From positions 3,431,001 to 3,495,000 of the forward strand of contig NZ_LT859959.1 of assembly GCF_900176205.1 (NCBI RefSeq): a stretch of 64,000 bases of DNA. The letters run 5' to 3'. Below, one piece after another: positions 1 to 64,000 of the stretch. The stretch's first letter is position 1. Every line of letters begins with the position of its first letter. The stretch comes from Bradyrhizobium sp. ORS 285 (GTDB lineage Bacteria; Pseudomonadota; Alphaproteobacteria; Rhizobiales; Xanthobacteraceae). The position numbers and the translations under genes are program-made. The notes under the pieces are model-generated. The model saw only the letters and a program-made list of their open reading frames with translations. It ran no database searches and was not told the origin of the DNA.

Positions 1-301
1 CTTCAACTTCGACCCGTTCAACGGCACGCCGGCCTATTTCAGCATGCCCTCGGCCCATGCTGTGACCGCCTTAGCGCTGGCTTTCGCCGTCGCCGCGGTC
101 TGGCCGCGGCTGCGCATTCCGATGTTCATCTATGCCGTCATCATTGCGCTGAGCCGGCTGGTGCTCCTCGCCCATCATCCGAGCGACGTCGTCGGCGGCG
201 CCGTCGTGGGCCTCGCCTGCGCCATGCTGGTCCGCTACTGGTTCGCAGCGCGTCGGCTCGGTTTCCGCCTGTCGAAGGACGGTCGGATCGTACCGCGCTA
301 G
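1..301 (+). CDS. PAP2-family phosphatase, C-terminal part
   Basis: The reading frame is open from the left edge (base 2) to a TAG at 299-301, so only the last 99 residues or so are present. They hold the second and third motifs of the PAP2/phosphatidic acid phosphatase superfamily: a SMPSAHA motif (PSGH-like, with Ala for Gly) and SRLVLLAHHPSDVVGG, which supplies the catalytic His and its Asp partner. Hydrophobic segments flank both motifs, as in membrane lipid phosphatases. The family removes phosphate from lipid phosphates or from undecaprenyl/lipid A-type substrates at the membrane. A glycosyltransferase and a LAB_N protein follow directly, which suggests envelope lipid or lipid A modification. 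The exact substrate cannot be read from this fragment. Confidence 0.85.
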   Translation, partial: FNFDPFNGTPAYFSMPSAHAVTALALAFAVAAVWPRLRIPMFIYAVIIALSRLVLLAHHPSDVVGGAVVGLACAMLVRYWFAARRLGFRLSKDGRIVPR

Positions 302-395
302 GGGGTTGCGAGCGGGGCCCAAGCCCCATAATAAGCCCCCGCCGCCGCAGTGCCGGGCAGGAACCGGTCCAGTCACGCCATCACGAGTCCCGATC

Positions 396-1133
396 TTGTC
401 GACCGAAACCCCCGTTGCCGTCTCCATCGTCGTTCCCGTGCGCAACGAGGCCGGCAACATCACGCCGCTGATCACCGAAATCGCGGCCGCGCTCGACGGC
501 CTGTGGCCGTATGAGATCATCTACGTCAATGACGGCTCCACCGACGACACCGCGCAGCGGCTCGCCGACGAGATGGCACGGCGGCCGAACCTGCGTGTCC
601 TGCGTCATGAGACGTCGTCAGGGCAATCCGCGGCCGTCCGCAGCGGCATCCGCGCAGCCCATGGCGGCATGGTCGCCACACTCGACGGCGACGGCCAGAA
701 CAATCCCGCGTTCCTGCCCGACCTGATCGCCGCGCTCGAGAAGGGCGGTGCCGGCGTCGGCCTCGTGGCGGGCCAGCGCGTCGGCCGCAAGGACACCGGC
801 TTCAAGAAGCTGCAGTCGCGGATTGCCAACAAGATCCGAAATGCGGTGCTGAAAGATGGCACGCGCGATACCGGCTGCGGCCTCAAGGCGGTGCGCCGCG
901 ACGTGTTCCTGATGATGCCTTATTTCGATGGTCTGCACCGCTTCCTGCCGGCGCTGGTGCGTCGTGAGGGCTACGACATCGCCTATATCGACGTGATCGA
1001 CCGTCCGCGGCATTCGGGCGTGTCGAACTACGGTTTCTTCGACCGGCTGTGGATCGGGATCATGGATCTCGCCGGCGTGTGGTGGTTGATCCGCCGCAAG
1101 AAGCCGACGCCGGTCGCGATCGAGGTGACATGA
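396..1133 (+). CDS. Family 2 glycosyltransferase (polyprenyl-phosphate sugar transferase type)
   Basis: This is a GT-A fold glycosyltransferase. VSIVVPVRNEAGNI begins the fold, VNDGSTDDT follows, and DGDGQNN is the metal-binding DxD region. A KDTGFKKLQSRIANK segment and a short hydrophobic C-terminus resemble dolichol/undecaprenyl-phosphate mannosyl- or galacturonosyltransferases that work at the inner face of the membrane. I place the start at TTG 396 because homology-like sequence begins right after it. The frame is also open from TTG 306, but the extra 30 residues are proline-rich and look non-coding. The stop overlaps the start of the next gene (ATGATG context), so the two are translationally coupled. 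The sugar and lipid acceptor are not determined. Confidence 0.85.
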   Translation: MSTETPVAVSIVVPVRNEAGNITPLITEIAAALDGLWPYEIIYVNDGSTDDTAQRLADEMARRPNLRVLRHETSSGQSAAVRSGIRAAHGGMVATLDGDGQNNPAFLPDLIAALEKGGAGVGLVAGQRVGRKDTGFKKLQSRIANKIRNAVLKDGTRDTGCGLKAVRRDVFLMMPYFDGLHRFLPALVRREGYDIAYIDVIDRPRHSGVSNYGFFDRLWIGIMDLAGVWWLIRRKKPTPVAIEVT

Positions 1134-1471
1134 TGCTGATTCAATTCGGACAGGCGTTCAGCAACTATCTCTACGACATCTTCATCGCCAAGTTCGATTT
1201 CTGGCTCGTGTTCGGCCTCGCCGCGCAGCTCGCTTTCGCCGCGCGATTCCTGGTGCAGTGGATCGCCAGCGAGCGCGCGGGCAAGAGCGTCGTGCCGCTC
1301 GCCTTCTGGTTCTTCTCGATCGGCGGCGGGCTGATGACGCTGATCTATGGCCTCGTCAAGCGAGAGCCGGTGATCATCTTCGGCCAGCTGCTGTCGAACG
1401 TCATCTACGTCCGCAACGTCATGCTGATCTTCAAGAACCGCCAGAAGGAATCGCAGACGCTCAGCAATTGA
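1130..1471 (+). CDS. Lipid-A-disaccharide synthase N-terminal-like (LAB_N) membrane protein
   Basis: A small membrane protein of 113 residues with three or four hydrophobic helices. The text around WLVFGLAAQLAFAARFLVQW and VVPLAFWFFSIGGG matches the LAB_N domain, which was named from the N-terminus of some LpxB proteins but usually occurs as a free-standing membrane protein beside glycosyltransferases. The start is ATG 1130 (or 1133), overlapping the glycosyltransferase stop, so the two form an operon. In such pairs the small protein is thought to help deliver or flip a polyprenyl-phosphate sugar. That role is inferred from context here. Confidence 0.8.
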   Translation: MMLIQFGQAFSNYLYDIFIAKFDFWLVFGLAAQLAFAARFLVQWIASERAGKSVVPLAFWFFSIGGGLMTLIYGLVKREPVIIFGQLLSNVIYVRNVMLIFKNRQKESQTLSN

Positions 1472-1574
1472 GCGGGGCGGCCGTGACCGGCCGCTGTGCC
1501 CCTGGGCGCAGGCACGGCGATCGCATATGGAAGTCCGGAGCTATTCCGGCGAACGATCCTGCCGACCAGTTACT

Positions 1575-1662
1575 CCGTCATGCCCGGGCCTGTCCCGGGC
1601 ATTCACGTCGTGCTCAGGACGCTGGACGACGTGGATGGCCGGGACAAGCCCGGCCATGACGG
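1575..1662. repeat. Palindromic intergenic repeat (GTCATGCCCGGG type)
   Basis: Two arms face each other: CCGTCATGCCCGGGCCTGTC at the left and GACAAGCCCGGCCATGACGG at the right, with a shorter inner inverted pair around ACGTCGTG and GACGACGT. The transcript would fold into one long hairpin. I recognise this as a common dispersed element between genes in Bradyrhizobium. It lies between convergent genes and has no coding content. Confidence 0.75.
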
Positions 1663-1692
1663 AACGAAATCATTCGCCGTCTGCCAAAGCGC

Positions 1693-3387
1693 TCAGCGCG
1701 GCAGCGGCTGGGCTGATGCCGATGGCAGAGCGACGGTCGTTGTGCTGTCCACCACTTCACTCCGGCGGGTCGACACCTGTCCCGCCGCATCCAGCACCGG
1801 ATAGGCCACCGAGCAGATGTGCGAGTGGATTCGCCGGAGGTCGCGCAATACATCGAGATGCAGCGAGGTCGTTTCCAGCGTCTCGGAACGCCCTTCGCGC
1901 AGCCGCTCCAGGTGCCGCTCCGTCGCAGCGAGTTCGGCGTTGCGCAGTTCGGCCTTCTGGTCGAGCAGCCGATGCGCCTGCTGGGCGTCGCCCGACATGA
2001 AGATGCCGAAGGCGATGCGCAGCGATTCCATGATCTGGCGATGAAAGGCCTGCAGCTCATCGGCGCCTTCAATCGAGAACTGGAAGCGGCGCTTGATCTT
2101 CTTGGTCGCGAGTTCGCTAAGGTTCTTGTCGATGATATCGCCGATATGCTCGAGGTTGATCGCAAGCGAGATGATTTCCATCGCACGCTTGCCCTCGCGA
2201 TCGTCGAGACTGCCGCGCGTGAGCTTGGTGATGTAGAGTTTGATCGCCTCATCCAGCCGGTCGACGATGTTGTCCGTGCGCGAGACCTGATCGACGAGGC
2301 CGCGATCGTTCGTCATCATCGCGGTCATGACGTTACGCAGCATGGTCTCCACCAGATCGCCCATGCGCAGCGCTTCGCGCGCGGCGTCGGCAAGTGCCAG
2401 TGACGGCGTTTCCAGCGCGGTCTCGTCGAGATAGCGCGGCTTCGCCGGATCGACCTCGGCCTGACGGTCCGGGAACAGCCGGACCAGCAATTTCTCCATG
2501 CCGCCGAGCAAGCCGATGAAGACCACGGCCGTGCCGAGATTGAAGGCCATGTGGAACTGGGCTGTGAGCTTCGACAGGTCCGGCTGCCAAAGCTGCAGTT
2601 GCGCGGCGAGCGGATGCAGGAACGGCGCGATCAATGCAACGCCGATGATGCGGTTGAGGAGATTTCCGACGGGCAGGCGATAGCTCGCCGGATTGTCGCG
2701 ACGCGCACCCTCAAACACCGGATTGACGGCGCTGCCGAGATTGGCCCCGAGCACCAGCGCCAGCGCCGCATCGGGCGTGACGAAATGCGAATAGGCGAGC
2801 GACATCACGAGGAGAACGCTGGCGACGCTGGAGTGCACGATCCAGGTGACGATCGCACCGAAGATGATGCACAGCGTGACGTCGGCCGTGATCGCTTGCA
2901 TGAACACCCGCATCGCAGGCGCCTGTTCGGCAGGCGCGAGGGTGTCGATCAGGATGTGCAATGACAGCAGCATCAGGCCGAGGCCGATGGAGACCCGGCC
3001 GAGATCCTTGATGCGCGATCGCGGTCCGCTGCGGAACGCCACCAGCCCGAGCACGAACAGCACCGGCGCGACGGCCGCGACATTGAACGACAGCACCTGG
3101 ACGATCAGCGTGGTGCCGATATTGGCGCCGAGCATGATCGCGAGCGCCGGGATCAGACCGACGAGGCCTTCCGCCGCAAACGACGTGGTGATCAGCGCCG
3201 TCGCCGTGCTGCTCTGGAGCAGGGCGGTCAGGCCGAGACCGGCCGCGAGCGCGCTGAAGCGGTTGCGTAGCGCGTGCGACAGCAACAGCCGGAGATCCGG
3301 TCCGAACGCGCGCAGGATGCCGCTGTGGACCATGTGAAGGCCCCACAGCAGCAACGCGACGCCGCCCATCAGATCGAGCAGAACCAT
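1693..3387 (-). CDS. Na/Pi cotransporter family protein with PhoU-like tail
   Basis: A protein of 564 residues. The N-terminal 310 residues are a multi-helix membrane domain with the duplicated Na/Pi signature: LLQSSTATALITTSF plus GANIGTTLIVQ in the first half, and HSSVASVLLVMS plus GANLGSAVNPV in the second. From about residue 340 to the end it is soluble and helical, with a DNIVDRLDEAIKLYITKL segment like the PhoU domain found on bacterial NptA-type proteins. It should move phosphate (or a related anion) with sodium across the inner membrane, with the PhoU part sensing or regulating. The gene stands alone and converges on the LAB_N gene. ATG 3387 gives a natural start, with a hydrophobic segment immediately after it. 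Confidence 0.9.
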   Translation of the reverse strand: MVLLDLMGGVALLLWGLHMVHSGILRAFGPDLRLLLSHALRNRFSALAAGLGLTALLQSSTATALITTSFAAEGLVGLIPALAIMLGANIGTTLIVQVLSFNVAAVAPVLFVLGLVAFRSGPRSRIKDLGRVSIGLGLMLLSLHILIDTLAPAEQAPAMRVFMQAITADVTLCIIFGAIVTWIVHSSVASVLLVMSLAYSHFVTPDAALALVLGANLGSAVNPVFEGARRDNPASYRLPVGNLLNRIIGVALIAPFLHPLAAQLQLWQPDLSKLTAQFHMAFNLGTAVVFIGLLGGMEKLLVRLFPDRQAEVDPAKPRYLDETALETPSLALADAAREALRMGDLVETMLRNVMTAMMTNDRGLVDQVSRTDNIVDRLDEAIKLYITKLTRGSLDDREGKRAMEIISLAINLEHIGDIIDKNLSELATKKIKRRFQFSIEGADELQAFHRQIMESLRIAFGIFMSGDAQQAHRLLDQKAELRNAELAATERHLERLREGRSETLETTSLHLDVLRDLRRIHSHICSVAYPVLDAAGQVSTRRSEVVDSTTTVALPSASAQPLPR

Positions 3388-3503
3388 GATTTGCGTTTGT
3401 TCCCACGTGTGTTCGGGCGAAAGCTACGCCCAATCGGCGCGGGATCAACGTCAATTTGTCGCCTCGGGTTGCTCGAATGGGCAGCGCTCTGCCCATGCGA
3501 GGG

Positions 3504-4697
3504 CTAGGCTGCATTGAACGCGGCAAATCCGCGGTCGAGGTCGGCCTTGAGATCCTCGGTGTTCTCCAGGCCGATGTGCAGCCGCAGCGTCGATCCGCCG
3601 GGCGTCCATGACGTGGCGGTCCGGTAGCTCGTGCAGTCGAACGGGATCGCGAGACTCTCGAAGCCGCCCCAGGAGTAGCCCATGCCAAACAAGGTCAGCG
3701 TGTCGAGCATGGCGTCAACGGCCGCCTGCGGCTTTGGTTGCAGCACGATGCTGAACAGGCCCGAGGCGCCGGTGAAGTCGCGCTTCCAGATCGCGTGGCC
3801 GGGATGGCTCTCGAGCGCCGGATGCAGCACCTCGATCACCTCGGGGCGCGCGGCGAGCCAGCGCGCCATCTCCAGGCCGGACTTATGATGCTGCGCCAAT
3901 CGCACGCCGAGCGTGCGCACGCCGCGCAGGGCCAGGAACACGTCGTCAGGGCCGGCGCAGACGCCGAGCAGGCGGATGCCCTCGGAAATCAGCGGCCAAG
4001 CCTTCTCATTCGCCGAAATCGTGCCGAACATGATGTCGGAATGGCCGCCGATATATTTGGTCGCCGCCTGCATGCTGATGTCGACGCCCTGGTCGAGCGA
4101 GCGATGGTAGAGCGGCGTCGCCCAGGTGTTGTCGTCGATGACCAGCGCGCCGTGGGCATGCGCGACCGCTGCGATCGCCGGAATGTCCGGCATTTCGAAC
4201 GACTGCGAGCCCGGTGCTTCGACAACCACGGCGCGTGTATTCGGTTTGAGCAGTTGCTCAATTCCTGTGCCGATCAAAGGGTCAAAATACGTCGTCTCGA
4301 CGCCATAACGCGCCAGCATGCCGTTGCAGAAATTCCGCGTCGGCCGGTAGATGCTGTCGCACACCAGCACATGATCGCCGGCCTTGAGCACCGACAGCAG
4401 CGTGGTCGAGATGGCCCCGAGGCCGGATGGTGCGATGCCGACGCCGGCGCATTGCGGCCCTTCGAGCGCCATGAGCACTTGCTGCAGCGCCTTCGTGGTC
4501 GGGGTGCCGTGACGGCCATATTGGTATTCGCCGCGGTGCGCGTGCAGGTCCTCAGCCGTGGGATACAGCACGGTCGAGCCATGAACGACCGGGGGATTCA
4601 CGAATCCGTGCTGCGCCTTGGTGTCCCGCCCCGCCGTCACCAGCCGCGTCTCGACGTTTTGTCGCACCGCCGCAGCGGGATCGTTCGATGATGCCAT
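3504..4697 (-). CDS. metC: Cystathionine beta-lyase
   Basis: A 397-residue PLP enzyme of the Cys/Met metabolism family. The PLP lysine lies in AATKYIGGHSD, preceded by the cofactor Asp in VIDDNTWATPLYH. The N-terminal YGRHGTPTT and the C-terminal SLAIPFDCTSYRTATSW match the alphaproteobacterial MetC group. It cleaves cystathionine to homocysteine, pyruvate and ammonia in methionine synthesis. Members of this family can also act as cystathionine gamma-lyases, so the exact reaction is assigned by overall similarity. The gene is divergent from aapJ across a 316-bp region. Confidence 0.88.
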   Translation of the reverse strand: MASSNDPAAAVRQNVETRLVTAGRDTKAQHGFVNPPVVHGSTVLYPTAEDLHAHRGEYQYGRHGTPTTKALQQVLMALEGPQCAGVGIAPSGLGAISTTLLSVLKAGDHVLVCDSIYRPTRNFCNGMLARYGVETTYFDPLIGTGIEQLLKPNTRAVVVEAPGSQSFEMPDIPAIAAVAHAHGALVIDDNTWATPLYHRSLDQGVDISMQAATKYIGGHSDIMFGTISANEKAWPLISEGIRLLGVCAGPDDVFLALRGVRTLGVRLAQHHKSGLEMARWLAARPEVIEVLHPALESHPGHAIWKRDFTGASGLFSIVLQPKPQAAVDAMLDTLTLFGMGYSWGGFESLAIPFDCTSYRTATSWTPGGSTLRLHIGLENTEDLKADLDRGFAAFNAA

Positions 4698-4883
4698 CAG
4701 TGTGTCTTTTCTCTTGAAACCGTGCTGGGATAGCTCAAATCAGGCGGGACTTAGGTCGTTAATAACAGAATGCAGAACAGGGCCGTCAACCCCTTGACCC
4801 GGACCGCCAGTCGTTCTGTGATGCCGTCGCAATTCGATCGCTGCACGTTGAGGGGCTTGCCGCGATTTCCGCTCGATCATGCA

Positions 4884-4936
4884 TGCACGGCTCCGTTGTG
4901 CATGGTGCACGCCATATTCTTGGTATGGCGTTTGCA
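4884..4936 (+). promoter_or_regulatory. Candidate sigma-54 promoter and NtrC-like sites upstream of aapJ
   Basis: At 4921-4936 the sequence TGGTATG-GCGT-TTGCA matches the sigma-54 consensus TGGCACG-N4-TTGCA: the GG-N10-GC spacing is exact and there are two C-to-T differences in the -24 element. Just upstream are symmetrical TGCAC/GTGCA elements (TGCAC 4884-4888, GTGCA 4898-4902, TGCAC 4906-4910), and TGGTGCA at 4903-4909 equals an NtrC half-site. Transcription would start near 4948 and leave a leader of about 66 bases before aapJ. The rest of the metC-aapJ gap (4698-5013) shows no gene. Confidence 0.55.
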
Positions 4937-5013
4937 AAGGCGGATTCAGGTCGGCCCCATCCACGCGCTGAGATTTCATCGCTCCCCAAGGACGACCGCG
5001 AAAGGCTGTATTT

Positions 5014-6030
5014 ATGAAACGCGTCACTCTTGCTCTGACTCTTGCTCTCGCCCCGGTGCTGGCGAGCGTCGGCGCCCAAGCCGAAACGCTCAAGACCGTC
5101 AAGGATCGCGGCATGCTTGCCTGCGGCGTCAGCCAGGGTCTGCCCGGTTTCTCGAACCCGGACGACAAGGGCAACTGGACCGGGCTCGACGTCGACGTCT
5201 GCCGCGCCATTGCCGCCGCGATCTTCAACGATCCGACCAAGGTCAAGTTTGTTCCGCTGTCCGCCAAGGATCGCTTTACTGCACTGCAGTCGGGCGAAGT
5301 TGACGTGCTGTCCCGCAATACGACCTGGACGCTGTCACGTGACACCTCGCTGGGCGCGAACTTCGCCGGCATCACCTACTATGACGGCCAGGGCTTCATG
5401 GTGAAGAAGGCCCTCAAGGTCAATTCGGCGCTGGAGCTCAACAGCGCCTCGGTCTGCGTGCAGACCGGCACCACCACTGAGCAGAACCTTGCCGACTACT
5501 TCAAGGCCAACAAGATGAAGTACGAGGTGATCGCGTTCGCCGGCGCCGACGAGACCGTGAAGGCCTATGAGTCCGGACGCTGTGACGTGTTCACCACCGA
5601 CGTCTCTGGCCTCTACGCCGAGCGCCTGAAGCTCTCCAATCCGGCCGACCACGTCGTGCTGCCCGAGGTGATCTCGAAGGAGCCGCTCGGTCCGATGGTG
5701 CGTCACGGTGACGACCAGTGGTTCGACATCGTAAAGTGGACGCTGTTCGGGCTGATCACGGCCGAGGAAATGGGCGTCACCCAGGCGAACGTCGACGAGA
5801 TGGCGAAGTCCGACAAGCCCGACTTCAAGCGCGCTTTCGGTACCGACGGCAATCTCGGCGAGCAGCTCGGCCTGACCAAGGACTGGTTCTCGCGGATCGT
5901 GAAGGCCGTCGGAAACTACGGCGAGATGTATGACCGCAACGTCGGCGCCAACTCCAAGCTGCAGATCGCGCGTGGTCTGAACCAGCTCTGGAACAAGGGC
6001 GGCCTGCAATACGCGCCGCCGATCCGCTAA
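5014..6030 (+). CDS. aapJ: General L-amino acid ABC transporter, periplasmic binding protein
   Basis: A 338-residue periplasmic solute-binding protein of family 3. A clear Sec signal peptide (residues 1-23, ending ASVGAQA-ET) is followed by TLKTVKDRGMLACGVS, typical of the mature start of AapJ. The ligand-binding segments DVDVCRAIAAAIFND and DRFTALQSGEVDVLSRNTTWT are the family pattern for polar and basic amino acids. It leads the operon aapJ-aapQ-aapM-aapP. In Rhizobium leguminosarum this system takes up a wide range of L-amino acids, also effluxes them, and is nitrogen-controlled. That agrees with the sigma-54-like promoter in front of this gene. Confidence 0.93.
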   Translation: MKRVTLALTLALAPVLASVGAQAETLKTVKDRGMLACGVSQGLPGFSNPDDKGNWTGLDVDVCRAIAAAIFNDPTKVKFVPLSAKDRFTALQSGEVDVLSRNTTWTLSRDTSLGANFAGITYYDGQGFMVKKALKVNSALELNSASVCVQTGTTTEQNLADYFKANKMKYEVIAFAGADETVKAYESGRCDVFTTDVSGLYAERLKLSNPADHVVLPEVISKEPLGPMVRHGDDQWFDIVKWTLFGLITAEEMGVTQANVDEMAKSDKPDFKRAFGTDGNLGEQLGLTKDWFSRIVKAVGNYGEMYDRNVGANSKLQIARGLNQLWNKGGLQYAPPIR

Positions 6031-6058
6031 TAGCTGCACGAGATCGGGGCTGCGGCGA

Positions 6059-7264
6059 ATGAGCATCGAAGCGAGGCTACCGCCTCCGCAATATGGGCTT
6101 CGTCTGAAGCGCATGCTCGGAGGCAAGGCAGGATGGAACGGCATCATCCTGCAGATCCTGTTCGTCGCAGTCCTGGTGTGGGTTGGCTATGAGATCATAG
6201 CCAACGCCCGCAGCAACCTGGCGGCCCAGCGCATCACGTCGGGCTTCGGGTTTCTCAACAATACGGCCGGGTTCGATGTGAACCAGGCCCTGATCAGCTA
6301 CTCCGGCTCGGACAGCTATAGCCGCGTGCTGATCGTCGGCGTTCTCAATACGCTGCTGGTGTCGGTCATCGGCATCGTGCTGGCAACGATCCTCGGCTTC
6401 CTCGTCGCGCTCGGCCGGCTGTCTCCCAATGCTCTGCTGTCGCGGGTGTCGGGCGCCTATGTCGAGCTGATCCGCAACCTGCCTTTGCTGTTCCAGATCC
6501 TGTTCTGGTATCTCGCGGTGCTCGCGGCGTTGCCGGGACCGCGCCAGAGCATTTCGCTGTTTTCGACCTTCTTCCTCAACAACCGCGGCTTCATCGTTCC
6601 ACGTGCGGTCGAGGAGCCGGGCCTGATGCCGTTCCTGATCGCGCTCGGTGTCGCGATCGCAGGCTCGATCGGCCTGCGCTTCTATGCGCGGCGCGAGTTG
6701 TTCGTGCGCGGCCATGCGATGCGAATCTGGCCCTACGTGTTGGGAATGCTGATGGGCCTGCCGCTCATTGCGATGCTCGTGTTCGGCGCGCCCATCGCAT
6801 GGGAGGTGCCGGTGCTGAAGGGCTTCAACTTCGCCGGCGGCTCGCGCATCATTCCCGAGCTCGTCGCGCTGACGCTGGCGCTGACGATGTATACGGCGTC
6901 GTTCATCGCCGAGGTCGTCCGCGCCGGTATCCTCTCCGTGCACAAGGGGCAGATGGAAGCGGGGCTGTCGCTCGGCCTCAGCCGCGGCACCGTGCTGCGT
7001 CTGATCGTGGTGCCGCAGGCGCTGCGGGTGATCCTGCCGCCGCTGACCAATCAGTATCTGAACCTGACCAAGAACTCATCGCTCGCGGTGGCCATCGGCT
7101 ATCCCGACCTGGTGTCGGTGTTCGCCGGCACCACCATGAGCCAGACCGGGCAGGCCATCGAGATCATCGGCATCACCATGGGCGTCTATCTGGCGCTGTC
7201 GCTGATCACGAGCGCGCTGATGAGCTTCTACAGCTGGCGGCTCGGCAAGAGACTCGGTGCATGA
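6059..7264 (+). CDS. aapQ: General L-amino acid ABC transporter permease
   Basis: A 401-residue inner-membrane permease of the HisM/GlnP type, longer than most because of an extra membrane and periplasmic segment in the middle, as in AapQ. The coupling (EAA) loop is QMEAGLSLGLSRGTVLRLIVVPQALRVILPP (split: GLSLGLSRG and VPQALRVILPP), which docks on the AapP ATPase. Several hydrophobic helices flank it. The gene begins 28 bases after aapJ and is followed by aapM after 31 bases, so the four genes are co-transcribed. It forms a heterodimeric channel with AapM. Confidence 0.92.
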   Translation: MSIEARLPPPQYGLRLKRMLGGKAGWNGIILQILFVAVLVWVGYEIIANARSNLAAQRITSGFGFLNNTAGFDVNQALISYSGSDSYSRVLIVGVLNTLLVSVIGIVLATILGFLVALGRLSPNALLSRVSGAYVELIRNLPLLFQILFWYLAVLAALPGPRQSISLFSTFFLNNRGFIVPRAVEEPGLMPFLIALGVAIAGSIGLRFYARRELFVRGHAMRIWPYVLGMLMGLPLIAMLVFGAPIAWEVPVLKGFNFAGGSRIIPELVALTLALTMYTASFIAEVVRAGILSVHKGQMEAGLSLGLSRGTVLRLIVVPQALRVILPPLTNQYLNLTKNSSLAVAIGYPDLVSVFAGTTMSQTGQAIEIIGITMGVYLALSLITSALMSFYSWRLGKRLGA

Positions 7265-7295
7265 GGATGATTGAGCGCATGACGAGATTTGGCGC

Positions 7296-8816
7296 ATGAC
7301 CGATATCACCGCTTCGACCTTCATTCGTCAGGACATGGCCGGGGAACGCCCGGCGCCGGTGAAGACGACGGGCTTCGTCGGATTCGTCCGCACCCGGCTC
7401 CTGAACTCGCCGACCAACATCCTGCTCACGCTGGTCAGCGCGCTGTTGATCTGGTTCACCGTGATCCCGGCGTTGAAGTTCATGCTGGTGGATGCGGTCT
7501 GGGTCGGCAAGGATCGTGATGCCTGTCTGGCGGAGAACGCAGGGCGTGCGGTCGGCGCCTGCTGGCCATACGTTTCGGCGAAGTTCGGCCAGTTCATGTA
7601 CGGCTTCTATCCGGACGCCGAGCGCTGGCGGGTCAATCTGACCTATCTGCTCGCGGTGGTGCTGCTGGTGCCGCTGCTGATCCCGCGCCTGCCGGCGAAG
7701 GGGCTGAACGCGGGGCTGTTCTTCTTCGCGCTGCCGGTGGTCGCGTTCTTCCTGCTGTATGGCGGTGGCCTTTCCGGCTTCGGCGTGAGCTGGACGACCA
7801 GCACGCTGCAGCTGTTCGTCGAGAGCATCGATACGGCGGGCAACGCGCTGGTTCGTGCCGGCGACAGCGTGCCTGTGGTGGGCATGCTGTTGTGGCTGCT
7901 CGGCAAGCTCGTCGTGCTGATCGGAACGCTGTTCTCGCTGGTGATCTGGCCATTGGTCTGGATCCGCCATGAGCTGCAGCAATCGCATCAGCCGGTGTGG
8001 AATGATCTCGTGCTCACGGGCATCGTGGTCACCGCGCTCGTGTTCGTGATCGGCGGCGGGAGCAGGGCGCTGCGCTCGGTCATCGCGACGGCCGCGACCT
8101 TCGTCGGCATCGCCATCGTCATCGCTGTGATGGGCCTCGACCATGGCGGTCTGCAGATCATCGACACCCGGCTGTGGGGCGGCATGCTGGTGACGCTGGT
8201 CGTCTCGGTCATCGGCATCGTCGCCTCGATGCCGATCGGCATTGCGCTGGCGCTCGGGCGGCGCTCGACGATTCCGCTGATCCGCATCTTCTCGATTGCC
8301 TTCATCGAGCTGGTGCGCGGCGTGCCGCTGATCACCGTGCTGTTCTTCGCGACCTACATGCTGCCGTTGTTCCTGCCCGGCAATGTCAGGGTCGACGGCC
8401 TGGTGCGTGCGCTGATCGGCGTCGCGCTGTTCTCCGGCGCCTACATGGCCGAGGTGATCCGTGGCGGCCTGCAGGCCATTCCGCGCGGGCAGGCGGAAGC
8501 GGCGAGCGCGCTCGGCCTGTCCTGGTGGAAGACGACGAGCTTCATCGTCCTGCCGCAGGCGCTGCGCCATGTCATTCCGGGCATCGTCAACAGCTTCATC
8601 TCGCTGTTCAAGGACACCTCGCTGGTGTCGATCGTGGCGCTGTTCGACCTGCTCGGCAGCCTCAAGGCCTCGTTCGCCGATCCGGTCTGGGCGACGCCGA
8701 CCACGGCGTTCACCGGCTTTGCCTTCACCGGACTGATCTACTTCGCCTTCTGCTTCGGCATGTCACGCTACTCCCTGCTGGTCGAGCGCCGTCTCAACGC
8801 GCACCGGCGCAATTGA
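7296..8816 (+). CDS. aapM: General L-amino acid ABC transporter permease
   Basis: The 506-residue second permease of the Aap system. The N-terminal half carries extra helices (about residues 30-260). The C-terminal 220 residues form the classic binding-protein-dependent transport domain, with the coupling motif [15 protein letters not shown] followed by [15 protein letters not shown]. It pairs with AapQ in the membrane and is energised by AapP. The start ATG at 7296 follows a short gap after aapQ. Length and order match the rhizobial aapJQMP operon. Confidence 0.92.
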
Positions 8817-8841
8817 ACAAGACATCACGAGTCACCGAACC

Positions 8842-9585
8842 ATGTCTGCAAACTCCATCGTCAGCATCTCCGCGCTCAACAAATGGTACGGCGAGTTTCA
8901 CGTGCTGCGTGACATCAACATGTCCGTCGCCAAAGGCGAGCGCATCGTGATCTGCGGTCCCTCCGGCTCGGGCAAGTCGACCCTGATCCGCTGCATCAAT
9001 GCGCTGGAGGAATTCCAGGAGGGCGAGATCAATGTCGACGGCATCGATCTCGGCCCGAACCTCAAGCGCGTCGACGAGGTGCGCCGCGAGGTCGGCATGG
9101 TGTTCCAGAGCTTCAACCTGTTCCCGCATCTGACCGTGCTGGAGAACTGCACCCTGGCGCCGATCTGGGTGCGCAACATTCCGCAGAAGGAAGCCGAAGC
9201 GACCGCGATGAAGTTCCTGGAGCGGGTCAAGATCCCGCATCAGGCGCAGAAATATCCGGGCCAGATGTCCGGCGGTCAGCAGCAGCGCGTGGCGATCGCT
9301 CGCGCGCTGACGATGAATCCGAAGGTCATGCTGTTCGACGAGCCGACCTCGGCGCTCGACCCGGAGATGGTCAAGGAGGTGCTCGACACCATGGTCGACC
9401 TCGCCAAGGAGGGCATGACCATGCTGGTCGTCACCCACGAAATGGGCTTCGCCCGCGAGGTCGCCAACCGCGTCGTTTTCATGGACGCCGGCCAGATCAT
9501 CGAGTCGAACACGCCGCAGGAATTCTTCGCCAACCCGCAGCATGCGCGCAGCAAGCTGTTCCTGAGCCAGATCCTGCGGCATTGA
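8842..9585 (+). CDS. aapP: General L-amino acid ABC transporter ATPase
   Basis: A 247-residue ABC ATPase. The Walker A is GPSGSGKST, the Q-loop is [16 protein letters not shown], the ABC signature is [15 protein letters not shown], the Walker B is [13 protein letters not shown], and the switch His lies in [12 protein letters not shown]. All catalytic parts are intact. It is the last gene of aapJQMP and powers the AapQ/AapM channel from the cytoplasm. It converges on cysK with a hairpin between them. Confidence 0.95.
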
Positions 9586-9611
9586 TGAGCAGCCAGTAGA
9601 AACTTGCGAAT

Positions 9612-9642
9612 GCGAGTGAACGAGTTTTCGTTCGCTACTCGC
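9612..9642. terminator. Hairpin between convergent aapP and cysK
   Basis: GCGAGT-GAACGA at 9612-9623 pairs with TCGTTC (9628-9633) and ACTCGC (9637-9642) around a GTTT loop, with a 3-base bulge. This gives a 12-bp stem in the 66-base gap between two convergent genes. There is no long T run on either side, so it may be a weak bidirectional terminator or simply a 3'-end stabiliser. Confidence 0.4.
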
Positions 9643-9651
9643 TACTCGCGC

Positions 9652-10686
9652 TCACACGAACGGCGGCGTGATGCCGCTGCGGCGCTCCAGCCATTCCGGC
9701 ACCGGCAGGTTCTTCGAGCGCATGAACTCCGGGTTGTACAGCTTCGACTGATAGCGCGTGCCGGAGTCGCACAGGATGGTCACGATGGTGTGGCCGGGGC
9801 CGAGCTTCCGGGCGAGCTGCACCGCGCCGGCGACGTTGACGCCGGTCGAGCCGCCCAGGCACAGGCCTTCATGCTGCACGAGATCGTAGATCGTGTTGAC
9901 CGCCTCTTCGTCCGAGACCAGGAACGCGTCATCGACCTTCGCGGTCTCGATCACCGGTGTCACGCGGCCGATGCCGATGCCCTCGGTAATGGAATCGCCG
10001 GGCGTCGATTTGACCTCGCCATTCTTGAACCAATTGTACATCGCAAAGCCGTGCGGATCGGCGCAGGCGGTGACGATGTCCTTGCTCCTGTCCTTCAGAT
10101 AGCGGCTGGTGCCTGCGATGGTGCCGCCGGTGCCGACGGCGCAGATGAACGCATCGACCTTGCCGTCGGTCTGCTCCCAGATCTCCGGGCCCGTCGACTC
10201 GTAATGCGCCTTGGCATTGTCGAGATTGTTCCACTGGTCGGCGAACAGCACGCCGTTGGGCTCGGTCTTGCGCAGCTCGTCGGCAAGCCGGCGGCCGACA
10301 TGCTGATAGTTGTTGGGATTGTTGAACGGCAGGGCGGGGACCTCGACCAGATCGGCGCCGCACAGCCGCAGCATGTCCTTCTTTTCCTGGCTCTGCGTCT
10401 CCGGGATCACGATCAAGGTGCGATAGCCGCGTGCGGCTGCGACCACCGCGAGCCCGATGCCGGTGTTGCCGGCGGTGGCTTCAACGACGAGCCCGCCGGG
10501 CTTCAGATCGCCGCGCTTCTCAGCCTCGAGGATCATCCACTTGCCGGCGCGGTCCTTGACCGACTGGCCCGGATTCATGAACTCGGCCTTGCCGAGAATA
10601 GTGCAGCCCGTCGCCTCCGAGGCGCGCTGGAGCTTGATCAGGGGCGTGTTGCCGATCGCCTGGACGACGTCGTTTCTTATGGCCAT
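9652..10686 (-). CDS. cysK: Cysteine synthase (O-acetylserine sulfhydrylase family)
   Basis: A 344-residue PLP enzyme of the cysteine synthase/cystathionine beta-synthase family. NTPLIKL, the PLP lysine in NPGQSVKDRAG, EATAGNTGIGLA for substrate binding, and GTGGTIAGTSRYLK for the phosphate cradle are all present. It makes cysteine from O-acetylserine and sulfide in the cytoplasm. It is somewhat longer than E. coli CysK and has a distinct C-terminus (NLPVPEWLERRSGITPPFV), typical of the alphaproteobacterial cysteine synthase A-like group. ATG 10686 is preferred to a TTG two codons upstream. The promoter must lie in the short space before the CFA-like operon terminus. Confidence 0.88.
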   Translation of the reverse strand: MAIRNDVVQAIGNTPLIKLQRASEATGCTILGKAEFMNPGQSVKDRAGKWMILEAEKRGDLKPGGLVVEATAGNTGIGLAVVAAARGYRTLIVIPETQSQEKKDMLRLCGADLVEVPALPFNNPNNYQHVGRRLADELRKTEPNGVLFADQWNNLDNAKAHYESTGPEIWEQTDGKVDAFICAVGTGGTIAGTSRYLKDRSKDIVTACADPHGFAMYNWFKNGEVKSTPGDSITEGIGIGRVTPVIETAKVDDAFLVSDEEAVNTIYDLVQHEGLCLGGSTGVNVAGAVQLARKLGPGHTIVTILCDSGTRYQSKLYNPEFMRSKNLPVPEWLERRSGITPPFV

Positions 10687-10768
10687 TTTCAAATACCTTG
10701 GGCAGCTTCCTCAACCAGATCTAGGAAGACCCTAGCCCAGTCTCCAGTGCGGCGTAAGCCGCCGGCCG

Positions 10769-12001
10769 TCAGGCCCCGGATTTGGCGAACACGACCTGCC
10801 TGACGTCGATGTTCCCCGACAGGAAACCTGCTTCGCAGTAGGAGAGATAATACTCCCACAGCCGGCGGAAGCGTTCGTCGAATCCGGCGGGCGTCAAGCC
10901 CGGCCAAGCCGCGCGAAAATTGTTGCGCCAGATCGCCAGCGTCTTGGCATAATCTTCCCCGAAGATCCGCTCGCGGATAACGGGTATGCCAAACCGTTCG
11001 CCAAGCGACTTCAGGATCTGCGGCGTCGGCAACATGCCGCCGGGGAAGACGTAGCGCTGGATGAAATCGACCTCGCGCCGATAGTGGTGAAACAGGCTGT
11101 CCTGGATGGTAATCGCCTGGACACCGGCGAGCCCGCCGGGCAGCAAGCGGTCTCGCAGCTGCGAGAAATATTTCGGCCAGAACTCTTCACCGACGGCCTC
11201 GATCATCTCGATCGAGGCGATGCGGTCGTAACGGTCGCGCTCGTCGCGATAGTCCTGCAGGCGGATCTCCACCTTCTCGGAAAGGCCGGCCTCATGGATG
11301 CGGCGCTGCGCGAAATCGCGCTGCTGTTCGCTGATGGTCAGCCCCACCACCTTGGTGCCGAACGTCTTGGCCGCGTATTCGGCGAAGCCGCCCCAGCCGC
11401 AGCCGATCTCCAGCAGCGTCTGCCCGGGCTTCAGATCGATCGCCTCGGCCAGCCGCTTGTATTTGTTGGTCTGCGCGGCCGTGAGGTCGGTGGTGTGCTC
11501 CTCGAACAGCGCCGAGGAATAGGTCATGCTCGGATCGAGCCAGGACGAGTAGAACGCATTGCCGATATCGTAATGGGCGTAGATGTTGCGCTTCGCCTGG
11601 CGCTTAGTGTTGCGGTTGAACCAGTGCCGCACCAGCTGGGCGAACCGGATCAGCGGCTTGTCTTCCAGCATGGCCTGCAGCAGATGCTGGTTGACGCAGA
11701 ACAGATAAAGAAATTGCGTCAGGTCCGGCGTGTCCCAGTCGCCATTGAGATAGGCCTCCGCAATGCCGATGTCGCCGCCATTGATGATGCCCGCGGCGAA
11801 GCCGTAATTGGCCAGGATCATCGCCGCCGCCGGACCCGGCTCGGCGCCGCCGAGCCGGACGATACGGCCGTCGGGCAGGGTCACGTCGAGCGTTCCCTTC
11901 CTCAGCCGCGAGCCGAAGCCCAGCGCGAGCCGCGGCAGGCGGGGCAGATCGGCGAGCACTTTGTCGATGTTGGCGGGGGTAACTGGGATGACGTCCGGCA
12001 T
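10769..12001 (-). CDS. Cyclopropane-fatty-acid-synthase-like SAM methyltransferase
   Basis: A 410-residue protein of the CFA/mycolic-acid methyltransferase family. The SAM site is LLEIGCGWGGFAEYAA near residue 190. VEIRLQDYRDERDRYD and SIEMIEAVGEEFWPKYF follow in the usual order. It transfers a methyl or methylene group from SAM to a double bond in phospholipid acyl chains at the inner membrane face. Where E. coli Cfa has a bicarbonate-binding Cys in a YTCGY-type motif, this protein has TYSSALF (Ser). That is a mark of the subgroup encoded beside DUF1365 and FAD oxidoreductase genes, and it may make methylated rather than cyclopropane acids. The start is ATG 12001; the frame is open further upstream but without sense. 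It is the last gene of the FAD-DUF1365-CFA operon. Confidence 0.85.
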   Translation of the reverse strand: MPDVIPVTPANIDKVLADLPRLPRLALGFGSRLRKGTLDVTLPDGRIVRLGGAEPGPAAAMILANYGFAAGIINGGDIGIAEAYLNGDWDTPDLTQFLYLFCVNQHLLQAMLEDKPLIRFAQLVRHWFNRNTKRQAKRNIYAHYDIGNAFYSSWLDPSMTYSSALFEEHTTDLTAAQTNKYKRLAEAIDLKPGQTLLEIGCGWGGFAEYAAKTFGTKVVGLTISEQQRDFAQRRIHEAGLSEKVEIRLQDYRDERDRYDRIASIEMIEAVGEEFWPKYFSQLRDRLLPGGLAGVQAITIQDSLFHHYRREVDFIQRYVFPGGMLPTPQILKSLGERFGIPVIRERIFGEDYAKTLAIWRNNFRAAWPGLTPAGFDERFRRLWEYYLSYCEAGFLSGNIDVRQVVFAKSGA

Positions 12002-12107
12002 GGCAGGTCCATTCACGCAAACGGCTCGGCGTCCGCGCCTCCCATGCGGCTGCCGGTGAGGCGCCATCGGGTGATTGGCTGGAGCAGAGCGCGCTGCCCG
12101 TTTCCGG

Positions 12108-12950
12108 TCAGCGCTGAGATATATAAGCGTGGCTGTCGTTTCTCGCCAAGCCGGTATCGGTTCCCGATCCCGTCGTGCCGCCGCGCGGAACGAGCCGGAC
12201 GCCCTTGATCCAGAGCCGCAGCGCCTCCCAATGGATGGCGCCGAAGATCTTCAAGGTGACCAGGGGCAGGGAGCCGAACGCGGCGAGCAGCGAGTGCGAC
12301 GTCAGGCCGCGGCGGCGGCCTGAGAAGGTGGCGGCGAGCAGCGGGCCATCGGCTCCGGTCTCCAGGATCCGCAACTTGACGTTGGCGCCCGGCGGCGTGA
12401 CCCGGAAGTGGTAGCGCATCGCCATGTCGATGAAGGGCGAGACGTAGAAGGTCTTGTCCTGCTCCTGGCGCAGCCCCGCATCGGTGAGCTCGCCCGGCGC
12501 GACCGGCAGCACATAGGGCTTGATCTCGCCGAAGGTGTTGCGGACCTCGTAGATCATCAGCGCCAGCGTGCCATCGCTGCGATAGCAGAAATACACCGAG
12601 AGCGGATTGAAGACGTAGCCGAGCAGACGTGGATAGCACAGCAATAGAACCCGTCCGCCGCTGAGATCGACGCCGTGCTCCGACGCGCAGCTCTGCGCAT
12701 AGGCGAGCAGCGACGAGCCGTCACGAGGGCCATGGTCTCGCTCGTGAAAGCTGTAGAGCGCGCGGCGATTGACGCCGAACAGCGCGGACTGCCGGTCAGC
12801 CTCACCGAGGCGGCCGACATCGATCAGCAGGCTCATCACGCGATACTGGAAGCGATGCGTGGTCGGTCGCATGCGGGCATGCATGACCTCGCCGACATAA
12901 AGCGCGGCTGCCGGCGCCTGCTCGTGCTGTGCTCGTTGGTCCGGGGTCAT
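12108..12950 (-). CDS. DUF1365 domain protein
   Basis: A 280-residue protein matching DUF1365: ALYVGEVMHARMRPTTHRF at the start, then a central LLCYPRLLGYVFNPLSVYFCY block (a hallmark of the family) and DKTFYVSPFIDM. The biochemical role of DUF1365 is not established. It almost always sits between an FAD-dependent oxidoreductase and a CFA-like methyltransferase, as here, so a part in acyl-chain modification or lipid binding is a reasonable inference. ATG 12950, with an AGGA ribosome site, lies 7 bases after the stop of the upstream oxidoreductase. The C-terminal 30 residues are basic and glycine-rich. Confidence 0.85.
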   Translation of the reverse strand: MTPDQRAQHEQAPAAALYVGEVMHARMRPTTHRFQYRVMSLLIDVGRLGEADRQSALFGVNRRALYSFHERDHGPRDGSSLLAYAQSCASEHGVDLSGGRVLLLCYPRLLGYVFNPLSVYFCYRSDGTLALMIYEVRNTFGEIKPYVLPVAPGELTDAGLRQEQDKTFYVSPFIDMAMRYHFRVTPPGANVKLRILETGADGPLLAATFSGRRRGLTSHSLLAAFGSLPLVTLKIFGAIHWEALRLWIKGVRLVPRGGTTGSGTDTGLARNDSHAYISQR

Positions 12951-12957
12951 ATCCTGT

Positions 12958-14271
12958 CTATTCCGCAGCTTCGGCGAGCTCGGCGGGAAGCCCACGCCAC
13001 GGCACGGGCGCGCCGAGTGCCTCCGCCACAGCGAGGCCCGAGCGCAGCCCGTCCTCGTGGAAACCATAGCCGGTCCAGGCGCCGCAGAACCAGGTGTGGC
13101 GCTGCCCCTGAATCGCTGCCAGACGCTTCTGCGCCGCAAAGGCGGCAGCCGTGTATTGCGGATGCTCACAGACATAATTGCCGAAAGTCAGCTCCGGAGC
13201 CGGAGCGAAGGGGGGATTGAGGCTGACGAACAGCGGCTTGTCATGGTCGATGCCCTGGAGATTGTTCATCCAATAGGTCACCGCCACGTCGTTCATCGGA
13301 ACGCCCTCGCGCTGCCAGCGCAGGAAATTCCACGACGCCCAGGCGCGCCGCCGCTTCGGCATCAACCTGCTGTCGCGGTGCAGATAGATCGTGTTGGGCG
13401 AATATTTGATCGCGCCGAGCACGCTGCGCTCCTGCTCATCGGCGTCGGAAAGCATCGCGAGCGCCTGGTCGCTATGTGCAGCGATGACGACGTGATCGTA
13501 GGTCTCGCGATGGCCGCTGCTGTCCTGAACGACGACACCATGGGGCCTGCGCTCGATTGATGTCACGGCGCTGCCAAGCCTGACATGATTGCGGAAGCTC
13601 GCGGTCAGCTTCTCGACATAACGACGGCTGCCCCCCTTCACCGTGCGCCAGACCGGGCGATCATACTGCAGCAACCGATGGTTGCTGAAGAAGGCCACGA
13701 AGTTCTCGGCCGGAAAGTCCAGCATTTCGGACGCCGGTGCCGACCAGATCGCGGCGCCCATCGGCGCCAGGTAATCCGTGAGCAGGCGCGGGGCGAAATG
13801 ATTTTGGCGGAAGTAGTCGCCGAGTGTCAGTCCCTCCAGGCGGCCAGCCTTGAAATCGGCCGTGCTCTGCTCGTTGAAGGTGAGGATGTCCCTGAGCATC
13901 CACAGATAGGATGTCGACAGCAGGTTGCTCGGCTGGGCGAACAGGCCCTTGGCGGTGTCGAACCAGGTGTTGCCGCCGCCTTTCCATTCGAACCGGCCGG
14001 CATCCGCCGTGACGGCGAAGCTCATGCTGCTGTCGACCGTCTCGACCCCGAGATGGTCGAACAGCGCCGTCAATTCCGGATAATTCAGCTCATTGTAGAC
14101 GATGAAGCCGATGTCGACCGACACCGGCGTTCCGGCATAATCGATCGTCACGGTGTGGCTGTGGCCGCCGGGACGGAGATCTCGCTCGTAGACGGTGATC
14201 GGATAACGCTTCGCCAAGGACCAGGCTGCGGCATTGCCCGCAATACCCGTTCCAACCACCGCAACTCGCAT
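12958..14271 (-). CDS. NAD(P)/FAD-dependent oxidoreductase, amine-oxidase fold
   Basis: A 437-residue flavoprotein. The N-terminal dinucleotide fold VVGTGIAGNAAAWSLAKRYP (GxGxxG) and the following ERDLRPGGHSHTV are typical of the amine-oxidase/phytoene-desaturase superfamily. The C-terminal FAD block ends in CGAWTGYGFHEDGLRSGLAVAEAL. It is the first gene of a three-gene operon with DUF1365 and a CFA-like methyltransferase, with a gap of 7 bases to DUF1365. In other alphaproteobacteria such a flavoprotein acts on methylated fatty acids (desaturation on the way to furan fatty acids). I infer a similar role here but cannot show it. The 14272-14570 gap upstream must carry divergent promoters for this operon and for the RND operon. 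Confidence 0.85.
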   Translation of the reverse strand: MRVAVVGTGIAGNAAAWSLAKRYPITVYERDLRPGGHSHTVTIDYAGTPVSVDIGFIVYNELNYPELTALFDHLGVETVDSSMSFAVTADAGRFEWKGGGNTWFDTAKGLFAQPSNLLSTSYLWMLRDILTFNEQSTADFKAGRLEGLTLGDYFRQNHFAPRLLTDYLAPMGAAIWSAPASEMLDFPAENFVAFFSNHRLLQYDRPVWRTVKGGSRRYVEKLTASFRNHVRLGSAVTSIERRPHGVVVQDSSGHRETYDHVVIAAHSDQALAMLSDADEQERSVLGAIKYSPNTIYLHRDSRLMPKRRRAWASWNFLRWQREGVPMNDVAVTYWMNNLQGIDHDKPLFVSLNPPFAPAPELTFGNYVCEHPQYTAAAFAAQKRLAAIQGQRHTWFCGAWTGYGFHEDGLRSGLAVAEALGAPVPWRGLPAELAEAAE

Positions 14272-14570
14272 CGACGTCCCCCCTCAAGTTCACGTGCAAG
14301 TTACGGGGCCGCCGCCAAAGGGTTTCAGAGCGCGTTCCGAACGTCACACCACACCCCTAAATCGCACGCGACAGATGAAATCTTGGTAAGGCTGTCCGCG
14401 CAGACGGAGGGGCGCATTTGCACGAAAACCCGCTGAATTACGGGAGAATCGGCGATTCCTGTGCCATTGTCGGCGGGCCGACGGCCAGGGGACGGGGCAG
14501 CTGCAGGGCTGTCCGGCGCTATGGGCTGCGGCTAGAATGATTCCCAAGACTACAGGGAAGCATCACGCCA

Positions 14571-16094
14571 GTGTCCATCGTGCCGATTGCCGTCGACGAG
14601 CCTTGCCGCGCGTCCGTTCACACGCGGACCGTCGCCGGAAAGCCGGACAACCGCGCGCCGGTTGGCCTGCGGCATTTCGTCCGCTTGATCGCCGCGCTCG
14701 GATTGGCGGCGAGCTCCGCCGGTTGTCTGCTGACGCAGGATATCCCTGATCCCGCCCTCGATCTGCCCAAGCGCTACAAGTCCGCGTCCGGCGCGGACAT
14801 CGCTGCGCCGCCGGCGCTGGATTGGTGGCGCGGCTTCGGCTCCCGCGAGCTGACCCAGCTGATGGAGGAGGCGCAGAGCGTCAACCTCGACATCGCCGCC
14901 GCCGTGGCGCGGTTCAGGCAGGCCGACGCGCTGGCGCGGCAGGCCGGCGCGGCGCTGCTGCCGAGCCTGTCGGCCAACGGGCAGGAGACCTATTCGCGCA
15001 CGTCAGGCTCGAGCTCGAGCGGGCTCACCAACGGCGGCCGCGAGGTCGTCAACTATCAGGCCTCGCTGTCGGCGAGCTATCAGCTCGACTTCTTCGGCCA
15101 GAACCGCGACGCCTTGCAGGCGGCCGAGGAGACGGCGGTCGCCAATCGCTTCGATCGCGATGTCACCCAGCTGACCACGCTGGCCACCGTCGCCAACGCC
15201 TATTTCCAGGTGCTCGCGGCACAGGACCGCATCCGCACCGCCGAGCGCAATATCACCAGCGCCACGCGGGTGCTCGATGCGATTCGCGAGCGGCAGAAGG
15301 CGGGCACCGGCAACGACCTCGATGTCGCCCAGCAGGAGAGCGTGCTCGCCAACCAGAAGGCCGCGGTGCCGCCGTTGCGCCAGACTCTCGACCAGAACGT
15401 CAATGCACTCGCCGTGCTGGTGTCGCGCTCGCCTGAGGGCATCCACATCTCCGGCGGGTCGCTGGACCAGATCAGGACGCCGCGGGTCACGCCGGGGCTG
15501 CCGTCGGAGCTGCTGACGCAGCGGCCTGACATCCGCAGGCAGGAAGCCCAGCTCGCCTCGGCCACGGCGAATGTCGGCAGTGCGCGGGCGCAGTTCTTCC
15601 CGAGCATCCAGCTGACCGGCAATGGCGGCTACCAGAGTGCGGCGCTGGTTTCGCTGTTTCAGCCGCATGCGGCGTTCTTCAGCCTGGCCGGCAGCCTGAC
15701 CCAGCCGATCTTCGACGGCGGCCGGATCCTCGGCAATTTCGAGAATGCCAAAGCGCGCCAGGACGAGCTGCTGCAGACCTATCGCAAGACGGTCATCCAG
15801 TCGTTCACAGACGTCAACAATGCGCTGTTCGCGATCAAGCAGACGACGCTGCGGCTGCAACTGCAGCGGCAGGTCGTCGCGTCCTCCCGCCGGGCCTTCG
15901 AGCTGTCGGAGCAGCAGCTCCGCGCAGGAACCGCCGACATCGTCACTGTCTTGAACACCCAATTGACGCTGTTTCAGGCCGAAGACGTACTGTGGCAGGC
16001 ACAGCTCGCGCGCCTGCAGGCGTATGTGAGCCTGTATCAGGCGCTCGGCGGAGGCTGGGAGCCGCGCATGGAGAAGTCGGCCGATGCTCTTTAA
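14571..16094 (+). CDS. Outer-membrane factor of RND efflux system (NodT/OprM family)
   Basis: A 507-residue TolC-superfamily outer-membrane lipoprotein. A lipobox (ASSAGC, around residues 47-52) follows a hydrophobic stretch. The body shows the duplicated OEP helical repeats, with DWWRGFGSRELTQLMEEA, VNALAVLVSRSP and LLTQRPDIRRQEAQLASATANVG as recognisable NodT-family blocks. It forms the exit duct for the pump encoded downstream. The start at GTG 14571 has an AGGGAAG site; a later start nearer the hydrophobic region is possible. The stop overlaps the adaptor gene by 11 bases. Confidence 0.9.
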   Translation: MSIVPIAVDEPCRASVHTRTVAGKPDNRAPVGLRHFVRLIAALGLAASSAGCLLTQDIPDPALDLPKRYKSASGADIAAPPALDWWRGFGSRELTQLMEEAQSVNLDIAAAVARFRQADALARQAGAALLPSLSANGQETYSRTSGSSSSGLTNGGREVVNYQASLSASYQLDFFGQNRDALQAAEETAVANRFDRDVTQLTTLATVANAYFQVLAAQDRIRTAERNITSATRVLDAIRERQKAGTGNDLDVAQQESVLANQKAAVPPLRQTLDQNVNALAVLVSRSPEGIHISGGSLDQIRTPRVTPGLPSELLTQRPDIRRQEAQLASATANVGSARAQFFPSIQLTGNGGYQSAALVSLFQPHAAFFSLAGSLTQPIFDGGRILGNFENAKARQDELLQTYRKTVIQSFTDVNNALFAIKQTTLRLQLQRQVVASSRRAFELSEQQLRAGTADIVTVLNTQLTLFQAEDVLWQAQLARLQAYVSLYQALGGGWEPRMEKSADAL

Positions 16095-17499
16095 ACCGGA
16101 CGAGAAAGGAGCAGGGGCCGTGAAGCGCGCGCGATCGAGCGTGGCCCGGCGGCTGGTGTCGATCACGATCACGCTGCTGATCCTGGGCGGCCTCGGCTAT
16201 ATCGGCTGGATGGCGATGCAGCAGAAGCAGCAGGCCAACAACCGCTTCGCGCGACCCGACCTGCCGGTGCCGGTGCTGGCGGCATCGCCCGTCATCAAGG
16301 ACGTACCGGTCTATCTCGACGGCGTCGGCGCGGTGCGTGCGTTGAACACGGTCACGGTGCGCTCGCAGGTCGACGGCAAGCTGATCGCGGTCAATTTCGT
16401 CGAGGGGCAGGACGTCAAGAAGGGCGACGTGCTCGCCGAGATCGACCCGGCGATCTATCAGGCGCAATACGACCAGGCCGTCGCGAAGAAGGCCCAGGAC
16501 GAGGCGCAACTCGCCAATCAGAGGCTCGATCTTGCCCGTTACGAGCAGCTGGCGGCCAGTAATGCCGGCTCGAAGCAGCAGGCCGATACGCAGCGCGCGG
16601 TCGTCGCGCAGCAGCAGGCGCTGATCAAGGCCGACCAGGCGGCGATCGACAACACGGCGACGACCTTGAGCTACACCAAGATCGTCGCGCCGATCTCGGG
16701 ACGGGCCGGCCTGCGTCAGGTCGATCAGGGTAATATCATTCACGCGTCGGACACGACGGGCCTCGTCGTGATCACCCAGTTGCAGCCGATCGCCGTGCAG
16801 TTCAGCCTGCCGCAGCAGCAGATCATGCGCGTCAATGCCGCCGCCGCCAAGGGTGCGCTTGCCGTCGACGTGTTCGGCAATGATGGTGTGACAGTCATCG
16901 ACACCGGCACGTTGCGCGGCATCGACAACCAGGTCGATCAGACGACCGGCACGCTGAAGCTGAAGGCGGAGTTTCCCAACGCCAAATTCCAGCTCTGGCC
17001 CGGCCAGTTCGTCAACGTCCGCCTCAAGGTCGAGACCTTGTCCCAGGCGATCACGGTGCCGACCTCGGCCGTCCAGCGCGGGCCTGCCGGCACCTTCAGC
17101 TACGTGATCGGCGAGGGCGACATCGCCTCGGCCCATCCGGTGACGGTGGTGCAGCAGAACGAGAGCGAGGCGGTGATCGCGAGCGGCTTGAGCCCGTCCG
17201 ATCGCGTGATCACGACCGGATTCGCCAATCTCGCCGACGGGGCCAAGGTCGTGGTCGGTCGTGCCGACCAGGCGCCGCAGGTCGATCTCGCGCCGCGCAA
17301 GCGCGGCCGCAATCCGCAAGGAAAGGATCAGGCCAAGGATCCTGCAAAGGACGGGGCGAAGGAGGGCGGTGCGCCTGCTGAAGGCGCGCCGAAAGACGGC
17401 GAGCGCCGTCGTAGACCCCCCGCGGATGGCCAGGGCGATGCCGGCGGCCCGCCTCAGGGACGTGGCGAGCAGGGGCGTGGCGCGAGGCCACAGCCATGA
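16084..17499 (+). CDS. RND efflux periplasmic adaptor (MdtA-like)
   Basis: A 471-residue membrane fusion protein. An N-terminal membrane anchor (about residues 22-40) is followed by DVPVYLDGVGAVRALNTVTV, the lipoyl half-motifs around GQDVKKGDVLAEIDPA, an alpha-hairpin rich in Q and A, and the beta-barrel block GRAGLRQVDQGNIIHASD. These fit the MdtA branch. The last 70 residues are a low-complexity tail rich in Lys, Asp, Gly, Pro and Arg, which most MdtA proteins lack at this length. It links the two RND permeases to the outer-membrane factor and is translationally coupled to the latter. Confidence 0.92.
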   Translation: MLFKPDEKGAGAVKRARSSVARRLVSITITLLILGGLGYIGWMAMQQKQQANNRFARPDLPVPVLAASPVIKDVPVYLDGVGAVRALNTVTVRSQVDGKLIAVNFVEGQDVKKGDVLAEIDPAIYQAQYDQAVAKKAQDEAQLANQRLDLARYEQLAASNAGSKQQADTQRAVVAQQQALIKADQAAIDNTATTLSYTKIVAPISGRAGLRQVDQGNIIHASDTTGLVVITQLQPIAVQFSLPQQQIMRVNAAAAKGALAVDVFGNDGVTVIDTGTLRGIDNQVDQTTGTLKLKAEFPNAKFQLWPGQFVNVRLKVETLSQAITVPTSAVQRGPAGTFSYVIGEGDIASAHPVTVVQQNESEAVIASGLSPSDRVITTGFANLADGAKVVVGRADQAPQVDLAPRKRGRNPQGKDQAKDPAKDGAKEGGAPAEGAPKDGERRRRPPADGQGDAGGPPQGRGEQGRGARPQP

Positions 17500-17544
17500 T
17501 GCGATCGACAGTGACGCGATCGACAAAGTGAGGGGCCAGTCGCG

Positions 17545-20500
17545 ATGAGCGTCTCCGAACCCTTCATCCGCCGGCCTATCGCGACGTCGCTGCTCGGCGT
17601 CGCGCTGCTGATCGGCGGCCTGCTCGGCTATCTCGCACTGCCGGTGTCGGCGCTGCCGCAGGTCGATTTCCCGACGGTCCAGGTGACGACCCAGCTCCCG
17701 GGGGCCAGCCCCGACGTGATCGCCTCGCTGATCACCGCGCCCCTCGAGCGCCAGCTCGGGCAAATCCCGTCGCTGTCGCTGATGAACTCGACGAGCTCGT
17801 TTGGCGTCAGCCAGATCTCGCTGCAGTTCGATCTCGGGCGCGACATCGACGGCGCCACGCAGGACGTGCAGGCCGCGATCAATGCAGCCGCAGGCGTGCT
17901 GCCGAAGTCGCTGCCCTATCCGCCGACCTATGCCAAGGTCAATCCGGCCGACGCGCCGGTGATGACGCTCGCATTGACCTCCGACACGATCTCCCTGCGC
18001 GCCATGAGCGACATGGCCGACACCATTCTGGCGCAGCGGCTGAGCCAGGTCTCCGGCGTCGGCCGTGTGTCCGTGCTTGGCGGATTGAAGCCCGCGGTGC
18101 GGGTGCAGGCTGATCTCGCGCGGCTCGCGGCCTACGGCATCTCGATGGAGGACCTCCGCGCGGCGATCGCCGGCGCCAATGTCTCCGGTCCCAAGGGCTC
18201 GCTCGACGGCGCGCAGCAGGCCTATCTGATCACGGCGAACGACCAGATCGCCGCCGCCGACGCCTACAAGCCGATCATCATCGCCTATCGCAACGGCTCT
18301 CCGGTGACGATCGGCGACGTCGCCACCATCGTCGACGGGCTGGAGAACGACCGCACTGGCGGCTGGTACCAGGGCGTCCCGGCCGTCATCCTCGACATCC
18401 AGCGCCAGCCCGGCGCCAATGTCATCGAGGTCGTCAGGCAGATCCGGGAGGAGATCCCCAAGCTGCAGCGGACGATCCCGGCCGGCGTGAAGCTCGCCAT
18501 CGTCAGCGACCGCACCGTGACGATCCGCGCCTCGGTGCATGACGTGCAGTTCACGTTGGTGCTGAGCGTGGTGCTGGTGACGCTGGTCGTGCTGCTGTTC
18601 CTGCGCTCGATGCGCGCCACGATCATCGCCGGCGTGGCGCTGCCGCTGTCGCTGATCACGAGCTTCGGCGTGATGTATTTCGCCGGCTTCAGCCTCGACA
18701 ATCTCTCGCTGATGGCACTGACGATCGGCACCGGCTTCGTGGTCGACGACGCCATCGTGATGATCGAGAACATCGTGCGCCACATGGAGAATGGCGAGAG
18801 CGCGATGAACGCGTCTCTGCGCGGCGCACGCGAAATCGGTTTCACCGTGATCTCGCTGACGGTGTCGCTGATCGCGGTGTTCATCCCGCTTTTGTTCATG
18901 TCCGGCCTGGTCGGCCGCATGTTCCGCGAATTCGCGCTGACGCTGACGATTGCCGTGGTGACATCGGCGGTGGTTTCGCTGACCCTGACGCCGATGATGT
19001 GCTCGCGGCTGCTCAAGCATGCCAGCGAGGAATGGGTGCTGCCGGGACTGAACGCCATCAGCCGCTTCATCGACCGCACCGTCGCCGTCTACCACCGCAG
19101 CCTGCTCTGGGTGCTGGACCGCCAGACCGAAACGCTGGTCGTGACCTTCGCGACGCTTGCGGCGACCCTGGCGCTCTATATCGTCGCGCCCAAGGGCTTC
19201 CTGCCGATGCAGGACACCGGCTCGATCACCGCCGTGACCGAGGCGGGGCCGGACGTGTCGTTCGCGGAGATGAGCCGGCGCCAGTCCGAGATCTCCGCCG
19301 CGATCCAGGCCGATCCCGACGTCGTCGGTGTCGTCTCGGTGATCGGCGCCGGCTCGGTCAACCCGACCACCAATGTCGGCCGCCTCGTCCTGACCTTGAA
19401 GCCGCTCGGCGAGCGCAAGGAGGGCGTGGCCGACGTGATCGAGCGGCTGAAGCAGAAGATCTCCGGCGTCCCCGGCATGACCGTGTACTTCCAGCCGGTG
19501 CAGGACGTGCAGATCTCGACGCAGGCGAGCCGCTCGCAATATCAGTACACGCTGACCGGCGCGGACGCCGCCGAAGTGTCGAAATGGGCCGGGCAGCTCG
19601 TGGCCGAGATGCGCCGTGACCCGCTGTTCCGGGACGTCTCCTCGGAAGCTCAGGAAGGTGGTCTGCGGGCCGATCTGACGATCGATCGCCAGCGCGCCGG
19701 CCAGCTGGGCATCAGCCTGCAGGCCGTGACCGACACGCTCAACGACGCCTTCGCCCAGCGCCAGATCTCCACCATCTACGGCCAGGCCAACCAGTACCGC
19801 GTGGTGCTCGAGGCGCTGCCGATGTATCAGCGCGATCCCTCGATCCTGTCCAAGCTCTATCTGCCGGGAGCAGGGGGGCAGGTGCCGCTGTCGGCGGTGG
19901 CGACCCTCAAGCGCACCACGACGCCGCTCGCGATCTCGCACCAGGCCCAATTCCCGGCGGTGTCGCTCAGCTTCAATCTCGCGCCCGGCGCGGCGCTGAG
20001 CGAGGCGGTGGACGCGCTCCACGCCACCGAGAACCGCATCGGCATGCCCGGCAGCATCATCGGGGTCTACTCGGGCGATGCCGCCGAGTTCGCCAAATCG
20101 CTGGCCGGTCAACCCTGGCTGCTGCTGGCCGCCGTCATCACGATCTACATCGTCCTCGGCGTGCTTTATGAGAGCTACATCCATCCGATCACGATCCTCT
20201 CGACGCTGCCCTCGGCCGGCGTCGGCGCCATCCTGGCGCTGATGCTGTTCGGTCAGGATCTGTCGGTGATCGGTCTGATCGGCATCATCCTGCTGATGGG
20301 CATCGTCAAGAAGAACGCGATCATGATGATCGATTTCGCGCTCGAGGCGGAGCGGCACGAGAACCGCACGCCGACCGACGCGATCGTGCAGGCCTGCCTC
20401 TTGCGCTTCCGGCCGATCATGATGACGACGCTGGCCGCGCTGTTCGGCGCGCTGCCGCTGGCGATCGAGAGCGGCACCGGCTCGGAGCTGCGCTTTCCGC

Positions 20501-20673
20501 TCGGCATCTCCATCATCGGCGGCCTGCTGCTCAGCCAGTTGCTGACGCTGTACACGACGCCGGTGATCTATCTCGCGCTCGACCGCATCAACCGCCGCTT
20601 CGAGCGCGCGCTGCCGCCCGCGCCCGATCTGCCGTCGCCGCCGATCGCGGGCGCCACCGAAGGCATCCAGTGA
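17545..20673 (+). CDS. RND efflux permease, MdtB-like
   Basis: A 1042-residue resistance-nodulation-division transporter with the usual two repeats of six helices and large periplasmic loops. It begins SEPFIRRPIATSLLGVALL, as MdtB/MdtC do. TM4 carries the proton-relay Asp pair in GTGFVVDDAIVMIENI, and YESYIHPITILSTLPSAG marks the second half. Together with the next gene it should form a heterotrimeric MdtBC-type pump that exports drugs, bile-salt-like or plant compounds using the proton gradient. It starts 45 bases after the adaptor. Confidence 0.93.
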   Translation: MSVSEPFIRRPIATSLLGVALLIGGLLGYLALPVSALPQVDFPTVQVTTQLPGASPDVIASLITAPLERQLGQIPSLSLMNSTSSFGVSQISLQFDLGRDIDGATQDVQAAINAAAGVLPKSLPYPPTYAKVNPADAPVMTLALTSDTISLRAMSDMADTILAQRLSQVSGVGRVSVLGGLKPAVRVQADLARLAAYGISMEDLRAAIAGANVSGPKGSLDGAQQAYLITANDQIAAADAYKPIIIAYRNGSPVTIGDVATIVDGLENDRTGGWYQGVPAVILDIQRQPGANVIEVVRQIREEIPKLQRTIPAGVKLAIVSDRTVTIRASVHDVQFTLVLSVVLVTLVVLLFLRSMRATIIAGVALPLSLITSFGVMYFAGFSLDNLSLMALTIGTGFVVDDAIVMIENIVRHMENGESAMNASLRGAREIGFTVISLTVSLIAVFIPLLFMSGLVGRMFREFALTLTIAVVTSAVVSLTLTPMMCSRLLKHASEEWVLPGLNAISRFIDRTVAVYHRSLLWVLDRQTETLVVTFATLAATLALYIVAPKGFLPMQDTGSITAVTEAGPDVSFAEMSRRQSEISAAIQADPDVVGVVSVIGAGSVNPTTNVGRLVLTLKPLGERKEGVADVIERLKQKISGVPGMTVYFQPVQDVQISTQASRSQYQYTLTGADAAEVSKWAGQLVAEMRRDPLFRDVSSEAQEGGLRADLTIDRQRAGQLGISLQAVTDTLNDAFAQRQISTIYGQANQYRVVLEALPMYQRDPSILSKLYLPGAGGQVPLSAVATLKRTTTPLAISHQAQFPAVSLSFNLAPGAALSEAVDALHATENRIGMPGSIIGVYSGDAAEFAKSLAGQPWLLLAAVITIYIVLGVLYESYIHPITILSTLPSAGVGAILALMLFGQDLSVIGLIGIILLMGIVKKNAIMMIDFALEAERHENRTPTDAIVQACLLRFRPIMMTTLAALFGALPLAIESGTGSELRFPLGISIIGGLLLSQLLTLYTTPVIYLALDRINRRFERALPPAPDLPSPPIAGATEGIQ

Positions 20674-23600
20674 TGGCCTCGATCTCCGAGCCGTTCATTC
20701 GCCGGCCGGTCGGCACCACGCTTCTCTCGATCGGCCTGTTCCTGCTCGGGATCGTCGCTTACATCTTCCTTCCGGTGGCGCCGGTCCCGAACGTCGACTT
20801 TCCGTCGATCTTCGTCAGCGCCTCGCGGCCCGGCGCCGATCCCTCGGTCATGGCGGCCACCGTCGCTGCGCCCCTGGAGCGGCGGCTCGGCGAGATCGCG
20901 GGCGTCGACCAGATCACCTCGACGAGTTCGCTCGGCACCACCAACATCCAGATCCAGTTCTCGATCGGCCGTGACATCGACAAGGCGGCGCGCGACGTGC
21001 AGGCGGCCATCAACGCCTCGCTGTCGGACCTGCCGAGCGACCTGCCGGCGCTGCCGCGCTTCCGGAAGGCGAATACGGCGGCAGCGCCCGTGTTCGTGCT
21101 GGCGCTGACCTCGAAGACGATGACGCCGAGCGCGATGTACGACGTCGCCGACACCGTGCTGGCGCAGCGCCTGTTCCAGGTGCCAGGCGTGGGCAACGTG
21201 ACCGTCAGCGGCGCCGATCAGCCGGCGGTGCGCATCGCGCTCAATCCGGTGTCGCTGGCCAATGCCGGCATTGCGACCGACGACGTGCGGCTTGCCATCG
21301 TCAACGCCAATCCGATCGGGCCGGTCGGCATCTTCGAAGGCGGCCGGCAGAGCGAGACCATTGCGGTCAACAGGCAGATGCGGACCGCGGCCGAATTCCG
21401 CGACATCCTGATCAAGAGCAGCAATGGCAGTTTCGTGCGGCTGGCCGATGTGGCCGACGTCGAGGATTCCGTCCGCAACGTGCGCGCGATTGCCTGGTTC
21501 AACAAGCAGCCGGCGGTGCTGATCCAGATCGCCAAGCAGGGCGATGCCAACGTCATCGAGACCGTCGACCGGGTCAAGGCGCTGATCCCCGAGCTCAAGC
21601 AATGGATCCCCGCGGGCATCGAGATCTCGACCCTGATCGACCGCACCGGCACGATCCGCGCGTCGGTCGAGGACATGCAGTGGACTCTGCTCGCGACAGC
21701 CGTGCTGGTCATGGTGGTTGTCTTCGTGTTCCTCCGCCGGCTGGTGCCAACCGTGGCGGCCGGCGTCTCGGTACCGCTGGCGCTGGCCGGCACCTGTGCG
21801 GCGATGTGGCTCGCCGGCTTCTCGATCGACAATCTCTCGCTGATGGCGCTGGCGATCTCGGTCGGCTTCGTGGTCGACGACGCCATCGTGATGATCGAGA
21901 ACATGTACCGCAATCTCGAGCACGGCCTGTCGCCAATGCGCGCCGCGCTCGATGGCGCCCGCCAGATCGGCTTCACCGTGCTGTCGATCAGCCTGTCGCT
22001 GGTCGCGGCCTTCGTGCCGCTGATCTTCATGGACGGTGTCGTCGGCCGTCTGCTGCGCGAATTCTCGCTGACGCTGACGTTTGCGATCGTGGTCTCGACC
22101 CTGGTGTCGCTGACGGTCACGCCGATGATCTGCGCGCACTACATCAAGGAGACGCTGTCCGATCGCGCCACCTGGTTCGACCGTGTGGTCGAAGGCACGC
22201 TGTCCGGCATGGTGCGCTTCTATGCCTGGACCTTGCGCGGCGTGCTGCTTTACCCATTCCTGACCTTGCTGGTGTTCTTCGCCACCATCGCGCTCACGGT
22301 GACGCTCTACATCAAGGTGCCCAAGGGCTATTTCCCGACCGACGATTCTGGCTTCATCATTGGCGCGACCAGAGCCTCGGCCGATATCTCGTTCCAGTCG
22401 ATGCTGAGCCTGCAGCAGCGGCTCGCCGACATCGTGATGGCCGATCCGGCCGTGGCCGGCCTGGGCTCGACGATCGGAGGCGGCGGCGGGCCGGGCGGCG
22501 CGACGTCGAACCGCGGCACCATGTTCATCAACCTCAAGCCGCCGGCGGAGCGCGAGGGCGTCTCGACCCAGGCGGTGATCGATCGTCTCAGGCGCAGCCT
22601 GTTCATGGTGCCGGGAATCCGTCTGTTCATGTTCGCGGCGCAGGATGTGCGCGCAGGCGGCCGTCAGAGCGATTCCGACTATCAGTATACGCTCGGCAGC
22701 ACTGATCTCGATCTGCTGCAGAAATGGGCGCCGATCGTCGCCAAGCGGCTGGAAACGGTCGAGGGCATCACCGACATCTCCAGCGATCGGGACCCAGGCG
22801 GGCTGCAGCTCGCGCTCAGGATCGACCGGCAAAAAGCAGCCAGCCTCGGCGTTCGCGTCCAGGACATCGACACCGCCCTGAACAACGCCTTCGCGCAGCG
22901 CCAGATCTCCATCGTCTACAGCCAGCGCAACCAGTACATGGTGGTGCTGGAGATCGATCCGAAATTTCAGACCGATCCGTCGAACCTCGATCGCATCTAT
23001 GTCGCGGGAGCAGGGGATGCCCAGATCCCGCTGTCGGCGCTGGTGAAGGCCGAGCGCGGCCTGTCGCCACTCGCGGTGTTTCACTCGCAGTCGCTCCCGT
23101 CGACCACAGTGTCGTTCAACCTGCTGCCGGACGTGCCGCTGCAGATCGCGACGGCCAACATCCAGCGCGCCGTCGACGAGCTGCACATGCCCGAGGGCAT
23201 CCGCGGCATGTTCGACGGCAATGCCGGCGATTTCAACAAGGGCAGCGGCCGGCAGCCGCTCTTGATCCTGTCGGCGCTGGTCGCGATGTATATCGTGCTC
23301 GGCGTGCTCTATGAGAGCCTGGCGCATCCGCTGACGATCATCTCGACCTTGCCGTCAGCCGGGCTCGGCGCGCTGCTCGCGCTGCAGGTGACCAACACGC
23401 CGCTCACGGTGATCGCCTTCGTCGGCATCATCCTGCTGATCGGCATCGTCAAGAAGAACGGCATCATGCTGGTCGACTTCGCGCTCGAGGCCGAGCGGCA
23501 GCGCGGCATGTCCTCGGCGGATGCGATCTTCGAGGCCTGCCGGGTGCGTTTCCGGCCGATCCTGATGACCACGCTCGCGGCGCTGTTCGCCGGCCTGCCG

Positions 23601-23777
23601 CTGGTGGTCGCGACCGGTCCCGGGACCGAGCTGCGCCGCCCGCTCGGCATCACCATCATCGGCGGCCTGCTCGTGTCGCAGATCCTGACGCTCTACACGA
23701 CGCCGGTGATTTATCTGCTGATCGACCGGCTGCGCCGCCGCTCCGGGCCGGAGCCGCTGGCCGCGCCGGCCGAATGA
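20673..23777 (+). CDS. RND efflux permease, MdtC-like
   Basis: A 1034-residue RND transporter paralogous to the preceding gene (compare ASISEPFIRRPVGTTLLSIG with its start). The proton-relay Asp pair is present in SVGFVVDDAIVMIENM, and YESLAHPLTIISTLPSAG in the second repeat. The ATG overlaps the upstream TGA (TGATG), so translation is coupled; a GTG one codon upstream is an alternative. Two tandem, non-identical permeases behind one adaptor are the defining layout of MdtABC systems. It is the last pump gene of the operon. Confidence 0.93.
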   Translation: MASISEPFIRRPVGTTLLSIGLFLLGIVAYIFLPVAPVPNVDFPSIFVSASRPGADPSVMAATVAAPLERRLGEIAGVDQITSTSSLGTTNIQIQFSIGRDIDKAARDVQAAINASLSDLPSDLPALPRFRKANTAAAPVFVLALTSKTMTPSAMYDVADTVLAQRLFQVPGVGNVTVSGADQPAVRIALNPVSLANAGIATDDVRLAIVNANPIGPVGIFEGGRQSETIAVNRQMRTAAEFRDILIKSSNGSFVRLADVADVEDSVRNVRAIAWFNKQPAVLIQIAKQGDANVIETVDRVKALIPELKQWIPAGIEISTLIDRTGTIRASVEDMQWTLLATAVLVMVVVFVFLRRLVPTVAAGVSVPLALAGTCAAMWLAGFSIDNLSLMALAISVGFVVDDAIVMIENMYRNLEHGLSPMRAALDGARQIGFTVLSISLSLVAAFVPLIFMDGVVGRLLREFSLTLTFAIVVSTLVSLTVTPMICAHYIKETLSDRATWFDRVVEGTLSGMVRFYAWTLRGVLLYPFLTLLVFFATIALTVTLYIKVPKGYFPTDDSGFIIGATRASADISFQSMLSLQQRLADIVMADPAVAGLGSTIGGGGGPGGATSNRGTMFINLKPPAEREGVSTQAVIDRLRRSLFMVPGIRLFMFAAQDVRAGGRQSDSDYQYTLGSTDLDLLQKWAPIVAKRLETVEGITDISSDRDPGGLQLALRIDRQKAASLGVRVQDIDTALNNAFAQRQISIVYSQRNQYMVVLEIDPKFQTDPSNLDRIYVAGAGDAQIPLSALVKAERGLSPLAVFHSQSLPSTTVSFNLLPDVPLQIATANIQRAVDELHMPEGIRGMFDGNAGDFNKGSGRQPLLILSALVAMYIVLGVLYESLAHPLTIISTLPSAGLGALLALQVTNTPLTVIAFVGIILLIGIVKKNGIMLVDFALEAERQRGMSSADAIFEACRVRFRPILMTTLAALFAGLPLVVATGPGTELRRPLGITIIGGLLVSQILTLYTTPVIYLLIDRLRRRSGPEPLAAPAE

Positions 23778-23816
23778 GCCGTTGTGGTGGTCCCTGCAGA
23801 CGCGTATAGGCGCGCC

Positions 23817-24560
23817 ATGTCCGACCATTTCCATGATCACCCGCCGCTCGCCGCCGAGCCGCCGCCCGACTGCCCGCGCTGCCAGAAGCCCGAGCCGCTC
23901 TGCATCTGCGACAGCGTCACGCCGCTCGAGAGCCGGCTAGGGTTGCTGATCCTGCAGCACCCGCAGGAGCAGGACCGCGCGCTCGGAACGGCGCGGCTCG
24001 CCGCGCAGCATTTCCAGAACGCCGTGGTGAAGGTCGGGCTGTCCTGGCCGAGCCTCGCCAAGGCGCTGGGACGGCCGGTCGACGATCCCTCACGCTGGGC
24101 GATTCTCTATCTGGGCTCCGCCAAGGCCGCCGAGCTCGATCCCGAGAGCGAGGTCGTCGCGCTGACCCGCAAGGGCGAGGTCGCCGAGAACCAGCGCGCC
24201 ATCCTCAAATCGATCGAGGGCGTGATCCTGCTCGACGGCACCTGGAGCCAGGCCAAGGCGCTGTGGTGGCGCAATCCCTGGATGCTGAAGTGCCAGCGCG
24301 TGATCCTCGGCCCGCGCCGTCCCTCGCGCTACGGTCAGCTGCGCCGCGAGCCCCGCAGCGACGGGCTGTCGACGATCGAGGCCGCCGGGCTGCTGATGGC
24401 GGCGCTCGAACGCCGCCCGGAGATCGCCGCGACCCTCGAGGCGAGCTTCGAACGCATGCTGGCACGGTATCGGGAGGTGGAAAAAGCCCATCCGGAGCTG
24501 ACGCCGCGGCCCAAGCCCCGCGCCAAGCCGGGCTGGCGCCGCCGTAAACGGCGGGTTTAG
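23817..24560 (+). CDS. DTW-domain protein (probable tRNA-uridine aminocarboxypropyltransferase)
   Basis: A 247-residue protein with the DTW domain: a Cys-rich entry CPRCQKPEPLCICD, then LLILQHPQEQDRALGTARL, and the core LLDGTWSQAKALWWRNPWM followed by SRYGQLRREPRSDGLSTIEA. E. coli TapT and its relatives use SAM to add an aminocarboxypropyl group to uridine in tRNA (acp3U). The domain order matches that family. ATG 23817 is chosen because similarity starts there. The C-terminal 30 residues are strongly basic (PKPRAKPGWRRRKRR), useful for RNA binding. It lies 39 bases after the pump gene. Confidence 0.85.
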   Translation: MSDHFHDHPPLAAEPPPDCPRCQKPEPLCICDSVTPLESRLGLLILQHPQEQDRALGTARLAAQHFQNAVVKVGLSWPSLAKALGRPVDDPSRWAILYLGSAKAAELDPESEVVALTRKGEVAENQRAILKSIEGVILLDGTWSQAKALWWRNPWMLKCQRVILGPRRPSRYGQLRREPRSDGLSTIEAAGLLMAALERRPEIAATLEASFERMLARYREVEKAHPELTPRPKPRAKPGWRRRKRRV

Positions 24561-24609
24561 GAACCGCGGGTACGCTTCTTGCATTGCAGCATGGAAAAGG
24601 ATTCAAGCC

Positions 24610-24783
24610 ATGCAGGAAGCAGAAAAGTCCAATGTGGTGCAGTTCCGGGATTACGCGCCGCGCCTTACCGGCCGGTCAGGTTCCGACCGCGCCAATGTGT
24701 CGGCGGGCGAGCGGGGCGCGGTGCTGACTTGGCCGCGGGCCCAGGCCGCCTATCCCGGCGGGATCGACGATCTCCCGGTCTGA
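24610..24783 (+). CDS. Small hypothetical protein, 57 aa
   Basis: ATG 24610 to TGA 24783 encodes 57 residues beginning MQEAEKSNVVQFRDYAPRLT. The N-terminal NVVQFRDYAPR phrase is of a kind I have seen in short uncharacterised proteins of Bradyrhizobium and relatives, which is why I list it despite its length. The middle is Ser/Gly/Ala-rich and there is no membrane segment or known domain. It follows the DTW gene by 49 bases and precedes tRNA-Cys on the opposite strand. Function unknown. Confidence 0.5.
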   Translation: MQEAEKSNVVQFRDYAPRLTGRSGSDRANVSAGERGAVLTWPRAQAAYPGGIDDLPV

Positions 24784-24830
24784 CGCCGGGTCCGGCGCAG
24801 TCGGTGGTCGAACCGCTTGATTTGATTGAG

Positions 24831-24904
24831 TGGAGGCCACGACCAGAATTGAACTGGTGTAAACGGTTTTGCAGACCGCTGCGTAACCACTCCGCCACGT
24901 GGCC
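24831..24904 (-). tRNA. tRNA-Cys (GCA)
   Basis: Read on the minus strand, the sequence starts GGCCACG and ends CGTGGCC-T-CCA, a perfect 7-bp acceptor stem with the U73 discriminator expected for Cys and an encoded CCA. The anticodon loop CTGCAAA gives GCA. The T arm has GTTCAATTC. Total length is 74 bases including CCA. Confidence 0.97.
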
Positions 24905-25362
24905 TTATGGGCGGAGCAATATAGGCAATCGCTCGGTTAGGCAACCACTCTCATCGTGTGGCGGACAGCAGCGGTGATGCCTGTGGGGCGACGGGACATC
25001 CGAGACTCTCGACCGGTTTGATCAACTCCGCAGGCGAGGTCTGGGAGAGGCTGCCTACCGTGCGTTGCGCGAGAACTCGGCTGCGGCTCACCTCGGGACC
25101 GAGCGCAGGCATTCGTCGATCGACCCGACTGGTGTGCAGGATTCCATCTCACGCGCCGGATGACTGCTGCACGCGCGATGACGCGCAGCAGCGACGATTG
25201 TTGGAAAGATCGCGGCGAAATCGCGCAGCGCGCCTTGATTTCGTCAGGTTGTGTTGTTCTAATTATTCTATGTCAGGGTGCGCTGCGGGATGCGGGCTGA
25301 AGAACAGCATTCCCTGAACTCACACGACATCACGCGCAAAACATCACACGCAAAGAGCAGAG
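24905..25362. other. Intergenic region without visible gene
   Basis: This is 458 bases between tRNA-Cys and the Rieske gene. No open frame with a ribosome site or recognisable product is seen. The last 100 bases are less GC-rich (GTTCTAATTATTCTATG around 25257-25273) and probably hold the promoter of the Rieske-PQQ dehydrogenase pair. Confidence 0.5.
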
Positions 25363-25938
25363 ATGGACGATCACCCGACACGCCGTTCGGTGGTTCTCGG
25401 CACGCTTGCCGCTTGCGCATCGGTTGCGAGCGCCGCCGCCGATGATGATGATCCTCGCAAGGAGAAGCGGCCGCAAAAAGGCGACGTGCTCGTGTTCTCG
25501 GAGGACGCGCGAGAAGGTCAGACGATCACGCTCGACGACATGAAAGTCGGTGAGCCGCCGGTTCACGCATGGCCGAAGGATGCGGCGAACGCGATCGTGC
25601 GCGACGGCTCCCGTTTGAACGAAGTGCTGATCATCAGGCTCGATCCCAACGAGCTCGATGACGACACGCGCCCGCGCGCTGCCGAGGGTATCGTCGCCTA
25701 TTCGGCGATCTGCTCGCATGCGGGATGCCCGGTGACGGCCTGGATCAAGGCCAGCGAAGGCAACGACGACGTCTTCAAATGCATGTGCCACAACTCCGAA
25801 TACGATCCGCGCCGCGGCGCGCAGGTGGTGTTCGGTCCCGCGCCGCGCCGGCTCGCCGCGCTGCCTCTGGTCATCAAGGACGGTGCGCTCGTGGTCGCTG
25901 CCCCGTTCATCGGAAAGGTAGGTGGCCAGCAGGGCTGA
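25363..25938 (+). CDS. Rieske [2Fe-2S] protein with twin-arginine-like leader
   Basis: A 191-residue protein. The N-terminus TRRSVVLGTLAACASVASAAA looks like a Tat signal, as expected for an exported Fe-S protein. The Rieske site is complete: CSHAGC (C117, H119, C122) and CMCHNSEYDP (C140, C142, H143), giving two Cys and two His ligands plus the disulfide pair of the bc1-type fold. The region between the signal and the cluster (residues 30-100) has no obvious relative. The gene lies 103 bases upstream of a PQQ dehydrogenase on the same strand. I infer that it is a periplasmic electron carrier for that enzyme. Confidence 0.88.
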   Translation: MDDHPTRRSVVLGTLAACASVASAAADDDDPRKEKRPQKGDVLVFSEDAREGQTITLDDMKVGEPPVHAWPKDAANAIVRDGSRLNEVLIIRLDPNELDDDTRPRAAEGIVAYSAICSHAGCPVTAWIKASEGNDDVFKCMCHNSEYDPRRGAQVVFGPAPRRLAALPLVIKDGALVVAAPFIGKVGGQQG

Positions 25939-26041
25939 TGAGATCTCGTGTGCCTATCGGAACTCGCATCGTCACAGACAACGTCGTGAGCATCGCCACG
26001 GCGAGCCAAGAAGCGAACAACGAAGCAGGGGAGGTTTGTCC

Positions 26042-27784
26042 ATGTCCGTCACGTCCAGCACGATCAAGCAATGGCTCTTATCGAGCGCCGTCGCATTCAC
26101 CTGTCTCGCCGCACCCGCGGCAGTGGCCGGCCCGATCGACAACTACAGTCCCGTCACGCCCGCTCGGCTCGAGAACCCGGAGCCCGGCAATTGGATGCTC
26201 TATCGCCGCACCTATGACGGCCAGGGCTACAGCCCGCTCGATCAGATCAACACCACTAATGTGAAGAGCATGGTGCCGGTGTGGACCTTCGCAACCGGCG
26301 TGATCGAGGGCCATGAGGCGCCGCCGCTGGTCAACAACGGCGTCATGTTCATCACCACGCCGATGGGGCAGGTGATCGCTCTGAATGCCAAGACCGGCGA
26401 TCAGTATTGGCGCTACAAGCGCGAGCTGCCCGACGATCTGTTCCAGCTGCATCCAACCAATCGCGGCGTCGGCCTGTGGCAGGACAAGCTCTACCTCGCC
26501 ACCACGGACGACCACCTCGTCGCGCTCGACGCCAAGACGGGCAAGGTGCTGTGGGACAAGAAGGTCCAGGACTACAAGAAGGGCCAATATCTGACGCTGA
26601 TGCCGCTCATCGTCGACGGCAAGGTGATGGTCGGCGGCTCCGGCGGCGAGTTCGGCGTGCGCGGCTACGTCGTGGCCTACGACGCTGAGGACGGCAAGGA
26701 GCTGTGGCGTACCTTCACCATTCCCGGCGAGGGCGAGCCCGGGCATGACACGTGGAGCGGCGATGACTGGAAGTCAGGCGGCGGCTCCGCCTGGATGACC
26801 GGCACCTACGACAAGGATACAAAGACGGTTTATTGGGGCGTCGGCAACGCGGCGCCGTGGCCGGGCGGCTTGCATCCCGGTGACAATCTTTACACCAGCT
26901 CGGTGATCGCGCTCGATCCTGCCACCGGCAAGATCAAGACGCACTTCCAGTATCACCAGAACGACTCATGGGATTGGGACGAGGTCGATGCGCCCATGCT
27001 CGTGGACCTGCAGCGCGACGGCCGCAGCTTCAAGAGCCTGATCCATCCCGGTCGCGACGCCATCTTCTGGGTGCTCGAGCGCGCGCCCGAGCGCATCAAC
27101 TACGTCAACGGCTGGAACTTCGTCCACACCGACGTTTGGAAGGGAATCGAGCCGGAAACCGGACGGCCGATCGTCGATCCCGCGCACAAGCCGACGCTCG
27201 GCAAGCGCGTCGATTTCTGTCCATCTCTGTGGGGCGGCAAGGATTGGCCGTCAGCCGCCTACAGCCAGAAGACGCGGTTCGTCTACGTGCCGGCGAACGA
27301 GAACTTCTGCGGCGGCTTCACCGGCGAGAAGCTGCCGCTCGTTCCCGGGCAGCTGTGGCTCGGCACCAAGGCCGAGGACATCGGACTGACAGTGCGGCCC
27401 GGCGCTGATCATTTCGGCGAGCTGCAGGCGTGGGATCCGGCCTCCGGTAAGAAGGTCTGGTCGCACAACTTCCCGAAGTCGCAGCTGTTCGGCTCGGTCA
27501 CCGCGACGGCAGGCGATCTCGTTCTGGTGGGCGGCACCAACGACCGGATGTTCCGGGCGTTCCATGCCAAGACCGGCGAGCTGCTGTGGGAGCAGAAGAC
27601 GAACTCCGGGATCATGGGCATGCCGGTCGCCTATGAGGTCGATGGCACGCAGTACATCGCCGTGCAGTCCGGTTGGGGCGTCGACGCGCAACGCATCCAG
27701 GATGCGCTCGCCAAGGGGAATACCGGACTGGAGGACAACGTGCCGCAAGGCGGCGTCGTCTGGGTCTTCGCCGTCAAGAAATAG
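26042..27784 (+). CDS. PQQ-dependent alcohol dehydrogenase (methanol/ethanol family), lanthanide-type signature
   Basis: A 580-residue periplasmic quinoprotein with a Sec signal peptide (about residues 1-30, ending APAAVAG). The eight-bladed propeller is indicated by repeated ALDAKTGKVLWD-type W motifs. Predicted metal/PQQ residues are E203 (GGEFGVRG), N269 (GVGNAAPW) and the catalytic D311 in SWDWDEVD. D313, two positions on, is the extra Asp that distinguishes lanthanide-dependent enzymes (XoxF, ExaF/PedH) from calcium enzymes. The vicinal Cys-Cys disulfide of classical methanol and ethanol dehydrogenases is absent; that region reads QLHPTNRGV. No cytochrome c gene follows; the neighbour is a Rieske protein. 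ATG 26042 is used because the signal peptide starts there. The alcohol substrate is unknown. Confidence 0.87.
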   Translation: MSVTSSTIKQWLLSSAVAFTCLAAPAAVAGPIDNYSPVTPARLENPEPGNWMLYRRTYDGQGYSPLDQINTTNVKSMVPVWTFATGVIEGHEAPPLVNNGVMFITTPMGQVIALNAKTGDQYWRYKRELPDDLFQLHPTNRGVGLWQDKLYLATTDDHLVALDAKTGKVLWDKKVQDYKKGQYLTLMPLIVDGKVMVGGSGGEFGVRGYVVAYDAEDGKELWRTFTIPGEGEPGHDTWSGDDWKSGGGSAWMTGTYDKDTKTVYWGVGNAAPWPGGLHPGDNLYTSSVIALDPATGKIKTHFQYHQNDSWDWDEVDAPMLVDLQRDGRSFKSLIHPGRDAIFWVLERAPERINYVNGWNFVHTDVWKGIEPETGRPIVDPAHKPTLGKRVDFCPSLWGGKDWPSAAYSQKTRFVYVPANENFCGGFTGEKLPLVPGQLWLGTKAEDIGLTVRPGADHFGELQAWDPASGKKVWSHNFPKSQLFGSVTATAGDLVLVGGTNDRMFRAFHAKTGELLWEQKTNSGIMGMPVAYEVDGTQYIAVQSGWGVDAQRIQDALAKGNTGLEDNVPQGGVVWVFAVKK

Positions 27785-27932
27785 CTGGCGTCACCTGCAT
27801 GGCGGTGGCCGCGTGCCGCCGCCATGCAGTCACCTCAAGCACCGGTCAGGCGAGGGGGAGTGAGGCGGAGGGATATGATCTCTGTTTCAGGCCGCGAACG
27901 AATCCCGTCCGGAAGAGAACGGCGGATGCGAC

Positions 27933-28112
27933 TCAGCAGGCCGCGAACCAGCCATCCGGAAACGGGATCAGCGGCCAAGCGCCTTGGTTGTCGTTGGCTG
28001 CTTTGGGGAGGGGACGAACTGAAAACAAGCGGGCCATGGAATCGGTCTCAAGCTCTGGCGCAATAGCCGTTCTGACAACGTCCATCAACAGTTCGTATTC
28101 AGCTTCGCTCAT
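27933..28112 (-). CDS. Small hypothetical protein, 59 aa
   Basis: An open frame from ATG 28112 to TGA 27933 has a strong GAGGGG ribosome site 3 bases or so upstream of the start. The product begins MSEAEYELLMDVVRTAIAP, then has PLPKAANDNQGAWPLIPF and ends in Cys. The acidic helical start followed by a Pro/Asn-rich tail resembles the many short soluble proteins of rhizobia, but I cannot name a family. The surrounding 27785-28578 region holds nothing else convincing. Coding status is probable, not certain. Confidence 0.4.
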   Translation of the reverse strand: MSEAEYELLMDVVRTAIAPELETDSMARLFSVRPLPKAANDNQGAWPLIPFPDGWFAAC

Positions 28113-28578
28113 CGTCCCCTCGCGCTATCGCGAGCAGAATGGCAAAGCTCCACTTTGTTCAAATTGAGCGGATCATTCAAAATTTAACGATCGCGCATTG
28201 ACGACCTAATTGGTTACCGGTGCCTTTCGTTCCTGTCACAGGTATCGCAGTCTGCGCATCTGCGGTGTGAACGAGGTCACATCCGCTGGAACATAATCGA
28301 TCCTAGATGGCTCCTCGCGCCGAGCCTCCGGGTTGGGTGCCAGGATACGCGGGAGATCGTGGATGAAGACGCGAAGCGTACGACGATGTGTCCCTGGTTG
28401 CCGCTCCTCGCAACGCGCAACGCTGAGGCTCTTCATCGCCCGCTACGTCCGGAACGCGGTCAAGCGGCAGGCGAGACCGGTTGCGGTGCAGCAGCGATAG
28501 CGGTCTATCGATGCTACGGCGAGTGGCGGGCGAATCGCTGTGCGCCTCAGTGTCCGACGCGGCGTCTGCCGTTTGACT
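28113..28578. other. Intergenic region, no clear gene
   Basis: This is 466 bases between the 59-aa frame and the response regulators. An AT-richer part lies at 28150-28220 (AAAATTTAACGATC). An Arg-rich 46-codon frame starts at ATG 28363 but has no ribosome site and no likeness to anything known. I see no RNA gene. Confidence 0.4.
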
Positions 28579-28995
28579 TTATTGCCGCGTCATGGCTGGG
28601 ACGGCGAGGGGCTCACTCTCATGCATCAGAATGTCGCGCATCAATTGCGACAGATCCCGCGGCTTGAACGGCTTCGCCAGCCGATGCAGGCCGACGACCC
28701 TTGCCGAGAGACCGAGGAAGTCGGGAGTGCCGCGTCCGGATTCCAGCACCAAGCCTGACATCATCACGATCGGCATGTTCGGCCGGGCCGCTCGCGCCGC
28801 CCTGATGACGTCATTGCCGTCCATATCGGCGAGGTTCAGATCGATCAGGGCTGCGGCAAAGTCGTCGCGGGCGACCGCATCCATCGCCAACCGGCCATCG
28901 GTGACGGCCGTGACCGCGTAGCCTTCGCGAACCAAAAGATGCTGGATGACACAGCACACGCCGACTTCGTCATCGACGACCAGGATGTTCGTCAT
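28579..28995 (-). CDS. Single-domain response regulator
   Basis: A 138-residue CheY-like receiver with no output domain. The acidic pocket is ILVVDDE, the phosphoacceptor Asp is in AALIDLNLADMDG, the switch Ser is in VMMSG, and the Lys is in LAKPF. Between beta-4 and alpha-4 it carries an insertion reading RGTPDFLGLS, which the upstream receiver shares. The start codon overlaps the stop of that gene by 4 bases, so the two are made together. With no kinase gene alongside, the partner kinase lies elsewhere. Confidence 0.9.
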   Translation of the reverse strand: MTNILVVDDEVGVCCVIQHLLVREGYAVTAVTDGRLAMDAVARDDFAAALIDLNLADMDGNDVIRAARAARPNMPIVMMSGLVLESGRGTPDFLGLSARVVGLHRLAKPFKPRDLSQLMRDILMHESEPLAVPAMTRQ

Positions 28996-29438
28996 GATGC
29001 TCTCCTGACAGATGTAGACGCGGCACCAGGTTGCCGGGCTTCGATCAGCAGTCGCTGACGAACTTCGATCGCACGATCCACCGCTTCGAGCAGATCGAGA
29101 ATGTCGAACGGCTTCTGCAACGCTGCCGTCGCGCCGAGCTTGATGGCCATGCCGAGGAAGTCGGGAGCTCCCTGCTTCTTATCGGTGAAGGCGTAGCCGG
29201 AAATCGCGATGAACGGCACGGTCGGATCGATCTTGATCAGCTCGCGGATGGTTGCGATCCCATCCATGCCCGGCATGAACATGTCGATCACGACGGCGTC
29301 GAACGACACGCCGCCAATCAGTCGGATGCCCGTTGGACCGTCCGGCGCAAGGAAAACGCCAAACCGCTTCTTCTTCAATAATGTTTCCAGCGCTGCGCGC
29401 GTGGCGGAATCATCGTCAATAATGAGTACAGTAGGCAT
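28992..29438 (-). CDS. Single-domain response regulator
   Basis: A 148-residue CheY-like receiver: LIIDDDS, the phosphoacceptor Asp in AVVIDMFMPGMDG, IAISG and LQKPF are all intact. It contains the same kind of beta-4/alpha-4 insertion (QGAPDFLGMA) as the downstream receiver, so the pair probably arose by tandem duplication. A tail of about 25 residues beyond the receiver is polar and ends RRAS. It is the first gene of the two-gene operon. The 218-base region upstream (29439-29656) is AT-rich for this genome and likely holds its promoter. Confidence 0.9.
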   Translation of the reverse strand: MPTVLIIDDDSATRAALETLLKKKRFGVFLAPDGPTGIRLIGGVSFDAVVIDMFMPGMDGIATIRELIKIDPTVPFIAISGYAFTDKKQGAPDFLGMAIKLGATAALQKPFDILDLLEAVDRAIEVRQRLLIEARQPGAASTSVRRAS

Positions 29439-29656
29439 GGGCCACCATCAGTATGGGATGGACTGAAGGACGCTCACGCTACAAGGACAACGGACTCGTA
29501 AAGGACAAAGTAATTAACACTGAATTAGTTGTTTCAATTTTGCAACCAGGAGTTTTACGGAACCCTCCGTTAGTCTGTCGCTGACATGCGATGTGCACTA
29601 TGCGATGAACATGGAACTATGAGAGCAGCTTAGACGGTAATTAGTTATCTAGCGGC

Positions 29657-30502
29657 TCAGACTGGCTTGAGCACTGCGACAATCACCAGTCCCACTGCTA
29701 TGAGCGCGGCGCAGCCCAGCCGCTGCGGTGTTGCGCGCTCCTTGAGGACCAGTACGCCGATCAACGTCGCAAACAGGACGCTGCATTCGCGGAAGGCGAC
29801 CACGTTCGCGATCGGATTACGGCTCAGCGCCCACAGGAACACGGCGAAAGACGTGAGACCCAACAGGCCTGCGATCAGCACGGCCACGAGGGACTCGCGG
29901 ATATCGGACATGATGCCCGGACCGCGCTGTAGTGTCGCCACGATGAAGAACACGAGGCTGTCGAGCACGATCACCCAGGCGGTGAACGAGGCCCATCCCT
30001 CCGGTTGCCGCGTGCCTGCGGCATCAATGACGGAGTAGGCGGCGACCATTGCAGCGGCAAGAATCGCGGCCGCGAACGCACGGCGGTCAATCGCACCGTG
30101 AACGCGGTCGCGCGCCAGCCCGAGAATGCCGACGACGATGACTGCAATGCCGGTCAGCTGTCCGGCGTGAGGCCATTGTTGCAGCCCGAGATAGGCGAGC
30201 AGCGTGGCGAACAGCGGCACGGTTCCGCGGGCGATTGGATAAGCGCGTCCGAACTCGGCCGAGCGGTAGGCCGTCGCGAGACTGATCTTGTAGCCGGCGT
30301 GCAAGACCAGCGAGGCGAGGAGGATTGGCCAGGTTGATGGCGAAGGCGCCGGGACGAAGAACAGAAAGGGCAGCGTCAGCACGCTGCTCACAAGGCCCAT
30401 GCCGGCAAGGATTGAGACGCTGCTGCCGGTCTTGACGATGGCATGCCAGGTCGCGTGAAGCAGACCTGCGAGCAGCATCAGGATTGTGGCAATCGGGTCC
30501 AA
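29657..30502 (-). CDS. DMT-superfamily (EamA) transporter
   Basis: A 281-residue membrane protein with ten hydrophobic helices and the two EamA repeats. The first includes RGTVPLFATLLAYLGL; the second ends in FRECSVLFATLIGVLVLKERATPQRLGCAALIAVGLV (broken here: VLFATLIGVLVLKER and LGCAALIAVGLV). Such proteins export amino acids, metabolites or drugs across the inner membrane; the substrate is not predictable. The start at ATG 30502 puts it 33 bases after the Nudix gene on the same strand, so the two may be co-transcribed. Confidence 0.88.
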   Translation of the reverse strand: MDPIATILMLLAGLLHATWHAIVKTGSSVSILAGMGLVSSVLTLPFLFFVPAPSPSTWPILLASLVLHAGYKISLATAYRSAEFGRAYPIARGTVPLFATLLAYLGLQQWPHAGQLTGIAVIVVGILGLARDRVHGAIDRRAFAAAILAAAMVAAYSVIDAAGTRQPEGWASFTAWVIVLDSLVFFIVATLQRGPGIMSDIRESLVAVLIAGLLGLTSFAVFLWALSRNPIANVVAFRECSVLFATLIGVLVLKERATPQRLGCAALIAVGLVIVAVLKPV

Positions 30503-30535
30503 CCGGTGCGGGCCTTGATGAGCGACGACAGGCGA

Positions 30536-31039
30536 TCAGCTCTCAGGCCGCCAGCCCGCTGCCGCAAAATAGGGAACGGGGTCGCGATCGAACGCCTGGC
30601 GCGAGATGATTCGGCTCGATGGCGAGACCGGGAGCTGTTCCCATTCCTGCCGATCGACGAATCTCAGCGAGGCAATCTCGTCTCCATCGGGCGTCAGCGT
30701 GCCGCCGATGACCACTGCCTCGAAGGCGATCACCGTATAGTAGGTCAGGTCGCCATTGGGGTAGCGAATCATGAATTCGGGGCCGCCGAATACGCCGAGC
30801 AGGCGCTGCGGCCGGACCACGAGCCCGGTCTCCTCGAAACATTCGCGGCTGGCCGCGTCGGCTGGATGCTCATTCGGGTCAATGGCGCCGCCAGGCAGGG
30901 TCCAAAGATTCGTCTCGGCGTCGCGCCCCAGCAAGATGCGGCCGGTATCGTCGAACACTGAGATGGAAACTGCGGTGGTTGCCAGGAGGTCGTGGCCGAT
31001 CTTGCTGCGCACGGCTTTGAGATGATCGGAAATCGGCAT
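30536..31039 (-). CDS. Nudix hydrolase
   Basis: A 167-residue protein with a complete Nudix box at about residues 55-77: GGAIDPNE followed by seven residues and RECFEETGL. This fits G-x5-E-x7-REUxEExGU, with the two metal-binding Glu in place. N-terminal KIGHDLLATTAVSISVFDD starts the fold. Nudix enzymes hydrolyse nucleoside diphosphates linked to another group; the specificity is unknown. ATG 31039 is chosen because the frame upstream (to 31219) is Arg-rich and runs towards tRNA-Asn. Confidence 0.88.
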   Translation of the reverse strand: MPISDHLKAVRSKIGHDLLATTAVSISVFDDTGRILLGRDAETNLWTLPGGAIDPNEHPADAASRECFEETGLVVRPQRLLGVFGGPEFMIRYPNGDLTYYTVIAFEAVVIGGTLTPDGDEIASLRFVDRQEWEQLPVSPSSRIISRQAFDRDPVPYFAAAGWRPES

Positions 31040-31234
31040 CGCTGATGGTCGCCTGAGAGGGAGGCCTCGCTTGCCCGAGCGCCCCCGCGCCGTCAAGGCA
31101 GGGCATCTCGCGCCGTCATCGCCTTGGCCGCGTGATCCGTGGACGTCAGATTTCAGTCGCATACTCAGCAAGCGAGCAGCGAAAGGGACGGCCGGGGATG
31201 TCTTGGGAAGAAGAACCATTCGGCGCGGCCAGAA

Positions 31235-31309
31235 TGGCTCCCCGGGCTGGATTCGAACCAGCGACCATTCGATTAACAGTCGAATGCTCTACCGCTGAGC
31301 TACCGAGGA
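31235..31309 (-). tRNA. tRNA-Asn (GTT)
   Basis: Minus-strand cloverleaf: acceptor TCCTCGG pairs with CCGGGGA, then G and an encoded CCA. The D arm is GCTCAGCGGTAGAGC, the anticodon loop CTGTTAA gives GTT, and the T arm is GCTGG-TTCGAAT-CCAGC. It is 75 bases including CCA. Confidence 0.97.
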
Positions 31310-31566
31310 ACAAGCGAAGCAGTGTTCGCGAGTGCGGCTGCGTATAACAAAGCCTTTTCGCCTTGCATAGAACGAAATCGCATCCCGGTGACATTTGCGG
31401 GATCGCTGGATTTATATTTTAAATTCAGTGGCTTGTCTTGATTTTGAACGCTGAATGGGCAGCCGCCGCCCACAGTTGGATGACAGGAATTTCACTTGGA
31501 GGGGATCAAATCGACATCGATAGTCAGGAGGAACTTGCCAGTGCCGGGGTCACGGAGTCTTGTCAG

Positions 31567-31752
31567 ATGCCGAACACCATCGTCCAGTTTACCCAGACAG
31601 TCACCGCGCCGTCGCTGATTCCCGACCCCGTCGCGCGTCTCAGCGATGACGAGTGCCTCACCCGATTGGCCGACGCGGTGACGCGCGGCGATTCGGAGCA
31701 TCTGGATGAGATCGTGCAGTTGATCGGCCGGCTGGCCGTGGTGATCGAGTAG
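31567..31752 (+). CDS. Small hypothetical protein, 61 aa
   Basis: ATG 31567 to TAG 31752 encodes 61 residues: MPNTIVQFTQTVTAPSLIPD, then a helical acidic part (LSDDECLTRLADAV, HLDEIVQLIGRLAVVIE). The frame is open upstream to TTG 31438, but that extension has no ribosome site and a biased composition. No known domain. It lies 152 bases ahead of the PCMT-like gene on the same strand. Function unknown. Confidence 0.45.
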   Translation: MPNTIVQFTQTVTAPSLIPDPVARLSDDECLTRLADAVTRGDSEHLDEIVQLIGRLAVVIE

Positions 31753-31903
31753 TCTCATCCGTCGCATCACAGCATCTGCCGTGGACGGTCCCGCGGCAAC
31801 GCGCGGTGTATCCGTTGAACCGCGTGTTGCCTTTTCGGGAGCCTTGTACCAAAAGATTGCGCAGATCGTTCGCGGTTCGTCCGCTTTGCTTGCAGGTCTG
31901 CTC

Positions 31904-32569
31904 ATGTCTTCATTCGCGACGGCGCGCCAGAAAATGGTCGATGGTCAGGTCCGGACCAACGACGTCACCGATCACCGCGTGCTCGACGCATTGCTGACCG
32001 TGCCGCGCGAGGCCTATGTGCCAGCCGATCGGCAGGCGCTGGCTTATCTCGATCTCGACCTCGATGTATCTGAATCACCGGCAGCGAAGCGGTTCCTCAT
32101 CAAGCCCATGCTGATCGGGAAAATGTTGCAGGCCGCCGAGATCAAGCCGACCGACAGTGTGCTCGTGGTGGGCTGCGCCACCGGCTATCTCGCGGCCCTT
32201 GCCGCCAAGCTGGCCGGCAGCGTGATCGCGACCGAGGTCGACCCGGCCTTGGAAGGGCACGCCAAGCAGTTGCTGGCTGCTGCGGAAGGCTGCCCGGTCG
32301 CGATTCGCGTCGCACCCGCTGTGCAGGGCGATCCGGCCGACGGTCGCTTCGACGTGATTCTGTTGAATGGCGCCACCGAGATCCCGGTGGATGGCCTTTG
32401 CCGCCAGCTCAAGGAAGGCGGCCGCCTGGTCGGCGTGTTTGCCAAGACGAAGCCCGCACGTGCCATGATCTTTACGCGATCGCATGGTGACATCGGCAGC
32501 AGGGTCCTGTTCGATGCCGCGGCACCGGTTGTTCCCGGTCTCGAACGCGTCCCCGAGTTCGTGTTTTAA
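31904..32569 (+). CDS. Protein-L-isoaspartate O-methyltransferase-like protein
   Basis: A 221-residue SAM methyltransferase of the PCMT family. MVDGQVRTNDVTDHRVLDALLTVPREAYVP is the familiar start (seen as MVDGQVRTNDVTD and TVPREAYVP), and VLVVGCATGYLAALAAKLAG is SAM motif I. True PCMT enzymes have a catalytic Ser/Gln segment (SQP-type) before that motif; here the place reads FLIKPMLIGKML. The isoaspartate-repair reaction is therefore uncertain and the protein may have another methylation role. ATG 31904 is chosen from similarity. It lies 285 bases upstream of tolC on the same strand, an arrangement I know from other Bradyrhizobium genomes. Confidence 0.8.
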   Translation: MSSFATARQKMVDGQVRTNDVTDHRVLDALLTVPREAYVPADRQALAYLDLDLDVSESPAAKRFLIKPMLIGKMLQAAEIKPTDSVLVVGCATGYLAALAAKLAGSVIATEVDPALEGHAKQLLAAAEGCPVAIRVAPAVQGDPADGRFDVILLNGATEIPVDGLCRQLKEGGRLVGVFAKTKPARAMIFTRSHGDIGSRVLFDAAAPVVPGLERVPEFVF

Positions 32570-32854
32570 GTCGTCCTACGAATCGTCCTGCCGACTCGGT
32601 TGAGCGCGCGGTGATCCCGCTCGCGCAATGGGATTTCGTTTGGTCGTCTTCACGGCTGCAGACGGGCGAAATTCTGTTTCAAATCAGAAGTGTGGCCCGG
32701 ATGCTGCACGTGCGGAGATTTCGGCAGCAGTTCCAGGGGAGGGTGGTTCCGTTGCGCTTGCTTGGGGAATAAGGTGCCAAGTGCGCGGGAGTCTCTTCAA
32801 CAGGTTACGGCCCGGCTCTGGCGTTCGAGCCGGTAACAAAAGAATGGAACAGGG

Positions 32855-34240
32855 ATGTTTGGGGTGAAGCTCGTCACCGCGGCGGCGGCTGCGGTTCTCG
32901 TGATGGCTTGTGCAGGCCCGATGCCTGCGCTTGCCGACACGATCGAGGCTGCGCTGGTGCGCGCCTATCAGAACAACCCGCAACTGAACGCGCAGCGGGC
33001 TTTCGTGCGCGCGACCGACGAAGGCGTCCCCCAGGCGCTGTCGGGATATCGCCCTAACGTGAAGCTGCAGGCGACCGGCGGCGTCTCGTATACGGACTTG
33101 CAGACGGCTCCTGGCGCGCCGGCGGCCCACGGCCTGCAGAGGCCGCGTAGCGTCACTTTGATGGCCAACCAGACGCTCTACAACGGTCAGCAGACGGCCA
33201 ATGGCGTCCGGAAGGCCGAGGCGAGCGTCTCCGGTGAGCGCGAAGGCCTGCGGGTCCTTGAGCAGAACGTGCTGTTGTCGGCCGCCACCATCTATATGGA
33301 CTATCTGCGTGACGCGGCGATCGTCGAGGTGCAGCGCAGCAATACGCGGGTGCTGGAGCAGACGCTGAAGCAGACGCGCGACCGCTTCAATGTCGGCGAA
33401 GTCACCCGCACGGACGTTGCGCAGTCCGAGGCGCAGCTCGCGGCCGGCCGGACGCAGCAGCTCACGGCCGAAGCGAATCTGACTGCAACCCGGTCCAATT
33501 TCCGCCGCATCATCGGCAGCGAACCAGTCAATCTCACGCCGGGCTCACCTGTCGATCGGTACCTGCCCCCGACGCTCCAGCAGGCGGTGGAGACGGCCCT
33601 GACCGAAAGCCCCGCCGTCACCTCCGCGATGTACGGCATCGATATTCAGTTCCTTACGCTGAAGATCAACGAAGGAGCTCTGCTGCCGACGGTCACGCTC
33701 CAGGCCTCGGCGAGCGAATCGTATGAAACCTCGGTCCAGTCGTACAAGGCGTTCAATGCCGCGGCGACGGCAACCCTCACCGTGCCGATCTATCAGGGCG
33801 GTGGTGAATATGCGTTGATCCGGCAGTCGAAGGAGACGCTCGCTCAGCGCCGTCTCACCCTCGAACAGACGCGCGATCAGGCTCGTTCCGACGTGGTATC
33901 GGCATGGGGCAAGCTGCTGGCCGGCAAGGCTCAGGTGCAATCGGCGCAGGCTCAGGTCTCAGCCTCGGAGATCGCCCTGAACGGCGTCCGCGAGGAAGCC
34001 AAGGCCGGCCAGCGTACGACGCTCGACGTGCTCAACGCCCAGCAGGCGCTGGTCAATGCCCGGGTATCGCTGGTGACCGCCCAGCACGACCGCGTCGTCG
34101 CGTCCTATTCGGTTCTGCAGACGGTCGGGCGTCTGTCGCCGCAGGTTCTGAACCTGCCAACCACCACCTACGATCCGAGCGTGCACTACCAGCAGGTCCG
34201 GGACAGCTGGGCGGGTGTGCGGACCCCCGATGGTCGTTAG
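32855..34240 (+). CDS. tolC: TolC-family outer-membrane channel
   Basis: A 461-residue type I secretion/efflux outer-membrane protein. A signal peptide (ending MPALADT) is followed by IEAALVRAYQNNPQLNAQRAFVRATDEGVPQALSGYRP (key parts AYQNNPQLNAQRA and ALSGYRPNVKL), typical of TolC. The two OEP repeats follow, with DRFNVGEVTRTDVAQSEAQLA and EAKAGQRTTLDVLNAQQAL as the equatorial blocks. It forms a trimeric duct through the outer membrane for type I secretion and efflux pumps encoded elsewhere. A strong intrinsic terminator follows. The gap in front (32570-32854) holds the promoter. Confidence 0.93.
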   Translation: MFGVKLVTAAAAAVLVMACAGPMPALADTIEAALVRAYQNNPQLNAQRAFVRATDEGVPQALSGYRPNVKLQATGGVSYTDLQTAPGAPAAHGLQRPRSVTLMANQTLYNGQQTANGVRKAEASVSGEREGLRVLEQNVLLSAATIYMDYLRDAAIVEVQRSNTRVLEQTLKQTRDRFNVGEVTRTDVAQSEAQLAAGRTQQLTAEANLTATRSNFRRIIGSEPVNLTPGSPVDRYLPPTLQQAVETALTESPAVTSAMYGIDIQFLTLKINEGALLPTVTLQASASESYETSVQSYKAFNAAATATLTVPIYQGGGEYALIRQSKETLAQRRLTLEQTRDQARSDVVSAWGKLLAGKAQVQSAQAQVSASEIALNGVREEAKAGQRTTLDVLNAQQALVNARVSLVTAQHDRVVASYSVLQTVGRLSPQVLNLPTTTYDPSVHYQQVRDSWAGVRTPDGR

Positions 34241-34262
34241 TCAAATCTTAATATCAGTGCAG

Positions 34263-34293
34263 ATCCCCCGGTCCTTGGCCGGGGGATTTTTTT
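34263..34293 (+). terminator. Intrinsic terminator after tolC
   Basis: ATCCCCCGG at 34263-34271 pairs perfectly with CCGGGGGAT at 34279-34287 around a TCCTTGG loop. A run of seven or more T follows. It is 22 bases after the tolC stop, a textbook rho-independent terminator. Confidence 0.92.
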
Positions 34294-34618
34294 ATGGCAC
34301 ATGCTGTAGTTGTGATGAATGCGCGACGCTTGGCTGGCGAACTCCGTGCTCCACCGGTTCGCGGCGGGCGTTGCTTGCATTCATTTGTTGCCATGACATA
34401 GCCTCAAAATGGCCGCCGAACGATTCGGACTACGTCGGATGTTCTTCCAAGAATAGACGCCGATATGGACAGTATCGTTCTGTTGTTTTGCATCGATCTG
34501 GCCTCGTCTGGAGACAAGTCGGCATGTCCGTTGAGAAGTTCACGCCACTTGAATCCGGCGCCCGGGACTTTTGCGCTGAGCCGGTTCGTGCTGCGGCGTC
34601 GCTGATTTGGAGTCGGAA
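34294..34618. other. Intergenic region upstream of popZ
   Basis: This is 325 bases between the tolC terminator and popZ. No frame with coding character is seen. It should contain the popZ promoter. No repeat arms are visible. Confidence 0.4.
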
Positions 34619-35374
34619 ATGACGCAGCCTGCAAAGGTCCAAGAACCCTCCATGGAGGAGATTCTGGCGTCGATCCGGCGTATCATTGCCGACGATGAAG
34701 CCAAGCCGCCGGCCGCGGAGAAGGCGGCGGCGCCGGAGCCCCTGAAGGCCGAGAAGCCGGCTGCGCCCGCACCGGCGCCGAAGCCGGTCATGAACGACAT
34801 CCCGCCGTCCAAGATTGCTCCGGCTGCCGCGAAGCCCGCGCCGCCGCCGGCACCACCGCCGCCTGCGGCAGGACCGAGCAACAGTCAGGACGACATTGAC
34901 GCATTGCTGGCGGGTTTGGATGAGACGCCTCCAGTCGCAGAGGCTCGGCCACCGGAACCCGAGCCTGAGCCCGAACCAGAAGTACTCGAGTTGACGGACG
35001 ACATGGCCGTGGCACCACCACCCGCTCCAGCACCCGCCCCAGCCGCTGCTTCCTTCAAGAAAGTGGAGCCGCAGGACGACATCGAATTCATCGAGGCAGG
35101 CCGGTTGAACAAGAAGGCTGTCAGCTTCGAGACCCCGTTCGAGCCGGTGGCGCCGAAGCAGCCGATCCTGGCCCCGCAGACGGTCAATGCCGTTGAGTCG
35201 GCGTTCAACGCGCTCGCCAATACGGTGCTGAGCAACAACGCCCGGACGCTGGAGGATCTCGTCAAGGAGATGCTGCGCCCGATGCTCAAATCCTGGCTGG
35301 ACGACAATCTGCCGGCCTTGGTCGAGCGCATCGTCAAGGCCGAGATCGAGCGCGTCTCGCGCGGCGGCCGCTGA
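34619..35374 (+). CDS. popZ: Polar organizing protein PopZ homologue
   Basis: A 251-residue protein with the three-part PopZ layout. A short N-terminal helix (QEPSMEEILASIRRIIADDE) recruits partners, a long Pro/Ala/Glu-rich disordered spacer runs over about residues 25-140, and a C-terminal helical assembly region includes VNAVESAFNALANTVL and LEDLVKEMLRPMLKSWLDDNLPALVERIV. In alphaproteobacteria PopZ self-assembles at cell poles and anchors the chromosome origin through ParB. ATG 34619 has a GGAGTCGGAA site; a TTG four codons upstream is unlikely. The spacer is longer than in Caulobacter PopZ. Confidence 0.88.
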   Translation: MTQPAKVQEPSMEEILASIRRIIADDEAKPPAAEKAAAPEPLKAEKPAAPAPAPKPVMNDIPPSKIAPAAAKPAPPPAPPPPAAGPSNSQDDIDALLAGLDETPPVAEARPPEPEPEPEPEVLELTDDMAVAPPPAPAPAPAAASFKKVEPQDDIEFIEAGRLNKKAVSFETPFEPVAPKQPILAPQTVNAVESAFNALANTVLSNNARTLEDLVKEMLRPMLKSWLDDNLPALVERIVKAEIERVSRGGR

Positions 35375-35686
35375 GGCTCCGGGCCCAGGCTGGCGCGCCG
35401 GTTCGACGTGTGGGAGCGTTGCGGCGGCTCGCCGTCTGCTCTCATTGTTCGCCGCCGCTGTTGACTTGGCGGGCGGCGGCGGCTTTCTAGCCGTTTCAAG
35501 CTGATGCTGCCCGTCGGATCGGGGAAACGCTCTCCTTAAGGGCGCGATCCGTGGCCGGACATCGGTCCGAAAAGAGCCCAAGCACCAAGAGCTTGCGCGA
35601 GCTTTTTCAGGTCGCGACCAAAGACCAGGACAAGTTCCGCGACATCCCGAATTGGACAGCCGGCCTCGAGCCAGCTGGGAAATGTC
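35375..35686. other. Intergenic region between popZ and valS
   Basis: This is 312 bases. No convincing coding frame, terminator with a T run or T-box-like leader is seen. The valS promoter presumably lies here. Confidence 0.4.
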
Positions 35687-38551
35687 ATGATCGAGAAGAA
35701 TTACCAGCCCGCCGACCTCGAAGGCCGCATGTCCCTGGTCTGGGAGGATGCGCGCGCGTTCTCCGCCGGCCGCCCCGACCGCCGTGGGGCCGACCCCTTC
35801 ACCATCGTGATCCCGCCGCCGAACGTCACCGGCTCGCTGCATATGGGGCACGCGCTCAACAACACGCTGCAGGACATTCTGTGCCGGTTCGAGCGCATGC
35901 GCGGCCGCGACGTGCTGTGGCAGCCGGGCACCGACCATGCGGGTATCGCCACCCAGATGGTGGTCGAGCGCCAGCTGATGGAGCGCCAGCAGCCGGGCCG
36001 CCGCGAGATGGGCCGCGAGAAGTTTCTCGAACGCGTCTGGCAGTGGAAGGACGAGAGCGGCGGCACCATCATCAACCAGCTCAAGCGCCTCGGCGCGTCC
36101 TGCGACTGGGGCCGCGAGCGCTTCACCATGGACGAGGGCCTGTCCAAGGCCGTCGTGAAGGTGTTCGTCGAGCTGCACCGCGCCGGCCTGATCTACAAGG
36201 ACAAGCGGCTGGTCAACTGGGACCCCAAGCTTTTGACGGCTATCTCTGACCTCGAGGTCCAGCAGATCGAGGTCAAGGGTAACCTCTGGTATCTGCGCTA
36301 TCCGATCGAAGGCAAGACCTTCAGCCCCGAGGATCCCTCGAGCTTCATCGTCGTCGCCACCACGCGTCCCGAGACCATGCTCGGCGACAGCGCCGTGGCC
36401 GTGCATCCCGATGACGAGCGCTATCAGCATCTCGTCGGCAAGCGCGTGATCCTGCCGCTGGTCGGGCGCGAGATCCCGATCGTCGCCGACACCTATTCCG
36501 ATCCGGAGAAGGGCACCGGCGCGGTCAAGATCACGCCGGCGCACGACTTCAACGACTTCGAGGTCGGCCGCCGCCACGGCCTGCCGCAGATCAGCATTCT
36601 CGATCGCGAGGGCTGCATCGCCCTGGTGGACAACGAGGACTATCTGCGCGGCCTTCCCGAAGGCTCCGAGGAGTTCGCCAAGGAGTTTCATGGCGTCGAG
36701 CGTTTCGCCGCGCGCAAGAAGATCCTGGAGCGGCTGGAAGCGTTTGGCTTCCTCGAGCGTATCGAGCCGAACACGCACATGGTGCCGCATGGCGACCGCT
36801 CCGGCGTCGTCATCGAGCCGTATCTGACCGACCAGTGGTATGTCGACGCCAAGACCCTGGCGCAGCCGGCGATCGCGGCCGTGCGCTCGGGCGCGACGAC
36901 GTTCGTGCCGCGCAACTGGGAGAAGACGTACTTCGAGTGGATGGAGAACATCCAGCCCTGGTGCATCTCGCGCCAGCTGTGGTGGGGCCATCAGATCCCG
37001 GCCTGGTACGGTCCCGACGGCAAGGTGTTCGTCGCCGAGACCGAGGAGGAGGCCGTCGGCCACGCCATCGGCTACTACGTCGAGCAGGAGGTCATCACGG
37101 CCGAGCAGGGCCGCGAGATGGCGCTCGACCGCAACAAGCGCGAGGGCTTCATCACGCGTGACGAAGATGTCCTCGACACCTGGTTCTCCTCGGCGCTGTG
37201 GCCGTTCTCGACGCTCGGCTGGCCCGACGATACGCCGGAGGTGAAGCGCTACTACCCGACCAACGTGCTGGTCACCGGCTTCGACATCATCTTCTTCTGG
37301 GTCGCCCGCATGATGATGATGGGCCTGCACTTCATGAAGGAGGTGCCGTTCTCGACCGTCTACATCCACGCGCTCGTCCGCGACGAGAAGGGCGCCAAGA
37401 TGTCGAAGTCGAAGGGCAACGTCATCGATCCCTTGGCGCTGATCGACGAGCACGGCGCCGACGCGCTGCGCTTTACGCTCGCCGCGATGGCCGCCCAGGG
37501 CCGCGACATCAAGCTGTCGACGCAGCGCGTCGAGGGCTACCGCAAGTTCGCCAACAAGCTCTGGAACGCCAGCCGCTTCGCCGAGATGAACGGCTGTGCC
37601 GTTCCCGAGGGTTTTGATCCCGCCGCGGCCAAGGAGACGCTCAACCGCTGGATCGCGCACGAGGCGGCCGCCGCGACGCGCGAGGTCACCGAGGCGCTGG
37701 AGGCCTATCGCTTCAACGATGCGGCCAACGCGATCTACCGCTTCGTCTGGGACGTCTATTGCGACTGGTATGTCGAGCTCTCCAAGCCGACCTTGCTGGG
37801 CGAAGAGGGGCCGGCCAAGGACGAAACCAAGGCGATGGTCGCCTGGGCTCGCGACGAGATCCTCAAGTTGCTGCATCCCTTTATGCCCTTCATCACCGAG
37901 GCGCTGTGGGAGTCGACGGCGAAGCGTGAGAGCCTGCTGACGCTGGCGCCCTGGCCGCATCGTGTCGATACGCCGACGGTTGCCGAGATCGCCGCGTTGT
38001 CGGCCGCGAGCTTCGGCGATCCGCTGGTGCCGCCGGTGCTGGTGTCGTTCGACGCCGCCAGCTTCAAGGACGAGGCGGCGGAAGCGGAGATCGGCTGGGT
38101 GGTCGATCTCGTCACCGCGATCCGCTCGGTCCGCGCCGAGATGAACATCCCGCCGGCGACCCTGATGCCGCTCGCTCTCGTCGGCGCGTCCGCCGAGACG
38201 AAGGATCGCGCGCCGCGCTGGAGCGAGGTCATCAAGCGCCTCGCCAGGCTGTCGGACATCTCCTTCGCCGACACCGCGCCGGAAGGCTCCGCCCAACTCG
38301 TCGTCCGCGGCGAGGTGGCGGCGCTGCCGCTCAAGGGCGTCGTCGATCTCGCCGCCGAGCGCACCCGGCTGGGCAAGGAAATCGCCAAGGCCGATGCGGA
38401 CATCGAGCGCGTCGACAAGAAGCTCGGCAACGAGAAGTTCGTCGCCAACGCGCCGGAGGAGCTCGTCGAGGAGGAGAAGGAGAAGCGCGAGGCGGCGCTG
38501 GCGCGCAAGGCCAAGTTCCAGGAGGCGCTGTCGCGGCTGCAGGGCGTCTGA
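35687..38551 (+). CDS. valS: Valyl-tRNA synthetase
   Basis: A 954-residue class Ia aminoacyl-tRNA synthetase. The HIGH motif is in [17 protein letters not shown], the editing (CP1) domain has [17 protein letters not shown], and the KMSKS loop is in [15 protein letters not shown] helical anticodon-binding domain follows ([17 protein letters not shown]), and the C-terminus is the ValS coiled-coil arm ([20 protein letters not shown]). It charges tRNA-Val and hydrolyses mischarged Thr-tRNA. All key elements and length are normal. Confidence 0.97.
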
Positions 38552-38570
38552 CACGACGCTCTCTCTCCTC

Positions 38571-38654
38571 CGTCATTGCGAGCGCAGCGAAGCAATCCAG
38601 GGTCCCACGCGCAGCCCCTGGATCGCTTCGTCGCTTACGCTCCTCGCGATGACG
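38571..38654. repeat. Palindromic intergenic repeat (CGTCATTGCGAGCG type)
   Basis: The left arm CGTCATTGCGAGCGCAGCGA faces the right arm TCGCTTACGCTCCTCGCGATGACG, with an inner pair around ATCCAGG and CCTGGAT. This is a very common dispersed hairpin element in Bradyrhizobium. The right arm runs into the last 20 bases of the glycosylase gene on the minus strand. Confidence 0.8.
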
Positions 38655-39273
38655 GTGGGAAGGGCTTGCTCAGGAAGCGCGAGCCTTTCAGGCCGAAGCG
38701 CCAAGGCTTCTCCACTGCCTTGGTGATGCCGATGCGGACGCCCGTGACGACCTCGACATCGTCAGGTCGCGCGAACAGCTCGATCGGGGAAGCATCGAGC
38801 GGCAGCGCGTTGTGCGCGATCGTCACGCCCATCGCCTCCGTCAGCTTGCCCGGCCCCGAGCATAGCATCCGCACATCCTCCAGCCCGCGCCGCCGCCTCA
38901 TCTCGTCGATCCCCAGCGTCGGCTCGATCGCCCGGATCAGCACGGCGCTCGCCGAGCCCTCCGGCTCGCAAACGAAGTTCACGCACCAATGGATGCCGTA
39001 GGAGCGGTAGACGTAGGCAAAGCCGGGCGGGCCGAACATCACCTGGTTGCGCGGGGTGGGCCCGCGGAACGAATGCGCGGCCGGGTCGGTGTGGTGATAG
39101 GCCTCGACCTCGACGATCACGCCGCCGACGCCGTCGACCAGGAACGTCGCCCCGATCAGTTCGGGGGCCACCTGGAGCACATCGCGGGCGAAGAACGACC
39201 GCGTGAGCCGCTTGCCTGCGCCGCGTGTCCGAGGCCGTGAAACTCCGGGAGTTTTTGCCGGTTTTTGCGCCAT
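38635..39273 (-). CDS. DNA-3-methyladenine glycosylase (AAG/MPG family)
   Basis: A 212-residue base-excision repair enzyme of the AAG/MPG fold. [37 protein letters not shown] (catalytic Glu in VEVEAY), [22 protein letters not shown] (Tyr intercalation region) and [14 protein letters not shown] are the family blocks in order. It removes alkylated purines such as 3-methyladenine and hypoxanthine. The start is taken as ATG 39273; ATG 39327 would add 18 residues. The last codons and the stop lie inside the arm of a dispersed repeat, so the natural C-terminus may have been altered by it. Confidence 0.9.
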
Positions 39274-39405
39274 TCTCGAGAAAATCTGCCGGGATGAGCG
39301 CCCGCAGGCGCTGCCCATATCTGCCATGCCCTGGTATCCTCGGCCAGCCGGTTGCGGCGCGGCCCGGCACGGAATAGCTAGGGCGCAACAGGATTTGCAG
39401 GTCCC

Positions 39406-40365
39406 ATGGTCACGATCGTCGACATCAACGCGAACACGCCGCTGCGCCCTCGCCACCCCGAGAAGGTGAACCGGCCGGACTCGGTCTCGCCGGCCAAGCC
39501 CAGCTGGATCCGGGTCAAGGCGCCGACCACCCGCGGCTATGCCGACACCCGCAATATCGTGCGCGAGAACGGTCTCGTCACCGTGTGCGAGGAGGCCGGC
39601 TGTCCGAACATCGGCGAGTGCTGGGACAAGAAGCACGCCACCTTCATGATCATGGGCGACACCTGCACGCGGGCTTGCGCGTTCTGCAACGTCAAGACCG
39701 GCATGCCCGCCGCGCTCGACGCCGTTGAGCCGGAGCACGTTGCCGAAGCGACCTTCAAGCTCGGCCTCGCCCATGTCGTCGTCACCTCGGTCGACCGGGA
39801 CGATCTCACCGACGGCGGCGCCGCCCATATCGCCGCGACCATTCGCGCCATCCGCGCGAAGTGCCCGACCACCACGATCGAGGTGCTGACGCCGGACTTC
39901 CTGCGCAAGGACGGCGCGCTGGAGCAGGTCGTCGCCGCCAAGCCGGATGTCTTCAACCACAATCTCGAGACGGTACCGTCGCGCTATCTCTCGGTCCGCC
40001 CCGGCGCGCGCTACTTCCACTCGATCCGGCTCTTGCAGCGGGTCAAGGAGATCGATCCGACCATCTTCACCAAGTCCGGCATCATGGTCGGGCTCGGCGA
40101 GCAGCGCCACGAGGTGCTGCAGGTGATGGACGATCTGCGCTCGGCCGAGGTCGATTTCCTGACCATCGGGCAATATCTGCAGCCGACCAAGAAGCACCAC
40201 GCCGTGATGAGCTTCGTCACGCCAGAGGAGTTTTCGAACTACGAGACCGTCGCCTACACCAAGGGTTTTCTGATGGTGTCGGCGAGCCCGCTCACGCGCT
40301 CCTCGCACCACGCCGGCGAGGATTTTGCCAAGCTGAAGGCCGCGCGCGACGCGCTCGCGCGCTGA
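39406..40365 (+). CDS. lipA: Lipoyl synthase
   Basis: A 319-residue radical-SAM enzyme. The auxiliary cluster cysteines are in [13 protein letters not shown]. The radical-SAM CxxxCxxC is in [15 protein letters not shown], and the C-terminal SSHHAGEDF carries the conserved Ser ligand region ([15 protein letters not shown]). It inserts two sulfurs into octanoyl groups on lipoyl domains of PDH, KGDH and GcvH. Length and all cluster ligands are normal. It is followed after 10 bases by a COQ10-like gene, so the two form an operon, as in other alphaproteobacteria. Confidence 0.96.
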
Positions 40366-40375
40366 TCGAGACCAG

Positions 40376-40849
40376 ATGCCGAGATTTTCCAACAAGCGCC
40401 GCGTCGCGCACACGGCCGACAAGATGTTCGACCTCGTCGCCGATGTCGAGCGCTATCCGGAGTTCGTGCCGCTGTGCGAGCGGCTGGTGGTGCGCCAGCG
40501 CAATGCGAAGCCTGATGGTACCGAGGTCGTCGTCGCCGACATGACGGTGTCGTTCAAGCTGGTGAAGGAGACTTTCACCAGCCGCGTTACGCTGGATCGC
40601 GCCAAGCGCAACATCCTGGTCGAATATGTCAGCGGGCCGTTCTCCAGCCTGGAAAACCGCTGGAGCTTCGAGCCGCGTGAGCAGGGCGCCTGCGAGGTGA
40701 CGTTCTTCATCGCCTACGAGTTCAAGAGCCGCATGCTGGCGATGCTGATGGGCTCGATGTTCGACACCATCTTCGCGCGGATGTCTGCGGCGTTCGAGAA
40801 GCGGGCGGACGCGATCTACGGGCGCAAGCCGGCGGTGTCGTCGACCTAA
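40376..40849 (+). CDS. COQ10/RatA-type SRPBCC protein
   Basis: A 157-residue START/SRPBCC-fold protein. [29 protein letters not shown] (key parts [18 protein letters not shown]) and the central [16 protein letters not shown] are the marks of the COQ10/RatA family. Eukaryotic and alphaproteobacterial members bind ubiquinone and aid respiration; RatA in E. coli was described as a ribosome-associated toxin. The position directly after lipA and the alphaproteobacterial setting favour the ubiquinone-binding role. Confidence 0.88.
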
Positions 40850-40902
40850 GGCTCGTTGATCGCCGCCAGCGATTGATCTCCGGCGGCGCCTCAATCTCCG
40901 CT

Positions 40903-41025
40903 GTCGTCCCGGCGAACGCCGGGACCCATAACCACAGGATCGCGTGTGGCGGCACGCGCGTGACTCCGATCTCGTCTCACAACATCCGCCGCGGCGTATG
41001 GGTCCCGGGTCAAGCCCGGGACGAC
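40903..41025 (+). repeat. Dispersed repeat, copy 1 (GGGACCCATAACCACAGG type)
   Basis: Begins GTCGTCCCGGCGAACGCCGG and ends CCCGGGTCAAGCCCGGGACG. The middle contains ACCCATAACCACAGGAT, TGTGGCGGCACGCGCGTGAC and TCCGATCTCGTCTCACAACA. A second copy in inverted orientation lies at 45906-46061. The element occupies most of the 353-base gap between the COQ10-like gene and the MCP gene. No gene is seen in the rest. Confidence 0.8.
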
Positions 41026-41202
41026 GGCGGTGGGTGGGGCTCGCGGTCTACCAACTCACAGCGAACGCTGTATCAACTCACAGCGAAACGAACGCCGATC
41101 GAACAGCGTCGCTGTAGGATTCCTATCCACGTTTCAAACAGCTGCCCCGCGGCATCGTCGCGGAGCCGGTCTGATCGCGGACCTGTCAGCCTGCGATCTT
41201 TC

Positions 41203-42465
41203 CTACGCCGCCTGCACGGCGGTCAAAAAGTCCTTCACCTTGCCGCGCAGGTCGTCGGCATGCTTGGAGAGCTGCCCGGCCGCGCCGAGCATCTGCCGCG
41301 CGGCGCCGCCGGCGGATTCCACGGTCTGGCTGACCGAGCCGATATTGGTCGCGACCTCGCGGGTGCCACTGGCGGCCTGGCTCACCGAGCGTGCGATCTC
41401 CTGCGTGGCGTGGCCCTGCTGATCGACCGCGGTGGCGATCGTCTTTGCGATCTCGCTGATCTGGCCGATGGTGCCGCCGATGCCCTGGATCGCCGCGACG
41501 GTGTCGCTGGTGGCGCGCTGCATGGCGCTGATGTGGGCGGAGATCTCGTCGGTCGCTTTCGCGGTCTGGCTCGACAGGCTCTTCACCTCGGAGGCGACCA
41601 CAGCAAAACCGCGGCCGGCATCACCGGCGCGCGCCGCCTCGATGGTGGCGTTCAAAGCGAGAAGGTTGGTCTGGCTCGCGATCGCATTGATCATGTCGGT
41701 CACGGCGCCGATCTTGGCGGCGGCATCTGCCAGGCTGTTGACGAGGTCATTGGTACGGGAGGAGGCCTCGACTGCCTCGGCGGCGATGGTCGAGGAGGTC
41801 GCGACCTGGCGGTTGATCTCGCTGACCGAGCTCGATAGCTCCTCAGTGGCGCCGGCGACCGACTGCACGTTGGACGAGGCCGAGCTCGAGGCGGAGGCCA
41901 CCAGCGCCACGCGCTGGGTAGCCTGGTCGGCCGTGGCGGTCAGCGACGCCGCGGTGGTCTCGACCTCGCGCGAGGCGCCGGAGATCGCGTTGGCAATGGC
42001 GCCGACGCTAGCCTCGAAATCCTTGGCGATCCGGTCGAGCGCGCGCTTCTTCTCCTCGCGCGCGGCGACGAGATCGGAGAGATCGCGACGAAAGCTCATG
42101 ACGTAGGTCTGGCCTTCGATCGTGGTCGGCACCAGGGTGATCTGCACCAGAGCAGGGCTGCCGTCGGCGCGCTTGGTGGTCCACTCGAAGCTGGCATGGC
42201 CCTCGCGCCTAGCCTTGGCGTCCATCTCCTTGACCACCTCGGCGGACCGCTTGCCGTTGGGCTGGAATTCCGGCGCCATCGTCGCCGGCGAGCGCGACAG
42301 CAGATCCTGCTTGCTGCGGAAGCCGCCAAAGCGCACCGCCGTCTCGTTGCAGGCGATGATCTTGCCTTCGGACATCACCAGGATGGCATCGCGATTGCGT
42401 TCGAACACCTCTGCCATCAACAGGTTATGCGTGCGATCAGCCGACTTGCCGGAGAAGAAAGCCAT
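41203..42465 (-). CDS. Cytoplasmic methyl-accepting chemotaxis protein with PAS domain
   Basis: A 420-residue soluble chemoreceptor. Residues 10-125 form a PAS domain ([32 protein letters not shown]). The rest is a coiled-coil signalling domain whose tip contains [39 protein letters not shown] (core [19 protein letters not shown]), the CheA/CheW contact. No membrane helix is seen, so it should sense an internal signal, perhaps redox or energy state through PAS. ATG 42465 follows the start of similarity. It stands alone with a repeat element upstream. Confidence 0.92.
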
Positions 42466-42654
42466 TGGGGGTCCCGAATCCACTGTCAGAGAAGAATGAG
42501 CGAGACGTAGCAGGGCAAAATTAACCAAAACCTTTCCGGCCGCGGTCGCTGCCCGTAATCTTTCGATCCGTCGGACCGGACAATGACGGAGGCCCGACGC
42601 AGCCGCCGATGTCCCGCGGCGCAAGCGCGCCCGAGCTGTTGGGATCGACGGACC

Positions 42655-43035
42655 CCCGGACAATCACGAGGGCGCAGGGAATGCCGGGCGCTGGCCGCAA
42701 CCCATGGCCCGCCTGCAACAAAAAAGCAGGCGGCAGTCACCACAGGTCCAGCCGACATCCGGCATTCCCTGCGCGATGGTCTTCACGCTTATACGCAGTC
42801 TCCCCGGGGACCGGCTGTCTTGCCCCCGTGGCCGGCGGATCATCACCGCCGGCGTGACACCAGCATCGGGGTGTCAGGACGCTGCGACTTCACGTCCGCC
42901 AAGTGCCGTTCGTCGGCACGCCCGAAGGCGCGCTGCGGCCCCTCGGCGGCCATCGCCTCCCCACCTCGCGTATCGTGACGATCGCGATGCGCCCCTCGTG
43001 TCGAGGTGGGATGAGGGGAGGGAAACATGAATTCT
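42655..43035 (-). repeat. Large structured dispersed repeat (GCGCAGGGAATGCCGG type)
   Basis: A non-coding block rich in inverted repeats. GCGCAGGGAATGCCGG at 42672-42687 pairs perfectly with 42759-42774 and encloses a GCCTGC/GCAGGC hairpin. GCCGGCGG 42831-42838 pairs with 42846-42853, GTGCCG pairs with CGGCAC around TTCGT near 42902-42919, and CCCACCTCG pairs with CGAGGTGGG near 42960-43010. I recognise the minus-strand text (GCGAGGTGGGGAGGCGATGG, ATAAGCGTGAAGACCATCGC) as a recurrent element of Bradyrhizobium, Rhodopseudomonas and Nitrobacter genomes. The flanks 42466-42654 and 43036-43324 show no gene. Confidence 0.65.
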
Positions 43036-43324
43036 GGAAAGACGAAAGCGGAATATTTTCGCGGTGAGGACTGGACAGTGAGTCGGGCGTTGAGCGCGCT
43101 GGAGAAATTCGTCGTGCCGCGCACGGTTTCTTGTTCACCCTCGGCCGGCTGAAGGCTCAGCAAGGCGGCTGACACATGTCGGCGGCGCAGCTGATTTGCC
43201 CGACGGGTGGGCTATGCTGACGCACGACCTCTTGGGAATGCTCCATGTGACCCTGCGGCTATGCTCTGCTGAATTGAACGTTCGACTGTCTGATCCCCAA
43301 CCATTCGGAGAAGAAAGCAAACTG

Positions 43325-43882
43325 ATGTCACTCTCTCAACGCTACGACGAGGCGCTGGTCTATGCAGCGCAGCTCCATCGCACCCAACTCCGCAAGGGCA
43401 GCAACGTACCCTACATCGCGCATCTGCTGAGCGTCTCCAGCCGCGTGTTGTCGGCCGGCGGCAGCGAGGTGCAGGCCATCGCCGGCCTGCTGCACGATGC
43501 CGCCGAGGACCAGGGCGGCCAGGCCACGCTGGACGTCATCCGGCAGCGGTTCGGCGACGGTGTCGCCGAGATCGTCGCGGACTGCACGGATTCCTGGGTC
43601 GAGCCGAAGCCGGAATGGCGCCCACGAAAGGAAGCCTATCTCGCCAAGCTGCCGCATAAGCCGGCGTCTTCGCTGCTGGTGTCGCTTGCCGACAAGGTCG
43701 ACAATGCCGAAGCGATCGCGCGCGATCTCGACGATGTCGGAGACGCGGTCTGGCAACGCTTCACCGGCGGAAAGCACGGGACGATCTGGTACTACCGCAC
43801 GCTGAGCAGGATTTTCGATCAGGCGTTGCCGGGGCCGTTGGCGCGGCAGCTTGCACGGACGGTGGGTGCTTTCCCGTCCTGA
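43325..43882 (+). CDS. HD-domain phosphohydrolase (RelA/SpoT hydrolase-like)
   Basis: A 185-residue single-domain protein. The metal ligands of the HD fold are visible: His in PYIAHLLSVS, HD in LLHDAAEDQGG with the SpoT-like ED, and Asp in LADKVDNAEAI. The N-terminus YDEALVYAAQLHRTQLRKGSNVPYI matches small MESH1-type (p)ppGpp hydrolases and related enzymes. There is no synthetase or TGS domain. The function is probably hydrolysis of a nucleotide pyrophosphate, though the substrate is not proven. ATG 43325 follows a weak AGAAGAAAG site; the frame upstream is non-coding. Confidence 0.82.
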   Translation: MSLSQRYDEALVYAAQLHRTQLRKGSNVPYIAHLLSVSSRVLSAGGSEVQAIAGLLHDAAEDQGGQATLDVIRQRFGDGVAEIVADCTDSWVEPKPEWRPRKEAYLAKLPHKPASSLLVSLADKVDNAEAIARDLDDVGDAVWQRFTGGKHGTIWYYRTLSRIFDQALPGPLARQLARTVGAFPS

Positions 43883-43930
43883 CCGGTTGGACAGGACAGG
43901 CGTCGGTCCTGGGGCGTCTCCTGGGCGGGT

Positions 43931-44896
43931 CTATCGGCCGAGCTTCTCGGAGAAGAACCTGACGACCTCTGCGTCAAACATCCGATGAAATGCCGCGCGG
44001 TCGAATGTCGAAGGCGTGTCAGTACAGATGCGCGGCACAGCGGCTGCCAGCCCGGCAGAGCAGGGTGCAAGGAACGCATAGTGGCCCGATGGCACGATGT
44101 GAATTTCCGGCTGACCCGGCAGGCTGCCCGCAACCCGCGCGGTGCTCTCGGGATCGGCGCCGTAACCGCCGAATTGGGAGCGCCAGATCTGTAGCGGAAT
44201 CTGAATGCTCGCCAAGTTGGCGTCGGCGAACGGTCCGGATGGCACCGTGTCGGCGAGAACAGTAGCCCTGATCCGGCGATCACGGGCGAACGATCTGGGC
44301 ACATCGCCGTTGCGGACCTGATCACAGAAGGGCGAGGATTCGGTGCAGTAGCGCATGACCCGGCTGAAGTCCGGATCGGCGCCCGCCAGCACCAATCCCG
44401 TAAAGCCTCCCTTGGAGAAGCCGAAGAATCCGATCCGCTCAGGATCGATCGCACCTTTGTCCTTCCAGTCGCTCACCATGAAGTCGATCAGGCGTACGAT
44501 GTCGGCGGGCCGTGACGTCCAGGTCGAGAGGCTGTCGCGCTGGGCGTCGTCGCCAACACTGTCGCCGGGATGGCTGATCGCAGCGACGATGAAGCCGGCG
44601 TCGGCCAGGGCCTCGTTGAGATCGTGATGCTGGCCGAACCAGCCGCCGCGGCCGTGCGAGAACACGATGAGCGGGAGCCTGGCGCCCTTGATCGGGCAGT
44701 CCTTGACGCCGGGCAGCGTCTTGGTGCCGGTGACTTCAAGGTTGCCGAGAGGCACCTCCTGTGCCGCAGCAGTGCAAGGCGTCCAGATCGCGCCTTTCAG
44801 CTCGGGATCGCCGTCGAGAAGTTGAAGGCCGGCGGCGTGAACGGAGGAGCTGAGGAGCAGCAGCGCCAGGGCGAGCGCGGGATAAGTTCGATACAA
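43931..44896 (-). CDS. Secreted alpha/beta hydrolase (dienelactone/PAF-acetylhydrolase-like)
   Basis: A 321-residue protein. A signal peptide (residues 1-21, ending SSSVHA) is followed by an alpha/beta hydrolase fold: PLIVFSHGRGGWFGQHHDLNEALADAGF (oxyanion region, FSHGRGG), the nucleophile elbow GFFGFSKGGFTG with Ser, and the likely His in VPSGHYAFLAP. It has Cys residues suited to periplasmic disulfides. The fold covers esterases, lipases and lactonases; the substrate is unknown. It is single-gene, convergent with the HD gene at a 48-base distance. Confidence 0.85.
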   Translation of the reverse strand: MYRTYPALALALLLLSSSVHAAGLQLLDGDPELKGAIWTPCTAAAQEVPLGNLEVTGTKTLPGVKDCPIKGARLPLIVFSHGRGGWFGQHHDLNEALADAGFIVAAISHPGDSVGDDAQRDSLSTWTSRPADIVRLIDFMVSDWKDKGAIDPERIGFFGFSKGGFTGLVLAGADPDFSRVMRYCTESSPFCDQVRNGDVPRSFARDRRIRATVLADTVPSGPFADANLASIQIPLQIWRSQFGGYGADPESTARVAGSLPGQPEIHIVPSGHYAFLAPCSAGLAAAVPRICTDTPSTFDRAAFHRMFDAEVVRFFSEKLGR

Positions 44897-45070
44897 AGCA
44901 TGATCTCCTGGAGGTGAACGATGGGGCCGTGCTATCGTAGATTGTCATGCATAGTCGTATGTCATGACGGCGCCCGTTGCGTTCACTGCGTGGGCAGCGA
45001 GCGAACACAAGATGGTTTGATCGCGCCGTAGCTTTGGTCCGCAGACCAATCGTGCGGCATGCACCATTCT

Positions 45071-45204
45071 GTAGGGTGGGCAAAGGCGCGCCCCCATCGC
45101 AACTTGGTAACGCACTGCGCGACCGCGCCGTGCCCACCGCTCCCGCGCACCGCCACCGCGGTGGGCACGCGTCCGCCCAATGGCGGTCGCTTTGTCCACC
45201 CTAC
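45071..45204. repeat. Palindromic repeat (GTAGGGTGGGCAAAGGCGCG type)
   Basis: The left end GTAGGGTGGGCAAAGGCGCG is the inverse of the right end CGGTCGCTTTGTCCACCCTAC, with inner arms around CCGTGCCCACCG and CGGTGGGCACG. It is one of the commonest dispersed hairpins in Bradyrhizobium. It lies in the 44897-45518 region and abuts a DUF1127 fragment at its right end. The remainder of that region is non-coding. Confidence 0.78.
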
Positions 45205-45256
45205 GAGGCCGACGAAGCGCTGGAGGACTACGGCCTCACGCGCGCGAACGGTGGAG
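45205..45256 (+). pseudogene. DUF1127 C-terminal fragment next to repeat
   Basis: Directly after the palindromic repeat, bases 45208-45244 match 45786-45822 of the intact DUF1127 gene at 36 of 37 positions and read EADEALEDYGLTRA, then diverge. Only the Asp/Glu-rich helix of DUF1127 is kept; the start of the gene and the Arg-rich end are missing. It is therefore a remnant of a duplicated or repeat-disrupted copy. Confidence 0.6.
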
Positions 45257-45454
45257 ACCTTTCCGTCCTAACAGTTTCGACAGGCGGGTGTCGATCTTTC
45301 GCTGGATTGGCAGATGACAACCTCTGATCGATCAGGTATAGAGCCGGCCATGATCACCGTCGCCACCCATCGTTTCGGTCGTTGGACGCACCGTAGCTCG
45401 CGGGCGGCGGGAGGATCACGCATGATCTGATGATATGCAGTCTTTGATCCGAAC

Positions 45455-45482
45455 AGCCGCCAGCAACCTGGCGGCTTTTTTA
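45455..45482 (+). terminator. Intrinsic terminator upstream of the DUF1127 gene
   Basis: AGCCGCCAG (45455-45463) pairs perfectly with CTGGCGGCT (45468-45476) around a CAAC loop, followed by TTTTT. It is 37 bases before the DUF1127 start. It either ends a short upstream transcript (possibly a small RNA) or acts as an attenuator for the gene. Confidence 0.75.
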
Positions 45483-45518
45483 TTGCCGGCAGGTTCTTCT
45501 TTTCGAGGGGAGCACGCC

Positions 45519-45866
45519 ATGCCGAGCACGACCGACGATCCGAGCCTCAGCGTCACCGAGACGCGTGGATTGCGTGGTGTCGCGCATGCGCCGCGGATCT
45601 TCGAGCGCGGTCGCGATCACTCAGCGCGACGTCCTGCCTCGCCGAAGCCTGGGGCCAACGTCTACTACTTGCCGCATGCGGCTGCCGAGCCCGGCGGCGC
45701 TGAGCCCGAGTCAAAATCGCTGCTTCGGCTCTGGTGGGCACGCTGGCGCGAGCGCCGCCGATTCGCCAGGGAGCTCCCCTGGCTCGCCGACGAAGTGCTG
45801 GAGGACTACGGCCTCACGCGCGACGAAGCGCGGCGGTTGTGCCGACGGCCATTCTGGCGGGAATGA
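45519..45866 (+). CDS. DUF1127 domain protein
   Basis: A 115-residue protein. The first 70 residues are polar and variable. The C-terminal 45 form the DUF1127 helix-turn unit: WWARWRERRRFARELPWLADEVLEDYGLTRDEARRLCRRPFW (core LADEVLEDYGLTRDEARR). Short DUF1127 proteins in rhizobia and Agrobacterium bind RNA and influence stress responses and phosphate or carbon use; this longer form is less studied. ATG 45519 has a GAGGGGAGC ribosome site. A strong terminator hairpin lies just upstream. Confidence 0.85.
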   Translation: MPSTTDDPSLSVTETRGLRGVAHAPRIFERGRDHSARRPASPKPGANVYYLPHAAAEPGGAEPESKSLLRLWWARWRERRRFARELPWLADEVLEDYGLTRDEARRLCRRPFWRE

Positions 45867-45905
45867 AGGCTTGAGCTGAGACGGACACGTCAACCCACCC
45901 GCACC

Positions 45906-46061
45906 TGTCATCCCGGGCAAGCCGGAACGGCGCACAGCGCCGGGGAGGCGCCGACCCGGGATCCATACTCCGCAGCAGGTGTGGTGAGAGAAGATCGGAG
46001 TCACGGACGTGCCGCCACACGACATCCTGTGGTTATGGATCCCCGCTTTCGCGGGGATGAC
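45906..46061 (-). repeat. Dispersed repeat, copy 2, inverted relative to 40903-41025
   Basis: Read on the minus strand: a GTCATCCCCGCGAAAGCGGG arm, then GGATCCATAACCACAGGAT, TGTGGCGGCACGTCCGTGAC, TCCGATCTTCTCTCACCACA, and a GGATCCCGGGTC arm that is partly altered (an insertion near CCGGCGCTGTGCGCCG makes an extra hairpin). The body is closely similar to copy 1, about 5 kb away. Confidence 0.8.
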
Positions 46062-46214
46062 GACTGTGGGTGGGGCGGCAGCTTCGCTCAACCTGGCGAG
46101 CGCAGGCGCACCAGATCATCGAAGATCGTCCGACCCGGAATAATCCGAACCAAGCCGCCGAGTCGCGAGCGGTGCAGGACTTCCCACCTACCGCTTGCGG
46201 GTCTATATTCATCC

Positions 46215-46442
46215 ATGACCACTTTGCTTGACAAAGCTTTCGATGTGGCACGCCAGCTTCCGGCCGAAGAGCAGGACGAGTTGGCGCGGGTGCTGCTGCG
46301 GCTGACGGGGCACGACGAGGCTCACGTCGAGTTGACCCAGGCAGACCTTGCTTCGTTGGCAGGATCTCTTCGCGAGGCGGATCGGCGCCAGTTTGCGACA
46401 GATGACCATATCAATGCGATATGGGCCAGGCACGGTCTCTGA
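46215..46442 (+). CDS. Small antitoxin-like protein
   Basis: A 75-residue protein: MTTLLDKAFDVARQLPAEEQ, DELARVLLRLTG and a C-terminal DLASLAGSLREADRRQFATDDHINAIWARHGL (core LREADRRQFATDD). The helical PAEEQDELARxLL pattern followed by a charged tail ending WARHGL is typical of antitoxins paired with ParE/RelE toxins. The next frame, overlapping by 22 bases, begins like such a toxin but stops early, so this is a likely orphan antitoxin. No DNA-binding domain is recognisable beyond the helices. Confidence 0.7.
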   Translation: MTTLLDKAFDVARQLPAEEQDELARVLLRLTGHDEAHVELTQADLASLAGSLREADRRQFATDDHINAIWARHGL

Positions 46443-46507
46443 AGCTTCGCTTCAGGACTCGCGGGCACCGAGGGCTCGAGAGCGTTCTCCACTATCCCAC
46501 GATCTGA
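46421..46507 (+). pseudogene. Truncated ParE/RelE-type toxin
   Basis: ATG 46421 overlaps the end of the antitoxin gene in the +1-shifted arrangement usual for these pairs. The frame reads LKLRFRTRGHRGLESVLHYP and stops at TGA 46505-46507 after 28 residues. ParE/RelE toxins start with this kind of beta strand and helix but run to about 90-100 residues. The rest of the fold is absent, and sequence to 46645 shows no continuation that I can see. It should be inactive. Confidence 0.6.
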
Positions 46508-46645
46508 AATAGGGTGAACTCGAGGTCGGCGCGGTCCGAGTGCCCCAAAAGGGCTGCTACCCTCGCGGTAGCACTTGAGTGCAGACGGGATTTGTGTCGG
46601 CCAATATCCATCTCTTACTGTTCGCCGGCACCCGCGCTTGGACGG

Positions 46646-47443
46646 CTATGCCGGTGAGGAACTGAACGAGTCGGCGATGACGTTGAATAACTCAATATGA
46701 GCCTTGACGCCGAGAACGTAGTCGGCCGCATCCCGGCAGCGAGCGTACTCCTCGAAGCCCGGTACGAGCCGCTCGAGCGCCAAACCACCTTGCAGATCGT
46801 AGACGAAGTCGCGCTCGTCGGCATGATAGATCTTGAACTTCAGAGGTGGCGTGATGCAGGAGGGATTGCCACCCAGGTCGACGCTGACCTCGAAGACCAG
46901 ATCGCCGATGTTCTTTCGCCAGCATTTGCGTAACGCTTTGAAGTCCAGTGACTTGCAGAATGCGTCGACAAAAGGGATGACTTCCCGCTTCCTTCCCGTC
47001 CATCCCGTCGTCTGAACGGCGAAGCGGTCGGTTTCCGCTTTGTGTGCCTCGTCGAAGAAGGCCACCTCCGCTTCCCGAAAAGCCGTATCGACCCATATCC
47101 TTTTGAATCGATGGAAGAGACATTTGATGAGAGATGGATAGGGATAGTCCGGCTCCAGAAAATCCCTGGCGGCGAACAACTCATCGAGAAAGGACGAGCG
47201 ATATTCAGGCTCTATCTGAAAGACGCGCTGGTCAGGCGCACTCTTTCCAAGGGTCTGCATCGTCTCCCGCGCCGTCTCATCCCAGTATCGATTGACCAGG
47301 TTCGACTGCTCTTCGCCGCAAAACTGAACAACCCGATCCTGCCAGATTCGATGAAGCCCAAAGCCAAGCGCCTCGAATGCAACCTGGGTTGGCTGTCGGC
47401 CGGACCAAGTCGTCACGGCGCGCAGCAGCGGATGACCACTCAT
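46646..47443 (-). CDS. Hypothetical protein, 265 aa, accessory
   Basis: I do not recognise this protein. It is soluble, with no signal peptide or membrane helix. It is rich in aromatic residues and has clusters such as RIWVDTAFREAEVAFFDEAH and LRKCWRKNIGDLVFEVSVDL. The latter vaguely recalls DUF4304-type proteins, but weakly. Codon choice and GC content are visibly less biased than in the neighbours, suggesting recent acquisition. It sits between a broken toxin-antitoxin pair and cinA, in the repeat-rich part of the window. ATG 47443 is the first start. The 46508-46645 stretch after it is non-coding. Confidence 0.65.
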   Translation of the reverse strand: MSGHPLLRAVTTWSGRQPTQVAFEALGFGLHRIWQDRVVQFCGEEQSNLVNRYWDETARETMQTLGKSAPDQRVFQIEPEYRSSFLDELFAARDFLEPDYPYPSLIKCLFHRFKRIWVDTAFREAEVAFFDEAHKAETDRFAVQTTGWTGRKREVIPFVDAFCKSLDFKALRKCWRKNIGDLVFEVSVDLGGNPSCITPPLKFKIYHADERDFVYDLQGGLALERLVPGFEEYARCRDAADYVLGVKAHIELFNVIADSFSSSPA

Positions 47444-47511
47444 TGGTCCCTCAAGAAGGCTCCTTCACTCGCAATCACGATGCTGCGTGAGCACTGAACT
47501 TTCAAGGGCAA

Positions 47512-48126
47512 CTAAGCCCGCGGCCGCCTTGGTGGCCGCTTCACTGGATGCAACCGCGGCGTACGCGCCACGCGGGGACGCAGCCGCGTCGCCGCGGCGC
47601 GCTTCGGCTTGGCCGGCACTTGCGGTCTCGCCAACTCCATCAACATCCGCAACGCCTCCAGCACCGACCGTGTCCGCACCGTGCTGCGGCCGATGGCGCC
47701 GAAGCGGTGTTCGCGGTGGGTGATGCGGCCGTCGCGGGCGGCGACGGCGAAGTGGACGAGGCCGACCGGCTTGCCGGGGGTGGCGCCGCCAGGGCCGGCG
47801 ATGCCGGTGATGGCGACCGCGAGGTCGACGTCGGCGCGCTCGAGGGCGCCGACAGCCATCTGAATCGCGGTCTCCTTGGAGACGGCGCCGAAGGTCTGCA
47901 GGGTCGAGGCCTCGACGCCGAGCATCGCGCGCTTGGCCTCGTTGGAATAGGTGACGAAGCCGCGGTCGATGACATCGGAGGAGCCGGGGATCTCGGTGAG
48001 AGCGGCGGCGACCAGGCCGCCGGTGCAGGACTCGGCGGTCGCGATCATCAGCTTGCGCGACCGGCAGAGGTCGAGCAGCGAGCGGGCCAGCGCGCTGGTG
48101 GAGCCGATTTGACGTTCGCTCGCCAT
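47512..48126 (-). CDS. pncC: CinA-family nicotinamide-nucleotide amidohydrolase
   Basis: A 204-residue protein made of the CinA C-terminal (PncC) domain. LMIATAESCTGGLVAAALTEIPGSSDV (catalytic SCTGG), VTYSNEAKRAMLGV and ITGIAGPGGATPGKPVGLVHFA are the expected blocks. It deamidates NMN to nicotinate mononucleotide in pyridine nucleotide recycling. Unlike E. coli PncC it has a basic tail of about 38 residues (PKPKRAAATRLRPRVARTPR and onwards) with no known role. ATG 48126 is used. It lies next to ispDF, on the same strand, separated by a repeat. Confidence 0.9.
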   Translation of the reverse strand: MASERQIGSTSALARSLLDLCRSRKLMIATAESCTGGLVAAALTEIPGSSDVIDRGFVTYSNEAKRAMLGVEASTLQTFGAVSKETAIQMAVGALERADVDLAVAITGIAGPGGATPGKPVGLVHFAVAARDGRITHREHRFGAIGRSTVRTRSVLEALRMLMELARPQVPAKPKRAAATRLRPRVARTPRLHPVKRPPRRPRA

Positions 48127-48220
48127 GTCCCCGGTCGTCCTCGAACAAATCCAGCTGCAGAACTGACTTTTCCTGCGGGGGTAGCGTTTGAGTCGAGACG
48201 CTGCCGCGGGCTCGGTTCAC

Positions 48221-48359
48221 CTCGCCCCGCTTGCGGGGAGAGGTCGGATTGCATCGTCAGATGCAATCCGGGTGAGGGGGTACAGGTCTCACCGCACACA
48301 CCACCCGTGCGGCTGCCCCTCACCCCAACCCTCTCCCCGTGAAGAACGGGGAGAGGGAG
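48221..48359. repeat. Palindromic repeat (CTCGCCCCGCTTGCGGGGAG type)
   Basis: Begins CTCGCCCCGCTTGCGGGGAG, followed by AGGTCGGATTGCATC, GGGTGAGGGGGTACAGGT and CCCCTCACCCCAACCCTCTC, and ends in a CCCCGT/ACGGGG hairpin. It is a common dispersed element of Bradyrhizobium. It fills much of the 342-base cinA-ispDF gap (48127-48468), which has no gene. Confidence 0.78.
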
Positions 48360-48468
48360 CGCAGCGCCGTCGCGGCGCGAGCGCGAGTCCATCTTCAGGA
48401 CGAGACCTGTCTCGTACCTCAATCTGCTGGTCGGTCGGCTACAATCAGATCAATCCTGCCTCAATCAA

Positions 48469-49650
48469 CTACACGCCCCACGGCAGCCGGATCGTCGCGC
48501 TGGCGGTTGCGGCGATGCCTTCCTCGCGGCCGGTGAAGCCGAGGCGCTCGCTGGTGGTGGCTTTCACGGCGATGCGGGAGATGTCGACGCCGGAGATTTC
48601 GGCGATGCGGGCGCGCATCTGGTCGCGGAGCGGGCCAATCTTCGGGCGCTCGCAGATCATCGTGACTTCGAGATTGGCGATGCGGCCGCCGCGCGCGGCG
48701 ACGCGCTCGATGGCGTATTTGAGGAACTGGTCGGAGGAGGCGCCCTTCCACTTCATGTCGGAGGGCGGGAAGTGCGAGCCGATGTCGCCGTCGGCCAGGG
48801 CGCCCAAAATAGCGTCAACCAGAGCGTGCAGGCCGACATCGCCGTCGGAGTGCGCCAGGAAGCCCTTGCTATGCGGCACGCGCAGGCCGCACAGCCAGAT
48901 ATGGTCGCCTTCGCCGAAGGCGTGCACGTCGTAGCCGGTGCCGGTCCTGATATCGCCGAGCGATGCGGCCAGGCGCGCTTCCTCGCGCACGAAATCTTCC
49001 GGGGTGGTGAGCTTCATGTTTGCAACATCGCCTTCAAAGGTCGCGACGGTCAATCCCGCCCATTCGGCAATCGCCGCATCATCTGTGAACTCGGTGAGGC
49101 CGTCGTGCGCCGCGCGGCGATGCGCCTCGAGGATCGTGTCGAACTTGAAGGTCTGCGGCGTCTGCGCGATGCGCAGCTTTGCGCGCTCGGGTGTCGCGGT
49201 GATGTCGCCGGCGGCGCCGACCTCCTTGATCGTATCGGTGACGGGCACGACAGGGATCGCGGCGCCGGTCTTGTTCGCAGCTTGAATCGCGCGCGAAATC
49301 ACCGCTGGCGTCACGAAGGGACGGGCAGCGTCGTGGATCAGGACGATGTCCGGCTTGTGCGGCACCAGCGCTTCGAGGCCTGCGAGCACCGACGCCTGGC
49401 GTGTCGCGCCGCCATGCGCGGGCGCTTCGTGGCGCAGGCCAGACACGGCGGCATTGAAGACGTCGATGTCGTCGGGGCTCACCACCGGCTGCACCACGCT
49501 GACGTCGGGATGCTCCGCGAAAGCCGCGAGCGCGCGATGGATGACGGTGCGGCCGCCGATCGTGCGATATTGCTTCGGACCGCCGGCGCCGGCGCGCAGG
49601 CCGCGTCCGGCCGCGACGAGAATGGCTGCAGTCCGCTGAGAAGTCGTCAT
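48469..49650 (-). CDS. ispDF: Bifunctional IspD/IspF (MEP pathway)
   Basis: A 393-residue fusion. The first 230 residues are IspD ([21 protein letters not shown] and [14 protein letters not shown]), which makes CDP-methylerythritol. The last 155 are IspF ([12 protein letters not shown], then [20 protein letters not shown] with metal ligands, GDIGSHFPP), which forms the cyclodiphosphate. Fusion of these non-consecutive steps of isoprenoid synthesis is common in alphaproteobacteria. All active-site blocks are present. The ATG at 49650 is clear. Confidence 0.96.
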
Positions 49651-50024
49651 GGGAACAGGGTATCGATGCTGATGAGATGAGGGAGCGGTGAATGGTCGCG
49701 GCTTCTTACATCCGCAGAAGATGTTAAGCGAGCGGGATCACACATCGCATGAGGCGCGGGGGCGAGTCGGGCTGAGGTGAGTGGTGCATAATCACCTCAC
49801 GGGACAGCTTGGTTTGGGCTCTCGGCCTGTCTGCACCGAGCCATGCAGAAATCCGGCAGCTCCCGGGTTTACCATGACTGCCGAACAAGCATATTTTGCT
49901 GCACTGCACTTGAAATGCTGATGGTCTTGGCTAAAGTGTAGGCATGACGCTTGACTGCCCAAGAATTGTGCTTGAGAGTGCTGGGCAGACGCAATGATGC
50001 GGCGATGAGCTTTAAGAGTCGTTC
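49651..50024. promoter_or_regulatory. Regulatory region between ispDF and dusB-ntrBC
   Basis: This is 374 bases between divergent operons. No gene is seen. GAGGTGA (49774-49780) and TCACCTC (49793-49799) form an inverted repeat enclosing GTGGTGCATAA, which contains an NtrC-like GGTGCA half-site. AT-rich sequence around 49885-49900 and 49915-49950 may hold the dusB promoter. The ntrBC operon of related bacteria is autoregulated by NtrC, so these sites are plausible but unproven. Confidence 0.4.
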
Positions 50025-51059
50025 GTGACCGGTCCGGCCAATACACCAGCCAAAGCTTTGAAGATAGGCGACGTTTCGCTCGCGAACCGCGCCATCCTCG
50101 CGCCGATGTCGGGCATCACCGACGCACCCTTTCGCCGACTCGCCGCCGAATTGGGCGCGGGCCTGGTGGTCTCCGAGATGACCGCGAGTGATGATCTCGT
50201 ACGCGGGCGGTGGATATCCCGGTTGCGCTGCGAGGCGAACGGTGTCGGTCCCCATGTCGTCCAGCTCGCCGGCTGCGAGGCGCATTGGATGGCCGAGGGC
50301 GCCAAGGTCGCCGCGGACGGCGGCGCCGATATCATTGATATCAACATGGGCTGCCCGGCGCGCCACGTCACCGGCGGCCAGTCCGGCTCGGCCTTGATGC
50401 GCGATCTCGATCATGCGCTGACCCTGATCGAGGCGACCGTCGAGGCCGTCGACGTGCCCGTGACCCTGAAGATGCGGCTCGGCTGGGACGAGCGCAGCCT
50501 GAACGCGCCGGAGCTGGCGCGCCGCGCCGAAGCGGCCGGCGTGCAACTGATCACGGTGCATGGCCGCACCCGGCAGCAGTTCTACAAGGGCGAAGCGGAT
50601 TGGCGCGCGGTGCGCGCGGTGAAAGAGTCCGTCGACCTGCCGGTGATCGTCAATGGCGACATCACGAGCTTCGAGGACGCCCGTGAGGCGCTGGACGCCT
50701 CCGGCGCCGATGCGGTCATGATCGGCCGCGGCGCGCAGGGGCAGCCTTGGCTGCCCGGCCAGATCGGTCGCCGCCTCGATGGCGGCGCGGAAGAGGGCGC
50801 GCCGGAGCTTGCGCAGCAGCTGGTTTATCTCACCGCGCTCTATGACGAGATCTGCCGCCACTATGGCGAGCGGGTCGGGCTGCGCCACGCCCGCAAGCAT
50901 CTCAGCTGGGGGCTCGACGTCGCTGCCCAGCACGCGAATGCGCCGGCTGAAAAATTGAAGGCGTGGCGCGAACGTATCCTGACATCCGAGCAGCCGTCCC
51001 AGGTGCGCCGGGCGCTGCGCGAGGCCTTTGACGATTTTGCCTGGAGTGCAGCCGCATGA
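50025..51059 (+). CDS. dusB: tRNA-dihydrouridine synthase (NifR3)
   Basis: A 344-residue flavoenzyme. [29 protein letters not shown] (core [14 protein letters not shown]), the catalytic Cys in [36 protein letters not shown], and the FMN-phosphate site in [13 protein letters not shown] and [15 protein letters not shown] are present. It reduces uridine in the tRNA D-loop. In alphaproteobacteria it leads the ntrBC operon, hence the old name NifR3. The GTG 50025 start is likely. The stop overlaps the ntrB start by 4 bases. Confidence 0.94.
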
Positions 51060-52231
51060 GCTCAGCCGCAGAACAGCGCAAGCGCCTTCCGTCCGATGGC
51101 GATGCCATCCTCAACGCTCTGCCGAATCCGGTACTGGTCATCGGCCCGGACGGCATGATCATGGACGCCAACATGGCGGCGGAATCGTTCTTCGATTCCT
51201 CAACCCAGTTCCTGCAGCGGCAGTCGCTGAAGAAGCTGGTGCCGTTCGGCTCGCCGCTGCTGGCGCTGATCGACCAGGTGCGCACGACCAACGCGCCGGT
51301 CAATGAGTACAAGGTCGACCTGGGCACGCCGCGCACCGGCGCCGACCGGCTGGTGGATTTGCACGTCGCGCCGCTGCCGGAGCGGGCAGGGCACATCGTC
51401 GTGATGCTGCAGGAGCGCACCATCGCCGACAAGATGGACCGGCAGCTCACCCATCGCAGCGCCGCACGCTCGGTGATCGCGCTGGCCGCGATGCTGGCGC
51501 ATGAGATCAAGAACCCGCTGTCGGGCATCCGCGGCGCGGCGCAACTGCTGGAGCAGCAGGCCTCGTCGGAGGACCGAATGCTGACGCGGCTGATCTGCGA
51601 CGAGGCCGACCGCATCGTCACGCTGGTCGATCGCATGGAGGTGTTCGGCGACGATCGCCCGGTGGCGCGCGGGCCGGTCAACATCCATTCCGTGCTGGAC
51701 CACGTGAAGCGGCTGGCGCAGTCCGGCTTTGCCCGCAACATCCGCTTCATCGAGGACTACGATCCGTCGCTGCCGCCGGTGCTCGCCAACCAGGACCAGC
51801 TGATCCAGGTGTTTTTGAACCTAGTGAAGAATGCCGCCGAAGCGGTCGTCGACCTCGGCGCTGACGCCGAGATCCAGCTCACCACGGCGTTCCGCCCGGG
51901 CGTGCGGCTGTCGGTGCCCGGCAAGAAGTCGCGGGTGTCGCTGCCGCTGGAGTTCTGCGTCAGGGACAACGGCCCCGGCGTGCCGGAAGATTTGATGCCG
52001 AACCTGTTCGATCCGTTCGTGACCACCAAACCGACCGGAAGCGGCCTCGGTCTTGCATTGGTCGCGAAGATCATCGGCGACCATGGCGGGATCATCGAGT
52101 GCGAGTCGCAGCCGCGCAAGACGACCTTCCGGGTGCTGATGCCGATGTACAGCGCCAGCAAACAACCAGACCAAAGCAATCGCGATGACGTTTCGGGGAC
52201 GCCGTTGCGTGCCTCACAGGGATCAAATTGA
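51056..52231 (+). CDS. ntrB: Nitrogen regulation sensor kinase NtrB
   Basis: A 391-residue soluble histidine kinase. A PAS domain ([22 protein letters not shown]) comes first, then the H-box [25 protein letters not shown] (His in AHEIKNP). The N-box is in [10 protein letters not shown], and the G-boxes are [14 protein letters not shown] and [18 protein letters not shown]. It senses nitrogen status through PII and phosphorylates or dephosphorylates NtrC. It overlaps dusB and precedes ntrC by 9 bases, a normal operon. Confidence 0.95.
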
Positions 52232-52240
52232 GGACCACCT

Positions 52241-53683
<1,443 letters not shown>

Positions 53684-53695
53684 TCCCGAACACAT

Positions 53696-53718
53696 CTCCC
53701 CCGACGAGGTCGGGGGAG
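53696..53718 (+). terminator. Hairpin after ntrC
   Basis: CTCCCCCGAC (53696-53705) pairs perfectly with GTCGGGGGAG (53709-53718) around a GAG loop, 12 bases after the ntrC stop. It is a strong 10-bp stem but lacks a T run. It may end the dusB-ntrBC transcript in a factor-assisted way. Confidence 0.6.
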
Positions 53719-53869
53719 ACCGCCTGCCAATCAGGCGCAGTGCGACCGCGGCTCGCAGCACAAGCCCGCACTCAAAGCACTCGTCAGCACGGCACACGTC
53801 GGCACCCCTCAGGGCGCAGATGCGTCTTTGCGCGTGCTCGGAGGGGCTCGGCATGCCGTTTCCATAAAA

Positions 53870-53884
53870 TGAAACGTCGTTGCA
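53870..53884. promoter_or_regulatory. Palindromic operator upstream of the MFS-amidohydrolase operon
   Basis: TGAAACG-T-CGTTGCA: the two halves are inverse except for one base (TGnAACG/CGTTnCA). It lies 76 bases before the MFS start. The same 17-base text, TGAAACGnCGTTGCATT, occurs at 60561 with one difference. Length and symmetry suit an IclR-family site. The regulator gene is at 61434. Confidence 0.6.
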
Positions 53885-53960
53885 TTCGTATTCTTCGTCC
53901 CCTATGGTGCCCGCAAGCTTGGCCGGCAGACGGCCCAACAAGGCACCACGGAGGAACGGA

Positions 53961-55280
53961 ATGGACAGCGTGGCTGCGCGCGCGGCGCCGGCATTCGACA
54001 TCACGCCGACGATGCGCAAGGTGATGCGACGCATCATCCCGTTCATCTTCGTCTGCTACGTCGTCAGCTATCTCGACCGCATCAATGTCGGCTTCGCCGG
54101 CCTGCAGATGAACCGCGATCTCGGCCTGACGCCGTCGCAGTTCGGCTGGGGCGCCGGGCTGTTCTTCCTCGGCTATTTTCTCTGCGAGATCCCCAGCAAC
54201 CTGATGATGCAGCGCGTCGGCGCGCGGCTGTGGATTGCGCGGATCATGATCACCTGGGGCCTGCTGTCGACGCTGACCTGCCTCGTCACCGGCCCGGTGA
54301 GCTTCTCGGCGATGCGCCTCCTGCTCGGCATGGCGGAGGCCGGCTTCACGCCGGGCGTGTATCTCTATTTCACCTACTGGTTTCCTGGCGTCTGGCGCGG
54401 CCGCGCGACGGCCGCCTTCCTGGTCGGCATTCCCGTCGCCAACATGATCGGCTCGCCGGTCTCGGGGGCGCTGCTGACGATGGACGGCTTTGCCGGCCTT
54501 GCCGGGTGGCAGTGGCTGCTGATCATCGAGGGGCTGCCGGCCGTGCTGCTCGGCATCGCCTGCCTGTTCGTGCTCTCGGACCGTCCGGGCGAGGCCAAAT
54601 GGCTCGATGCCGACGAGCGGCGCGAGCTCGATGCGCGATTGACGGCGGAGCAGGCGACGCTCTCCGCCCGCCACGGCAACACACTCCGCGATGCCTTTGC
54701 CAATCCGAAAGTGTTCGTGCTGGCGCTGGTGAATTTCTGCGGCATCTGCGGATCGCTCGGCGTCGGTCTGTGGCTGCCGCAGATCGTGCGCGGCTTCGGC
54801 GTCAGCTATGTCGCCGTTGGATTCATCTCCGCAGCTCCCTACGCGCTAGGGGCGGTCTGCATGCTGCTCTGGGCGCGCCTGGCCAATCGCGCCCGCCATC
54901 GGCTGTGGTTCGTCTGCGGCGCGCTGGCGACCGCAGGTGTGGCGCTTTCGGTCAGCGCGAGCTTCGCGTCGCCGCTGCCGGCCATGCTGGCGCTGACGGT
55001 GACCGTGGTCGGCATCCTGTCGTTCCAGGCGACCTATTGGGCGATTCCATCCGGCTTCCTGACCGGACGCGCGGCAGCGGCCGGGCTCGCGCTGATCGTG
55101 TCGGTCGGCAATCTCGGCGGCTTCGTCGGTCCCTACATGATCGGCTATCTGCGCGAGACGACGAAGAGCTTCTCGGCGCCGCTTTATGTCCTCTCCGCGA
55201 TCCTGCTTGTCGGGACCGCCGTGATGTTCGCGCTCGGCGACCCCGCCCGCGACACAGCCTCAGCAAAGGAGATCGCATGA
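53961..55280 (+). CDS. MFS transporter, anion:cation symporter (ACS) type
   Basis: A 439-residue major facilitator protein with 12 predicted helices. YVVSYLDRINVGFAGLQMNRDLGL in the first helix and loop (core YLDRINVGFA), EIPSNLMMQRVGAR, and MAEAGFTPGVYLYFTYWFP are marks of the ACS family, which takes up organic anions such as phthalate, tartrate, glucarate and similar acids with H+. ATG 53961 has a perfect GGAGG site; the frame upstream is not used. The stop overlaps the amidohydrolase start by 4 bases. It is the first gene of the catabolic island inserted after ntrC and has an operator in front. Confidence 0.9.
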   Translation: MDSVAARAAPAFDITPTMRKVMRRIIPFIFVCYVVSYLDRINVGFAGLQMNRDLGLTPSQFGWGAGLFFLGYFLCEIPSNLMMQRVGARLWIARIMITWGLLSTLTCLVTGPVSFSAMRLLLGMAEAGFTPGVYLYFTYWFPGVWRGRATAAFLVGIPVANMIGSPVSGALLTMDGFAGLAGWQWLLIIEGLPAVLLGIACLFVLSDRPGEAKWLDADERRELDARLTAEQATLSARHGNTLRDAFANPKVFVLALVNFCGICGSLGVGLWLPQIVRGFGVSYVAVGFISAAPYALGAVCMLLWARLANRARHRLWFVCGALATAGVALSVSASFASPLPAMLALTVTVVGILSFQATYWAIPSGFLTGRAAAAGLALIVSVGNLGGFVGPYMIGYLRETTKSFSAPLYVLSAILLVGTAVMFALGDPARDTASAKEIA

Positions 55281-56206
55281 TCACCCGCCGCCGCCTGTTG
55301 GCAGCCGGCGCCGTCGCCGCGATGGGCGTCCGGACTGCAGCCGCCGACACCGTGCCCAACTCGGCCGGCTCGGAGCCGCCCAAGCTCAAGGCGCCGGCCA
55401 ACGCCTGCGACAGCCATCACCACATCTACGACGCGCGTTTCCCGGTCTCGCCGCACTGGCGCGGCGGGCGGCCGGACGGCGCAACGGTTGCCGACTATCG
55501 GCTGTTGCAGAAGCGGCTCGGCGTGGTGAGGCATGTGATCGTGCAGCCCTCGACCTACGGCGTCGACAACCGCTGCCTGCTCGACGCGCTCGATCAGTTC
55601 GGCGCGGAGGCGCGCGGCATCGTCGTCATCGACGAGACCATCGATGATGCCGAGTTGAAGCAGATGGACCAACGCGGCGTCCGCGGCGTCCGCGTCAACT
55701 TTCTGACGCCGCAATCCTGGGGCGTCACGACGGCGGAGCGGCTGGAGCAGACTGCGAAGCGGATCGCGCCGCTCGGCTGGCATGTTCAGGTCCTGATGTC
55801 CGGCGATCAGATCGCGCAGCACGAGGCCGTGCTGGCGGCGCTGCCGGTGCCGGTCGTGTTCGACCATCTCGGACGCATCCCGCAGCCGATCGGCCTGGCG
55901 CATCCCGGCGCGCAGGCGATGCTGCGTCTCGCGGACAAAGGCCGCGGCTGGATCAAGCTGTCGGAGCCCTATGCCGACACCAAGGTCGGTCCGCCGGACT
56001 ACACGGACACGAGCGCGGTGGCGCGCGCCTGCGTGCAGGCGGCACCGGACCGGGTGATCTGGGGCAGCGACTGGCCGCATCCGACCGAAAAGGAGAAGCC
56101 GGACGATTCGCTGCTGTTCGACCTGTTGTCGAGCTGGGCGCCGGATGCTGCGATTCGCGAGAAGATCCTGGTCGGCAATCCGGCGCGGCTGTTCGGCTTT
56201 GCCTGA
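55277..56206 (+). CDS. Tat-exported amidohydrolase (COG3618, pyrone-dicarboxylate lactonase-like)
   Basis: A 309-residue TIM-barrel metallohydrolase of the amidohydrolase_2 family. The N-terminus ITRRRLLAAGAVAAMGVRTAAA is a Tat signal, so the enzyme should act in the periplasm. The metal-binding HxH is in ACDSHHHIYDARFP, and the C-terminal Asp is in VIWGSDWPHPT. The closest characterised types are 2-pyrone-4,6-dicarboxylate lactonase and related lactone hydrolases; export is unusual for those. It is paralogous to 57134-58075 and is translationally coupled to the MFS gene. The substrate is not known. Confidence 0.85.
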   Translation: MITRRRLLAAGAVAAMGVRTAAADTVPNSAGSEPPKLKAPANACDSHHHIYDARFPVSPHWRGGRPDGATVADYRLLQKRLGVVRHVIVQPSTYGVDNRCLLDALDQFGAEARGIVVIDETIDDAELKQMDQRGVRGVRVNFLTPQSWGVTTAERLEQTAKRIAPLGWHVQVLMSGDQIAQHEAVLAALPVPVVFDHLGRIPQPIGLAHPGAQAMLRLADKGRGWIKLSEPYADTKVGPPDYTDTSAVARACVQAAPDRVIWGSDWPHPTEKEKPDDSLLFDLLSSWAPDAAIREKILVGNPARLFGFA

Positions 56207-56216
56207 CGCGAGGGCG

Positions 56217-57137
56217 TCAGGCGTGCGAATACATCGGCAATCCCGGCGTCTCGAGATCGGCGCGAAGGATCGAGCCGGTCCGGCTCTCGGTGATGAAGAG
56301 GCTGCGATTGTCCGGGCCGCCAAAGGCGAGATTGGTGGTGCCGACGCCAGCACATGAGACGATGCGGTCGAGCGGCTCGGCGACAGGCGAGACACGCCAG
56401 ACTGATCCGAAGCCGGTGTGACAGATCAGGAGATTGCCGTTGCGATCGAGCGCGAGGCCGTCGGGTCCACCGGGACCGCCGTGCAGGTTCACGAACACGC
56501 CGACCTTGGTGGTGATGCCGCTCGCCGGCAGCGGAATGCGCCAGACCTGGTTGGCGCGGGTGACGGCGACCAGCAGGAACGTCTCCTCGGGGTCGACCAC
56601 GATGCCGTTCGGGCTCGGGATCGTGTTGACAAGACAACTCAGCCGACCGTCGGTGTCGAGCCGCCAGACACGGCCAGTCGGATCGTGCATGCCGGTCTGG
56701 CCCTGATCGGTGAAATACAGCGTGCCCGAGCGTCCGAACACCAGATCGTTCACACCCTTGAAGCTTTCGGTTGCAGCGGTCTCCAGGAACGGCGTCACCC
56801 GGCCGCTGCTGGGATCGAGCAGCATGAGGCCGCGCTTGTAGTCGGTGATGAAGATGCGGCCATCAGCATGGATCTTGAGCCCGTTGGGCCAGCCGTCATA
56901 TTCGCTGATCAGCGTCCACGTGCCGTCGGGATCGATCCGGAAGATGCGGCCGAACGGAATGTCGGTAACGTAGAGCCGGCCCTGGCGGTCGAAGGAGGGG
57001 CCTTCGAGAAAGCTGTCGATGGCGCGGCCGCCTTGGTTGGCGTCGGCCCAGGCGCTGCGCTGGGGCTTGCGGAAATGATCCGGCAGCCGGGTGAAGACCT
57101 GCGTGTCGACGCGGCGCGGCGGTGCGAACCAGCTCAT
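56217..57137 (-). CDS. SMP-30/gluconolactonase/LRE family protein
   Basis: A 306-residue six-bladed propeller. Residues expected to bind the divalent metal are seen as Glu in SFLEGPSFD, Asn in FKGVNDLVF and SPNGIVVD, and Asp in GPDGLALDRNG. These enzymes open lactone rings of sugar acids and related compounds. There is no signal peptide, so it acts in the cytoplasm. Its ATG overlaps the stop of the upstream amidohydrolase by 4 bases. It is the last gene of the leftward operon 60427 to 56217 and meets the rightward operon tail to tail with only 10 bases between. Confidence 0.88.
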   Translation of the reverse strand: MSWFAPPRRVDTQVFTRLPDHFRKPQRSAWADANQGGRAIDSFLEGPSFDRQGRLYVTDIPFGRIFRIDPDGTWTLISEYDGWPNGLKIHADGRIFITDYKRGLMLLDPSSGRVTPFLETAATESFKGVNDLVFGRSGTLYFTDQGQTGMHDPTGRVWRLDTDGRLSCLVNTIPSPNGIVVDPEETFLLVAVTRANQVWRIPLPASGITTKVGVFVNLHGGPGGPDGLALDRNGNLLICHTGFGSVWRVSPVAEPLDRIVSCAGVGTTNLAFGGPDNRSLFITESRTGSILRADLETPGLPMYSHA

Positions 57138-58075
57138 GTCGGAAATCCATAGAGTTCGGCGGGCGAGTCGACCAGGACCCGCTGCAAGGTCGCCTGGTCC
57201 GGCATCGCGTTAGCCATCAGGTCGAACAACTCCGCATCATCGGGTTTGTCCTCCGCCTTGCGGGTGGGATGCGGCCAGTCGCTGCCCCACACCATCCGCT
57301 CGGGAGCCGCGCGAACATAGGCCGCCGTGATCGCGGCGCTCTCGGCAAAAGGCGACCGGCTGCTGAGGTAGGCGCCCGACAGCTTGACCCAGGTGTTACC
57401 CTTGTCGAGCAGCCGGCGAATGATCGCATAGGACGGGCTTTTGACTCCCTCGGCCGGCAAGGCCCCGAGATGATCGATCACGATCCGCGACGGCAGGCGC
57501 AGCAGCATGTCCTGCGCGGCCTCGAGCTGCTGCGGGCGCATGTTGATCTCGCAGTGCCAGCCGAGCGCCGCAAGCCGCGGCGACAGCTTTTCGAGCGAGC
57601 CGACCGACAGCGGGCCGGGGAAGGGCAGGTTGAAGCGCACGCCACGCGCCCCGAGCGCGTCGAGCCGTTTCAGCTCGGCGTCTGACACGTCCTCGGCGAC
57701 GACGGCCACCATGCGGAAGTTATCGGCGCCGAGCGCCTTCATCGACGCGAGTTGCAGGCTGTTGTCGGTGCCATAGGTCGACGGCGTCACGAGCACGCCG
57801 CGGGTGGTGCCGATCCGGCGCTGCAGCGCCTTGTAGTCGTCAGGCGACGCGTCGGGCGGCGTCAGCGCGGCGCCCGGCGTCGTCGGATAGCTGGCGTCGT
57901 AGGTGTGGAAATGGCAGTCAGTCGCGCGCGGCGGCACCTTGCTGGCGGGCGGCGCGGTCCCCGCCGACCAACGCACGGCGTCGGCGGATTGGCTCCATGT
58001 CGAGCGGGGCAGGGTGGCGAGCGTCGCGGCGCCGAACAGCAGGCCGCGCCGCGAGAGCTGAGAGACTTGTCCCAT
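57134..58075 (-). CDS. Tat-exported amidohydrolase (COG3618), second copy
   Basis: A 313-residue TIM-barrel metallohydrolase. LSRRGLLFGAATLATLPRS is a Tat leader. The HxH motif is in ATDCHFHTYDASYP, and the C-terminal metal Asp is in MVWGSDWPHPT. It resembles the 55277-56206 protein throughout (both have PSTYGxDN and DAELKxxDxxGxRGVR) but is clearly diverged. It follows the MFS gene by 1 base and overlaps the SMP-30 gene. The presence of two exported copies suggests either two related substrates or two steps outside the inner membrane. Confidence 0.85.
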   Translation of the reverse strand: MGQVSQLSRRGLLFGAATLATLPRSTWSQSADAVRWSAGTAPPASKVPPRATDCHFHTYDASYPTTPGAALTPPDASPDDYKALQRRIGTTRGVLVTPSTYGTDNSLQLASMKALGADNFRMVAVVAEDVSDAELKRLDALGARGVRFNLPFPGPLSVGSLEKLSPRLAALGWHCEINMRPQQLEAAQDMLLRLPSRIVIDHLGALPAEGVKSPSYAIIRRLLDKGNTWVKLSGAYLSSRSPFAESAAITAAYVRAAPERMVWGSDWPHPTRKAEDKPDDAELFDLMANAMPDQATLQRVLVDSPAELYGFPT

Positions 58076-58076
58076 G

Positions 58077-59414
58077 TCACGCCTCCTTCGCGGCGGCCAG
58101 GATCGTCGTCTCGGTGCTACGTGACCGGCTGATGACGAGGACCAGCCCGGCGCCGATCATGGTGACGATCGCGATTGGCAGCAGCGCCAGACCATAATTG
58201 CCGGTCGCATCCAGCACGCTGCCGTAGATGTTGACCATCAGGCCGCCGCCGATCAGGTTCGACACCGCATTGATCATCGCAAGGCCTGCTGCGACCGATC
58301 CCGCACCGAGCCATCCCGACGACAGCGCCCAGAACGGGCCCTTGAAGGCATAGGCGCCGACAAGGACCAGGCTGAGCAGAATGACCGTGCCGATCAGGGA
58401 ATGGACAACGAAGACACCCAGGAAGCCGAACGAGATCAGCAGCAGCGTCAGCGCGGTGTGCCAGCGGCGTTCGCTCGTTCTGTCGGAGTGGCGGCCCCAC
58501 AGCACCATCAGCACGCAGGCCACGCCGTAGGGAATCGAGTTGATCAGGCCGGTCTCGAGGTTGGTGAGGCCGAATGACTTGAGGAACTGCGGCTGCCACA
58601 CCCCGAGCACCGATCCGGCGGCCGAGGCGCCGGAGCAGGCGAGCGCCATGGCCCAGACGATCGGGTTGCGCAGCAGATGCAGGAACGATCCCCAGCCGGT
58701 CTTGGCGGCGGCCGATGGGCGGCCCGCCTTCTCGCGGTTGAGCTCATTGCACAGCCAGGTGCGCTCGTCGTCACGCAGCCATCGTGCGTCCTCTGGACGA
58801 TCGGTCAGAATGGCGAGGCAGATCAAGCCAAGCACCACGGTAGGAACGCCTTCGACGATGAACAGCCATTGCCAGCCGCGAAGGCCGAGCAAGCCGTCCA
58901 TACCGAGCAGCAGGCCGCCGAGCGGCGAGCCAATGAAACTCGCGGCCGGGATGGAGATGCCGAACAGCGCGATCATGCGGCCGCGATAGTTCGCGGGCAG
59001 CCAGTAGGTCAGATAGAGCAGCACACCGGGAAAGAAGCCGGCCTCGGCGGCGCCGAGCAGGAAGCGCATCACGTAGAAGGAATGTTGGCCCTGCACGAAG
59101 GCCATACCGGCCGAGATGATGCCCCAGCTGATCATGATCCGCGCGATCCAGCGCCGTGCGCCAAAACGCTGCAGGGCCAGATTGCTCGGCACTTCCATGA
59201 GAAAATAGGAGAAGAAGAACAGGCTGGCACCGAACCCGAACACAGCCTTCGACATGCCGAGATCGTGCACCATCTGCAGCGACGCCATGCCGACATTGCC
59301 GCGATCGAGAATCGCGAACAGATAGCAGATCATCATGAAAGGCATGATGCGCCACGACACGCGGCGCATGGTCGTCTGTTCGAGCGCACTCGGCGCCGCC
59401 GCAGCTTCAGCCAT
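58077..59414 (-). CDS. MFS transporter, ACS type, second copy
   Basis: A 445-residue 12-helix transporter related to the one at 53961: LFAILDRGNVGMASLQMVHDLGM (core ILDRGNVGMA), EVPSNLALQRFGARRW and AEAGFFPGVLLYLTYWLP. It should import an organic acid made or released by the exported hydrolases. It is followed immediately by amidohydrolase 2 and preceded by the dehydrogenase gene (33-base gap), within the leftward operon. ATG 59414 has a GGAGG site just upstream (reading GAGGACAAC on the coding strand). Confidence 0.9.
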   Translation of the reverse strand: MAEAAAAPSALEQTTMRRVSWRIMPFMMICYLFAILDRGNVGMASLQMVHDLGMSKAVFGFGASLFFFSYFLMEVPSNLALQRFGARRWIARIMISWGIISAGMAFVQGQHSFYVMRFLLGAAEAGFFPGVLLYLTYWLPANYRGRMIALFGISIPAASFIGSPLGGLLLGMDGLLGLRGWQWLFIVEGVPTVVLGLICLAILTDRPEDARWLRDDERTWLCNELNREKAGRPSAAAKTGWGSFLHLLRNPIVWAMALACSGASAAGSVLGVWQPQFLKSFGLTNLETGLINSIPYGVACVLMVLWGRHSDRTSERRWHTALTLLLISFGFLGVFVVHSLIGTVILLSLVLVGAYAFKGPFWALSSGWLGAGSVAAGLAMINAVSNLIGGGLMVNIYGSVLDATGNYGLALLPIAIVTMIGAGLVLVISRSRSTETTILAAAKEA

Positions 59415-59446
59415 GTTGTCCTCCCAGATTGTTTGTTGGTCGTTGC

Positions 59447-60427
59447 TCAGGCGATGCTGAGCTGCTTCCTGTTGACGATCGCCCGTCGGTCGATGGTCTT
59501 GCCTTCGAGAACGTCCAAGACGTGATTGACCGCGACCACACCCATCGCATCGCGGGCTTCCTGCGTGCTGGCGCCAGCATGCGGGGTCACGACCACATTC
59601 GGCAAGGTCAGCAGTGGCAGATCGGGCCGCGCCGGCTCCTCCGCGAACGAATCCAGGCCGGCGCCGGCGATGACGCCGTCGCGCAGCGCCTCGAACAGAG
59701 CGGTCTCGTCGATCAGCCCGCCGCGGGCGGTATTGATCAGGATGGCGTTGCGACGCATGCGGGCGAGCTGGTCGCGGCCGATCATGTTGCGGGTCTGCGG
59801 CGTCAACGGGCAGTGCAGGCTGATCACGTCGCTCGCTGCGAGGATCGCATCGAGGCTGTCGACACGCTCGGCACCCGCTATTTTGGCGTCATCCGGCATG
59901 TAGGGATCGAAAATGCGCACCTTCATCTGCAGCGGCTGAACCAGGCCGACCAGGATGCGGCCGATCTCGCCGAAGCCGATCACGCCGAGGCTGCGGCCGA
60001 GCAACTGCGCCCCCTTCGTCGTCGCCTTGTCCCAATGTCCGGTCTTGATGCGCGCGTCGAGGTGAGGGATCTCGCGGGCCACAGCGAACATCAGCGCGAA
60101 GGCCAGCTCGGCGACGGATTGTGAATTGGCGCCGCGCGCAACGAACACGGGGATGCCCCGCCGGTCGGCGGCGTCGACATCGATATTGTCATAGCCGACG
60201 CCGTGCTTGGCGATCGCCTTGAGCTTCGGCGAGGCGCCGATCACCTGGTCGTCGATCTTGCCTTGCCGCACAATGATGCCGTCGGGCTGTTCGCGGGCTG
60301 CGATCTCCGCCAGCTCCTGAGGGCTCGCATATCGCGGGTTATCGACCAGCACCGCACCGCGCTGGGCAGCGATCGCCGTCGCCTCTGCGGTGAGGGCCGG
60401 GCCGGTGATGAGAAGTTTGTACCGCAT
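59447..60427 (-). CDS. D-2-hydroxyacid dehydrogenase (phosphoglycerate dehydrogenase-like)
   Basis: A 326-residue NAD(P)-dependent dehydrogenase. The cofactor fold is LGVIGFGEIGRIL. Catalytic residues are Arg in INTARGGLIDE, Glu in DSFAEEPARPDLP and His in VVTPHAGAST. AKHGVGYDNIDVDAADRRGI is the SerA-type N-terminal block. It interconverts a 2-hydroxy acid and a 2-oxo acid in the cytoplasm; the substrate follows from the cluster and is unknown. ATG 60427 is chosen over a further 9 codons of open frame. It is the first gene of the leftward operon, divergent from rraA. Confidence 0.9.
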   Translation of the reverse strand: MRYKLLITGPALTAEATAIAAQRGAVLVDNPRYASPQELAEIAAREQPDGIIVRQGKIDDQVIGASPKLKAIAKHGVGYDNIDVDAADRRGIPVFVARGANSQSVAELAFALMFAVAREIPHLDARIKTGHWDKATTKGAQLLGRSLGVIGFGEIGRILVGLVQPLQMKVRIFDPYMPDDAKIAGAERVDSLDAILAASDVISLHCPLTPQTRNMIGRDQLARMRRNAILINTARGGLIDETALFEALRDGVIAGAGLDSFAEEPARPDLPLLTLPNVVVTPHAGASTQEARDAMGVVAVNHVLDVLEGKTIDRRAIVNRKQLSIA

Positions 60428-60560
60428 GTCGCTGCCTCTGCTTGCTGGCGGCAACGCCCACCCACGGGCTCGCGATGGCGGCTCAGCCCGACCACAGCAT
60501 TGTGCTGCAGGCCCGCTCCTTGACGAGATGCTGACCGTTTCCCGCGCCGTATTTTCAAAT

Positions 60561-60575
60561 TGAAACGGCGTTGCA
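60561..60575. promoter_or_regulatory. Palindromic operator in the dehydrogenase/RraA divergent promoter
   Basis: TGAAACG-G-CGTTGCA, matching the site at 53870 except for the centre base and followed by the same ATT. It lies 134 bases from the dehydrogenase start and 86 bases from the RraA-family start, in AT-rich promoter-like sequence (ATTTTCAAAT before, TTTTTTGTAC after). A half-site TGAAACG also occurs at 61392 upstream of the IclR gene. Confidence 0.6.
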
Positions 60576-60660
60576 TTTTTTGTACGTATCGCCGCGACGG
60601 CTCATTTTGTCAACCGCCGATCGGCAGAGCCGCAGGGACGATCGCAACGAGGAGCCAGCC

Positions 60661-61341
60661 ATGACCGTCGGTTTTCGTATTTATCCAAATCCGAAGCAGA
60701 AAGTTTCCAAGGACCTGGTCGAGCGGTATCGAACGCTCCCGGTCGCCAATGTGAGCGACAGCATGTCCCGCATGACCGCCGCCGGCCCGCGGCTGCGGCC
60801 GATGCATGGCGGCGGCGTGCTCGCAGGCCCGGCGATCACCGTGAAGGCGCGCCCCGGTGACAATCTCATGCTGCACAAGGCGCTGGACATCGCGGAGCCC
60901 GGCGACGTCGTCGTGGTCGATGCCGGCGGCGACCTGTCCAACGCATTGATCGGTGAGATGATGATTGCGCATGCCGAGCGGCGCGGCCTCGGTGGTGTCG
61001 TCATCAACGGCGCCGTTCGCGATGCCGCCGCGATTCGCGCCGGCAAGTTTCCGATCTTTGCCGCTGGCGTGACCCATCGCGGCCCCTACAAGGACGGTCC
61101 CGGCGAGATCAATGTCCCGATCGCGATCGACGGCATGGTGATCCATCCGGGCGACCTCGTTCTCGGCGACGACGACGGCCTCGTCTGCGTGCCGCTCGCC
61201 GACGCTGAGGCGGTGTTCGCCGCGGCGAAGAAGAAGCATGAGGCCGAGACAGCGCAGCTCGAGGCGATCGCGGCCGGCCGCAACGACCGGTCTTGGGTCG
61301 ATGAGGAATTGAAGAAGCGCGGCGTCGAATATATGGGCTGA
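60661..61341 (+). CDS. RraA/HMG-aldolase family protein
   Basis: A 226-residue protein of the RraA fold. VANVSDSMSRMTAAGPRL and the metal/oxyanion block GEMMIAHAERRGLGGVVINGAVRD (key Arg-Asp in NGAVRDAAAI) match the G-x20-R-D/E pattern of the class II 4-hydroxy-4-methyl-2-oxoglutarate/4-carboxy-4-hydroxy-2-oxoadipate aldolases rather than the E. coli RNase regulator. Those enzymes cleave the last intermediate of protocatechuate 4,5-cleavage and gallate pathways to pyruvate and oxaloacetate or pyruvate. Given the lactonases around it, an aldolase or decarboxylase role is likely. ATG 60661 has a GAGGAG site. Confidence 0.88.
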   Translation: MTVGFRIYPNPKQKVSKDLVERYRTLPVANVSDSMSRMTAAGPRLRPMHGGGVLAGPAITVKARPGDNLMLHKALDIAEPGDVVVVDAGGDLSNALIGEMMIAHAERRGLGGVVINGAVRDAAAIRAGKFPIFAAGVTHRGPYKDGPGEINVPIAIDGMVIHPGDLVLGDDDGLVCVPLADAEAVFAAAKKKHEAETAQLEAIAAGRNDRSWVDEELKKRGVEYMG

Positions 61342-61433
61342 GCCTCTGTTCGAACGGCGTGAACTTCGCCTCGCGGATGTGTATACGATCCTGAAACGGC
61401 CGCCCGATTGGCGGCCGCTTCGGGAATCACGAC

Positions 61434-62168
61434 GTGGCGAAGAAATCGAGCACTTTGAAATCGAGCACGCGCAGCAAGACACCAAAGTCCGCGGCGCCGT
61501 CCGGCCTGAAGGGCGTCTCTGCCGTCGATCGCGCGTTGAGCATCTTGACGGCGTTTCAGCGCGGCGACGGCGAGGTCAGTCTCGCGGAGCTGACCAGGCG
61601 TACCGGACTGATCAAGACGACCGTCATGCGCATGGCGCTGTCGTTGGAAAGCTTCGGTCTGATCCGGCGCGTCGACGACGGCGGCTACCGGCTCGACGCC
61701 GAGGTGATGCGGCTCGCGGCCTGCTATCAGCACGCCTTCGGCCTCGCCGATCATGTCACGCCCGTGCTGGAGAAGCTGGCGCGCTCGACCGGCGAAACCG
61801 CTTCGTTCTACACGCGGCGGGGCGATCAGCGCCTCTGCCTGTTCCGGGTCGAAAGCGCGAACCAGATCCGGATGCACGTCCAGCCTGGCGATCTCCGCCC
61901 GATGGACAAGTCGGCCATCGCCCAGGTTCTCCGCCACTTCGACCGCGGCCGCGCTGCGGCCGAGATCGAGGTGCCGATCTTTACCAGCGGCGTCACCGAC
62001 CCGCATTCGGCGGCGCTTGCGACGCCCGTGTTCGGCCCGGGTGGTGCTTTGCTGGGCGCTCTTGCTTTATCCGGCCCGGTGACCCGGTTGACCGCGGAGC
62101 ATGCCGAGGAGATCCGGCCGCTGCTGAGGACGGCCGGGGTCGATTTGACCACGGCATGTGGCGGCTAG
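61434..62168 (+). CDS. IclR-family transcriptional regulator
   Basis: A 244-residue regulator. After a Lys/Ser-rich N-terminal 30 residues comes the winged helix: AVDRALSILTAFQRGDGEVS, LAELTRRTGLIKTTVMRMALSLESFGLIRR (core TGLIKTTVMRMALSL). The IclR ligand domain (HVTPVLEKLARSTGETASFYTRRG and SGVTDPHSAALATPVFGPGG) follows. The start is GTG 61434, 92 bases after the RraA-family gene. It is the natural candidate for binding the palindromes at 53870 and 60561, and a half-site at 61392 suggests autoregulation. Whether it represses or activates cannot be told. Confidence 0.9.
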   Translation: MAKKSSTLKSSTRSKTPKSAAPSGLKGVSAVDRALSILTAFQRGDGEVSLAELTRRTGLIKTTVMRMALSLESFGLIRRVDDGGYRLDAEVMRLAACYQHAFGLADHVTPVLEKLARSTGETASFYTRRGDQRLCLFRVESANQIRMHVQPGDLRPMDKSAIAQVLRHFDRGRAAAEIEVPIFTSGVTDPHSAALATPVFGPGGALLGALALSGPVTRLTAEHAEEIRPLLRTAGVDLTTACGG

Positions 62169-62370
62169 GGGCCAAGTCCGCCCGGCGGATGCGGGTACGA
62201 TGGTTCCAAGATACCGCCGTCCGGAAAGCGCCGCAGATGAGAAATATTGTAGACAAACCCGCGACGCGCTTCCGCGCCGTGGATTTGTCGCAATTTGGCA
62301 ACAGCGTGGTAGGAATGCATCAGTCCGATTCTTCAGGACGTGCCGCGTTCACATCACCCAATTTGCCGGA

Positions 62371-64000
62371 ATGACCAGCGCAGACACCTCGGCCACCCCC
62401 TTCGATTCGACGCCCGGCGAAAGCCGGCGCTGGACCTGGCGCACCTGGCTGGCGCCGGTGGCGGTCGGGCTCGCGCTGCTGTCGGCCTTCCTCACCTTCA
62501 TCGTGCTGGTCGGCCTGAGCCCCATCGAGCCGACGCCCGAGGTCGTTAGCACCTTCCTGCTGATCGATGCCGGAACGATCCTGATCCTGGTCGGGATCAT
62601 CATCCGCGAGGTCTGGCAGATGGTCCAGGCCCGGCGGCGCGGCCGGGCGGCGGCGCGGCTGCACGTCCAGATCGTCAGCCTGTTCTCGGTGATCGCGGTG
62701 CTGCCGGCGGTGCTGGTGTCGCTGGTCGCCAACGTCACCATCGACCGCGGCCTCGACCGGCTGTTCTCAGGACCTGCGAAAGAGGCGATCCAGAACTCGC
62801 TGACGGTCGCACGCGCCTACACCTATGAGCATGCGCAGCTGATCCGCGGCGACATCCTCGGTATGGCCAACGACATTGCCCATGCGCGGCCGCTCTATGA
62901 TCAGGACCGCGGCACCTTCCGCGAGCTGCTCACCGCCAGCGCCGCCTCGCGCAATCTGCCGGGGGCGATGCTGATCGACAAGGACCGAACGGTCCTGGAG
63001 ACCGCCGAGACCGGCATCCAACAGACCTTCCAGACGCCGCCGGCCGACTTCCTCAGCAACGTCAACGAGACCGAGCCGCAGATCGCGGTGTTCCCCGACG
63101 CCAACTACGTCGCCGCCGTGATCCGCCTGCGCGCGTTCAACGACACCTTCCTCTATGTAGCCCGGCTGCTCGATCCGCGCGTGATCGCGCAGCTCAAGCA
63201 GACCGAGACCTCGGTCGCCGAATATGCCGTGGTCGAGTCGCGCCGTCTCGGCATCCAGGTCGCCTTCGCGCTGATGTTCGCGGTGATCGCGCTGACGATT
63301 TTGATGGCTTCGGTGCTGATCGGCTTGAACTTCGCCAACTGGCTGGTGTCGCCGATCCGGCAACTGATGAATGCCGCGCATACGGTGGCGACCGGCGACC
63401 TCAACGTCCAGGTCCCCGTGCATCGCTCCGAGGGCGACCTTGCCCAGCTCGGCCAGACCTTCAACAAGATGACGCAGGAGCTGCGCACCCAGCGCGACGA
63501 GCTGGTCAGCGCCAGCGATCTGATCGACAGCCGGCGCCGCTTCATCGAGGCGGTGCTGTCCTCGGCCTCAGCCGGCATCATCGGCGTCGATGCGTCGGGC
63601 AGCGTGGGCATCCTCAACCGGTCGGCCGAGAAGCTGATCGGCCACGCCGAGCAGGAGGTGCTCGATCATCCGCTCTCCGAGGTGCTGCCCGAACTCGACG
63701 ACATGATGAAGACCGCGCGCGAGGGCAAGCAGCGGCTTGTGCAGGGACAGATCACGATCCAGCGCGACGGCCACGAGCGTAATCTGTCGGTAAGGGTCAC
63801 TGCGGAACAAACAAACCAGGCGCGCGACAGCTACATCATCACGCTCGACGACATCACCGAGCTCGTCTCAGCGCAGCGTACCTCGGCATGGGGCGACGTC
63901 GCGCGGCGGATCGCGCACGAGATCAAGAATCCGCTGACGCCGATTCAACTGTCCGCAGAGCGGATTCGCCGCAAATTCGGCAAGGTCATCACCGAGGACA
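62371..64000 (+). CDS. ntrY: Nitrogen regulation sensor kinase NtrY, N-terminal part
   Basis: A membrane histidine kinase cut by the right edge of the window; 543 codons are present. Three or four hydrophobic helices (residues 25-120 and 295-330) enclose a periplasmic sensor part. HAMP (LVSPIRQLMNAAHTVATGDLNVQV, core ATGDLNVQV) and PAS (ASAGIIGVDASGSVGILNRSAE) domains follow, and the H-box is [21 protein letters not shown] with His near residue 516. NtrY works with NtrX in nitrogen and redox control and is usually found directly after ntrBC; here 8.7 kb of catabolic genes lie between. ATG 62371 follows a CCGGA site. The 62169-62370 gap should hold its promoter. Confidence 0.95.
   Translation, partial: MTSADTSATPFDSTPGESRRWTWRTWLAPVAVGLALLSAFLTFIVLVGLSPIEPTPEVVSTFLLIDAGTILILVGIIIREVWQMVQARRRGRAAARLHVQIVSLFSVIAVLPAVLVSLVANVTIDRGLDRLFSGPAKEAIQNSLTVARAYTYEHAQLIRGDILGMANDIAHARPLYDQDRGTFRELLTASAASRNLPGAMLIDKDRTVLETAETGIQQTFQTPPADFLSNVNETEPQIAVFPDANYVAAVIRLRAFNDTFLYVARLLDPRVIAQLKQTETSVAEYAVVESRRLGIQVAFALMFAVIALTILMASVLIGLNFANWLVSPIRQLMNAAHTVATGDLNVQVPVHRSEGDLAQLGQTFNKMTQELRTQRDELVSASDLIDSRRRFIEAVLSSASAGIIGVDASGSVGILNRSAEKLIGHAEQEVLDHPLSEVLPELDDMMKTAREGKQRLVQGQITIQRDGHERNLSVRVTAEQTNQARDSYIITLDDITELVSAQRTSAWGDVARRIAHEIKNPLTPIQLSAERIRRKFGKVITED

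Follow-up and report, generated by a model that had tools for sequence, protein, structure and literature searches.

What is a complete-looking set of eight catabolic genes doing between ntrC and ntrY, and how did it come to lie there? In the 64,000-nucleotide stretch of Bradyrhizobium sp. ORS 285 analysed here (the window), ntrC ends at 53683, the ATG of ntrY lies at 62371, and reading of the ORFs gives eight open, intact genes in between. Their profile matches are to MFS_1 (twice), Amidohydro_2 (twice), SGL/SMP-30, 2-Hacid_dh, RraA-like and IclR, and the coordinates, open frames and families put forward in the original prediction of an eight-gene cluster at this site all agree with these.

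The genes form three transcription units. The first, on the plus strand, holds the ACS-like MFS carrier MFS1 (53961–55280) and the COG3618-type amidohydrolase AH1 (55277–56206), whose nearest solved relative is LigI; the start of MFS1 may lie upstream, the longest frame opening with TTG at 53880, and is probably the ATG at 53961. The second, on the minus strand, runs from a PGDH-like D-2-hydroxyacid dehydrogenase (DH, 59447–60427) through a further ACS-like carrier (MFS2, 58077–59414) and a second COG3618-type amidohydrolase with 4mup as nearest solved relative (AH2, 57134–58075) to an SMP-30/gluconolactonase-like protein (SMP, 56217–57137) in which no leader was obvious by eye. The third, again on the plus strand, consists of an RraA-family enzyme of the PRK06201 subfamily (60661–61341), its start placed at 60661, and an IclR-family regulator (61434–62168). 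Overlaps of 4 bp join MFS1 to AH1 and AH2 to SMP. For both carriers, the best NCBIfam models are HpaX and the D-galactonate carrier, each below its cut-off.

The original prediction took ntrC and ntrY to be neighbours in the lineage, and comparison of this interval across 195 Bradyrhizobium genomes (184 scorable for the gap, eleven not) bears this out. The gap measures less than 1 kb in 151 of the 184 and 2–30 kb in 31, and the block is rare rather than present in most of the genus, being found in three of the 195 sampled genomes plus two named strains. In the near relatives G065, G175 and G166 the gap is about 180 bp and holds no block. Alignment to the closest empty site, that of G065, delimits the inserted segment to 53684–62210, beginning just past the ntrC stop and ending at about 62210; the DNA just upstream of ntrY is left intact, and nitrogen control is probably undisturbed by the insertion. 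An 11-bp perfect inverted repeat lies directly 3' of ntrC (53695–53719, plus strand); by eye, the four remaining Bradyrhizobium carriers show similar, partly imperfect hairpins at this position, and the empty site of G065 shows none.

Besides this block, the ntrC-ntrY junction takes varied other insertions in Bradyrhizobium. Insertions were present at the junction in 12 of 66 genomes, versus 0 of 69 at one nearby control stretch; five large inserts (G155, G161, G162, G177 and G188) lie outside the DNA fetched. No paper on a hotspot at ntrC-ntrY was found among the open-licence papers searched. A tidy site-specific island, or an integrative element at a tRNA, was considered and rejected, as there is no integrase among the eight block genes, the two tRNAs of the window are more than 22 kb from the block, and a flanking repeat occurs in only one of the five Bradyrhizobium carriers, SSBR45G. 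That strain has two copies of the ntrC end, both at 89–93% to other strains; being about equally distant, they do not indicate which copy is native.

An identical gene set and order was observed in G178, G146, SRS-191 and SSBR45G, in each case at the ntr site. Sought as a unit elsewhere, the cluster was also found in Azospirillum lipoferum Sp59b, with the same eight genes in the same order, proteins 72–89% identical to those of the window and no ntr match in its 20 kb. The block thus occurs as a unit in two orders, and its presence away from ntr in Azospirillum argues that it moves as one. All eight genes are under purifying selection, with dN/dS of 0.06–0.14 within Bradyrhizobium and 0.08–0.25 against Azospirillum. 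Silent-site divergence from the window block is about equal for Azospirillum (0.54–0.92) and G146 (0.55–0.98), and in each carrier the block diverges more than its flanking genes do, the means being about 1.3 to 1.9 times theirs. The excess in G146, taken by itself, therefore does not prove that its block arrived separately. The G+C content of the block (0.63–0.69) is about equal to that of the flanks, and composition therefore gives no mark of foreign origin.

The block could instead be ancestral at ntrC-ntrY and have been lost from most of the genus, a history to which the shared location in all five Bradyrhizobium carriers examined would be suited, and against which the silent-site divergence, with G146 no special case, is not counted. 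However, such losses would have to account for a block held by only 3/195 sampled genomes, gaps below 1 kb in 151/184, empty sites in the three near relatives and an Azospirillum copy housed elsewhere at 72–89% protein identity; on the strength of the genus survey, we consider this highly improbable. The block seems rather to have arrived ready-made, as a horizontally moving unit, between two conserved regulatory operons.

Judged by its sequence, the block looks like one self-contained IclR regulon, in which a KdgR-like palindrome is predicted to serve all three transcription units. Predicted operator 1, ATGAAACGTCGTTGCAT, lies upstream of MFS1 (53869–53885), and predicted operator 2, TTGAAACGGCGTTGCAT, falls within the promoter region shared by the divergent DH and RraA genes (60560–60576), with the IclR protein as the predicted binder of both. 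These are the only exact sites in the 7.8 Mb genome, whose one single-mismatch site adjoins genes with no evident link, and both are retained at up to one mismatch in all five other carriers. Allowing two mismatches, the operator was present at 19 of 20 loci carrying relatives of the block IclR: all 12 variant Bradyrhizobium loci and seven of the eight sphingomonad-like/Caulobacter/Acidocella loci (L054, titled Arthrobacter in its record, is counted as sphingomonad-like). By our own ORF calls, all 40 sites in these two groups are intergenic. The 66 RraA loci without an IclR relative gave no site at up to one mismatch and four at two; L038, L039, L040, L052, L082 and L105 belong to none of the three groups. 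Scanning found no site in L038 or L039. The Acidocella locus and the two loci whose IclR is at 43–45% lack the operator. Across 18 whole genomes, every exact site (in 10 genomes) falls in a cluster, while 19 of the 44 sites at up to one mismatch lie outside clusters, each of them a one-mismatch site, where a reversed-pattern control gave 6; two of the 18 genomes have no site at this threshold. Exact sites, being confined to clusters, gave no further lead to the substrate.

By eye, the operator resembles the KdgR type RWWGAAACGNCGTTTCAKKA (PMC8222616, Table 1), and the KdgR-like IclR regulons of that study share with the block a local IclR regulator and a palindrome of this type. The likeness does not extend to the protein, as the block IclR falls below the KdgR model NF011671 (54 bits, cut-off 275) and the other IclR equivalog models, its best NCBIfam model being BhcR (87.5, cut-off 350). 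Tandem sites in the variant loci are 23 nt apart, against a published range of 18–22 nt (PMC8222616). The same source lists COG3618 among the COGs often associated with IclR-family regulons, and its main text contains no occurrence of RraA or Bradyrhizobium.

Both amidohydrolases begin with what appear by eye to be twin-arginine-type leaders, TRRRLL in AH1 and SRRGLL in AH2. AH1 shares with LigI (4d8l) its COG3618 type and 100 of 269 aligned residues (37%), and in a single alignment keeps H31, H33, H180 and D248, which we take to be the metal and catalytic residues of LigI. It differs in its added leader and in the presumed substrate pocket (Y49, R124, R130, Y156, R183 and R217), where this alignment retains R124 and R183 and places G, P, L and A at Y49, R130, Y156 and R217. 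With four pocket residues replaced, 2-pyrone-4,6-dicarboxylate (PDC) hydrolase is a disfavoured identity for AH1. The solved chain closest to AH2 is 4mup, presumably a D-galactarolactone isomerase, from which AH2 differs by its leader. One annotation source names the SSBR45G relative of AH2 a PDC hydrolase, and several name relatives of AH2 D-galactarolactone isomerase. Both amidohydrolases fall below the 4-sulfomuconolactone hydrolase model NF042924 (168 and 144, cut-off 500). Since COG3618 includes isomerases, hydrolysis by both is not certain.

The RraA protein passes the PRK06201 subfamily model NF004850 (340 bits, cut-off 231), titled hypothetical protein, and falls below both HMG/CHA aldolase models, TIGR02798 (149 versus 304.5) and NF006731 (164 versus 179). 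It belongs to the same family as FlDet and the HMG/CHA aldolase 3noj, its best solved relative. Class II pyruvate aldolases of the RraA fold carry a D-X20-R-D or G-X20-R-D-X2-E/D motif, beside which the block enzyme has E99-X20-R120-D121; like 3noj, it has the R-D pair together with an acidic residue 21 positions ahead of the R, which is D in 3noj and E in the block enzyme. Among 80 related RraA loci, five of them under 9 kb and cut by contig ends, DH accompanies RraA in 66 and directly adjoins it in 58; another sought oxidoreductase occurs in two of the 14 loci lacking DH, and enzymes of other hydroxyacid-oxidising families also occur near RraA (FMN_dh 9/80, YdiJ 3, DUF1932 2). Within the fetched DNA, SMP or COG3618 relatives lie near RraA in only 30 of the 80, so this core does not always come with a lactone step. 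The DH-RraA pair is more widely conserved than the whole eight-gene set. The original prediction had anticipated neither this, nor the other insertions at the junction, nor the apparent IclR regulon with its KdgR-like operator.

An aromatic-derived route, with exported LigI-like enzymes opening PDC or a muconolactone and RraA in the role of CHA/HMG aldolase, would agree with LigI and 3noj as best solved relatives, with the PDC hydrolase name given by one source to the SSBR45G AH2 relative, and with the often aromatic scope of IclR regulons (PMC8222616). Yet in a single alignment AH1 has four presumed LigI pocket residues replaced, the sulfomuconolactone hydrolase and CHA aldolase models stay below cut-off, and the block encodes no hydratase, tautomerase or dioxygenase, making this route quite improbable. 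As for the lactone or pyrone-like substrate originally predicted, the genes and what lies beside them in other genomes are consistent with hydrolysis of a lactone, uptake, redox of a 2-hydroxyacid and RraA chemistry, whereas the plain PDC route is not upheld, given the AH1 pocket and the proximity of AH2 to 4mup.

A sugar-acid (aldonate or aldarate) lactone route, with AH2 as isomerase, SMP as gluconolactonase-type hydrolase and RraA as an FlDet-like 2-keto-3-deoxy-aldarate dehydratase/decarboxylase, is likewise unlikely, though less so. The 4mup likeness and isomerase names of AH2 and its relatives, the KdgR-like operator RWWGAAACGNCGTTTCAKKA (PMC8222616), the sub-cut-off D-galactonate carrier model among the two best for both MFS proteins, and the existence of an RraA-family protein doing such chemistry, FlDet (PMC8563752), point towards it; the absence of a sugar-acid dehydratase and a semialdehyde dehydrogenase from the block, the 54 bits of IclR against the KdgR cut-off of 275, and the likening of FlDet by description, not by sequence, point away. 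This route is one branch of the reading we prefer, with a different last step.

That preferred reading, to which we assign a probability of roughly 0.55, is that the block would be a self-contained, horizontally moving catabolic regulon for a lactone, its amidohydrolases, carriers, SMP, DH and RraA serving one route. Exported AH1 and AH2 would hydrolyse or isomerise the lactone in the periplasm, MFS1 and MFS2 would import the free acid or leftover lactone, and SMP would open lactone inside the cell; DH would then oxidise a D-2-hydroxyacid to a 2-oxo acid, which RraA would cleave by retro-aldol reaction or decarboxylate to pyruvate-level products, with IclR controlling the block genes in response to an intermediate. 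The simplest class of substrate would be lactones formed by 2,4-dihydroxy acids or by sugar acids. In Ralstonia eutropha H16, the L-ascorbate pathway also brings gluconolactonase-family and amidohydrolase enzymes together but, unlike the block, uses a PdxA-type decarboxylase and other enzymes, without RraA or a D-2-hydroxyacid dehydrogenase. No characterised cluster of such content was found among the open-licence papers searched, in keeping with the earlier statement that no described pathway with this exact combination was known. More tentatively, the block may encode an undescribed pathway, in which exported lactonases supply a D-2-hydroxyacid dehydrogenase and an RraA-family aldolase of a new functional class, with DH-RraA as a widespread proteobacterial module that has varied carriers and hydrolases and spreads between orders, ready-regulated, into an ntrC-ntrY hotspot kept by recombination between conserved flanks.

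The block offers a defined gene set, together with its regulator and a predicted operator, from which to seek what a common RraA subfamily and exported COG3618 enzymes act on; one comparative study counts the latter among insufficiently studied families. It also marks ntrC-ntrY, between two nitrogen-control operons, as a specific junction that takes varied accessory genes across Bradyrhizobium.

The interval between ntrC (stop at 53683) and ntrY (start at 62371) holds eight intact genes, whose families, as assigned by both Pfam and NCBIfam, are those of the original prediction. They are arranged in three units: MFS1-AH1 (an MFS carrier and a COG3618-type amidohydrolase) on the forward strand, DH-MFS2-AH2-SMP (a D-2-hydroxyacid dehydrogenase, a second carrier, a second amidohydrolase and an SMP-30/gluconolactonase-like protein) on the reverse strand, and RraA-IclR on the forward strand. 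The block is not distinct in G+C content. Alignment with the closest empty site, in genome G065, places the start of the insert just past the ntrC stop and its end near 62210, with the conserved sequence ahead of ntrY still in place.

The comparison of this interval across Bradyrhizobium, proposed with the original prediction, was run with the DNA of the ntrC end and ntrY start as queries against 136 and then 59 further genomes (195 in all), of which 184 had both ends on one contig and strand and 11 were unscorable. Of the 184 scorable genomes, 151 had a gap below 1 kb, two had one of 1-2 kb and 31 had one of 2-30 kb. At an identity of at least 90%, the IclR gene of the block was present in 3 of the 195 genomes (the window genome, G178 and G146); 11 further genomes carry a relative at 60-65% and one genome at 55%. 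Six genomes have an ntrC end at least 91% identical: three contain the block, and in the other three (G065, G175 and G166) about 180 bp separate the two genes. In a protein search, relatives of AH2 from Bradyrhizobium sp. USDA 4353, B. oligotrophicum and SSBR45G were listed, with identities of 86-90%. In another surveyed genome, G095, the two genes are on opposite strands, separated by about 48 kb (C1:4846574 and 4895356), likely through an inversion.

For comparison, 70 genomes were searched with a control segment, the ntrX-hfq-hflX stretch at a distance of 4 kb; 69 of them matched, each, by eye, as one piece or as two pieces less than about 400 bp apart. Within the same set (G000-G069), 12 of 66 scorable genomes had an ntrC-ntrY gap of at least 2 kb (Fisher p = 1e-4). 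The ntrC-ntrY junction thus appears to be a hotspot, with insertions more frequent than in this single control stretch. Cargo retrieved from 24 other genomes, including one with a 1.4 kb gap, fell into 11 groups by shared ORFs, several being single small inserts and one having no called ORF. Ten cargo proteins were scanned: an RND pump, a cation ATPase, a pyridine nucleotide oxidoreductase, an MBL-fold protein, an AraC-type regulator, DUF3141, a cadherin-like protein, a trypsin-like protease, a methyltransferase and an Orn/Lys/Arg decarboxylase-like protein; no integrase was among them.

The cluster was also sought as a unit elsewhere, by scanning named genomes for RraA and retaining the best 80 of 385 loci. 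Within these 80, all eight genes were found in the same order between ntrC and ntrY in Bradyrhizobium sp. SRS-191 and SSBR45G, and in identical order in Azospirillum lipoferum Sp59b, where there was no ntr hit in 20 kb of the locus. Block proteins are 86-96% identical within Bradyrhizobium and 72-89% identical to Azospirillum, with dN/dS of 0.06-0.14 and 0.08-0.25, respectively. At silent sites, the Azospirillum block is about as distant from the window (0.54-0.92) as is that of G146 (0.55-0.98), which argues for transfer of the block between orders. In every Bradyrhizobium carrier the block has diverged further at silent sites than its flanking genes have, so that no firm conclusion on separate arrivals is drawn. 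In SSBR45G, the last 216 bp of ntrC are repeated after the block (L046, 2730-2945 and 11580-11795; copies 97.2% alike), and the second copy is possibly a scar of block insertion; such a repeat would be expected if, as a proposed mechanism, the block recombined at ntrC and its second end joined illegitimately. The first kilobase of ntrY (62500-63499) is 81-82% identical to that of G178, most of the block 86-95% and the DNA further on 89-94%; the low identity at the ntrY start suggests a recombination tract beside the block. Some 6 kb away from the Azospirillum block are ORFs that by eye resemble an insertion-sequence transposase (L045, 17880-18593).

The palindrome WTGMAACGNCGTTKCAW occurs upstream of MFS1 (53869) and in the divergent region between DH and RraA (60560), and as a pair of predicted operators they could cover the whole eight-gene block. 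The rest of the 7.8 Mb genome holds no exact copy, and a single-mismatch copy occurs once. Both sites are retained with at most one mismatch in G178, G146, SRS-191, SSBR45G and Azospirillum. Among loci with an IclR relative, the palindrome is present in 12 of 12 variant Bradyrhizobium loci from 11 genomes (31 sites at up to two mismatches) and in seven of eight sphingomonad-like, Caulobacter and Acidocella loci (nine sites), the Acidocella locus being the sole miss; all 40 sites are intergenic by ORF calls. The record titled Arthrobacter sp. TPD3018 (L054) has the gene content of the sphingomonad loci, and its label may be wrong. RraA loci without an IclR relative had the palindrome in 0 of 66 cases at up to one mismatch and 4 of 66 at two, and it was absent from two loci with IclR at 43-45%. 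Across 18 whole genomes, every exact site lies inside the clusters; at up to one mismatch there are 44 sites, 25 in clusters and 19 elsewhere, and a reversed control pattern gave 6. PMC8222616 counts COG3618 among the families that are often associated with IclR regulons but too little studied, and gives the KdgR motif as RWWGAAACGNCGTTTCAKKA; the block palindrome is of the same kind, and so is a new instance of this operator, not a new type.

Of the best 80 of 385 RraA loci, 66 also contain DH, which lies directly beside RraA in 58; 30 of the 80 have SMP-30 or COG3618 relatives. Only 2 of the 14 loci lacking DH have another sought oxidoreductase; FMN-dependent dehydrogenases are found in 9 of the 80 and YdiJ in 3. 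The variant Bradyrhizobium loci (L026-L036) have no DH in the fetched DNA; one that was scanned encodes a DUF1932 oxidoreductase, another a protein above the cut-off for the D-2-hydroxyglutarate dehydrogenase YdiJ, and ORFs akin to these recur, by eye, in the rest. Carriers in the scanned loci are of the MFS, TTT, TRAP or TonB receptor type, and three scanned sphingomonad-like or Caulobacter loci encode an MBL-fold protein. In Caulobacter sp. RHG1, the protein encoded after the MBL-fold gene of the related RraA cluster is 406 aa long and matches no Pfam family (L060, 14502-15722). By predicted function, the shared feature of the RraA loci is hydroxyacid oxidation beside RraA, plus a lactonase in part of them.

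AH1 is closest to LigI (2-pyrone-4,6-dicarboxylate hydrolase), yet in alignment lacks four residues of the LigI pocket, and AH2 is closest to 4mup. The block RraA keeps the R-D pair of CHA aldolase (3noj) as R120-D121, and has the acidic E99 where that enzyme has D. FlDet represents another reaction within the RraA family, dehydrating and decarboxylating a 2-keto-3-deoxy-aldarate (PMC8563752). Together with the neighbour patterns, these likenesses make a lactone, derived from either a 2,4-dihydroxy acid or a sugar acid, the favoured candidate substrate.

No described cluster with this gene content was found in the searched open-licence literature, in keeping with the original prediction, in which no described pathway was known to have this exact combination. 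The block would be a new form of IclR-controlled lactone or acid catabolism, and its surprise, real but modest, lies in its mobility and its landing site.
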